A stretch of 40,161 bases of DNA. It comes from Alphaproteobacteria bacterium. GTDB lineage: Bacteria > Pseudomonadota > Alphaproteobacteria > SMXS01. The translations under genes were made by a program, and so were the position numbers. A model generated the notes under the pieces. That model saw nothing but the letters and a program-made list of their open reading frames with translations. It was not told the origin of the DNA and did no database searches. How positions within the stretch are numbered: the stretch's first letter is position 1; each line of letters starts with the position of its first letter. This document shows positions 1 through 40,161 of the stretch, in pieces. Location of the stretch: positions 1 to 40,161 of the forward strand of contig WGNW01000032.1 of assembly GCA_016124315.1 (NCBI GenBank), written 5' to 3'.

Positions 1-1713
1 ACCCTGCCGGACTTCCCCGCCGAGATCCGCGCCCCGGCCGGGACCCTCGCGGGCGTGTCGGGCTTCCAGATCCAGTTCGGCAGCGTCGAGATCTTCACGC
101 CCGGCGACCAGCCCGACGTGCTGGTGGCGATGAACCCGGCCGCCCTGAAGGTGAACCTGTCCAGCCTGAAGCCAGGCGGCACCGTCGTCGTCGACACCGG
201 CTCGTTCAACGACCGGGCGCTGACCAAGGCGGGCTACGAGGCCAATCCGCTCGAGGACGGCACCGTCGCGCCCTACAAGGTGATCCCGCTCGACATCTCC
301 AAGATGACGCTGGAGTCGGTGAAGGAATTCGGCCTCTCCAACAAGGAGGCCATGCGCTGCAAGAACATGTGGACGCTTGGCCTGATGCTGTGGATGTACG
401 GCCGCCAGCGTCAGTCGGTGGTCGACTGGCTGAAGGGCAAGTTCGCCAAGGCACCGCACCTGGCCGACGCCAACGTCGCCGCCCTCAACGCCGGCCACGC
501 CTTCGGCGAGACCGCCGAGCTGGCGGGCGACATGAGCCAGACCACCATCGGCCGCACCGAGGTGGCGCCGGGCATCTACCGCACCATCACCGGCGCCGAA
601 TCCCTGGCGCTCGGCCTGGTGGCCGGCGGCAAGCTGGCCGGCCTCGACATCATGCTGGGCTCGTACCCGATCACCCCCGCCTCGACCCTGCTGCACCAGC
701 TGGCGCGGCTGAAGGAGCACGGCGTGGTGACCTTCCAGGCGGAGGACGAGATCGCCGCCATCTGCTCGGCGATCGGCGCCAGCTTCGCCGGCTCGCTCGG
801 CGTGACCTCGTCGTCGGGCCCGGGCATCGCGCTGAAGACGGAGGCCATGGGCCTCGCCATCACCACCGAGCTGCCGCTGGTGATCGTCAACTCCCAGCGC
901 GGCGGCCCGTCCACCGGCCTGCCGACCAAGACCGAGCAGTCGGACCTCTACCAGGCGGTCTACGGCCGCAACGGCGACGCGCCGCTGCCGGTGATCGCCT
1001 CGTCGACGCCGGGCGACTGCTTCGAGACCGCCATCGAGGCGGTGCGCATCGCCACCAAGTACATGACGCCGGTGATCCTGCTGACCGACGGCTACCTGGC
1101 GAACGCCGCCGAGCCGTGGCCGATCCCCGACTTCGACAGCCTCGAGCCGTTCCCGGTGACCTTCGAGACCAACCCGGAAGGCTTCAGCCCGTTCAAGCGC
1201 GACCCCGAGACGCTGGCGCGCAACTGGGCGGTGCCGGGGACCAAGGGCACCGAGCACCGCATCGGCGGCATCGAGAAGGACTACAACACCGGCAACATCT
1301 CCTATGCCGCCGACAACCACCAGCTGATGACCGACACCCGCTGGAACAAGGTGCTGGGCATCGCCGACGACATCCCCGAGCAGGAGGTGGCGCAGGGCGG
1401 CAAGACCGGACGCCTGGCGGTGGTCGGCTGGGGCTCGACCTTCGGCCCGATCTACCGGGCGGTCGAGGCGGCCCGCGCCGAAGGCCTGGAAGTGTCGCAG
1501 ATCCACGTGCGCTACATGTGGCCGCTGCCGCGTAACCTGGGCGACCTGCTGCAGGGCTTCGACAAGGTGCTGGTGCCCGAGATGAACAAGGGCCAGTTCG
1601 CCACCGTGCTGCGCGACCAGTACCTGGTCGACGCGGTGCGCCTCAACCAGGTGAACGGCCAGCCCTTCAAGGTAAGCCATCTCACCCAGGTCATCCGCGA
1701 CCTGGCGGCTTAG
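1..1713 (+). CDS. korA: 2-oxoglutarate:ferredoxin oxidoreductase, alpha subunit (fused gamma-alpha type), 5' partial
   Basis: The frame is open to the first base of the window, so the start lies upstream; about 570 residues are visible and full-length family members are slightly over 600. The first ~190 visible residues look like the gamma domain (for example VAMNPAALKVNL and VVVDTGSFNDR). The rest is the pyrimidine-binding alpha domain, with GSYPITPAST near visible residue 220 and GGPSTGLPTKTEQSDL near 301. With KorB it oxidises 2-oxoglutarate to succinyl-CoA and reduces ferredoxin in the cytoplasm. The stop is followed after 9 bases by korB, with an AGGAGA ribosome site straddling the stop. 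Other 2-oxoacids are possible substrates because the family is broad; the KorA assignment rests on overall similarity and the korB neighbour. Confidence 0.93.
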   Translation, partial: TLPDFPAEIRAPAGTLAGVSGFQIQFGSVEIFTPGDQPDVLVAMNPAALKVNLSSLKPGGTVVVDTGSFNDRALTKAGYEANPLEDGTVAPYKVIPLDISKMTLESVKEFGLSNKEAMRCKNMWTLGLMLWMYGRQRQSVVDWLKGKFAKAPHLADANVAALNAGHAFGETAELAGDMSQTTIGRTEVAPGIYRTITGAESLALGLVAGGKLAGLDIMLGSYPITPASTLLHQLARLKEHGVVTFQAEDEIAAICSAIGASFAGSLGVTSSSGPGIALKTEAMGLAITTELPLVIVNSQRGGPSTGLPTKTEQSDLYQAVYGRNGDAPLPVIASSTPGDCFETAIEAVRIATKYMTPVILLTDGYLANAAEPWPIPDFDSLEPFPVTFETNPEGFSPFKRDPETLARNWAVPGTKGTEHRIGGIEKDYNTGNISYAADNHQLMTDTRWNKVLGIADDIPEQEVAQGGKTGRLAVVGWGSTFGPIYRAVEAARAEGLEVSQIHVRYMWPLPRNLGDLLQGFDKVLVPEMNKGQFATVLRDQYLVDAVRLNQVNGQPFKVSHLTQVIRDLAA

Positions 1714-1722
1714 GAGACTCCA

Positions 1723-2745
1723 ATGAACGAAATGGCTCCGCAGAAGCTGACTGCCAAGGATTACGCCACCGACCAGGAAGTGCGCTGGTGCCCGGGTTGC
1801 GGCGACTACGCGATCCTGAAGTCGGTGCAGAAGACGCTCGCCGACCTTGAAGCCGATCCGGCGAACACGGTGTTCGTCTCGGGCATCGGCTGCTCGTCGC
1901 GCTTCCCCTACTACATGGCCACCTACGGCTTCCACACCATCCACGGCCGGGCGCCCGCCTTCGCCACCGGCATCAAGCTGGCGAACCCGAAGCTGGACGT
2001 CTGGCTGGTGACCGGCGACGGCGACGGCCTGTCGATCGGCGGCAACCACCTGCTGCACGTGCTGCGCCGCAACGTCGACCTGCAGATCCTGCTGTTCAAC
2101 AACGAGATCTACGGTCTGACCAAGGGCCAGTACTCGCCCACCTCGCGGCCGGGCACCCGCTCACCGTCGAGCCCGGGCGGCTCCATCGAGCGCAACCTCA
2201 ATCCCTGCAGCTTCGCGCTGGCCGCCGGCGGCCGCTTCGTCGCGCGCACCGTCGACACCGACCAGAAGCACATGCCCGAGATCCTGAAGCGGGCCCACGC
2301 CAACCGCGGTGCGTCCTTCGTCGAGATCTACCAGAACTGCATCGTGTTCAACGACGGCGTGTTCGCCAACTTCACCGACAAGAAGGCCGCACCCGAGCGC
2401 CAGCTGCGGGCCGAGCACGGCGAGAAGCTGCTGTTCGGCGCCGACAAGGAGAAGGGCCTGCGCCTGAGCCCCGACCGGCTGTCGCTGGAGGTGGTGACCA
2501 TCGGCGAGAACGGCGTCACCCTGGACGACATCCTGGTGCACGACGAGACCGACCCGGTGCTGGCCCAGCTGCTGGTCACGCTGGACGGCCCGGACGCCCC
2601 GGTGATCGTCGGCGTGATCTTCTGCGACCCTGCGGAAACCTACGACGCGGGCGTCGCCGGCCAGGTGGAGAAGGCGCGGGCCGCCAAGCCGAACGCCGAC
2701 ATGAAGGAACTGCTGTTCGCCGGCAGCACCTGGACCGTCGACTGA
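1723..2745 (+). CDS. korB: 2-oxoglutarate:ferredoxin oxidoreductase, beta subunit
   Basis: This 340-residue protein is the thiamine-diphosphate subunit that pairs with KorA. The N-terminal RWCPGCGDYAIL (Cys23 and Cys26) and the later GIGCSSRFPYY supply cysteines typical of the single [4Fe-4S] cluster. GDGDGLSIGGNH (about 98-109) is the TPP/Mg2+ motif, followed by NNEIYGLTKGQYSPTS. The start is ATG with AGGAGA seven bases upstream. The gene is co-transcribed with korA and closed by a hairpin terminator about 25 bases after the stop. No ferredoxin gene is adjacent, so the electron partner is encoded elsewhere. Confidence 0.95.
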   Translation: MNEMAPQKLTAKDYATDQEVRWCPGCGDYAILKSVQKTLADLEADPANTVFVSGIGCSSRFPYYMATYGFHTIHGRAPAFATGIKLANPKLDVWLVTGDGDGLSIGGNHLLHVLRRNVDLQILLFNNEIYGLTKGQYSPTSRPGTRSPSSPGGSIERNLNPCSFALAAGGRFVARTVDTDQKHMPEILKRAHANRGASFVEIYQNCIVFNDGVFANFTDKKAAPERQLRAEHGEKLLFGADKEKGLRLSPDRLSLEVVTIGENGVTLDDILVHDETDPVLAQLLVTLDGPDAPVIVGVIFCDPAETYDAGVAGQVEKARAAKPNADMKELLFAGSTWTVD

Positions 2746-2770
2746 CGATCTTGGCCGGACCGGCATACCG

Positions 2771-2798
2771 AAAGGGCGCCTGCGGGCGCCCTTTTCAT
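2771..2798 (+). terminator. Rho-independent terminator of korAB
   Basis: A perfect 10-bp stem (AAAGGGCGCC, 2771-2780, with its complement at 2785-2794) encloses a TGCG loop and is followed by TTTTCATT. It lies 25 bases after the korB stop. The stem also faces the 3' end of the convergent PhyH gene, and the A-run on its left side gives partial two-way function. Confidence 0.85.
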
Positions 2799-2838
2799 TG
2801 TCGGCCGGGGAACGCCTTGCGAACGTCCCGCCTCGGCG

Positions 2839-3744
2839 TCAGGGTCTGGGGCGAAGCCGCGGGAAGCGCGGATCGCGCACCTTCTCGCCTGGCTTGATCC
2901 GCAGGGCGAGGCCGGGATAGTGGGGAGCGGGCACCTGCCGCTCGCGCTCGAAACGCCCGTCCAGCACCACGTCGTCGCCGTAGAAGCGGATCGTGATGGT
3001 GCGCCGCAGTCCGCCCGGGCCCGTGGCGCCGCCGCCGTGCAGCACGCCGGGATGGATGATGACCGCGTCGCCCGGAGTGATGTCCCATGCGACGATGTCC
3101 CACTTGTCCCGCTCGGCCTCGATGTTGGGAATGCGCGGCAGGGTCGGGAATGCCGGCTCCGTGGGATCGTCCGGATTGAAGGTGGTGCCGCCATACTGGG
3201 TCCCGCGATGCGACCCCGGCACGAACTCCAGGCAGTATTCGCGGGGAACCGGATCCAGCGTGATCCACATGGAACCGAGCTGGCTGCCCTCCAGAATCCA
3301 GTAGGGAAGGTCCTGGTGCCAGAAGGTCGGCATGTTGTCGCCACCCTGCTTGACGAAGATCTGGTCGTGGAACAGCCAGAGTTCCTCGGTATCGAGGAGA
3401 TACTGCATGATGTCGGCGACGGGCGAGTGCTCCAGCAGGTACTGGTACTCCGGATTGACGTGATAGTTGTCGTAATCCATGAGGTACTCGCCGCCGCTGC
3501 CCTCGTGCATCTGGACGCTGTTGTAGCCGGGATTCGCGACGTTGCGCCGCATCCCCTGCTCGATCAGCGCCAGCCATTCCGGATGGATGAGCTGCGGGAT
3601 GTAGACGACGCCGTCCCGCCTGTACTGCTCCTGCATCTCGGGCGTGACCCGGCTTCGCCAGTCAGTGTCCTGCGTCGAGCCGAGCAGGTCGCGGATCGAG
3701 CTGCCGTCCGCCCTGGAAAACCAACTGATCCTGGATTTCTTCAT
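2839..3744 (-). CDS. Phytanoyl-CoA dioxygenase (PhyH) family Fe(II)/2-oxoglutarate oxygenase
   Basis: The 301-residue protein has the non-haem iron facial triad: WHQD gives His143 and Asp145, and HPGVLHGGG gives His236. Arg248 in GLRRTITIRFYG is placed to hold 2-oxoglutarate. Family members hydroxylate lipids, amino acids or small secondary metabolites; the substrate cannot be read from the sequence. I start at the ATG at 3744 because AAGGGG lies seven bases upstream; an in-frame start ten codons earlier lacks such a site. It stands alone, convergent with korB. An 11-bp inverted repeat lies just upstream. Confidence 0.88.
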   Translation of the reverse strand: MKKSRISWFSRADGSSIRDLLGSTQDTDWRSRVTPEMQEQYRRDGVVYIPQLIHPEWLALIEQGMRRNVANPGYNSVQMHEGSGGEYLMDYDNYHVNPEYQYLLEHSPVADIMQYLLDTEELWLFHDQIFVKQGGDNMPTFWHQDLPYWILEGSQLGSMWITLDPVPREYCLEFVPGSHRGTQYGGTTFNPDDPTEPAFPTLPRIPNIEAERDKWDIVAWDITPGDAVIIHPGVLHGGGATGPGGLRRTITIRFYGDDVVLDGRFERERQVPAPHYPGLALRIKPGEKVRDPRFPRLRPRP

Positions 3745-3759
3745 GTCGATCCCCTTACC

Positions 3760-3837
3760 GCCCCGTTCCGTCAACGGAGCAGGAGCATAAACCTTGTCGA
3801 CGGGAATTTAACCACTCCGGCGGCTGCGGAACGGGGC
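3760..3837. repeat. 11-bp inverted repeat upstream of the PhyH gene
   Basis: GCCCCGTTCCG at 3760-3770 has an exact inverted copy, CGGAACGGGGC, at 3827-3837, with 56 bases between. It fills the gap between the PhyH start and the end of the upstream lipoprotein gene. It could form a long-range hairpin in the leader or be a paired protein site. No T-run follows, so it is not a standard terminator. Confidence 0.5.
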
Positions 3838-3838
3838 C

Positions 3839-4462
3839 TCAGCGGTCGGTGCGCGTCTTGTACTTTTCCGGCTCCCAGCCGGACTCCCAGATCTTGGCGG
3901 TGGTGACGTCGGCCGGTTCGCCGTTGGCGCCGAACCAGGAGTCGATCACCCACTGGGTGCCGGTCGCCGTCTCGATCACCGTGGCGGTGTTGTGGAACCA
4001 GCGGTCGATGACGTGCCCGCGGATGATGGGCTCGCCCACCGTGTGCCATTTGAACAGGCCGTCGCGCTGCATGAAGGTGAGATAGAGCGCGGTGTTGTGC
4101 GCCTCGTCGATGCAGTCGAGCTGCCCCTTGGTGCTGGCGAACAGGATGGTGGCGCCGGGCTTGTCGATGTCGGTGCCGGTCTTGGGGCCGATGATCCGCT
4201 CGATCAGCCCGACGGCCAGGGCCATCCGCTGCCGTTCCTCGGCGGCGTCGCGGGGCGGCGGCTCGAAGACGGCGCGCACCCGGTCCCACTCCGCGTCGGT
4301 CAGCGTCATGTCCCAGCGGGTGTGGCAGCCGTACTCGCCGCAGAACACGAAGTTCTGCCGGGTCGCGGTGGTTACGTGCTGGTCGAACAGCATCCTGGAC
4401 GGGGAATCGCCGGCACAGCCCGCCAGGGCGATCGCGGCCGCGGCGAACATCCAGCTCTTCAC
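3839..4462 (-). CDS. Lipoprotein with putative transglutaminase-like Cys-His-Asp triad
   Basis: The 207-residue product begins with a signal peptide ending in the lipobox LAGC (Cys16), so it is probably membrane-anchored outside the cytoplasm. I chose the GTG at 4462 because GGAGGAA sits just upstream and the lipoprotein signal starts there; longer in-frame starts give an arginine-rich, unnatural N-terminus. Three elements occur in the order expected of a transglutaminase/papain-like fold: Cys117 in QLDCIDEAHN, His157 in RWFHNTATV and Asp174 in WVIDSWFG. A second cysteine pair is in FCGEYGC (41 and 46). The catalytic reading is inference; the family name is not recognised. Confidence 0.8.
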   Translation of the reverse strand: MKSWMFAAAAIALAGCAGDSPSRMLFDQHVTTATRQNFVFCGEYGCHTRWDMTLTDAEWDRVRAVFEPPPRDAAEERQRMALAVGLIERIIGPKTGTDIDKPGATILFASTKGQLDCIDEAHNTALYLTFMQRDGLFKWHTVGEPIIRGHVIDRWFHNTATVIETATGTQWVIDSWFGANGEPADVTTAKIWESGWEPEKYKTRTDR

Positions 4463-4572
4463 GCTTCCTCCACGGCCCGTCCCTCCTGCCGCCAGCATAG
4501 GCAAGCGCGCGCCGGCCTGTCGAGGTTGCATCGCCCTTCTCGGCTGCGGGCGAATGGGATAGACCGTCGGGC

Positions 4573-6396
<1,824 letters not shown>

Positions 6397-6411
6397 TCCC
6401 GCGCCCGTGGA

Positions 6412-7221
6412 TCAGGTGGGCACCTCGGCTTGCGCCGCGGACCGCAGCGCCGCGGCATGGATCTCGAAATCGCGCGCGTAATAGCTGTCGATGAACCGCC
6501 GGATGTCGTCGTTCCCCAGCGACGATCCGGCATACAACTCCCCGACATGCCGGAACAGCCCCCGCTGCCGCATCATGCTGTGGAGCCGGTTCTTCGCGCG
6601 GGAAGGAAGGAGGGCGCGGTAGACCGGCCGCATCAGGCGTACGGCACCGCGCATCAGGGAGTTCGCCGGCACCGCGCTGAGATTTTCCCGCACCGCCATG
6701 TCTAGGATGAGGCCCGTCGCCTGTTGCACGCAGCGCTGGAGGAGGTCGCGCCGGTCGAGCGGGACGATGGTCTTAACCAACCGGCGCCCGCGCAGCTCCA
6801 CGTACCAGGACTGCGGCGTGTAGTGGGAGTAGCCGGCCGGCAAGACGCTGCGGTCGCGGTCGAGAACCTCTATCGCCGCCTCCGCCTCTCGCCGCACCAT
6901 TTCGCCCGTCACCAGCGCCATGGGCACGCCTTGCCGTGCGACCAGCCGGTGCATCACCGACGACAGGAAGCGCTGATGGGGATCGCGCACCAAGGCCAGC
7001 GAGGCGTAGCGGACGACCTTGTCGAACTCCCGGGGATAAAGCGCCTCGAGCGCATGCAGCGGCACATGCCCCAGGTTCACCGTGCCCAGCTCGGTCTCGA
7101 TCTCGCCCATTTGGAAGCGGCCCGCATAGCTGTCGATGGCGCCGAGCTGCACGCGGACGGAGGTTCCGCCGCACTTGGGAATGTGGATGAACGCGAACTG
7201 GTGCTCGTCGCTGAGGATCAC
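6412..7221 (-). CDS. Sulfotransferase family protein
   Basis: FIHIPKCGGTSVR at residues 11-23 is the 5'-phosphosulfate loop, and LVRDPHQRFLSS around 77-88 is the 3'-phosphate motif of PAPS-dependent sulfotransferases. The 269-residue length fits the family, which transfers sulfate to carbohydrate or polysaccharide hydroxyls. The acceptor is unknown, and no glycosyltransferase or capsule genes lie nearby, so it appears solitary. The start used is a GTG and has no clear ribosome site, so it may be off by some codons. It is convergent with pabB, 15 bases apart. Confidence 0.85.
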   Translation of the reverse strand: MILSDEHQFAFIHIPKCGGTSVRVQLGAIDSYAGRFQMGEIETELGTVNLGHVPLHALEALYPREFDKVVRYASLALVRDPHQRFLSSVMHRLVARQGVPMALVTGEMVRREAEAAIEVLDRDRSVLPAGYSHYTPQSWYVELRGRRLVKTIVPLDRRDLLQRCVQQATGLILDMAVRENLSAVPANSLMRGAVRLMRPVYRALLPSRAKNRLHSMMRQRGLFRHVGELYAGSSLGNDDIRRFIDSYYARDFEIHAAALRSAAQAEVPT

Positions 7222-7307
7222 TGGGTCGACCGCCGGTCACGAAGCCGGCGGAAATGCTATCCCATCCCGCGCAGGGGCGCAGCAGCGCGGGATGGCCGAT
7301 GGCCGGA

Positions 7308-8447
7308 CTACAGGGTGCGGCTGATCAGTTCCTTCATGATCTCGGACGTGCCGCCATAGATGCGCTGCACCCGGGAATCCGTGTAGAGGCGGGCGATGGG
7401 GTATTCGTTCATGAAGCCGTAGCCGCCGTGCAGTTGCACGCCCTCGTCGACCACCCGGCCCAGCATCTCGGTGATCCACAGCTTGGCCATGGCCGCGTCG
7501 GGCGCGGTCAGCTCGCCGCGCATGTGGTGGGCGATGCACTTGTCGGCGAACGCCCAGCCGACTTCGAGCTGGGCCTTGAGCTCGGCCAGCTTGAAGCGGG
7601 TGTTCTGGAAGTCGAACACGGTCTTGCCGAACGCCTTGCGCTCCTTGACGTAGGCCACGGTGAGGTCGAAGGCGTACTGCGCCGTGGCCTGGGCGTTGAG
7701 CGCGATGCCGAGCCGCTCCTGCGGCAGCTCGTTCATCAGCTGGGCGAACCCCTTGCCTTCCTCCTGGCCCAGCAGGTTGGCGGTGGGCACCCGCACCTCG
7801 TTGAAGAACAGCTCCGAGGTGTCGGCGGCGTGCATGCCCATCTTGTCCAGCCTGCGCCCGCGCTCGAAACCGTCGCGGTCGGCCTCCACCAGGATCAGGC
7901 TGGTGCCCTTGGCGCCCCGGGTCGGATCGGTCTTGGCGACGACGATCACAAGGTCGGCATTCTGGCCGTTGGAGATGAAGGTCTTCTGGCCGTTCACCAC
8001 GTAGTGGTTGCCGTCCAGCCTCGCCGTGGTCTTGACGCCCTGCAGGTCGCTGCCGGTGCCCGGCTCGGTCATGGCCACGGCGGCGATCACCTCGCCGGTC
8101 ACCATCCTGGGCAGCCATTCCCGCTTCTGGTCCTCGCTGCCGTATTTCAGCAGGTAGCCGGCGCAGATGTCGCTGTGCACGGTGAAGCCCGGACCCGACG
8201 CGCCGGCGAACCCCAGTTCCTCGTCGACCACCGCCAGGTAGCGATAGTCGCCGCCGGCGCCGCCATACTCTTCCGGCACCTGCGGGCACAGCAGGCCCTG
8301 CTCGCCCGCCTTCAGCCAGAACTCCCGCGGCACGCAGCCTGCCTTCTCCCAGTCGGCGTGACGGGGCGCCATCTCCTTCTCGAAGAACCTGCGGACGGCA
8401 TCACGGAACATCTCGTGCTCCGGCTCATAGATGGTGCGGCTCAGCAT
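7308..8447 (-). CDS. Acyl-CoA dehydrogenase, long-chain (LCAD-like) type
   Basis: The 379-residue flavoprotein has the family hallmarks AMTEPGTGSDL and YVVNGQKTFISNG, and a C-terminal QLHGGYGFMNEYPIAR. The usual C-terminal catalytic glutamate position reads IYGGTSEIM (glycine where short- and medium-chain enzymes have Glu). This matches LCAD and isovaleryl-CoA dehydrogenases, whose base lies on an earlier helix; here Glu244 in LPQERLGIA fits. It oxidises an acyl-CoA to the trans-2-enoyl-CoA, passing electrons to ETF. It follows the TlpA-like gene by 45 bases on the same strand and may share its transcript. Confidence 0.94.
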   Translation of the reverse strand: MLSRTIYEPEHEMFRDAVRRFFEKEMAPRHADWEKAGCVPREFWLKAGEQGLLCPQVPEEYGGAGGDYRYLAVVDEELGFAGASGPGFTVHSDICAGYLLKYGSEDQKREWLPRMVTGEVIAAVAMTEPGTGSDLQGVKTTARLDGNHYVVNGQKTFISNGQNADLVIVVAKTDPTRGAKGTSLILVEADRDGFERGRRLDKMGMHAADTSELFFNEVRVPTANLLGQEEGKGFAQLMNELPQERLGIALNAQATAQYAFDLTVAYVKERKAFGKTVFDFQNTRFKLAELKAQLEVGWAFADKCIAHHMRGELTAPDAAMAKLWITEMLGRVVDEGVQLHGGYGFMNEYPIARLYTDSRVQRIYGGTSEIMKELISRTL

Positions 8448-8492
8448 GGCATTCCTTTCCGATGGCGCCGGGCAGCCGGCAGAAGAGGCACT

Positions 8493-9077
8493 CTACTTGC
8501 CCATGGCCTGGCGGACGAGCGCGACGGCATCCGGGCTGTCCCATTTGGCGTCGCCCGTGATCCGCCCCAGCTCGCGGCCCTGGGCGTCGATCAGGACGGA
8601 GGTGGGCAGGCCGGTCACGCCCATGGCCAGGCCGACGGCATTCTTCGGGTCGTAGTAGGGCGAGAGCGCCTTGATGCCGGCATTCTCGAAATAGGGGTCC
8701 ACGGCCCTCTTGCCGGCCCGGTCGCTCGACAGCGCGACCACCTGGAAGTCGGCGCCGCCCAGCCGGGCCTGCAGCGCGTCGAGCGAGGGCATCTCCACCT
8801 TGCACGGCCCGCACCAGGTGGCCCAGAGGTTGAGCAGCACCGTCTTGCCCTTGAAGTCCTCGAGGCTGACGGTCTTGCCCTGGGCATTCTGGAACTCGGC
8901 GAACGGCGCCTTCTCCGGCTTGGCCGCCGGAACGAACGCCGATACCGCGCCCCTGGGCGTCAGCGCCGGCACGCCGCCCGCGGCCGGTCCCGTTTCCGGG
9001 TTGCCTGCGTCGCTGCAGCCGACATATAAGGCGGCGCTTAGGACGATGCTCAGGCGCAGCAGGCGCTTCAGTCTCAT
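8493..9077 (-). CDS. TlpA-like thiol:disulfide thioredoxin, lipoprotein
   Basis: The 194-residue protein begins [10 protein letters not shown] and has a lipobox-like YVGC (Cys21), so it is likely anchored in the inner membrane facing the periplasm. [10 protein letters not shown] holds the redox pair at 88-92, and GLPTSVLID supplies the cis-proline loop. TlpA/ResA-type proteins reduce periplasmic disulfides, often for cytochrome c or copper-protein assembly; no such partner genes are adjacent. The start at 9077 has GGAG upstream. Only 34 bases separate it from the divergent argH, an arrangement I know from other alphaproteobacteria. Confidence 0.92.
9001..9030 (+). promoter_or_regulatory. Candidate sigma-70 promoter of argH inside tlpA coding sequence
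   Basis: TTGCCT (9001-9006) and TATAAG (9025-9030) are spaced by 18 bases in an unusually AT-rich spot. The 34-base gap between the two divergent starts is too short for full promoters, so argH's must overlap the tlpA signal-peptide codons. Predicted transcription start is near 9037, giving a leader of about 75 bases. Confidence 0.4.
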
Positions 9078-9111
9078 GATGGGCTCCGGAACAGGGGCGA
9101 CGGCGGACAAA

Positions 9112-10506
9112 ATGGCAGACGGGAACGGGTCCAACAAGCTCTGGGGCGGCCGCTTCGCCGGCGGCCCGGCGGCGATCATGGAGCGCATCAACGCCTCCAT
9201 CGACTTCGACCGCCGGCTCTACGCCCAGGACATCGCCGCTTCCAAGGCCCATTGCGCCATGCTCGTCGCCACCGGGATCATCGCCGCCGCGGACGGCGAG
9301 GCGATCGACCGGGGCCTCGACCAGGTGAAGGCCGAGATCGAGGCCGGCGACTTCGCCATCGACCCGGCGCTCGAGGACATCCACATGCACGTCGAGGCGC
9401 GGCTCGCCCAGATCGTCGGCGACGCGGCCGGCCGGCTGCACACAGCCCGTTCGCGCAACGACCAGGTGGCCACCGACTTCCGGCTCTGGGTGCGCGACAC
9501 CATCGACGACCTGGACGCGGCCCTCGCCGACCTGCAGCACGCGCTGCTGGAGCGGGCCGAGGAGCACGCGGCCACGCTGATGCCCGGCTTCACCCACCTC
9601 CAGGTCGCCCAGCCGGTGACCTTCGGGCACCATCTGCTGGCCTATGTGGAGATGACCGCCCGCGACCGCGGCCGGCTGGCCGACGCCCGCCGCCGCCTGA
9701 ACGAATGCCCGCTGGGCTCGGCGGCGCTGGCCGGCACCTCGTTCCCCATCGACCGGCGGATGACGGCGGCCGCCCTCGGCTTCGACCGGCCGACCGCCAA
9801 TTCCCTCGACGCGGTGTCCGACCGGGACTTCGCGCTGGAGTTCCTGTCCGCCGCCTCGCTCTGCGCCGTCCACCTGTCGCGGCTGGCCGAAGAGCTGGTG
9901 GTGTGGTCGAGCGCCCAGTTCCGCTTCGTCGCGCTGAGCGATTCCTTCTCCACCGGCTCGTCGATCATGCCGCAGAAGCGCAACCCGGACGCCGCCGAGC
10001 TGATCCGCGCCAAGACCGGCCGCATCGTCGGCGCGCTCAACGCGCTGCTGATGGTGATGAAGGGCCTGCCGCTGGCCTATTCCAAGGACATGCAGGAAGA
10101 CAAGGAGCCGACCTTCGACGCCGCCGACGCCGTCGCGCTGTGCGTGGCGGCCATGGCCGGCATGGTGCGCGACCTGACGGTGAACGACGCGGCCATGGCG
10201 GCCGCCGCCGGCACCGGCTTCGCCACCGCCACCGACCTGGCCGACTGGCTGGTGCAGAACCTGAACATGCCGTTCCGCCGCGCCCATCACGTCACCGGCA
10301 GCCTGGTGAAGCTGGCCGAGCAGCGGGGCTGCGACCTGGCCGACCTCAGCCTCGCCGACATGCGGTCGGTGGAGGGCGGCATCACCGAGGCGGTGTTCGA
10401 CGTGCTCACCGTCGAGCGCTCCGTTGCCAGCCGCCGGTCCTATGGCGGCACCTCGCCGGAGCGGGTGCGCGAAACCGTCGCCGCCTGGAAGGAGCGCCTG
10501 GCATGA
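9112..10506 (+). CDS. argH: Argininosuccinate lyase
   Basis: The 464-residue enzyme cleaves argininosuccinate to arginine and fumarate, the last step of arginine synthesis. The fumarase/aspartase-superfamily signature [12 protein letters not shown] lies near 283-294, on the loop that carries the catalytic serine. HTARSRNDQ near 110 is the conserved substrate-binding segment. The start [15 protein letters not shown] matches the family N-terminus; an in-frame ATG at 9076 would add 12 residues. The stop overlaps the next gene by ATGA, so argH, lptM and lysA are translationally coupled. Confidence 0.97.
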
Positions 10507-10721
10507 ACATGATCCGGATCGCCGCCGTCGCCCTGCTGTGCCTCGCCGCCGCGGGATGCGGCCGCAAGGGTCCGCTGGAGGCCCCCAAGTCGGAAGCGCC
10601 GCCGCCGCGGACCGAAGCCCGTCCCGCCGACACGGAGATTTCGCCTCAATCGCCCGACGCCAACCCGAACGACCAGGCGCAGCCGCCCGTGCCGACGCCC
10701 GACGCGCCGCCGGGCCCCTGA
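10503..10721 (+). CDS. lptM: LptM (YifL)-type small lipoprotein
   Basis: A 72-residue product starts at the ATG overlapping the argH stop. It has a short signal, the lipobox AAGC, and directly after the cysteine the family hallmark [10 protein letters not shown]. The rest is proline-rich and probably disordered. In Escherichia coli LptM assists oxidative maturation of the LPS translocon LptD. The argH-lptM-lysA order is widely conserved in Proteobacteria and supports the call. Its stop (TGATG) overlaps the lysA start. Confidence 0.88.
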
Positions 10722-11992
10722 TGCACCATTTCGACTATCGCGACGGCGTGCTGTGCGCCGAGGACGTGCCGGTGCCGGAGATCGCCGCGGCGGTGGGCAC
10801 GCCGTTCTACTGCTATTCCACGGCAACCCTGACCCGGCACCTCGACGTGTTCTCCGGCGCCTTCGCGGGCATGGACGCGCTGGTCTGCTACGCGGTGAAG
10901 GCCAATTCCAACCTGGCCGTGCTGAAGACGCTGGCGCGGCACGGCGCCGGCGCCGACATCGTGTCGGAGGGCGAACTGCGCCGGGCGCTGGCCGCCGGCA
11001 TCCCGCCGTCCCGCATCGTGTTCTCGGGCGTCGGCAAGACCCGCGACGAGATGGCCTTCGCGCTCGCGCGGAACATCCACCAGTTCAACGTGGAGTCGGA
11101 GCCCGAGCTGGAGCTGCTGAGCGCGGTGGCCACCGGCATGGGCGCGACGGCGCCGGTGGCGCTGCGGATCAATCCCGACGTGGACGCCGGCACCCACGAG
11201 AAGATTTCCACCGGCAAGGGCGAAAACAAGTTCGGCCTGCCGCTGTCCGGCGCACGCGACATCTACCGCCGCGCCGCCGCGCTGCCCGGCATCGATCCGG
11301 TGGGGGTGGACGTGCACATCGGCTCGCAGCTCACCGCGCTCGCGCCCTACGAGGAAGCTTTCCGCCGGGTCGCCGGGCTGGTCGACACGCTGCGCGGCGA
11401 CGGCCACGACATCCGCCGGGTCGACCTGGGCGGCGGCCTCGGCATTCCCTATCGCCCCGAGGACCCCGAGCCGCCCCATCCCGATCTCTATGCGGGCATG
11501 ATCCGGCGGCTGATCGGCCCGCTGGGCTGCGAGATCATCCTGGAGCCGGGACGGCTGATCGCCGGCAACGCCGGCGTCCTGGTGGCGGCGGTGATCTACG
11601 TGAAGCAGGCGGGCGGCCGCTCCTTCGTCATCCTGGACGGCGCCATGAACGACCTGGTGCGGCCCAGCATGTACGGCGCCTATCACCACATCATCCCGGT
11701 GCGGGCGCCGGCGCCGGGCACGCCGACCGGCCCCGTCGACTTCGTCGGGCCGGTCTGCGAGACCGGCGACACCTTCGCCCGCGACCGACTGGCGCCGCCG
11801 CTCGCGGCTGGCGACCTGGTCGCCATCCTGTCCGCAGGGGCCTATGGCGCGGTCATGGCGTCGAGCTATAATACGCGTCCGCTGGTGCCGGAGGTGCTGG
11901 TCGACGGGAATCGATTTGCCGTCATCCGCCGCCGGCCTACCTATGACGAGATATTGGCCGCGGAAACCATTCCGGACTGGCTGCAAGCCTAG
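10721..11992 (+). CDS. lysA: Diaminopimelate decarboxylase
   Basis: The 423-residue PLP enzyme converts meso-diaminopimelate to lysine and CO2. Lys60 in CYAVKANSN binds PLP; VHIGSQ near 199 and EPGRLIAGNAG contact the cofactor phosphate; CETGD near 346 provides the cysteine of the second active-site half. The length is normal. It overlaps lptM by one base, with no room for a separate promoter, so it depends on argH transcription. It is followed after 15 bases by a membrane-anchored unknown. Confidence 0.97.
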   Translation: MHHFDYRDGVLCAEDVPVPEIAAAVGTPFYCYSTATLTRHLDVFSGAFAGMDALVCYAVKANSNLAVLKTLARHGAGADIVSEGELRRALAAGIPPSRIVFSGVGKTRDEMAFALARNIHQFNVESEPELELLSAVATGMGATAPVALRINPDVDAGTHEKISTGKGENKFGLPLSGARDIYRRAAALPGIDPVGVDVHIGSQLTALAPYEEAFRRVAGLVDTLRGDGHDIRRVDLGGGLGIPYRPEDPEPPHPDLYAGMIRRLIGPLGCEIILEPGRLIAGNAGVLVAAVIYVKQAGGRSFVILDGAMNDLVRPSMYGAYHHIIPVRAPAPGTPTGPVDFVGPVCETGDTFARDRLAPPLAAGDLVAILSAGAYGAVMASSYNTRPLVPEVLVDGNRFAVIRRRPTYDEILAAETIPDWLQA

Positions 11993-12007
11993 GGATTGTC
12001 AGGCGTC

Positions 12008-12517
12008 ATGCCGACCTCTCGCGAGAACCCGCCGGGCCGCATGGCCCGGATTTTGTCCGTTGCCGTGTGGGTTGCGGCGGCGTTGCTGCTCGTGCTGTTC
12101 GCCGTGCGCTACCTGTGGCCGACGACCGGACATCACGGCGACGTGGTCGCGCTGCGCGGCAGCAAGGCCACGGCGGACGACGACCTGCAGTCGAAGCTGG
12201 TACCGCCTTCCCAGCAATTCAGCAACCCGGTCGCCCAGCAGCTTGTCGATATCGGCACCGGCCTGGTGGCGCGGCCGCGGGACCGGCAGGAAGCCGCCCG
12301 CCAGCTCTACGCCCTCACCGAGGAGCCGGACGCGCTGGGCGACGACATGACCGCCTATCTGGCGGTACGCTCGGCCTACTGGCAGCTGCGCCGCGACCCC
12401 GAGGTGAAGGGCAGCCTGGAGGCCGCGCTCATGCTGTGGGACACCGCCGAGCGGCTGGAGGCGAACAGCCAGATTTCCAGCGCGTCGAAGGCCGACTCGG
12501 CCGCACGCCAGGAATAG
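12008..12517 (+). CDS. Membrane-anchored protein of unknown function
   Basis: I do not recognise this 169-residue protein. A basic N-terminus is followed by one membrane span (about residues 15-33), and the remaining ~135 residues should face the periplasm. They are polar and helical in look, with QFSNPVAQQLVDIG and LWDTAERLEANSQ. The start is uncertain: ATG at 12008 is preferred, with TTG at 11996 and ATG at 12041 as alternatives. It begins 15 bases after lysA and ends at a hairpin terminator, so it closes the argH-lptM-lysA unit. Confidence 0.75.
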   Translation: MPTSRENPPGRMARILSVAVWVAAALLLVLFAVRYLWPTTGHHGDVVALRGSKATADDDLQSKLVPPSQQFSNPVAQQLVDIGTGLVARPRDRQEAARQLYALTEEPDALGDDMTAYLAVRSAYWQLRRDPEVKGSLEAALMLWDTAERLEANSQISSASKADSAARQE

Positions 12518-12538
12518 GCCCGCGCCCGGGCGATTTTT
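12518..12538 (+). terminator. Rho-independent terminator closing the argH-lysA unit
   Basis: GCCCG (12518-12522) pairs with CGGGC (12527-12531) across a 4-base loop, followed by GATTTTT. It starts on the base after the stop codon of the upstream unknown gene. Confidence 0.6.
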
Positions 12539-12599
12539 CCCGCGACTCCCCCGCCGATTCCCGCGACAATGCCCTCCGCAACAACGGGGGAGACGGACC

Positions 12600-13523
12600 A
12601 TGGCGGCCTCGCCGCAACTTCAGGCAGTGATCGACCAGCTGCGGACAAACAACGAGGCGGCGGCCGCCGCCGGCCTTGCCCCGACCGTGGAAGGCGTCCG
12701 CCAGATGATGGCGGAGAGCCTCTTCACCGCGCCGGTGCCCGCGGGCGTGACCGTCAAGAAGGTCCGCGCCGTGAACGTCCCTTGCGAGTGGGTCTATGCG
12801 CACGGCGCCGATCCCGCCAAGCGGCTGCTCTACCTGCATGGCGGCGGTTATGCCGCGGGCAACCTCGACACCCACCGGGCACTGTGCGCCGACATCTCGG
12901 TCGCCTCCGGGCTTTCGGTGCTCAACGTCGACTACCGGCTGGCGCCCGAGCATGCCGGCCCCGCCCAGTTCGACGACGCCCTCATCGCCTATCGCTGGAT
13001 GCTGGACAACGGCCCGGCCGGCGAGGAACCGGCGGCCCGCTGCTTCCTGGCCGGCGATTCCGCGGGCGGCGGGCTTGCGCTGGCAACGCTGCTGGGCATC
13101 CGCGACGCCGGGCTGCCGGCGCCCTCGGGCGCGGCGCTGCTGTCGCCCTGGACCGACATGACCGTCTCCGGCGAGTCGCTGCGCGGCAACGCCGAGAAGG
13201 ACCCGATGGTCGGCTACGGCCTTATCGCCTGGATGGCCGGCATGGTGACCGGCGAGGAGCTGCAGCCCGAGGATCCGCGCATCTCGCCGCTGTTCGGCGC
13301 CTTTGAGGGCCTACCGCCGCTGCTGATCCAGGTGGGCGAGGAAGAGACGCTGCTCTCGGACTCCCTGCGGGTGGCCGAGAAGGCGCAAGCCGCCGGCGTC
13401 GAGGTGACCCTGGAGCGCTGGCCCGACGTGATCCACGTCTGGCACGCGCTCGGCCACGACGTGCCGGAAGCTTCTCAGGGCATCCAGCGGGTGGGCGAGT
13501 ACCTGCGGGGCAAGGCGGCCTGA
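12600..13523 (+). CDS. Alpha/beta hydrolase, hormone-sensitive-lipase-type (fold-3) esterase
   Basis: The 307-residue protein has the HSL-family oxyanion loop HGGGYAAG at 80-87 and the nucleophile elbow GDSAGG at 152-157 (Ser154). The acid and histidine fit near the C-terminus, in DSLRVAEKAQ and VIHVWHALGHD. It should hydrolyse short acyl esters in the cytoplasm; the natural substrate is unknown. The ATG has a GGGGGAGA ribosome site seven bases upstream. It is convergent with the aldo/keto reductase, nine bases apart. Confidence 0.92.
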   Translation: MAASPQLQAVIDQLRTNNEAAAAAGLAPTVEGVRQMMAESLFTAPVPAGVTVKKVRAVNVPCEWVYAHGADPAKRLLYLHGGGYAAGNLDTHRALCADISVASGLSVLNVDYRLAPEHAGPAQFDDALIAYRWMLDNGPAGEEPAARCFLAGDSAGGGLALATLLGIRDAGLPAPSGAALLSPWTDMTVSGESLRGNAEKDPMVGYGLIAWMAGMVTGEELQPEDPRISPLFGAFEGLPPLLIQVGEEETLLSDSLRVAEKAQAAGVEVTLERWPDVIHVWHALGHDVPEASQGIQRVGEYLRGKAA

Positions 13524-13532
13524 CAGGGCCGC

Positions 13533-14624
13533 TCAGGCCGGCCGGCCGAACGGCCGGTCGATCTTCGCGCCGCCATCCACCACGCCCTGGATGAAGTCGG
13601 TCTGCAGCAGGTCGTGGGGATAGCCCAGTTCGACCGCGGTCAGCTCGTCGAGCTGCTGCCGGTGCGCCGGCGACAGCGCGACGTCGGCGGCGGCCAGGTT
13701 GGTTTCCATCTGCTCGGGCGTGCGCGCCCCCAGGATGGAGCTGGTGACGCCCTCGCGACCCATCACCCAGGCGAGCGCCACCTGCGCCGGCTTGACCCCG
13801 AGCTCGGCCGCGATGTCCACCAGCGCGTCGTTGACCGCAAGTGCCTGCTCGGTCACCCGGCCCGACGACGCCACCATGGTCTCGCGGCTGCCGTCGCCGC
13901 CGGTCAGCGACCGGCTGTCGCCGGCACCGGGCTTGGCCAGGTGCTTGCGGCCGTACTTGCCGGTGAGCAGGCCGGCCGCCAGCGGCGACCAGGGCACCAC
14001 GCCCAGCCCGAATTCGCGGCACATGGGCAGCAGCTCCCGCTCGGGCGTCCGCTGCAGCAGGTTGTATTCCAGCTGCAGGGCGGCGAACGGGCTCCAGCCC
14101 TTCAGCTCCGCCAGCACGTTGGCCTGGGCGATCTTCCAGGCCGGCGCGTTGGACACGCCCACATAGAGCAGCTTGCCTTGGCGCACCGCGTCGTCGAGGG
14201 CGCGCATCACCTCGTCGACCGGCGTGCGGAACTCCCAGGTATGCACCCAGTAGAGGTCGATGTAGTCGGTGCCGAGGCGCTTCAGCGAGCCCTCGATGGC
14301 GCGCATCACGTTCTTGCGGCTGTTGCCGCCGGCGTTGGGGTCGCCCGGCTCCATGTTCATGCTGAACTTGGTGCCGATCACCCACCGGTCGCGGCGGGGG
14401 CTGACGAACTCGCCCACCAGGATCTCGCTGGTGCCGCCGGTGTAGCCGTTGGCGGTGTCGATGAAGTTGCCGCCCCGGTCGGCATACATGTCGAACATGC
14501 GGCGGCTGGCCTGGGCGTCGGCGCCCCAGCCCCACTCCTCGCCGAAGGTCATCGCCCCGAGGCAGAGCGGCGAGACTTTCAGGCCGCTGCGCCCCAGCAG
14601 GCGGAATTCGTTCAAGGCCACCAT
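13533..14624 (-). CDS. Aldo/keto reductase
   Basis: The 363-residue NADPH-dependent oxidoreductase shows the catalytic tetrad: Asp56 and Tyr61 in FIDTANGYTGG, Lys86 in IGTKFS and His128 in LYWVHTW. SSILGARTPEQ near the C-terminus fits the cofactor-phosphate region. It resembles the Tas/YghZ-like group that reduces aldehydes and ketones; the substrate is unknown. A GGGGAGA site precedes the ATG. The TPR-like gene lies 31 bases upstream on the same strand, so the two may be co-transcribed. Confidence 0.94.
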   Translation of the reverse strand: MVALNEFRLLGRSGLKVSPLCLGAMTFGEEWGWGADAQASRRMFDMYADRGGNFIDTANGYTGGTSEILVGEFVSPRRDRWVIGTKFSMNMEPGDPNAGGNSRKNVMRAIEGSLKRLGTDYIDLYWVHTWEFRTPVDEVMRALDDAVRQGKLLYVGVSNAPAWKIAQANVLAELKGWSPFAALQLEYNLLQRTPERELLPMCREFGLGVVPWSPLAAGLLTGKYGRKHLAKPGAGDSRSLTGGDGSRETMVASSGRVTEQALAVNDALVDIAAELGVKPAQVALAWVMGREGVTSSILGARTPEQMETNLAAADVALSPAHRQQLDELTAVELGYPHDLLQTDFIQGVVDGGAKIDRPFGRPA

Positions 14625-14655
14625 GGCGTTCTCCCCGTTCGTTGGACCCGGCGGT

Positions 14656-15564
14656 TTACCGGGATTCGTACAATTGCGTCAGCAGCTGGTAAGTCTGCCT
14701 GAGATTGGCTTCGGCCTCGCTCCGCGCGTCGGTGGCGCCCACCGATTCCCAGTAGTCGATGGCCTGCTTGGTCAGGTCGACCGAGCGCTCCAGGTCGGCC
14801 GTGGACTTCCGGCCCCAGCCGCGCACGGTGAGGGCCTGCCCCAGATTGCCCTCGATGATGGCCTTCTGGCTGGGCATGTCCAGCCGCCCGACCCGGTCCA
14901 GGGCGGCGCTGAACCGGTCCACCGCCTCGTCGAGCGGCTGGTCGTTCTTGGAGAGTGAGGACAACTCGACCAGGGCGCTCGCCAGGTTGACCTCGATGCG
15001 CATGCGGTCCCGGTCGCCGACCGGCACCTTGTCCTGCTCCAGCGCGCTGCGGAAGGTCGCCGTCGCCTTGCGGATCATCGCCGGGTCGCGGGCCATGCTG
15101 CCCCGGGACCACTGGGCGATGGCCAAGCTGTTGATCAGGCCGGGCCACTCCTCCGGCACCGAATCGCGGGCGAAGACGACGGCCGCGTCGAATGCGGCGA
15201 TCGCCTGGTCCAGTTGGCCCTGATCGTTGGAGCGGCGCGCCAGCATCACCAGCGCCGTGCCCAGGTTCTTGTTGGCGGCGACCCAGAGCGCGCCATGGGA
15301 GCCGGATTCCTGGTGGGCGAGCACCTGTCGCGACAGGTCGGCGCCGGCGCGGATCTGCGCCAGGTCGCCCTGCAGGTCGCCCAGCCGGTAGAGCGCCTCT
15401 GCGCGGCGCAGCAGCGCCTCGTCCGGGACGCCCTGGGCGGGCGTCTGCTGGATGATGCGCTCCAGCTCGGCCGGACTCGCTTCCGACAGGCTCGCCGCAT
15501 GCGCCGCCGACACCGCGCCAGCCGCAGCCCAGAACAGAACAGCCATCGCGAGCTTGACCATCAT
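14656..15564 (-). CDS. Exported TPR-like repeat protein of unknown function
   Basis: The 302-residue product starts with a cleavable-looking signal peptide (about 23 residues, ending AAHA). The rest is alpha-helical repeat sequence with TPR-like spacing, for example LDQAIAAFDAAVVFARD, MIRKATATFRSALEQ, LDEAVDRFSAALDR and DLERSVDLTKQAIDYW. Such proteins act as periplasmic scaffolds. The start at 15564 has GGAG six bases upstream; the next codon is also ATG. It is divergent from the ZIP-like gene across 135 bases, and the Zur-type site in that gap could affect both. Confidence 0.8.
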   Translation of the reverse strand: MMVKLAMAVLFWAAAGAVSAAHAASLSEASPAELERIIQQTPAQGVPDEALLRRAEALYRLGDLQGDLAQIRAGADLSRQVLAHQESGSHGALWVAANKNLGTALVMLARRSNDQGQLDQAIAAFDAAVVFARDSVPEEWPGLINSLAIAQWSRGSMARDPAMIRKATATFRSALEQDKVPVGDRDRMRIEVNLASALVELSSLSKNDQPLDEAVDRFSAALDRVGRLDMPSQKAIIEGNLGQALTVRGWGRKSTADLERSVDLTKQAIDYWESVGATDARSEAEANLRQTYQLLTQLYESR

Positions 15565-15680
15565 CCCTGTCTCCGCGCCCATCTAATCCTGCCCGCCGTC
15601 GGCATTGCAAGCGCGCTTCCCGTTCGCGGGGCTTGCATGATCGCCAGCCGCCGGCCGATAAAGCGCACGTTGCCACACAT

Positions 15681-15697
15681 GATATGTTATAACACCC
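15681..15697. promoter_or_regulatory. Zur-box-like palindrome before the ZIP-like gene
   Basis: The perfect 10-bp palindrome TGTTATAACA (15685-15694) sits in GATATGTTATAACACCC, close to the core of Zur (zinc uptake regulator) boxes known from Proteobacteria. The left half-site extends well and the right only partly. It ends a few bases before the likely ATG at 15700, so bound repressor would cover the promoter. Confidence 0.65.
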
Positions 15698-15699
15698 GA

Positions 15700-16338
15700 A
15701 TGCTTCTGATCGCCGCGCTCGTCGCCCTTCTCATCGGACCTGCCGCCTTCCTGCTACTGCGCGGGGAACAGCAACTCGGCCGCATCCTCGACATCGCCGC
15801 CACGCCGGTGATCACCGTGCTCGCCGTCCTCATCCTGTGGGATACCGCCGGCGAGGGCGGCTGGCCGGTCCTGCCATTCGCTCTGGTCGGCCTGGCGGGG
15901 CCGCTGGCGGCGGAGTTCCTGCTGCACCACAAGGAGCGCGGCGTCCACATGACGACGCTCGCCCTCGGGGTGTTCGGCCTGCTGCTGCACAGCGCAGCCG
16001 ACGGCGCGGCACTGCTGAGCGGCGACCTGGGCCGCCAGCAAGAGCTTTCCTGGGCGGTCATCCTGCACAACGTGCCGGCCGGTCTGGCGATCTGGTGGCT
16101 GGTCCAGGCCAATTTCGGCAGCCGGATCGCCGCCGCCGTGCTGGCGCTGCTGTCGCTGGCGACGGTCGCGGGCTACCTGGCCGCCGCGCAGGTCGCGGGG
16201 ATGGCGAGCGAGGCCGAGTTCGCCTGGCTGCAGGCCTTCGTCGCCGGCTCGCTGCTTCATCTGGCCTACCACCGGATACGGGGCGCGCGAGGCGGCCACA
16301 GCCACGACCATTGTGCCGGCCACGGCCACCGTCACTGA
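15700..16338 (+). CDS. ZIP-family-like metal transporter with histidine-rich tail
   Basis: The 212-residue protein has about seven membrane spans. Two carry ZIP-like metal motifs: HSAADG at 97-102 and HNVPAG at 123-128, the latter close to the HNxPEG signature of zinc/iron permeases but with alanine for the glutamate. The C-terminus is a metal-binding tail, GGHSHDHCAGHGHRH (198-212). The role is probably uptake or handling of zinc at the inner membrane. The start is uncertain: ATG at 15679 adds seven residues but lies at the edge of the Zur-type palindrome, while ATG at 15700 has no ribosome site and might be read from a leaderless transcript. Confidence 0.82.
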   Translation: MLLIAALVALLIGPAAFLLLRGEQQLGRILDIAATPVITVLAVLILWDTAGEGGWPVLPFALVGLAGPLAAEFLLHHKERGVHMTTLALGVFGLLLHSAADGAALLSGDLGRQQELSWAVILHNVPAGLAIWWLVQANFGSRIAAAVLALLSLATVAGYLAAAQVAGMASEAEFAWLQAFVAGSLLHLAYHRIRGARGGHSHDHCAGHGHRH

Positions 16339-16469
16339 GCGCGCGAACGGGACTTACGGCTTCCCTTGAGGCCGTCCGCTTGGTAAACGCTTGGCACGCG
16401 CCTGTTGCGCGCCGCCGCGGGGACGACCACCTCCACCCCGACCTCCAACCACAGGGAAGGCCTCTCACC

Positions 16470-17387
16470 ATGAAAATCGCGCTGGGACCTGTCATGGGCC
16501 TCGTACTGGCCTGCGTCGCCCTGGTCGGCTGCGACCAGTCGGCCCACGACCAGGCCAAGAAGAACGATCCGGTGCTTGCCACCGTGAACGGCGAGCAGAT
16601 CCGGCAGTCGGAAATCAACGACATCTATGACAACCTGCCGGCGCAATATCGCCAACTTCCCGTGGAGTTCCTTCAGGACCAGCTGGTCGAGCGGCTGATC
16701 AAGCAGAAGCTGGTGGCCGACGCGGCCCGCAAGGCCGGCCTCGACGAGGACCCGATCTACAAGCAACGCCTGAAGCAGGCCAAGGAGCAGATCCTCGAGG
16801 ATCTGTACATGCGCCGCAAGGTGGACGAGGCCATCACCCCCGAGCGCCTGAAGGCCGCATACGAGGCCCATCCCGCCAAGGAATACAAGGCGAGCCACAT
16901 CCTGGTGAAGACCAAGGAGGAGGCCGAGGACATCATCAAGCAGCTCGACAACGGCGCCGACTTCGCCAAGATCGCCAAGGAGAAGTCTCAGGATCCGGGC
17001 TCGGGCGCCCGCGGCGGCGAGCTGGGCTACTTCCAGCCTGACCAGATGGTCCCCGAGTTCGCCAAGGCGGTGACCGCGCTGAAGCCGGGCGAGGTGTCCA
17101 AGGAGCCGGTGCGCAGCCAGTTCGGCTGGCACGTCATCAAGGTGGAAGACATCCGCCCGGTCTCCTTCGAGGACAGCAAGGACCAGCTGAAAGAGGAACT
17201 GGCCGACAAGGTGCGCGAGGAGATTCTTGCCGACCTGCGGGCCAAGGCCAAGATCGTCAAGCCGGAACCGCCCGCCGCGGACAAGGACGAGGCGCCAGCC
17301 GCCGCGAAAGCGCCGGCCGCGGGCCAGGCTCCGGCGGCGACGCCGGCGCCCGCCCCGGCGCAGGACAAACCGGCCGACGGCAAATAG
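16470..17387 (+). CDS. PpiC-type (parvulin) peptidyl-prolyl isomerase, lipoprotein
   Basis: The 305-residue protein has a signal ending in LVGC (Cys21), an N-terminal SurA/PrsA-like chaperone region (~30-130), and one parvulin domain at about 138-230. The domain shows YKASHILVKTKEEAEDI, SQDPGSGARGGELGYF and SQFGWHVIKV. The C-terminal ~45 residues are a low-complexity Ala/Pro/Lys tail. It should help outer-membrane or periplasmic proteins fold. The ATG is preceded by AGGGAAGG. It ends before a region with two strong hairpins facing gcrA. Confidence 0.93.
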   Translation: MKIALGPVMGLVLACVALVGCDQSAHDQAKKNDPVLATVNGEQIRQSEINDIYDNLPAQYRQLPVEFLQDQLVERLIKQKLVADAARKAGLDEDPIYKQRLKQAKEQILEDLYMRRKVDEAITPERLKAAYEAHPAKEYKASHILVKTKEEAEDIIKQLDNGADFAKIAKEKSQDPGSGARGGELGYFQPDQMVPEFAKAVTALKPGEVSKEPVRSQFGWHVIKVEDIRPVSFEDSKDQLKEELADKVREEILADLRAKAKIVKPEPPAADKDEAPAAAKAPAAGQAPAATPAPAPAQDKPADGK

Positions 17388-17455
17388 GATAGCCCGCATC
17401 GTTCCCGCCGCCGGGCTGGACCCGGCCGCGGGACGATCACGGCGCCAGAGCAAGA

Positions 17456-17483
17456 GCCGATCAGGTGGGCTCACCTGATCGGC
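17456..17483. repeat. 12-bp perfect hairpin between ppiC-type gene and gcrA
   Basis: GCCGATCAGGTG (17456-17467) has an exact inverted copy at 17472-17483 around a 4-base loop (GGCT). There is no T-run after it in either direction, so it is not a textbook terminator. It may be an mRNA 3'-end stabiliser or an interspersed palindromic unit. Confidence 0.6.
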
Positions 17484-17519
17484 GGACTTCGCTCCAGATT
17501 CAGCGGGATGGAGCATGAC

Positions 17520-17552
17520 TTACCGCCCAGGCCGGACCAGCTTGGGCGGTAA
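17520..17552. terminator. Hairpin between convergent ppiC-type gene and gcrA, probable terminator
   Basis: TTACCGCCCA (17520-17529) pairs exactly with TGGGCGGTAA (17543-17552). Three further pairs, one of them G-U, extend the stem inward. It lies 25 bases beyond the gcrA stop on the minus strand. The T-tract is poor, so termination is likely but not certain. Confidence 0.5.
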
Positions 17553-17577
17553 ATCGTGCGCTAACGCTGCGAACCGA

Positions 17578-18012
17578 TCAGCGGCCGCTGCGGCGGCGAT
17601 CCTTGCGGGGCTGGGGCGCCTGATAGGCCATGGCGGCGTGATGGGCGCAGTAGGGCTGGCCCGGCACCGACTTGCGGCCGCAGAAGTGGAAGTCGGCGTC
17701 GCCGGGATGGCCCAGCGGCCATTTGCACATCCGGTCGGTCAGCGTGAGAATGGTGATGATCTCGGGCACGGCCTTGGGGGCGGCCTTCTCAACCTTCGGC
17801 GCCTTCTTGGCGGGCTTGGCGGCCGGTTCGGCGGCCTCCTCCGCGGTCTTCTTCACCGGCGACGGGCGCGACGACAGGCCGAGCCGGTGCGCCTTGCCGA
17901 TCACCGCATTGCGGGTGACGTCGCCGCCCAGTTCCTCGGCAATCTGGCTGGCGCTCAGGCCCTTCTTCCACAACGTCTTCAGCAGTTCGACCCGCTCGTC
18001 GGTCCAACTCAT
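17578..18012 (-). CDS. gcrA: GcrA cell-cycle regulator
   Basis: The 144-residue protein begins MSWTDERVELLKTLW and has the GcrA DNA-binding helix-turn-helix at about 1-45 (SASQIAEELGG, TRNAVIGKAHRLGL). A charged Ala/Lys/Pro linker follows. The C-terminal part is CKWPLGHPGDADFHFCG plus PYCAHHAAMAY, the segment that contacts sigma-70 in Caulobacter. GcrA binds RNA polymerase and activates promoters carrying CcrM-methylated GANTC. The family is restricted to Alphaproteobacteria. A candidate promoter lies about 40-65 bases upstream. I found no GANTC in its upstream gap; one GATTC lies in the downstream gap. Confidence 0.96.
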   Translation of the reverse strand: MSWTDERVELLKTLWKKGLSASQIAEELGGDVTRNAVIGKAHRLGLSSRPSPVKKTAEEAAEPAAKPAKKAPKVEKAAPKAVPEIITILTLTDRMCKWPLGHPGDADFHFCGRKSVPGQPYCAHHAAMAYQAPQPRKDRRRSGR

Positions 18013-18047
18013 CGCGATCCTCGCCCTGTCCGGATGTGGGGGCGGGC

Positions 18048-18076
18048 ACAGTACAAAAAAGGCCCGTCCCGGTCAA
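18048..18076 (-). promoter_or_regulatory. Candidate sigma-70 promoter of gcrA
   Basis: On the minus strand TTGACC (18076-18071) is followed after 17 bases by TACTGT (18053-18048). The -35 is good and the -10 weak. Predicted start is near 18041, giving a leader of about 29 bases. Confidence 0.4.
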
Positions 18077-18130
18077 TTGTGAGACACTTAGGGCGCCGGA
18101 CGGCGGCGTCAACCGCAGGAGAGGATGCAC

Positions 18131-18190
18131 ATGTGTCGTGCGCCGGGGCACAAGCGCGGCCGCTTGCCGTTGACCGGGCGCTCGGGGTAG
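18131..18190 (+). CDS. Possible 19-residue upstream ORF or leader peptide
   Basis: An ATG at 18131 follows a strong AGGAGAGG ribosome site and reads MCRAPGHKRGRLPLTGRSG before TAG. It ends 28 bases before the ABC permease start. It is basic, with four arginines among 19 residues. The ribosome site is the main support; conservation is unknown and it may be chance. Confidence 0.25.
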   Translation: MCRAPGHKRGRLPLTGRSG

Positions 18191-18218
18191 AACGCCGATC
18201 GAGGAAAACCGGACCGTC

Positions 18219-19031
18219 ATGCATCAGACCGTCAAGCCGCCCGCCTATGCCGTCCGCCGGATAGGCCGCATCAACTGGATCGGGCTTTGGACGCTGTACT
18301 CGAAGGAAGTGCAGCGCTTCATGAAGGTCGGCCTGCAGACGGTGATGGCACCGGCGATCACCACGATCCTGTTCTTCGCCATCTTCATGGTGGCGCTGGG
18401 CGGCGGCCACCGCACCTTCCAGGGCATGCCCTTCGGCGAGTTCCTGGTGCCCGGCCTGGTGATGATGGCGATCGTCCAGAACAGCTTCGCCAACACCTCC
18501 TCATCGCTGCTGATCGCCAAGGTACAGGGCAACATCGTCGACCTGCTGATGCCACCGCTGAGCGCCGGCGAGATGACCTTCGCCTTCGCCATGGGCGGCG
18601 TGACGCGCGGATTGCTGGTGGCGGTGGTGGTAGTGCTGCCGCTGCTGCCCTTCGTCCACGTGGTGCTGCACCACCCGTTCATCGCCGTCTACTACGCGGT
18701 ATCGGCCTCGCTGCTGCTGTCGCTGGTGGGCGTGCTGGGCGGCGTCTGGTCGACCAAGTTCGATCACCTCGCGGCGGTGACCAATTTCGTCATCATGCCG
18801 CTGTCATTTCTTTCGGGTACGTTCTACTCCATCGACCGGCTGCCGCCCGTATGGCAGACGGTCAGCCATTTCAATCCGTTCTTCTATGCCATCGACGGCC
18901 TGCGCTATGCCTTCATCGACATCGCCGACAGCGCCATCCCGCTGGGAATGGTCGTGATGCTGGGGCTCAACGTGACGCTGTATGCCGCGTGCTACTGGGT
19001 CTTCCGACGAGGCTACCGGCTGAAGGACTAG
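18219..19031 (+). CDS. ABC-2 type transporter permease (YadH-like), orphan
   Basis: The 270-residue protein has six predicted membrane spans and the ABC-2 pattern: an N-terminal amphipathic stretch WTLYSKEVQRFMKVG, the FLVPGLVMMAIVQNSF region, and near the end PLSFLSGTFYSIDRLPPVWQ with NPFFYAIDGLRYAF. It should form the membrane half of an exporter for a lipid, polysaccharide or drug. No ATPase gene is adjacent, so the partner must be elsewhere. It lies between gcrA and argD. GAGGAAAA is the likely ribosome site, rather far (about 11 bases) from the ATG. Confidence 0.92.
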   Translation: MHQTVKPPAYAVRRIGRINWIGLWTLYSKEVQRFMKVGLQTVMAPAITTILFFAIFMVALGGGHRTFQGMPFGEFLVPGLVMMAIVQNSFANTSSSLLIAKVQGNIVDLLMPPLSAGEMTFAFAMGGVTRGLLVAVVVVLPLLPFVHVVLHHPFIAVYYAVSASLLLSLVGVLGGVWSTKFDHLAAVTNFVIMPLSFLSGTFYSIDRLPPVWQTVSHFNPFFYAIDGLRYAFIDIADSAIPLGMVVMLGLNVTLYAACYWVFRRGYRLKD

Positions 19032-19054
19032 CGCCGCAAGGCGCCGGCTTTTTC
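19031..19054 (+). terminator. Probable Rho-independent terminator after the ABC-2 permease
   Basis: GCGCC (19031-19035) pairs with GGCGC (19040-19044) around GCAA; CGGC then a run of five T follows. The gap between stem and T-run makes it weaker than ideal. It directly follows the permease stop and precedes the argD promoter. Confidence 0.45.
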
Positions 19055-19055
19055 G

Positions 19056-19084
19056 TTGACTCGCCGTGGGGGTCTCCCGATACT
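19056..19084 (+). promoter_or_regulatory. Sigma-70 promoter of argD-argF-hslO
   Basis: TTGACT (19056-19061) and GATACT (19079-19084) are separated by exactly 17 bases. The predicted start is near 19091, about 36 bases before the argD ATG. It gives the arginine unit its own promoter, separate from the upstream permease. Confidence 0.55.
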
Positions 19085-19126
19085 CCACGGCTTTTTCCGG
19101 CACCCTCACGCGGACGGGGAATTTCG

Positions 19127-20317
19127 ATGAACACGGCTGTGATGCCGACCTATGCACGGGCGGACCTTGCCTTCGAACGGGGCAGGGGATCGTACCTCTA
19201 CACCACCGAGGGCGAGAAGTTCCTGGACTTCTGCGGCGGCATCGCCGTGACCAGCCTCGGCCACGCCCACCCCCATCTCGTCGAGGCGCTGAAGGCCCAG
19301 GCCGAGGCACTCTGGCACACGTCGAACCTCTACCGAATTCCGCAGCAGGAGAAGCTTGCCGCCCGCCTGACGGAAGCGACCTTCGCCGACCTGGTATTCG
19401 TCTGCAATTCCGGCGCCGAAGCCATGGAATGCGCGATCAAGACCACCCGCAAGTACCACTACGCCAACGGCGCGCCGCAGCGCTACCGCATCGTCACCAT
19501 GGAGGGCGCCTTCCACGGCCGCACCCTGGCGACCATCGCCGCGGGCGGACAGACCAAGCACCTGGAGGGCTTCGGCCCCAGGGTCGAGGGCTTCGACCAG
19601 GTGCCGTTCGGCGACCTCGACGCGCTGGCCAAGGCCATCGGGCCGGAGACCGCCGGCGTGCTGTTCGAGCCGGTGCGCGGCGAGGGCGGCATCAACGCCG
19701 TGCCGGTGGAACTGATGGGCGCCATCCTCCGGCTGTGCGACGAGCGCGGCGTGCTGATGGTGCTGGACGAGGTGCAGTGCGGCGTCGGCCGCACCGGCAA
19801 GCTGTTCGCCTACCAGTGGTCGGACGTGAAGCCCGACGTCCTGGCCACCGCCAAGGGCCTGGGCGGCGGCTTTCCCATCGGCGCCTGCCTGGCGACGGCG
19901 GAAGCGGCCAAGGGCATGGTGGCCGGCAGCCACGGCTCCACCTTCGGCGGCAACCCCATGGCCTGCGCCGTGGCCAACGCGGTGCTCGACGTGATCCTGG
20001 CGCCCGGCTTCCTCGACCGGGTGGAGGACCTGGGCGGCTATCTGGGCCAGAAGCTGGGCGCCCTGGTGGCGCGCCACCCCGACATCCTCGACGGCGTGCA
20101 CGGCATCGGCCTGATCCGCGGCGTGCGCTGCAAGGTGCCCGCCGCCGACGTCGTGGCCGCGCTGCGCGACCGGCACGTGCTGACGGTAGGCGCCGGCGAC
20201 AACCAGGTGCGCCTGCTACCGCCGCTCACGGTGTCCGAAGACGAGATCGACGAGGCGGTCGCGGCGCTGGACGGCGCGTGCGAGGCCCTTGCGGCGCGGA
20301 CGAGCGCAACGTCATGA
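19127..20317 (+). CDS. argD: Acetylornithine aminotransferase
   Basis: The 396-residue class III PLP aminotransferase converts N-acetylglutamate semialdehyde to N-acetylornithine; some members also act on succinyl-diaminopimelate precursors for lysine. Visible motifs are FCGGIAVTSLGHAHP, NSGAEAMECAIK, EPVRGEGGI, LDEVQCGVGRTG and the PLP lysine Lys243 in ATAKGLGGGFPIGA. The ATG has a GGGGA site. Its TGA overlaps the argF ATG (ATGA), which indicates translational coupling and supports argD over a related class III enzyme. Confidence 0.95.
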   Translation: MNTAVMPTYARADLAFERGRGSYLYTTEGEKFLDFCGGIAVTSLGHAHPHLVEALKAQAEALWHTSNLYRIPQQEKLAARLTEATFADLVFVCNSGAEAMECAIKTTRKYHYANGAPQRYRIVTMEGAFHGRTLATIAAGGQTKHLEGFGPRVEGFDQVPFGDLDALAKAIGPETAGVLFEPVRGEGGINAVPVELMGAILRLCDERGVLMVLDEVQCGVGRTGKLFAYQWSDVKPDVLATAKGLGGGFPIGACLATAEAAKGMVAGSHGSTFGGNPMACAVANAVLDVILAPGFLDRVEDLGGYLGQKLGALVARHPDILDGVHGIGLIRGVRCKVPAADVVAALRDRHVLTVGAGDNQVRLLPPLTVSEDEIDEAVAALDGACEALAARTSATS

Positions 20318-21243
20318 CCGGCCCAAGGCATTTCCTCGACCTCGACCGGCTCGACGCCGCCGACCTGCGGGCGATCATCGAGCGGGCGAAGCGGATCAAG
20401 GAGGCCCGCGCCGGCCTGCCCAAGGGTGCGGTCGACCCGCAGACGCCGCTGGACGGTCATATCCTGGCGGCGCTGTTCGAGCGGGAATCGACCCGGACCC
20501 GCGTGTCGTTCGACGTGGGCATGCGCCAGCTCGGCGGCCGCACCATGGTGCTGACCGGCGACGAGATGCAGCTCGGCCGCGGCGAGAGCGTCGCCGACAC
20601 GGCCCGCGTGCTGTCGCGCTTCGTCGACGTGCTGATGCTGCGCACCCTGCGCCACGACTACCTGCTGGAGCTGGCCGAGCACGCCAGCGTGCCGGTGATC
20701 AACGGCCTCACCCAGCTCACCCACCCCTGTCAGCTGATGGCCGACGTGATGACCATCGAGGAGCATCGCGGCCCGATCGCCGGCAAGGTGGTCGCCTGGA
20801 CCGGCGACGGCAACAACGTCTGCGCCAGCCTGGTGCACGCGGCGGTGAAGTTCGACTTCGAGCTGCGCATCGCCACGCCGAAGAAGTACGTGCTGCGCCC
20901 CGACGTGCTGGACTGGGCCGGCGAGAACGGCGGGCGCGTCACCACCACCAACGATCCGTGGGAGGCGGTGAAGAACGCCGACTGCGTGTTCACCGACACC
21001 TTCGTCTCCATGGGCCAGACCGGCCGGGAGAAGCGGCTGGAACGGCTGGCGCCGTTTCGCGTCACCGCCAGGCTGCTGGCCGAGGCGAAGCCGGACGCCC
21101 TGTTCCTGCACTGCCTGCCCGCCCACCGCGGCGAGGAGATGGACGCCGACGTGATCGACGGGCCGCAGTCGGTGGTGTGGGACGAGGCGGAGAACCGGCT
21201 GCACGTCCAGAAGGGCATCCTGCTCTGGTGCCTGGAGAAGTAG
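20314..21243 (+). CDS. argF: Ornithine carbamoyltransferase
   Basis: The 309-residue enzyme makes citrulline from ornithine and carbamoyl phosphate. The carbamoyl-phosphate motif STRTR is at 59-63, HPCQ at 137-140, and the ornithine-side HCLP at 266-269. FVSMGQ is the ornithine-loop motif (SMG). Length is standard. It begins inside the argD stop and is followed seven bases after its own stop by hslO. Confidence 0.97.
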   Translation: MTGPRHFLDLDRLDAADLRAIIERAKRIKEARAGLPKGAVDPQTPLDGHILAALFERESTRTRVSFDVGMRQLGGRTMVLTGDEMQLGRGESVADTARVLSRFVDVLMLRTLRHDYLLELAEHASVPVINGLTQLTHPCQLMADVMTIEEHRGPIAGKVVAWTGDGNNVCASLVHAAVKFDFELRIATPKKYVLRPDVLDWAGENGGRVTTTNDPWEAVKNADCVFTDTFVSMGQTGREKRLERLAPFRVTARLLAEAKPDALFLHCLPAHRGEEMDADVIDGPQSVVWDEAENRLHVQKGILLWCLEK

Positions 21244-21249
21244 TTTCCC

Positions 21250-22155
21250 ATGACGAGCCTTGAGCAGTCCGGCCCGGCGGCCGACGACCTCGTCGTGCCG
21301 TTCCAGATCGAGGGCGAATCGGTGCGCGGCCGGGTGGTGCGGCTGGGCCCGGTGGTGGCCGAGATCCTCGACCGGCACGACTATCCGGAGGGCGTCGCCA
21401 GCCTGCTGGCCCACGCGCTGACGCTGACCGCCATGCTCGGCACCTCGCTCAAGTTCGAGGGCAAGCTCACCATGCAGGCCAAGGGCGACGGCGCCGTGCG
21501 CACCATCGTCGCCGACTACCGCACGCCCGGCGAGCTGCGCGGCTGGGTGGCGTTCCACCAGGACGAATACGACGCGGCGGTGGCCAAGGGCGTCGATCCC
21601 GGCCGAGAGGTGCCCCAGCTGCTGGGCGGCGGCTACCTGGCGTTCACCATCGACCAGGGACCGGACACCGAGCGCTACCAGGGCATCGTCGGGCTGGAGG
21701 GCGGGACGCTAGCCGAGTGCGCCCAGCGCTATTTCGAAAGCTCCGAGCAGCTGCCCTCGGCGGTCAAGCTGAGCGCGGCGAAGGTGGACGGAGCGTGGCG
21801 CGCCGGCGGCATCATCGTCCAGCACCTCGCCTCGCCCGGGTTCCAGCAGGAGGCGCAGGACGAGCCCTGGCGCGAGGCCGCCATCCTGATGGCCAGCACC
21901 CAGGACGCCGAGCTGACCAATCCGTCGGTCACGCCCGAGAGGCTGCTGTTCCGGCTGTTCCACGAACGGGGCGTGCGGGTGTTCGAACCCCAGCCGCTCG
22001 GCGTGTTCTGCCAGTGCAGCCGCGAGCGGGTGGAGAACATCCTCGACCAGTTCTCCGCCGAGGAGATGGCCGACATGGTGGTGGACGGCAAGATCACCGT
22101 CACCTGCGAGTTCTGCAACACCACCTACGAGTTCGACCCGCCGGCCGCAGCCTGA
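21250..22155 (+). CDS. hslO: Hsp33 redox-regulated chaperone
   Basis: The 301-residue protein ends in the Hsp33 zinc redox switch: Cys254 and Cys256 (FCQCS), then Cys286 and Cys289 (CEFC), spaced 29 residues apart as the family requires. Oxidation releases zinc and turns on holdase activity in the cytoplasm. The N-terminal domain shows LAHALTLTAMLGTSLKFEG. Linkage argD-argF-hslO is something I know from other alphaproteobacteria. It is convergent with argE, 39 bases apart; a short GGGCC/GGCCC hairpin lies in that gap. Confidence 0.96.
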   Translation: MTSLEQSGPAADDLVVPFQIEGESVRGRVVRLGPVVAEILDRHDYPEGVASLLAHALTLTAMLGTSLKFEGKLTMQAKGDGAVRTIVADYRTPGELRGWVAFHQDEYDAAVAKGVDPGREVPQLLGGGYLAFTIDQGPDTERYQGIVGLEGGTLAECAQRYFESSEQLPSAVKLSAAKVDGAWRAGGIIVQHLASPGFQQEAQDEPWREAAILMASTQDAELTNPSVTPERLLFRLFHERGVRVFEPQPLGVFCQCSRERVENILDQFSAEEMADMVVDGKITVTCEFCNTTYEFDPPAAA

Positions 22156-22194
22156 GCCCCGCGGCCGGGCGTCGCGACGGGCCGAAGGCCCGGC

Positions 22195-23358
22195 TCAGGC
22201 GGCCAGCGCCTTCACCAGCTTCGCAACGAACGCGGCGCCCTCCTCCATCTGCGAGAGTTCAATGAACTCGTCGGGGCGGTGGGCCTGCTCGATGGAGCCG
22301 GGCCCGCAGACCACCGACGGGATCTCCGCCTGCTGGAACAGGCCGGCCTCGGTGGTGTAGGCGGCCGTCAGGGTCTCGTTCTGGCCGGTGAGCGCCAGCA
22401 CCAGTTCCTCGGCCGGCGAGTTGGCCTGGCGCAGCAGGGCGGGCGAGCGGGAAATCTGGGTGGTGCGCACGAAGGCGCCGTCGAAGCGGGTGCGCATCTC
22501 GGCCTCGATCTCCCGCGAGCGGGCCTCGAATCGGTCGATGATCTCGTTCTCGTCGGCCTGCGGCAGCGAACGGTACTCCCAGACGAAGCGGCAGTCCGAC
22601 GGGGTGATGTTGATGGCGGCGCCGCCGCGGATGGTGCCCACGTTGAGCGAGGTGTAGGGCGGGTCGAACCGGCCGGTGTCGTCGCCGCGCGCACGCATCT
22701 CGTCGAGGATACCGTCGAGGAACGCGATCAATCGGCCCGCCGCCAGGATGGCGCTGACGCCGAATTCCGTGTTCGAGGAATGGGCTTCGCGGCCCTTGAT
22801 CGCCGTCTCGAAGGCGCGGATGCCCTTGTGGGAGGCCACGGCGCGCATCGAGGTGGGCTCGCCGACGATGCAGGCGCGCGGCAGCGGGCGGCGGCCGCTG
22901 ATCTTGGCGATCATGCTGCCGACGCCCCGGCATCCCACTTCCTCGTCGTAGGAGAAGGCGAAGTGGATGGGCTCGCGCAGTCGCGCCCGGGCGATGTCGG
23001 GCGCCAGCGCCAGACAGATGGCGATGAAGCCCTTCATGTCGCTGGTGCCGCGGCCGTAGAGCCGGCCGTCCCGCTCGGTCATGTCGAAGGGATCGGTGTG
23101 CCAGTCCTGCCCGTCCACGGGCACCACGTCGGTATGCCCCGACAGCACGATGCCGGGCACGCCGGCCGGGCCGCCCACGGTGGCGAACAGGTTGGCCTTG
23201 CCCCCGGTGCCGTCGCCGATGATCTCGCTGTCGACGCCGACCTCGCTCAGCCGCTCCGCCACGTAGCGGATCAGTTCCATGTTGGAATTGCGGCTGACGG
23301 TGTCGAAGCCGATCAGGTCGCGCAGGATGTCGACGGCGTCGCGGGCATGAGGGCTCAT
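22195..23358 (-). CDS. argE: Acetylornithine deacetylase (M20 family)
   Basis: The 387-residue zinc hydrolase removes acetyl from N-acetylornithine to give ornithine, feeding argF. Metal and catalytic residues are visible: His75 and Asp77 in SGHTDVVPV, Asp107 in GRGTSDMKG, Glu139-Glu140 in YDEEVGC, and the C-terminal histidine in GSIEQAHRPDEF. That tail matches ArgE better than DapE. It starts three bases after the folE stop with TGAGGC as ribosome site, so the two genes are co-transcribed. Confidence 0.92.
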   Translation of the reverse strand: MSPHARDAVDILRDLIGFDTVSRNSNMELIRYVAERLSEVGVDSEIIGDGTGGKANLFATVGGPAGVPGIVLSGHTDVVPVDGQDWHTDPFDMTERDGRLYGRGTSDMKGFIAICLALAPDIARARLREPIHFAFSYDEEVGCRGVGSMIAKISGRRPLPRACIVGEPTSMRAVASHKGIRAFETAIKGREAHSSNTEFGVSAILAAGRLIAFLDGILDEMRARGDDTGRFDPPYTSLNVGTIRGGAAINITPSDCRFVWEYRSLPQADENEIIDRFEARSREIEAEMRTRFDGAFVRTTQISRSPALLRQANSPAEELVLALTGQNETLTAAYTTEAGLFQQAEIPSVVCGPGSIEQAHRPDEFIELSQMEEGAAFVAKLVKALAA

Positions 23359-23361
23359 GCC

Positions 23362-23967
23362 TCAACCATAGACGCGGCTGGCCGGACTGCCAATCATCGC
23401 CATGAACTCGGCGCGGGTGTTGGGGTTCTCGCGGAACGCGCCGAGCAGGGTGCTGGTCACCATGGAGACGCCGTGCTTGTGCACGCCGCGGGTGGTCATG
23501 CAGTGGTGCGCCGCCTCGATCACCACCGCGACGCCGTCGGGATGCAGCGCCTGGTTGATGCAGTCGGCGATCTGGGCGGTCATCTTCTCCTGCACCTGCA
23601 GCCGCTTGGCGAAGGCGTTGACGACCCGCGCCAGCTTGGAGATGCCGACGACCCGGTTGGTGGGCAGGTAGGCCACGTGCGCCTTGCCGATGATCGGCGC
23701 CAGATGGTGCTCGCAGTGGGATTCGAACGGAATGTCCCGCAGCACCCCCATCTCGTCATAGCCATGCACCTCCTCGAAGGTGCGCTCGAGATACTGGTGC
23801 GGGTCCTCCCGGTAGCCGGCGAAATATTCCTCGTAGGCGCGGGCCACGCGGGCGGGCGTGTCCATCAGCCCTTCGCGGTCAGGGTCGTCTCCCGCCCAGC
23901 GCAGCAGCGTACGGACGGCTTCCTCGGCCTCCTCGCGCGTCGGCGCCCTGGTAATCCTCTTGTCCAA
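23362..23967 (-). CDS. folE: GTP cyclohydrolase I
   Basis: The 201-residue enzyme converts GTP to dihydroneopterin triphosphate, the first step of tetrahydrofolate synthesis. Zinc ligands by comparison with the E. coli enzyme are Cys85 and His88 (ESHCEHH) and Cys156 (HHCMTTRG). The start is a rare TTG, chosen because GGAGA lies seven bases upstream and the next candidates would cut conserved helix residues. It lies 22 bases after apaG and 3 bases before argE on the same strand. Confidence 0.95.
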
Positions 23968-23989
23968 TCTATCGTCTCCAATCTTGTCG

Positions 23990-24382
23990 TCAGTTCAGGC
24001 TGGTGCGCTGATACGGACTGTCGAGGGAGAAGGCCGGGATATCGATCTCGAAGCCCTCGCCCCCATTGGTTTCCATCTGATAGCGGCCGGCCATGATGCC
24101 CGATGGCGTCGAAAGCGGCGCGCCGCTGGTGTACTCGAAGCTCTCGCCCGGCCGCAGCACCGGCTGCTCGCCGACGACACCGTCGCCCCGCACCTCGTGG
24201 ATCTGCCCGTTGGCGTCGGTGATGTGCCAGTAGCGGCTCTTCAGCTGGACGGTCTCGCGGCCCTGGTTCTCGATGTTGACCTGGTAGGCCCAGACGAAGT
24301 GGTTGTCCTCCGGGTCCGACTGCTCCTCGATGAAATAGGGCGTTACCGTCACGCTGATGTGCCTTGTCACGGCGTTGTACAT
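23990..24382 (-). CDS. apaG: ApaG (DUF525) domain protein
   Basis: The 130-residue protein is a whole ApaG domain, an immunoglobulin-like beta sandwich. The conserved run [20 protein letters not shown] and then [11 protein letters not shown] are present. The molecular role is unsettled; ApaG is linked genetically to cobalt/magnesium phenotypes in enterobacteria. GAAGG precedes the ATG. It lies between metZ (74 bases) and folE (22 bases), all on the minus strand. Confidence 0.95.
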
Positions 24383-24456
24383 GGTCGACCTTCGCTGCGT
24401 CCCCCGACGTTCGGCATCCGGCTAATCTACGCTCGGCAAAGCGTTTGTCCAGAACG

Positions 24457-25656
24457 CTACGCCGATATACGACACAGCGCCTGATCCAGATCTTCGATAA
24501 GGTCCTGCGCGTCCTCCAGCCCGACCGACAGCCGCAGCGTCGCCTCGAGGATGCCCAGTTCCAGCCGAGCCGCCTCGGCGAGGGAACGGTGGGTGGTGCT
24601 GGCCGGATGGGTCGCCAGGCTCTTGGCGTCGCCCAGGTTGTTGGAGATGTCGATGATCTGCAGCGCGTTGAGCAGCCGGAAGGCGGCCTCGCGCCCGCCG
24701 GGCACGTCCACGGTGATGACGCTGCCGCCGGCCGCCATCTGGCGCATCGCCAGCGCGTGCTGCGGATGGTCCTTGCGGCCGGGATAGAGCACCCGCGCCA
24801 GCCTGCCGCTCTCGGCCAGGAAGTCGGCCACCCTGGCGGCGTTCTCGCACATCCGGGTGACCCGCAGCTCCAGCGTCTCCAGCCCCTTCAGCAGCACCCA
24901 GGCGTTGAACGGGCTCATGGTCGGGCCGGTGTGGCGCAGGTATTGGTTCAGGTGATCGTCGAAGAACTGCCGGCTGCACAGGATGCAGCCGCCCAGCGCC
25001 CGGCCCTGGCCGTCGATGTGCTTGGTGCCCGAATAGACCACCACGTCGGCGCCGAAATCGGTGGGCCGCTGCAGCAGCGGGGTGGCGAACACGTTGTCCA
25101 CCACCACCGTGGCGCCCACTGCGTGGGCCAACTCGCACACCTTGGCGAGGTCGACCACGTCGAGGGTGGGATTGGCCGGGGTCTCGACGAACACGGTCTT
25201 GGTGCCGGGCGTGATGGCCCTTGCCCAAGCATCGTCGTCGGCGCCGGTCACCAGCTCGGTGGTGATGCCGTAGCGGGGCAGGATCTCGTCGATGATGTAG
25301 CGGCACGAGCCGAACAGCGCTTTCGAGGCGACCACCTTGTCGCCGGCGCGGAGCTGGCAGGTGAGCGCCGCGTTGACCGCCGCCATGCCCGTCGCGGTCG
25401 CCTTCGCCACCGGCATCCCCTCGAGCAGCGCCATGCGCTCCTCGAACATGGCGACCGTGGGATTGGACAGGCGCGAATAGGTGAAGCCCTCGGCGACGCC
25501 GGCGAACCGGTCGGCGGCGATCTCGGCCGCGTCGTAGCGGAAGCCCGAGGTCATGAAGATCGCCTCGGAGGTCTCGCCGAATTCCGAACGCTTCGTGCCG
25601 CCACGTACCAGGCGCGTGGCCAGCCGCCACTCGGAGGGCTTCTTCTTATCGGTCAT
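24457..25656 (-). CDS. metZ: O-succinylhomoserine sulfhydrylase
   Basis: The 399-residue Cys/Met-metabolism PLP enzyme makes homocysteine directly from an activated homoserine and sulfide. PLP binds Lys212 in YSGTKHIDGQGR; YSRLSNPTVAMFEERMA and VETPANPTLDVVDL are family motifs. MetZ is preferred over MetB/MetC from overall pattern (TSGFRYDAAEIAADRFAG). Its ATG lies inside the end of paiB (11-base overlap), and the pair is preceded by a SAM-II riboswitch, which independently supports a role in methionine synthesis. Confidence 0.94.
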   Translation of the reverse strand: MTDKKKPSEWRLATRLVRGGTKRSEFGETSEAIFMTSGFRYDAAEIAADRFAGVAEGFTYSRLSNPTVAMFEERMALLEGMPVAKATATGMAAVNAALTCQLRAGDKVVASKALFGSCRYIIDEILPRYGITTELVTGADDDAWARAITPGTKTVFVETPANPTLDVVDLAKVCELAHAVGATVVVDNVFATPLLQRPTDFGADVVVYSGTKHIDGQGRALGGCILCSRQFFDDHLNQYLRHTGPTMSPFNAWVLLKGLETLELRVTRMCENAARVADFLAESGRLARVLYPGRKDHPQHALAMRQMAAGGSVITVDVPGGREAAFRLLNALQIIDISNNLGDAKSLATHPASTTHRSLAEAARLELGILEATLRLSVGLEDAQDLIEDLDQALCRISA

Positions 25657-26263
25657 GGGCCGGTTCCTTCTCGTTGTCGGCCATCAGCGCCGCGACGGCC
25701 AGGTTGTTCTCTCCGCCCTGCCGCTCGAGGGCGGTCCGCACCGACCGCCGATCGGCCGGACCGCGGTTCTGCGACAGCTTCCATTTCGCCTCGACGCGCT
25801 CCAGCGGGATCTCGATGCCGACGATGCCGCGCCGCAGCGCCGTCAGCGCGCCGGCGTCCATCCGTTCCGGCGTCCACGGCGCCTTGGCGAGGCGCGCTTC
25901 CTCCTGGGCGACCAGCGCCCGCAGATGCGCCTCCAGCGCCTCCTCCGGCAGGCGCGACGCCGTGCCGGACACGTGCACCGCCAGGAAGTTCCAGGTCGGC
26001 ACCTGCGCGGTGTTCTCGTACCAGTCGGGAGACACGTAGGCGTGCGGGCCGGAGAACACCGCCAGCACGGGCGCACCCAGCGCCTGGCGCCAGATGGGAT
26101 TGGCGCGCGCCACGTGGCATTGCAGCGCCTGCCGCTCCCGGTCGAGGACGAAGGGGACGTGCGCCGCCTCCAGGCCCACGGCCAGCAGGCCGAAGGACGC
26201 CCCGGCGACGAGCCGCAGCGCCGCTTCGCGGTCGTCCTGCCTGAAAGGGTCCGGCACGTACAT
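25646..26263 (-). CDS. PaiB-like FMN-binding negative transcriptional regulator family protein
   Basis: The 205-residue protein has the PaiB signature: MYVPDPF at the N-terminus, then ARANPIWR and FSGPHAYVSPDWY, the split-barrel flavin-binding fold. PaiB is named after a Bacillus operon linked to polyamine acetylation, but the biochemical role of most members is unknown. The ATG at 26263 has GGAG six bases upstream; an earlier in-frame start would lie beyond that site, toward the terminator. It is the first gene after the SAM-II riboswitch and overlaps metZ by 11 bases. Confidence 0.92.
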   Translation of the reverse strand: MYVPDPFRQDDREAALRLVAGASFGLLAVGLEAAHVPFVLDRERQALQCHVARANPIWRQALGAPVLAVFSGPHAYVSPDWYENTAQVPTWNFLAVHVSGTASRLPEEALEAHLRALVAQEEARLAKAPWTPERMDAGALTALRRGIVGIEIPLERVEAKWKLSQNRGPADRRSVRTALERQGGENNLAVAALMADNEKEPAHDR

Positions 26264-26276
26264 GCGGTGCTCCAAA

Positions 26277-26309
26277 CACAAAAAACCCCGACCGGTGAAG
26301 GTCAGGGTT
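26277..26309 (-). terminator. Intrinsic terminator of the SAM-II leader
   Basis: On the minus strand AACCCTGACC (26309-26300) pairs with GGTCGGGGTT (26293-26284), with one C-A mismatch and the loop TTCACC. A run of T follows, extending to the paiB ribosome site. It lies after the aptamer and before paiB, as expected of an expression platform. Confidence 0.8.
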
Positions 26310-26317
26310 CGCCCGAC

Positions 26318-26372
26318 CGTTTAGCTGTTTTTTTAACGTGGCCGCAAGCTGGTCGCCAAATCGCCACGGACG
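26318..26372 (-). ncRNA. SAM-II (SAM-alpha) riboswitch
   Basis: On the minus strand stem P1 is CGTGGC (26368-26363) paired with GCCACG (26342-26337). The loop between starts GATTTGGC and ends with CTTGCG, the GAUUU...UUGC(A/G) pattern of SAM-II. After P1 come TTAAAAAAACA and GCTAAA (26325-26320), the conserved 3' tail that forms the pseudoknot. SAM-II aptamers bind S-adenosylmethionine and are known mainly from alphaproteobacterial met genes. Binding should reduce expression of paiB-metZ through the terminator downstream. Confidence 0.92.
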
Positions 26373-26400
26373 CCAGTGTTAGGCCCATTCGACGGCGCCG

Positions 26401-28803
26401 TCAAGCGTCCACCCGGTCCAGCAGCCGGCGGAGTTGGCGGGCCAGGTCCTGGTTGCGGAACGGCTTGCGCAGCACCGGCATCTCCTCGCCGCCGATGCGG
26501 TCGCGGGCCGTCTTCGGGTAGCCGGACATGAACAGCACCTTGAGGTCCGGACGGAGCTTGCGCGCCTCCTGGGCGACGTTGTCGCCGTAGAGCCCGCCGG
26601 GCAGCACGATGTCGCTGAGGAGCAGCGCGATCCCCGGCTCTCGCCCCAGCAGGGCCAGCGCCTTGGCGCCGTCCTCGGCGACGGAGACCTGGTAGCCCAG
26701 CTGCAGCAGCCGGCGCGCCATGAGGTCGCGCACGCCCGGATCGTCCTCGACCAGCAGGATGCGTTCGCCGCGGCCGTGCGGCACGGCGTCGCCGCCGCCG
26801 ATGCCCGTCCCCGCCCCGTCGGCCTCGGCGTGGCGGGGCAGGTAGACGGTCATGGTGGTTCCCTCCCCCGGCGTGCTGCGGGCGTCGACGGCGCCGCCCG
26901 ACTGCCGGGCGAAGCCGTAGACCATGCTGAGGCCGAGACCGCTGCCCCGGCCGGTCTCCTTGGTGGTGAAGAACGGCTCGAAGACCCGCGACAGGGTCTC
27001 CTCGTCCATGCCGCAGCCCGTGTCGGAGACCGATACCGTCACGTAGTCGCCGGGAACGAGCCCGTCGCCGACCGCGCCGTCGCCCTCTCCGACGGCCTGG
27101 TTGCGGGTCTCGATGGTGAGGGTGCCGCCCTGCTTCATGGCGTCGCGGCCATTGAGGGCCAGGTTGAGGATGGCCGATTCCAGCTGCGTCGGGTCGACGC
27201 GCACCAGCCACAGCCCGCTGTGCAAGGTCCGCTTCACCGCCACGCCGTCGCCGGCGGCCTGACGGATGATATCGGCGAACCCGGACACCAGGGCGTTGAC
27301 GTCGACCACGCGGGGCGAGAGCGCCTGCCGTCGCGAAAACGCCAGCAGCCGCTGGATCAGCAGCGCGCCCCGCTCCGAGGCGTCGATCGCCTTGCGCACC
27401 ATGCCGGCGGCCTCGGCCATGCCGTCGAGATATTCCTCGGCCAGTTCCAGATTGCCGATGATGACCGCCAGCAGGTTGTTGAAGTCGTGCGCGAGACCGC
27501 CGGTGAGCTGGCCCACCGTCTCCATCTTCTGGGCCTGGAACAGGGCGTCCGCCGCCTCCAGCTGCTCGGTGACGTCGCTGCAGGCGCCCCGGTAGCCGCG
27601 GAAGACGCCGGCGTCGTCGAAAACCGGCTTGCCGCTGACCTGGAGCACCCGCTGGTCGCCGGACATGACAGTGACCGGCACCCGCAGGTTGCGGTAGCCC
27701 CGCCGCTGCCGGATCGCCTCCGTCACCTCCGGCCAGTCGCCGGCCCGCAGCTCCGCCAGCGTGTCCTCGAAGCCCAACCGTCCCAGCAGCACCTCGGTCT
27801 CCGAGCCGACGAATTCGGCGAACCGCTCGGAGACGTAGAGCAGGCGGCCGCTCTCGTCGGTCTCCCAGAAGAAATCGCTGGCGCTGTCGGCGATGTCGCG
27901 CAGCCTGCGCTCGCTGACGGTGAGGTCGCGGCGCATCCGCCGCGCGACCTCGGTCGCGGCGTAGAGCAGCAAGCTGGTGGACGAGGCCAGCACGGCAAAG
28001 CCGGTCAGCGGGAACCACAGCGCCGGATATCCCACCACGACCAGCGGGCCGTAGCCCATGGCCGTGCCCACAAGGCCCCAGCCCAGCGTCAACGCCAGCA
28101 GCGCGCCCAGGGCCAGCAGATTGAAGCGCATGGCCATCCAGGCGAGGATCGGGAAATTGAGGATCAGGATGGCCAGGTGGACCGCCTGCGGCAGCGGCAG
28201 GACCAGAGCGGCCGCCGACACCGTCTTGACCGCGAAGACGGCCGCCAGTTCCCACCATTGGCGGACCGTCCAGCGCGGCCATCGGCTGGTCCTCAGGCCG
28301 AGCGCCAGCGGCGTGAACGCCATCAGGCTGAACGCCGCGCAGACCAGCCCGCCCAGGAGCAGCGGCACCAGGCCCCGGGCGGCCAGTCCAGTGGCGGCGA
28401 ATCCCGCGGAACCGGCCACCGCCGACACGGCGGCGTCGAGCGGCAGCGCGCCCAGCAGCAGGATGCCGACGTCGCGGAAGCGGTCGAGCTGCGGGCGTGC
28501 GCCGGCCCACCGGAAGACCGCCGCGCCCGCCGCCGCGCCGGCCGTGCCGGCGGCGGCGGCGATCAGCGCGTCGGGCGGCGCCAGACCGGCGGCCAGCGCG
28601 CCCAGCAGCCAGCCCAGCAACGCGCCCGGCCACAGCGCCAGCCCCCAGGCGGCAAGGGCGCCGAAGGCGAGGCCCGCCGGCACCCAGGCCGGCGGCGGAA
28701 TACCCAGGGTAAGGGTGAGAGAGGCGCTGGCCGCCGATGCCGTCATGCAGGCCAAGGCGAGCACGCCACACCACACCCACTGGGATGAGGATTTAGGAAC
28801 CAT
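26401..28803 (-). CDS. MASE1-domain hybrid sensor histidine kinase with C-terminal receiver
   Basis: The 800-residue protein has about eight membrane spans in the first ~285 residues, of the MASE1 type (PPPAWVPAGLAFGALAAWG, LWPGALLG). A PAS domain follows (~300-410), ending RGACSDVTEQLEA. The phospho-acceptor is His439 in GQLTGGLAHDFNNLL. ATPase boxes are N547-N551, DTGCGM (594) and GRGSGLGLSMVYG (618). The receiver has acidic EDD near 686, Asp731 and Lys780. No cognate response regulator is adjacent. The ATG at 28803 has AGGA directly against it, so the start is provisional. TATGAT at 28869-28864 is a possible -10. Confidence 0.93.
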   Translation of the reverse strand: MVPKSSSQWVWCGVLALACMTASAASASLTLTLGIPPPAWVPAGLAFGALAAWGLALWPGALLGWLLGALAAGLAPPDALIAAAAGTAGAAAGAAVFRWAGARPQLDRFRDVGILLLGALPLDAAVSAVAGSAGFAATGLAARGLVPLLLGGLVCAAFSLMAFTPLALGLRTSRWPRWTVRQWWELAAVFAVKTVSAAALVLPLPQAVHLAILILNFPILAWMAMRFNLLALGALLALTLGWGLVGTAMGYGPLVVVGYPALWFPLTGFAVLASSTSLLLYAATEVARRMRRDLTVSERRLRDIADSASDFFWETDESGRLLYVSERFAEFVGSETEVLLGRLGFEDTLAELRAGDWPEVTEAIRQRRGYRNLRVPVTVMSGDQRVLQVSGKPVFDDAGVFRGYRGACSDVTEQLEAADALFQAQKMETVGQLTGGLAHDFNNLLAVIIGNLELAEEYLDGMAEAAGMVRKAIDASERGALLIQRLLAFSRRQALSPRVVDVNALVSGFADIIRQAAGDGVAVKRTLHSGLWLVRVDPTQLESAILNLALNGRDAMKQGGTLTIETRNQAVGEGDGAVGDGLVPGDYVTVSVSDTGCGMDEETLSRVFEPFFTTKETGRGSGLGLSMVYGFARQSGGAVDARSTPGEGTTMTVYLPRHAEADGAGTGIGGGDAVPHGRGERILLVEDDPGVRDLMARRLLQLGYQVSVAEDGAKALALLGREPGIALLLSDIVLPGGLYGDNVAQEARKLRPDLKVLFMSGYPKTARDRIGGEEMPVLRKPFRNQDLARQLRRLLDRVDA

Positions 28804-28898
28804 TCCTCACACCGAATGTACGGCGCCGCTTACGGCGCGGTTGTCGCTCCCTCGTAGGGGGCTATCATACGGAAAAATCGGCCCCGCCGAAGTCGAAT

Positions 28899-29732
28899 TC
28901 ACGGCGAGCCGGCGGGCGCGTCCAGCGCCTTCTTCAGAAACTGCTGCGCGAGCGGCAGTTCGATGCCGGCGTCGGCGAAGCGCTCCTGTATGGTGCGGAT
29001 CAGGTGGTAGCGGAAGTCCCAGTAGTCGGCGGCGTTGACCCAGACGCGCACCTCGACCTGCACGCCGGTCTCGGTCAGGGCTCCGGTCACGATCTGCGGC
29101 TCGGGGGCCGGCAGCGGCCTCGGGTCGGCGGCCAGGATCTCCCGCACCAGCGCCGCCACCGAGTCGATGCGGTTGCGGTAGCCGATGGTCACCGACACGT
29201 CGACGCGGCGCGTCCGGTGGGCGCTGAAGTTCTTGATCACCGATCCCCAGACCGCGCCGTTGGGCAGGATCAGCAGCACGTTGTCCGGCGTCGACAGCTC
29301 GGTGGTGAACAGGGTGATCGCCTTGGCGGTGCCTACCTGCCCGGCCACCTCGATGGTGTCGCCGATCCGGAACGGCCGGAACAGCAGCAGCATGACGCCC
29401 GAGGCGAAATGGCTGAGGGTGCCCTGCAGCGCCAGGCCGATGGCGAGGCCGGCGGCGCCCAGCACGGCGATGATGCTGGTGGTCTCGACGCCGAACTGCG
29501 CCAGCACGGCGACGAGGGTGATGGTGAGCAGCCCGTAGCGGATGAAGCTGGCGAGGAAGCCGGCCACGGTCGGGTCGACCCGCTTCAGGCCCCGCGACAG
29601 GCGCGCGGCGGCGCGCCCGGCCCAGGACGAGGCCATCCAGCCGATGATCAGGATCAGCACCGCGCCGATCAGCTTCAGGCCGTAGACGGTCAGCAGGGCC
29701 ACCGCCTGGCGGATGATGTCGTGGACCTCCAT
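28899..29732 (-). CDS. mscS: Small-conductance mechanosensitive channel MscS
   Basis: The 277-residue protein matches E. coli MscS in size and plan: three N-terminal membrane helices, the pore helix VLGAAGLAIGLALQGTLSHF (~90-110), then FRPFRIGDTIEV and the cytoplasmic beta and alpha/beta domains. LSTPDNVLLILPNGAVWG is the conserved post-pore beta segment. It opens under membrane tension to release solutes on hypo-osmotic shock. It lies upstream of the kinase gene on the same strand, 95 bases away, with a candidate promoter between them. Confidence 0.95.
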   Translation of the reverse strand: MEVHDIIRQAVALLTVYGLKLIGAVLILIIGWMASSWAGRAAARLSRGLKRVDPTVAGFLASFIRYGLLTITLVAVLAQFGVETTSIIAVLGAAGLAIGLALQGTLSHFASGVMLLLFRPFRIGDTIEVAGQVGTAKAITLFTTELSTPDNVLLILPNGAVWGSVIKNFSAHRTRRVDVSVTIGYRNRIDSVAALVREILAADPRPLPAPEPQIVTGALTETGVQVEVRVWVNAADYWDFRYHLIRTIQERFADAGIELPLAQQFLKKALDAPAGSP

Positions 29733-29826
29733 GGAGCCTCCGGTTTGCGCAGCCGCATCAATACGGCAAATCGGCGCGCGGCGGGAGACGGAAAGCCCGC
29801 GATCGCCCCGGCGCCGACGCCCCGGA

Positions 29827-29855
29827 TTGTCCTTGCGCGCCCCCGCCGATATGGT
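29827..29855 (+). promoter_or_regulatory. Candidate sigma-70 promoter of tRNA-Gly
   Basis: TTGTCC (29827-29832) and TATGGT (29850-29855) are spaced 17 bases. The predicted start is near 29862, about 20 bases before the mature tRNA. Confidence 0.4.
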
Positions 29856-29882
29856 ATCTCAGATCGACCGGTGCGCCGGCGC

Positions 29883-29956
29883 GCGGGTGTAGCTCAATGG
29901 CAGAGCAGAAGCTTCCCAAGCTTACGACGAGGGTTCGATTCCCTTCACCCGCTCCA
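29883..29956 (+). tRNA. tRNA-Gly, anticodon CCC
   Basis: A 74-base cloverleaf: acceptor GCGGGTG pairs with CACCCGC, and the D arm is GCTCAATGGCAGAGC. The anticodon arm is GAAGC-TTCCCAA-GCTT with anticodon CCC; the T arm is GAGGGTTCGATTCCCTT, then discriminator T and an encoded CCA. It reads GGG codons, which are rarer than GGC in this sequence. It closely resembles the E. coli glyU product. Confidence 0.97.
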
Positions 29957-30009
29957 CCGCCCAGAAAAGTCCGAATCTTCCCAGAGTTGCCGTCAGTCCC
30001 ACGACACGG

Positions 30010-30726
30010 TCAGGGCCTCTTGGTGAAGTAGGCCTCCAGCTTGTCGACGAGATCGAGTTCCTTGCCGACGGCGCTCCTGGCCGCGCTGGGGTCCTGCGTC
30101 TTTGCGGCGACGTTCATGTCCCCGACGGCCCTGGCGACTTCATCCTTGAGCGCGGTGTCGCCGACCTTGCCGCCGAGTGCCGACCACCGCGACGTGGCAT
30201 AGTTCGCGGCGGTTGCCGCGTCTGTCCAGTGAGGCGGCGTGGCCGCCAGGTCGGCCTCGTAGCGGAACCCGGCGTAGTCGAGCAGGCTCACCGCCCGGGG
30301 AACCGGGCCGGTATCGCTGGCACTCTCGACCAGAGTTCGATAGCCCTCGACCGCGGCAAGTGCGATCGCCGTCCGGTCGCCGTTCTTGTTCGCCGCATCG
30401 ATCGCAGCGAGGTGATCGTCGAGGGCCGAGTGCTGCGGTGCGGTGAGCGACGGCGCGACGACCGCCCCCGCCTTCCGGGCGTCGCCGATCAGCGTGTCGA
30501 GTTTGCCGGACGTGGCGGTTGCGGCCTGCTCGGTCAGGTTCTCGAACGGCTCGGCCGCGGCGAGAAGCGCCGAATGCTGCGCATCCGCATCGTTCGGCGC
30601 CGGCGTGGACAGCTGCGGGGCGCTTGCGGCGTCGTGTGCCGCGCCCTGGTCTTGCTCCTTGGCGCTGCATGCCGCCAGCGCCGCCAAGCCCGCCGCCATC
30701 AGGGAATTCTTCCAGGTCGTTTTCAT
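30010..30726 (-). CDS. Lipoprotein of unknown function
   Basis: The 238-residue product starts MKTTWKNSLM and has a lipobox-like ALAAC (Cys20). A low-complexity Ala/Asp/Pro stretch follows, then a helical region with two LDDHLAAIDAANKNG- and LALAAVEGYRTLV-like segments. A repeated QHSAL (in DADAQHSALLAA and APQHSALDDH) hints at an internal duplication. The start is supported by AAGGA upstream. GGAAC-N17-GGTT about 36-61 bases upstream suggests stress control. I do not recognise the family. Confidence 0.75.
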   Translation of the reverse strand: MKTTWKNSLMAAGLAALAACSAKEQDQGAAHDAASAPQLSTPAPNDADAQHSALLAAAEPFENLTEQAATATSGKLDTLIGDARKAGAVVAPSLTAPQHSALDDHLAAIDAANKNGDRTAIALAAVEGYRTLVESASDTGPVPRAVSLLDYAGFRYEADLAATPPHWTDAATAANYATSRWSALGGKVGDTALKDEVARAVGDMNVAAKTQDPSAARSAVGKELDLVDKLEAYFTKRP

Positions 30727-30761
30727 GGGGCCATCCTTGTGCGTTGCAGGAACGGTGGCGA

Positions 30762-30787
30762 AACCGGATTCACCCCGTGCACGTTCC
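30762..30787 (-). promoter_or_regulatory. EcfG-like stress promoter of the lipoprotein gene
   Basis: GGAAC (30787-30783) and GGTT (30765-30762) are spaced 17 bases on the minus strand, close to the alphaproteobacterial general stress consensus GGAAC-N16/17-CGTT. It lies 36 bases upstream of the start codon, a fitting distance. The -10 has one mismatch. Confidence 0.45.
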
Positions 30788-30810
30788 AGAAAAACGCCAA
30801 GGTTGAGAAT

Positions 30811-30820
30811 TTGTATACAA
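30811..30820. promoter_or_regulatory. GntR-type operator-like palindrome
   Basis: TTGTATACAA is a perfect 10-bp palindrome that matches operators of the FadR/VanR branch of GntR regulators. It lies in the gap between the lipoprotein and the DUF347 gene, about 50-75 bases from the latter's possible starts. No GntR gene is in the window. Confidence 0.4.
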
Positions 30821-30892
30821 GACATCGGGAGCAAATCGCCTCTCGGACGAATTACATTTCCGCACGAATTCATGGAAAGTGGAGCCGAGGCG

Positions 30893-31693
30893 GTGAAACA
30901 AGCTCACGACAATACTGTGCCTGAGGCGGTTTACTCGAAAGTGCCAGCCGTCACGCTCGGCTTCTGGGTCATCAAGATTCTTGCGACGACGCTTGGCGAG
31001 ACCGGCGGTGATACGGTCAGCATGACGCTCAGCTGGGGCTATCTCGCGGCGACGGGACTGTTTGCCGCGATCCTGGCGACGCTCATCTGGGCGCAGATCG
31101 CCGCCAAGCGCTTCCATCCCTTCCTGTATTGGGCAACGATCGTGGCGTCGACCACCGCGGGAACGACGCTCGCCGATTTTGCCACGCGCTCGCTAGGGAT
31201 CGGCTATACCGGCGGCTCGCTGCTGCTGTTGTCGCTGGTCCTGATCTCGCTGTTCGCCTGGCACCGCACGCTGGGCAGCGTCAACGTGAACCGTGTCGTG
31301 ACACCGAGGGCAGAGGTGTTCTACTGGATCACGATCACTTTTTCACAGACTCTCGGCACGGCGCTGGGCGACTGGCTCGCCGACACTGGCGGCATGGGCT
31401 ACATCGGCGCCGCGGCGATATTCGCCGGGGCGATCGCGGTCTGCGCCGCGCTCTACCATTTCACCAGCACCAGCCGTGTGGGCCTGTTCTGGGCCGCCTT
31501 CATCCTTACCCGCCCGCTGGGCGCGGCGGTGGGCGACTTCCTCGACAAGCCGTTCGCAAAGGGAGGGCTTGCCCTCAGCCGCCCGCTGGCGAGCGCGGTC
31601 CTGGCCGCGGCGATCGTGCTGCTCGTCCTCCTCATTCCGCAGCGCGCGGGACGGCACCCGGGCGAAAGCGTCCAGCCGGCGAAGGGAGCCTGA
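30893..31693 (+). CDS. COG4705 (DUF347 repeat) membrane protein
   Basis: The product of about 266 residues has eight to nine membrane spans built from repeats that each carry a KVPxVTLxFWxIKI... or ITxTFSQTLGTALGDWLAD type unit. Three visible copies are LGETGGD, LGTALGD and LGAAVGD, the DUF347 hallmark. The family's transport role is unknown to me. I prefer GTG at 30893 because GGAG lies eight bases upstream; an ATG at 30872 adds seven residues without a ribosome site. It is divergent from a lipoprotein gene and convergent with the next. Confidence 0.85.
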   Translation: MKQAHDNTVPEAVYSKVPAVTLGFWVIKILATTLGETGGDTVSMTLSWGYLAATGLFAAILATLIWAQIAAKRFHPFLYWATIVASTTAGTTLADFATRSLGIGYTGGSLLLLSLVLISLFAWHRTLGSVNVNRVVTPRAEVFYWITITFSQTLGTALGDWLADTGGMGYIGAAAIFAGAIAVCAALYHFTSTSRVGLFWAAFILTRPLGAAVGDFLDKPFAKGGLALSRPLASAVLAAAIVLLVLLIPQRAGRHPGESVQPAKGA

Positions 31694-31719
31694 GGGAGGG
31701 ATCGCCACAGGCGCCCCGC

Positions 31720-32118
31720 TCAGTCGATCGGCGGGATTTCGTGCGCCAGGTGCGCCGGCGAGGGGTGGTCGAGGCGGGAGGGGCGGCCCTCGTCGCGCAG
31801 CCGCAGCCAGGCCTCGTGCCAGGACGGCGGCTCGGCCGTCTGCTGGCTCCAGTGCACCCGCGCGGCCGCCTCGCACCAGGCGGCAAGCCGGGGCATCGCC
31901 CTGCGGTGGGCGCCGGAGAGCATGAACCGGCGCATGGCCGCCTCGCTTTCCCACACCGTGCAGGTCCAGAAGCCGCCGTGGCGGTCGCGCATCACCGCGG
32001 CGTGCAGGTTGCCGGAGGCCGCCCGCGCCTGGCGGATCGCGCGGCCCGACCAGAGGATGAAGCCCGGCAGGTAGCGCCATGAGCGCAGCCGCAGCCTTGT
32101 GACGGATACCAGGACCAT
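31720..32118 (-). CDS. Antibiotic-biosynthesis-monooxygenase-like / DUF3291-type small protein
   Basis: The 132-residue protein has the look of a dimeric alpha+beta barrel: RLRLRSWRYLPGF, NLHAAVMRDRHGGFWTCTVW and ESEAAMRRFMLSGAHRRAMP. The last ~40 residues hold WHEAWLRLRDEGRPSRL, typical of proteins related to spheroidene-monooxygenase-like DUF3291. Activity is not known; such folds include haem-binding and oxygenase members. It lies 92 bases upstream of nothing on its own strand, and 26 bases from the end of the DUF347 gene. Confidence 0.75.
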   Translation of the reverse strand: MVLVSVTRLRLRSWRYLPGFILWSGRAIRQARAASGNLHAAVMRDRHGGFWTCTVWESEAAMRRFMLSGAHRRAMPRLAAWCEAAARVHWSQQTAEPPSWHEAWLRLRDEGRPSRLDHPSPAHLAHEIPPID

Positions 32119-32210
32119 CGCCGCCTCCGTTCCGGGCCGCCAGTCATGCCCCAGGATAACCCGCGCCCGATGTCACGTCATGATACGCGCGAGCGCGGCG
32201 CATGGACGGG

Positions 32211-33803
32211 TCACTCGTCGGCGGTGGCGACCAGGGCGCGGGCTTCCGCGTCGGGCAGCCTTGTCCTGACGGCGACGAAGAAGATCGCCAGCGAGCCGGC
32301 GGCGATGACGGCCATGGCCAGCCATTCGGGCAGCAGGTCCAGCCCGCCGCCGTAGCCGCCCAGGTAGGAGGTGACGCCCAGCAGCAGGATGTAGGGCACC
32401 ATCCAGGCGGCCTGCCGCAGGTGCAGCGGCCCGTGCTCGCCGCGCCCGGCGCGCCGGACGCCGGCGACCACGGCGAGGCCGATCAGCAGGATCAGCAGCA
32501 CCTTGCCGTTGGTCTCCCAGCCGGTCCAGTAGACCACCCAGCTGGTGAGCACGAAGCACAGCGCGGCGACGGGCAGCGCCCAGCGCACCCGGAACGGGCG
32601 CGGATGGTCGGGCAGCTGGTGGCGCATGGCGATGAGCGAGAGCGGCCCGAACACCAGCGACAGCGTCGCCGCGCTGCTGGTGAAGCTGACCAGGGACTGC
32701 CAGCTCGGAAACGGCGCCATCATCACCAGCCCGAAGACCAGGTTGACGACGATCGCCCAGAACGGCACGCCCGCCCGGTTCAGCTTGAGGAAGAGGCGCG
32801 GGAAATGGCCGTTCTCGCTCATGGCGTAGTTGAGCCGGGCGGTGACGCCCACATAGGCGAGGCCGGTGCCGCCCGGCGACACCGCGGCGTCGACATAGAG
32901 CGTCAGCGCCACCCATTTCAGGCCCAGCAGCGCCGCGAAGGCGGCGAACGGCCCGCCCGGCACGGTGGCGGCGATGCCCGACCAGCCGTCCTTCAGGTCG
33001 GCCGCCGGGATGACGCCGATGAACGCCACCTGCAGCAGGAGGTAGACCGTGGCGCAGATGACGATGGTGCCCAGCAGGGCGAACGGGATGTCCCGCTGCG
33101 GCTTGCGCACCTCGCCCGCCATGTCGAGCAGCGCCCGGAAGCCGATGAAGGAGAACAGGATGCCGCCGCTGGGAATGGCGGCGAAGACCCCCGCCATGCC
33201 GGACGGCGCGAATCCGCCATAGTCGGTGAAGCGCCCGGGATCGAAGGCCGTCAGCATCAGCGCGATCGGCGCGATCGAGGGAATCAGCAGCTTCCAGAAG
33301 GTGATGATGGTGTTGGACGTGGCCAGCCAGGCGACACCCATCAGGTTGATGAAGACGAACAGGCACATCAGCGCGGTGGCCACCGCGAAGCCCTCGCCGG
33401 TAAGCACCCGGTCACCGTAGGCGCCGACGGTCAGGCCGGGGAAGTAGTTGGTGGCGTAGTCGAGGATCGCCATCACCTCGATGGGCGCCGTCGACAGATA
33501 GGCGACGAAGCACAGCCAGCCGGCGATGTAGCCGTTCATGGACCCGTGGGAGAAGAACGGGATGCGGGCGATCGACCCGGCGATGGGCAGCATGGTCACC
33601 GTTTCGGCATAGACCAGGGCGATCACCAGCACGATGGCGGCGCCGATCACCCAGGAGAGGATGGCGGCCGGCCCGGCGATCTGGGAGGCGTACATCGCCG
33701 CGAACAGCCAGCCGGAGCCGATGACCGAGGTGATGCCGGTGAACAGCAGGCCGATGGGGCCGATCTTGCGGCGCAGCGATGGGGGGGGCGTGTCGGCCTT
33801 CAC
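32211..33803 (-). CDS. APC-superfamily amino acid permease
   Basis: The 530-residue protein has about 12-14 membrane spans. IGLLFTGITSVIGSGWLF near the N-terminus is the unwound TM1 motif (GSGW) of APC transporters, and GFRALLDMAGEVRKPQRDIP is the conserved cytoplasmic loop. It probably imports an amino acid by proton symport; the substrate is not readable. I start at GTG 33803 because GGAGGA lies nine bases upstream. Codons 5-8 contain a run of eight C. It follows the UspA-like gene by 31 bases and belongs to the same unit as the Lon-like protease. Confidence 0.9.
   Translation of the reverse strand: MKADTPPPSLRRKIGPIGLLFTGITSVIGSGWLFAAMYASQIAGPAAILSWVIGAAIVLVIALVYAETVTMLPIAGSIARIPFFSHGSMNGYIAGWLCFVAYLSTAPIEVMAILDYATNYFPGLTVGAYGDRVLTGEGFAVATALMCLFVFINLMGVAWLATSNTIITFWKLLIPSIAPIALMLTAFDPGRFTDYGGFAPSGMAGVFAAIPSGGILFSFIGFRALLDMAGEVRKPQRDIPFALLGTIVICATVYLLLQVAFIGVIPAADLKDGWSGIAATVPGGPFAAFAALLGLKWVALTLYVDAAVSPGGTGLAYVGVTARLNYAMSENGHFPRLFLKLNRAGVPFWAIVVNLVFGLVMMAPFPSWQSLVSFTSSAATLSLVFGPLSLIAMRHQLPDHPRPFRVRWALPVAALCFVLTSWVVYWTGWETNGKVLLILLIGLAVVAGVRRAGRGEHGPLHLRQAAWMVPYILLLGVTSYLGGYGGGLDLLPEWLAMAVIAAGSLAIFFVAVRTRLPDAEARALVATADE
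33781..33788. repeat. Homopolymer tract (eight G on +, eight C in coding strand)
   Basis: Eight G in a row lie within the first ten codons of the APC permease (ACG CCC CCC CCA). Such runs are prone to slippage and would shift the frame. It is also the place to suspect a sequencing indel. Confidence 0.7.
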
Positions 33804-33834
33804 GGCGCAGGTTCCTCCGGGTCGAGTGGGAAAG

Positions 33835-34653
33835 TCAGGAGACGAGCAGCGTGGCCGGCGGTTCGTCGGCGGCGGCGTAGGCCTCGCGCAGGCCTCGGCT
33901 GGCGGGCGCGGCGCGGCCGGCCACCAGCAGGCCGGGCGCCAGCGCGGCGATCTCGCGGGCGAGCGCCACGCCTTCGGCGTCGGACACCCGGACGGTTGCC
34001 GGCAGGCCGCGACGCGCCAGCCAGGCGCGGGCACTGCGCCGGCGACGGGCGGCGTCGCCGCCCAAGGCGACCAGCACCACCAGCTCCTTGCCGAAGGCCG
34101 CCGCCATTTCCCGGGCGACGGCCAGCAGCGCCGTGTCGCCCTCGAACAGGGCGACCACCGGCCGGTCGCGGCACATGCCGCGGCCCAGCAGCAGCAGCGA
34201 GCAGGCCAGCGCGTCGGCCGCGCCGCCGACGCCGCGCGCGGTCCGCGAGCAGATGGTGAGCAGGTCGCCGGCGGCCGCCTCGCCGGCGGCGATCTGCTCG
34301 GTGTACCCGGTGGCGGTGCGGAAGCTCCAGCGGATGCCGCTGCCGGCGGCCCGCGCCAGCCGCTCGCGGGCCTGGCGGGCGAGCAGCTCCAGCCGGTCAT
34401 CGAGCGCCGCCGGGTCGACCCGCCGGACCTGGCCGCTGCGGCTGATCACCGTGGCGCCGAAGGGCAGCGAGGCCAGGTTGAACAGATCGCGGCCCTTGAC
34501 GAACACGGTCACCAGCTCGGCGCCATAGGTGCGCGCCAGGCGCACCGCCACGTCGATGGAGTCCTGCTGCAGGGATTCGGGCTCGATGGTCAGCACCACC
34601 CGGCTGACCGTTCGCCCGCGCCGCCCGCCCCGCTTCGCCGCCTCCGCCATCAT
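33835..34653 (-). CDS. UspA-like tandem-domain protein
   Basis: The 272-residue protein looks like two degenerate UspA folds. The first (~18-150) contains VVLTIEPESLQQDS and LARTYGAELVTVFV; the second (~165-265) has PVVALFEGDTALLAVAREMAAA and LVAGRAAPASRG. The ATP-binding glycine motif GxxGxxxxxxxxxGS of classic Usp proteins is not obvious. Its start overlaps the stop of the Lon-like gene (ATGATG), so it is translationally coupled. The APC permease follows after 31 bases. Confidence 0.75.
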   Translation of the reverse strand: MMAEAAKRGGRRGRTVSRVVLTIEPESLQQDSIDVAVRLARTYGAELVTVFVKGRDLFNLASLPFGATVISRSGQVRRVDPAALDDRLELLARQARERLARAAGSGIRWSFRTATGYTEQIAAGEAAAGDLLTICSRTARGVGGAADALACSLLLLGRGMCRDRPVVALFEGDTALLAVAREMAAAFGKELVVLVALGGDAARRRRSARAWLARRGLPATVRVSDAEGVALAREIAALAPGLLVAGRAAPASRGLREAYAAADEPPATLLVS

Positions 34654-37103
34654 GACGCCGCCTCCGCACGCAGCGGCAGGCCGAAACGTCGCCGGGCGTC
34701 GGCGAAGCGGTGCAGCCGGTCGGCTACCAAAGCGTTGACCGTGCCGGGCGGAAAGCGGCCTTCGGCGTCGGGAATGCCCGCCGCGACGCCGGTGAGGATC
34801 TCGATGCCCTGGTCGATGGCCGAGACCGCGTGGATCTGGAACTTGCCCTCGGCCACAGCGTCGGTGACGCGCCGGTGCAGCATCAGGTGCTTGACGTTGG
34901 CGGTGGGGATGAGCACGCCCTGGCGGCCGTTGAGCCCCCGCTCGGCGCAAAGGTCGAAGAAGCCCTCGACCTTCTCGTTGACGCCGCCGATGGCCTGCAC
35001 CTGGCCGCGCTGGTTGACCGAGCCGGTGACGGCGAAGTGCTGGAAGATCGGCACCTCGGCCAGCGCCGAGAGCAGGGCGTAGAGCTCGGCCGAGGAGGCG
35101 CTGTCGCCGTCCACCCCGCCATAGGACTGCTCGAACACCAGGCTGGCCGACAGCGACAGCGGCGTGTCCTGGGAATATTGCTCGCCGAGGTAGCCGGCGA
35201 GGATCAGCACGCCCTTGGAGTGCAGCGGCCCGCCCAGCGCCACCGCCCGCTCGATGTCGATCAGGTCGCCGCGGCCCAGCCACGCCCGCGCGGTGATCCG
35301 GCTGGGCTTGCCGAACATGGCGCCGCCGATGCTGAAGACCGACAGCCCGTTGATCTGGCCGACAACGGCGCCCGCGGTGTCCACCAGGATGGTCTGGCGC
35401 AGCATCTCGGCCTGCATCCGCTGGGCGATGCGCCCCACCCGGCGCCGGCGGGCGTCGATGGCCTCCTCCACGTCGGCGCGGGCGACCACGTCGCGGCCGG
35501 CCTGCCCGGCCATGTAGTCGGCCTCGCGCATCAGGTCGGTAAGGTGTTCCACGTTCGCCGACAGCCGTTCGGAATCCTCCTCGGCCCGCGACATGTCGTC
35601 GATCAGCCGGGCGACGGCGTCCCGGTCGAACGGCTTCAGCCCGTCGCCCCGCGCCCGTGCGGCGACCATCCGGGCCATCTGGCGGATGGTGTCGTCGCTG
35701 CGCACCACGCGCTCGTCGAAGTCGGCCATCACCTTGAACAGGCTGGAGAACTCCGGGTCGAGCCCGTGCAGCAGGTAGTAGATGTCGCTCTCGCCGAGCA
35801 GCACGATCTTGACCTTGAGCGGGATCGGCTCCGGCTCCAGGGTGACCGTGGTCGGCAGGCCCATCGCCGAGAAGACCGGCTCGATGCGCACCTCGCCGGC
35901 ACGCAGCGTGCGCTTCAGCGCCTCCCAGGCCTGCGGCTGCATCAGCACCTTGCGCGCGTCGAGGATCAGGGTGCCGCCATTGGCCCGGTGCAGGGCACCG
36001 GCGCGGATCATGCTGAAGTCGGTCAGCAGGGTGCCCATCTCGGCACGGTGCTCGATGCGGCCCATCAGCCGCTCGTAGGTGGGCTCGTCCTCGTAGACCA
36101 CCGGCGCCGGCGCGTCGGCCGCCTGCTCGACGATCAGGTTGACCCGGTAGCGGCGCAGGAACTGCTCGCGGACCAGCTGGGGCGGCGGCCCCTCCTTGCC
36201 GTCCTGGCCCGACTGGCCCTTCAGGAACAGCTCGATGTTCTGCTTCAGGTCGGCGTGCACCTGGTCCAGATAGGCCTTCACCTCTTCGAGGGCGTCGAAG
36301 CGGCCCTGCACCGTGCGGATCAGCCCGCCGATGGCGAACTCGGCGGTCTCCTCGTTCAGCTCCTGGATCTTCTTGCGCACCTCCTGCAGCAGCGAGGGCA
36401 TCTTCTGCATGGCCGTGCGCAAGGCTTCCTGCAGTTCCTCGATGTCGTGCTCGATGCGCCGCCGCTCGTCCTCGGGCAGCTGGTTGAAGCGCTCCGGCTC
36501 CATCACCTTGCCGTCCTCCAGCGGCGCGAAGCCGAAGCCCATGGGCGTGTTGAGCAGGGTGACGTTCTTCTCCCGGGCGCGGGCGCGCAGCTCGTCGAGG
36601 GCGGCGCTCTGACGGCGCTCCACCTGCTCCTGGATGCTTTGCAGCGCGTTGCGGTAGTCCTCGCCCGAGAATGCGCTGGAGAGGGCGGCGAGCATGTCGC
36701 GCACCAGCTGCTCCATGGCCGACTCGAGCTCGGCGCCCTTGCCCGCGGGCAAGCTCAGCGCGTTGGGCCGGCGCTCGTCGTCGAAATTGTAGACGTAGGC
36801 CCAGTCCCGGTCGGCCCGGCGGGCTCGGGCCGCCTCGCCCACCAGCCGCGACACCAGCCGGTACTTGCCGGTGCCGCGTGGCCCCACCGCGAACAGATTG
36901 TAGCCGGACCGGTCGATGCCCAAGGCGAAGCGGATCGCCTCGACCGCCCGCTGCTGGCCCACGATGCCGTCCTCCTCGGACAGCTCCGCCGTGGTCTCGA
37001 AGCCCAGCGCGGCGGCGTCGCAGCAGCCGCACAGCGCGCTTTCGGGCAGGGGCAGATGTTCGGGGGCCGGAACGGTCGGCGTGTCGTGGTGCGGTTCGGT
37101 CAT
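34650..37103 (-). CDS. Lon-like AAA+ ATP-dependent protease (COG1067-type)
   Basis: The 817-residue protein has a Walker A GPRGTGK at 74-80 and ends in a Lon proteolytic domain. The catalytic pair is Ser668 (GGVDGDSASSAEL) and Lys711 (GGVNEKVEGFF), 43 residues apart as in E. coli Lon. Between lies the large insert with coiled coils (residues ~180-300) typical of the LonB/AAA_32 family, and it lacks the N-terminal substrate domain of LonA. I start at 37103, with GGGAGGA upstream; an earlier start adds five residues. Its stop overlaps the UspA-like start. Confidence 0.93.
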   Translation of the reverse strand: MTEPHHDTPTVPAPEHLPLPESALCGCCDAAALGFETTAELSEEDGIVGQQRAVEAIRFALGIDRSGYNLFAVGPRGTGKYRLVSRLVGEAARARRADRDWAYVYNFDDERRPNALSLPAGKGAELESAMEQLVRDMLAALSSAFSGEDYRNALQSIQEQVERRQSAALDELRARAREKNVTLLNTPMGFGFAPLEDGKVMEPERFNQLPEDERRRIEHDIEELQEALRTAMQKMPSLLQEVRKKIQELNEETAEFAIGGLIRTVQGRFDALEEVKAYLDQVHADLKQNIELFLKGQSGQDGKEGPPPQLVREQFLRRYRVNLIVEQAADAPAPVVYEDEPTYERLMGRIEHRAEMGTLLTDFSMIRAGALHRANGGTLILDARKVLMQPQAWEALKRTLRAGEVRIEPVFSAMGLPTTVTLEPEPIPLKVKIVLLGESDIYYLLHGLDPEFSSLFKVMADFDERVVRSDDTIRQMARMVAARARGDGLKPFDRDAVARLIDDMSRAEEDSERLSANVEHLTDLMREADYMAGQAGRDVVARADVEEAIDARRRRVGRIAQRMQAEMLRQTILVDTAGAVVGQINGLSVFSIGGAMFGKPSRITARAWLGRGDLIDIERAVALGGPLHSKGVLILAGYLGEQYSQDTPLSLSASLVFEQSYGGVDGDSASSAELYALLSALAEVPIFQHFAVTGSVNQRGQVQAIGGVNEKVEGFFDLCAERGLNGRQGVLIPTANVKHLMLHRRVTDAVAEGKFQIHAVSAIDQGIEILTGVAAGIPDAEGRFPPGTVNALVADRLHRFADARRRFGLPLRAEAAS

Positions 37104-37210
37104 GCGGTCCTCCCACACGAAACGTAGGGCGGATCAACGGAAAAGTCTTGATCGAAGCCGAGGGATGGGGGAATTGGGCAGGACGGTCCTTCCCTCCCGC
37201 AAGGCGCTCC

Positions 37211-38371
37211 ATGACCCGCGTTCCCCCAAAGATTTCCCGCCGCAGCGACATTCCCGCGTTCCGCGTGATGGACGTGATGACGGCTGCCGCCGCGCTGGAG
37301 GTGCAGGGGCGGCGGGTGATCCACATGGAGGTGGGTGAGCCGGGACTGCCGACGCCGGCGCCGGTCGTGGAAGCAGCCGAGCGGGCCATGCGCGACGGCC
37401 GCGGCGGCTACACCGTGGCGCTGGGCCTGCCGGCGCTGCGCGAACGCATCGCCCAGCACTACGCCGAGGCCTACGGCGTCGCGGTCGGCCCCGGACGGGT
37501 GGTGGTGACCACCGGCTCGTCGGCGGCGTTCAGCCTGGCGTTCACCGCCTGCTTCGACATCGGCGACCGCATGGCGATCGGCCGGCCGTGCTATCCGCCC
37601 TACGAGCGGATCATGCGGGCGCTGGGGATCGAGGCGGTGGAGCTGCGCACCACCCTCGCCGACAATTTCCAGCCGACGGCCGCGCAGGTCGCCGCGACGC
37701 CAGAGCTGCAGGGCCTGCTGGTGGCCAGCCCCTCCAATCCGACGGGCACCACCATCGACGGGCGGCGCATGGGCGGCCTTGCCGGGGCCTGCGCCGAGCG
37801 GGGCATCCGGCTCATTTCCGACGAGATCTACCACCGCATGGTGTTCGACGGCGGCGAGGTGACGGCACTCGCCTTCAGCGACGACGCCGTCGCCATCAAC
37901 AGCTTCTCCAAGTACTACTGCATGACCGGCTGGCGCGTCGGCTGGATGGTGGTGCCCGAGGCGCTGGTGCGCCCGGTGGAGCGGCTGGCCCAGAACCTGT
38001 TCATCTCGCCGCCCACGGTGGCCCAGCACGCCGCGCTGGCCGCCTTCGACTGCACGGCGGAACTCGACGCGCGGGTGGCCCAGTACCGCGCCAACCGCGA
38101 TCTGCTGCTGGCCGAGCTGGAGCCGCTGGGCCTGCGCTTCGCCAACCCGGAGGGCGCGTTCTACCTCTATGCCGACGTCAGCTGGTTCACCAACGACAGC
38201 GCCGCCTTCTGCCGGGCGATGTTGGAAGGCGCCGGCGTCGCCACCGTCCCGGGCACCGACTTCGACGAGGTGGACGGCGACCGCTTCATCCGGCTGTGCT
38301 TCTCCGGCACCGCCGAGGACATGGCGGAGGCCGCCCGCCGGCTGAAGGACTGGCTGCCGGCACAGCGGTAG
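37211..38371 (+). CDS. Class I/II PLP-dependent aminotransferase
   Basis: The 386-residue enzyme shows MEVGEPGLPTPAPV, the substrate-binding ASPSNPTGT, ISDEIYHRMVF and the PLP lysine Lys234 in NSFSKYYCMTGWRVGW. It is an aspartate-aminotransferase-fold enzyme of the kind that acts on aspartate, aromatic or branched-chain amino acids; the substrate is not readable. It is divergent from the Lon-like gene across 107 bases. The ATG has AAGGCG as a modest ribosome site. Confidence 0.95.
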   Translation: MTRVPPKISRRSDIPAFRVMDVMTAAAALEVQGRRVIHMEVGEPGLPTPAPVVEAAERAMRDGRGGYTVALGLPALRERIAQHYAEAYGVAVGPGRVVVTTGSSAAFSLAFTACFDIGDRMAIGRPCYPPYERIMRALGIEAVELRTTLADNFQPTAAQVAATPELQGLLVASPSNPTGTTIDGRRMGGLAGACAERGIRLISDEIYHRMVFDGGEVTALAFSDDAVAINSFSKYYCMTGWRVGWMVVPEALVRPVERLAQNLFISPPTVAQHAALAAFDCTAELDARVAQYRANRDLLLAELEPLGLRFANPEGAFYLYADVSWFTNDSAAFCRAMLEGAGVATVPGTDFDEVDGDRFIRLCFSGTAEDMAEAARRLKDWLPAQR

Positions 38372-38432
38372 GAACGGGCCCCGTCGGCCTCGCACCCGCT
38401 CGGGGCGAGCGACTTGGCGCATGGCGCCAAAC

Positions 38433-38491
38433 CGCATCGAGACCGGCCCGACGCATCTCGATACACGGCCCTGCGGGCCGCACTCGATGCG
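38433..38491. repeat. Complex inverted repeat in the aminotransferase-rpoH gap
   Basis: CGCATCGAG (38433-38441) has an exact inverted copy CTCGATGCG (38483-38491). A smaller 6-bp hairpin, CGGCCC-TGC-GGGCCG, lies between (38466-38480), and CTCGAT also recurs at 38457-38462. It occupies the 267-base convergent gap and looks like a palindromic extragenic unit. Confidence 0.5.
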
Positions 38492-38577
38492 AGCGGATCA
38501 GCCCACTTCTGGTAATTCAGGCGCAACGCGTTGGCGTCGGACGATCTTCCGGGCGGAGCGACGGGCGCCCGGGCATG

Positions 38578-38601
38578 ACGAAACCGGCCCGTCAGGGCCG
38601 G
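38578..38601 (-). terminator. Rho-independent terminator of rpoH
   Basis: CCGGCCC and GGGCCGG form a 7-bp perfect stem around a 4-base loop (38584-38601). On the minus strand TTTCGT follows. It lies 37 bases past the rpoH stop. Confidence 0.6.
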
Positions 38602-38638
38602 CTGTCGCCAAGGGTGAACGTGGAATTGAAGGACGGGC

Positions 38639-39514
38639 CTACGCCGCCACGGCCGTGGCGGGCTGGTCGGGACTCTGCATGATGCGCTTCAGCTTCTCGA
38701 AGGCGCGCACCTCGATCTGGCGGACGCGCTCCCGCGAGATGCCGTGCTCCTGGGACAGGGCGTCCAGGGTCGGCGGATCGTCGCGCAGCCGGCGGTTGAT
38801 CAGGATGTGCTGCTCGCGCTCGTCGAGGCGGCTGAGGCAGCGGGTCATCAGCGCCCGGCGCTTGACCATCTGGTCGGCCTCGATCAGCGCCTCCTCCTGG
38901 GAGACCTCGCCGTCCTCGAGCCAGTCCTGCCACTCGGTGTCGTCCTCCTCGGAGATCGACACGTTGAGCGACTGGTCGCGGCCGAACAGCCGCTGGTTCA
39001 TGCTGACGACGTCGTCCTCGCTGACCTGGAGCTGGTGCGCCACGAACGCGACCTGCTCCGGCGTCAGGGTGTCCTCCTCGATGGCGCGCAGGTTGGTCTT
39101 CAGGCGCCGGAGGTTGAAGAACAGCTTCTTCTGGGCCGAGGTGGTGCCCAGCTTGACCATGGACCACGACCGCAGCACGTATTCCTGGATGGTGGCACGG
39201 ATCCACCACAGCGCGTAGGTGGACAGCCGGAAGCCCCGCTCCGGCTCGAACCGGTCGATGGCCTGCATCAGCCCCACATTGCCCTCGGCCACCAGCTCGC
39301 CCAGCGGCAGCCCGTAGCCCCGGAAGCTTTTGGCCACCTTCACCACGAGGCGCAGGTGACTGCCCACCAGGTGCTCGGCGGCATGGGGGCACCGCTCGCG
39401 CTGCCAAGCCAGCGCCAACTGCTGCTCGGTCTCGGCGTCGAGCACCGAATAACGCCGCATTTCCTTTAGGAAACGGCCGAGATTCTCGTCCGCGATGAAT
39501 GTAGCTCTTGACAT
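38639..39514 (-). CDS. rpoH: RNA polymerase sigma-32 factor RpoH
   Basis: The 291-residue sigma factor has region 2 (LPLGELVAEGNVGLMQAIDRF, STYALWWIRATIQEY), the RpoH box QKKLFFNLRR and region 4 helix-turn-helix SQEHGISRERVRQIE. It directs heat-shock transcription (chaperones, proteases). The start at 39514 has GGGGT upstream; a GTG two codons earlier is an alternative. A stress-type ECF promoter lies about 72-97 bases upstream, and a terminator follows. Whether it is the general or an oxidative-stress paralogue cannot be told here. Confidence 0.96.
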   Translation of the reverse strand: MSRATFIADENLGRFLKEMRRYSVLDAETEQQLALAWQRERCPHAAEHLVGSHLRLVVKVAKSFRGYGLPLGELVAEGNVGLMQAIDRFEPERGFRLSTYALWWIRATIQEYVLRSWSMVKLGTTSAQKKLFFNLRRLKTNLRAIEEDTLTPEQVAFVAHQLQVSEDDVVSMNQRLFGRDQSLNVSISEEDDTEWQDWLEDGEVSQEEALIEADQMVKRRALMTRCLSRLDEREQHILINRRLRDDPPTLDALSQEHGISRERVRQIEVRAFEKLKRIMQSPDQPATAVAA

Positions 39515-39585
39515 CGTCACCCCGATGGATCGTGGAACCTAGGGTTTCGTGCCCTCGTCATATGAACAATGGTGCCGCGAAGATG

Positions 39586-39611
39586 AACGCTTCCTGAACG
39601 AAACGGGTTCC
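39586..39611 (-). promoter_or_regulatory. ECF-type (EcfG/RpoE-like) promoter of rpoH
   Basis: GGAAC (39611-39607) and CGTT (39589-39586) are spaced 17 bases on the minus strand, an exact match to the GGAAC-N16/17-CGTT general stress consensus. Expected transcription start is about 6-8 bases beyond the -10, leaving a leader of roughly 65 bases. Confidence 0.65.
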
Positions 39612-39669
39612 GTCCGTTCAGAATGTCCTTTGGCGCGCACGTCTCCGGCGACCGCCGCCGGCCACCCCT

Positions 39670-40161
39670 TCAGCGCGCGCGGAACACCGCCGCCGCCGCC
39701 CAGCCGGCCGCCACGGCGATCAGCACCGCGGCCAGCCCGTAGAGCACGCCGTGCTGCTGGGCGACCGTGAAGACCCACTGCTCGAGCCCTTCCTTGCCGA
39801 CGGTGATGATGGAACTGGACCGGCCGATCTCGCGGCCGTTGCGGAACATCCGGACGATCACCCGGTAGTCGCCCACGGGCACCTGGGCGGGAAAGTAGAT
39901 GTCGGCCCGGAACAGGTCGCCCTGGGGGAACGTGACGGCGTGCTCGTTCACCGTATAGAGACCGGCGCGCAGCCGGTCGGCGACGATCGCCTTGCGCAGG
40001 TCGGCAAGCCGGTCGACGCTGACGTCCTCGACGGACAGCAGCACCAGGTTGTCCGGGCCGATGTTCTGGCGGCGCAGGTAGTCGGCGCTGACGATGTCGC
40101 TCAGCTTGCGGTTGCTGGCTACCGCGTAGAAGCCCGGCACGTTGTGGAAGCGCACCGGATC
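39670..40161 (-). CDS. TIGR02186 (alph_Pro_TM) membrane protein, 5' partial
   Basis: The frame continues beyond the last base of the window, so the N-terminus is missing; about 163 residues are visible. The segment VPGFYAVASNRKLSDI, the later YFPAQVPVGDYRVIVRMFRNG and the C-terminal membrane span (~HGVLYGLAAVLIAVAAGW) match this alphaproteobacterial family, which often lies beside TauE/SafE-like permeases. The main domain is likely periplasmic. Function is unknown. A gap of 155 bases separates it from the rpoH start. Confidence 0.85.
   Translation of the reverse strand, partial: DPVRFHNVPGFYAVASNRKLSDIVSADYLRRQNIGPDNLVLLSVEDVSVDRLADLRKAIVADRLRAGLYTVNEHAVTFPQGDLFRADIYFPAQVPVGDYRVIVRMFRNGREIGRSSSIITVGKEGLEQWVFTVAQQHGVLYGLAAVLIAVAAGWAAAAVFRAR

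Follow-up and report, generated by a model that had tools for sequence, protein, structure and literature searches.

A SAM-II riboswitch ahead of paiB and metZ in an alphaproteobacterial genus, with a pseudoknot strand shared by its predicted antiterminator

Genes, aptamer and promoter motif at the locus

The window, the whole 40,161-nucleotide stretch of alphaproteobacterial DNA analyzed here, carries on its minus strand a SAM-II aptamer followed by an intrinsic terminator, a paiB-like gene and metZ. The paiB-like gene (25646–26263; ATG at 26263, stop ending at 25646) encodes a 205-residue protein that matches PF04299 (E 1.9e-44; 151.8 bits, cut-off 22.4) and no NCBIfam family at E ≤ 0.001. 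Its candidate ribosome-binding site is GGAG at 26273–26270. metZ (24457–25656), encoding O-succinylhomoserine sulfhydrylase, was assigned by TIGR01325 (548.4 bits, cut-off 510.05); NF005696 scores higher (608.4 bits) yet stays under its own cut-off of 675. The metZ ATG (25656) lies inside the end of paiB, with an overlap of 11 nt in the window and of 4 nt in each of the four further genomes that carry both genes. The first gene of the unit, which is predicted to be co-transcribed, is thus paiB and not metZ, as a preliminary description of this DNA had noted. Elsewhere in the window's genome we found a MetA homologue (PF04204) over cut-off and a MetX-like protein under cut-off (480.7 vs 500 bits). 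A tRNA gene is located at 29883–29953 of the window on the plus strand (RF00005, 66.8 bits).

A covariance-model search of the minus strand matched RF00521 at 26377–26301, aptamer and 3′ flank included, over 79/79 model positions (65.8 bits, E 9.5e-13), well above the gathering score of 36 bits. No other RF00521 match reaches E ≤ 0.001 in the genome of the window, which spans 3.95 Mb and is 84.1% complete. The match bears out the SAM-II identity proposed beforehand. P1 also lies where it had been placed, with CGTGGC (26363–26368) pairing with GCCACG (26337–26342), and the GATTT, CTTGCG and GCTAAA segments are all present. The P2 pseudoknot pairs CGACC (26351–26355), within the P1 loop, with GGTCG (26314–26318). 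In the crystal structure of SAM-II, the loop CUUG pairs with a CAAG-like tract to form P2a; in the window this tract appears weakened, with AAAAC in place of the consensus cAAgU. A search for a second SAM sensor, SAM-SAH, gave no match in the window's genome; it was equally silent in every control genome and therefore shows little.

To compare leaders, we used 36 sequences, nine from the order (window included) and 27 of 30 class loci that are high-scoring matches rather than a random set. The core expression was unmatched in four further leaders (L010, L012, L031 and L040), so that 36 of 40 loci enter the counts; L010, a 26-bit RF00521 match under cut-off in genome G008, is probably not a SAM-II. 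P1 pairs in all 36 leaders (216/216 cells), with four of its six pairs invariant and no both-sides change. P1 by itself therefore lends the aptamer no support from covariation, and the proposed check of its covariation, in which the pairing held throughout, proved uninformative. P2 was counted by script, as the best of five offsets, because the leader alignment is unequally spaced after GCTAAA. Its four core pairs form in 36/36 leaders through six strand combinations: GACC/GGTC (22), GGCC/GGCC (5), GGCC/GGTC (5), GATC/GGTC (2), GACC/GGTT (1) and GGTC/GACC (1). The last, in L039, is the one both-sides change, and the covariation support for the aptamer comes from P2.

Upstream of P1 lies a putative promoter, TTGACG-N17-TAACAC (26376–26404), with the −35 element at 26404–26399 and the −10 element at 26381–26376. 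Sequence comparison recovers TTGACN and TANNNN, 17 nt apart, just before P1 in all nine leaders of the order that exceed the cut-off; of the spacings from 15 to 19, only 17 gives the motif. The −10 element is TAACAC in seven, TATGAC in L002 and TAACTA in L006. A consensus promoter scan of 25600–26600 found none. The hybrid histidine kinase gene upstream has a stop codon that shares bases with the putative −35 element (26399–26404). Passages of PMC1273637 describe promoter elements a few nucleotides ahead of P1 as usual for SAM-II.

Distribution and history of paiB behind the switch

RF00521 is found at E ≤ 0.001 in 10/10 genomes of the order and over cut-off in nine, and PF04299 in five of the ten, all of the window's genus. 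In those five, paiB stands between the switch and metZ, immediately after the switch; in the two other genera seen, g2 (G001) and g3 (G009), metZ follows the switch directly. The switch thus precedes a methionine gene in either arrangement, metZ being second in the window and first in G001 and G009. In the comparison of paiB-metZ leaders in relatives that the preliminary description had proposed, the switch is kept in the order, and paiB accompanies it in one genus. The computed gene order mscS – kinase – switch – (paiB) – metZ – apaG – folE – argE is otherwise conserved among genomes of the genus, within the extent of the stretches and contigs retrieved; outside the genus, the block is incomplete in G001, without an argE match, and G009, without kinase and argE matches.

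Two of the genus's seven genomes (G002 and G007) lack paiB, and both carry scars. In a MetZ+ApaG+FolE tree, the window's genome branches outside the group formed by the six remaining genomes of the genus (92/92), G002 pairs with G005 (95/94) and G007 pairs, more weakly, with G006 (82/87). Both ends of paiB remain in G007 around an internal deletion; against G006, one matches at 92% over 39 bases and the other at 94% over 52. The scar in G002 is weaker, 94% over 16 and 77% over 48 bases compared with G005. The simplest reading is that paiB was gained once, at the base of the genus, and lost twice. In the gap between terminator and metZ of G007 (L003) we observed by eye a 21-codon paiB remnant frame that still overlaps the metZ start and may keep translational coupling to metZ.

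Two public MAG records, L076 (CALQFM020000001.1) and L077 (CAMBYA010000053.1), bear the genus's switch-paiB-metZ stretch under the titles Candidatus Kuenenia stuttgartiensis and Rhizobium sp. Q54, which look wrong. L077 is identical to part of contig C53 of G006, and a 1-kb piece of L076 is unchanged in contig C1 of G005.

In a class sample of 289 genomes, SAM-II is over cut-off in 124 and PaiB is found at E ≤ 0.001 in 116. Matching the coordinates of the two by eye, with SAM-II matches listed at 36.8 bits or more, we found among the matches listed four genomes with paiB directly behind SAM-II (G000, G003, G004 and G005), all of the window's genus, and none in other genera. In G194, from another family of the class sample, SAM-II follows a PaiB gene of the same strand, ~2.5 kb downstream, instead of preceding it. 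None of 30 class PaiB loci has a close metZ within ~1.5 kb. A scan of 84,980 species genomes kept 80 of 170 PaiB relatives with flanks of up to 5 kb (56/80 loci are at least 10 kb long and the remainder end at contig ends). A SAM-II core with a close metZ occurs in two of the 80 loci, both of the window's genus; a general paiB-metZ association was looked for and not found. At the other 78 loci the flanks contain no close metZ, and two of these loci have a distant match of 33–35%. A search for other Rfam families near paiB covered 16 of the 80 loci and gave none over the gathering score; the remaining 64 were searched with the SAM-II regular expression only.

The sister group of the window's PaiB consists of L078, L079, L135 and L099 (support 100/99). 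In the last three, paiB is followed by a PRAI (trpF) gene; a LapA-domain gene separates the two in L079 and L135, and a PALP-family gene (probably trpB) comes after PRAI in L079 and L099. The ORF layout of L078 matches that of L079, a likeness of layout only. A methionine neighborhood is therefore not common even to the nearest relatives found. Over 10 pairs for each gene, dN/dS is 0.24–0.52 for paiB and 0.10–0.20 for metZ, so paiB is under constraint, though less than metZ.

From the position of paiB, the preliminary description had drawn a link between the PaiB family and methionine or SAM metabolism. A true functional partnership of PaiB with MetZ or this metabolism, selected under the switch, would fit the overlap of the two genes, the same placement in five of seven genomes of the genus and the constraint on paiB. 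We consider it unlikely, given two losses with different scars, a switch leading straight into metZ in the other genera seen, a paiB observed at the switch in one genus only and evolving faster than metZ, the 78 of 80 scanned loci and 30 of 30 class loci lacking a close metZ within the flanks covered, and three scanned sister PaiBs upstream of trpF-like genes. The proposed link is weak on these grounds. More specific, and quite improbable in our estimate, is that PaiB is a SAM-repressed heme protein aiding direct sulfhydrylation by MetZ, for example by dealing with sulfide or a by-product of hydroxylamine type close to a PLP enzyme. On this reading, with sister PaiBs near trpF, two of them accompanied by a PALP gene, PaiB-like proteins may repeatedly join PLP-enzyme genes of amino-acid metabolism. 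Most likely, metZ is the ancestral target of the switch, and paiB entered between leader and metZ in the window's genus as a dispensable passenger.

In Bacillus, PaiB has a role in protease and sporulation control. The closest structures in the PDB are the PaiB entries 2ol5 (E 6.2e-36) and 9vyc (E 8.6e-36), alike over residues 1–195 by sequence comparison alone. NohD (N-hydroxylamine dehydratase) and the piperazate synthases are also sequence relatives, with best E values of 1.4e-22 and 1.3e-16, and are farther from the window's protein than PaiB. The preliminary description called the product a flavin protein, and the Pfam name of PF04299 is putative FMN-binding. This is doubtful: passages of PMC13274692 report that PaiB binds heme and name His61, Asn66, Thr102 and Lys173 (synthase numbering) as heme or active-site residues. 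By motif and spacing, their candidate counterparts here are H50, N55, T90 and K162, which are invariant in 111/111 aligned PaiB rows, gathered by similarity, with the window's protein counted twice and 3/113 loci dropped for a short or interrupted match. The window's PaiB is probably heme-binding rather than flavin-binding. A literature search for riboswitch and PaiB, both as whole words, found no paper linking the two.

Mutually exclusive hairpins behind the aptamer

The terminator reported earlier behind the aptamer (26280–26310) has an 11-bp stem, 26310–26300 with 26293–26283, and a T run to 26280; the segment 26311–26277 folds at −18.5 kcal/mol. A terminator scan gave one per 1 kb compared with a mean of 0.6 (sd 0.9) in shuffles. 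As the scan alone is no better than chance, we accept the terminator only for its conservation in the order, where a 10–11 bp stem and T run occur at the same place in 9/9 over-cut-off leaders.

A competing hairpin (26300–26318) pairs 26318–26312 with 26306–26300 at −11.1 kcal/mol, with a pair probability of 0.84–1.0 in a transcript ending at 26298. It had been described with a second arm at 26307–26300; the hairpin stands, with one base fewer on that side. It had also been said to start next to the 3′ tail of the aptamer. It does compete there, by overlapping a P2 strand rather than merely adjoining it: the antiterminator 5′ arm GGTCGGG (26318–26312) includes the P2 3′ strand GGTCG (26318–26314). 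The two hairpins draw on one strand and exclude each other. When the P2 strands are masked, the antiterminator disappears from the truncated transcript, and P1 and the terminator both form in the full leader. The minimum-energy fold of the unconstrained full leader has the terminator and no P1. With the terminator the more stable of the two hairpins, the choice must fall during transcription, the only stage at which the antiterminator can win according to these folds. As the antiterminator arm contains the P2 3′ strand, SAM binding should hide the arm and free the terminator, which supports the OFF logic suggested at the outset, that SAM binding favors the terminator.

The sharing of this strand extends beyond the window. 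A terminator was found within 160 nt in 29 of the 36 leaders, and in 23 of these 29 sampled SAM-II leaders the P2 3′ strand can form at least 6 bp with the terminator 5′ arm, compared with a mean of 4.6 and a maximum of 11 of 29 in 1000 rounds of shuffled tails, a control that preserves composition and not the relatedness among leaders. Outside the order, 14 of 20 show an overlap of at least 6 bp, compared with shuffled tails (mean 3.1, maximum 9) and shuffled arms (mean 3.2, maximum 9). The shared-strand rule is not universal: six of the 29 terminator-bearing leaders lack the 6-bp overlap and seven of the 36 have no terminator found.

These seven leaders, together with a Sargasso Sea metagenome SAM-II that passages of PMC9373788 describe as probably translational, would suit a switch that controls translation by hiding the paiB ribosome-binding site, the hairpin merely ending a small RNA. 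Such control is very unlikely here, since the candidate GGAG lies downstream of the terminator, ~40 nt past P2 and outside it, and the 10–11 bp stem with its T run is conserved throughout the over-cut-off leaders of the order. A chance resemblance to SAM-II, in favor of which we found nothing except that a terminator alone is not rare, has a negligible probability and is refuted as far as sequence can do so by E 9.5e-13 over the whole window and by the nine of ten genomes of the order over cut-off, always ahead of paiB-metZ or metZ.

Predicted mechanism and meaning

The SAM-II riboswitch is, in all probability, a transcriptional OFF switch of the paiB-metZ unit, with metZ as its ancestral target and paiB as a passenger. 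Transcription would start just before P1, at a site predicted from the promoter-like motif. With little SAM, the 3′ tail GGTCGGG would pair with CCTGACC to form the antiterminator, and polymerase would continue into paiB and metZ. With SAM bound, as predicted, the 3′ tail would be held in the P2 pseudoknot; this would release CCCTGACC for pairing with GGTCGGGG downstream, and transcription would end near 26280.

The arrangement resembles the SAM-II elements described in passages of PMC1273637 in P1, the P2 pseudoknot, the conserved core, a promoter-like motif close ahead of P1, a terminator between P2 and the ORF, and a methionine gene in the unit. It differs in that paiB separates the switch from metZ and the tract facing the loop CUUG is slightly degenerate. 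The Sinorhizobium meliloti metZ leader, small RNA RZ, likewise has a SAM-II before metZ and, according to passages of PMC9373788, is predicted to terminate upon SAM binding; here, paiB intervenes between switch and metZ. We read the locus as an ordinary OFF switch of the SAM-II class, kept throughout the order, whose unusual first gene is a genus-level capture.

For PaiB, heme and not flavin is the first candidate for the cofactor, and the link to a methionine pathway is unsupported by its distribution. The most useful part of the finding is the shared P2 strand: with its 3′ strand predicted to serve also as antiterminator arm, the locus clearly illustrates a possible line of communication between a SAM-II aptamer and its terminator. 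It also shows how a unit under riboswitch control can take up, and lose again, a gene that seems unrelated to it; a riboswitch ahead of a gene is therefore alone no proof of that gene's pathway.
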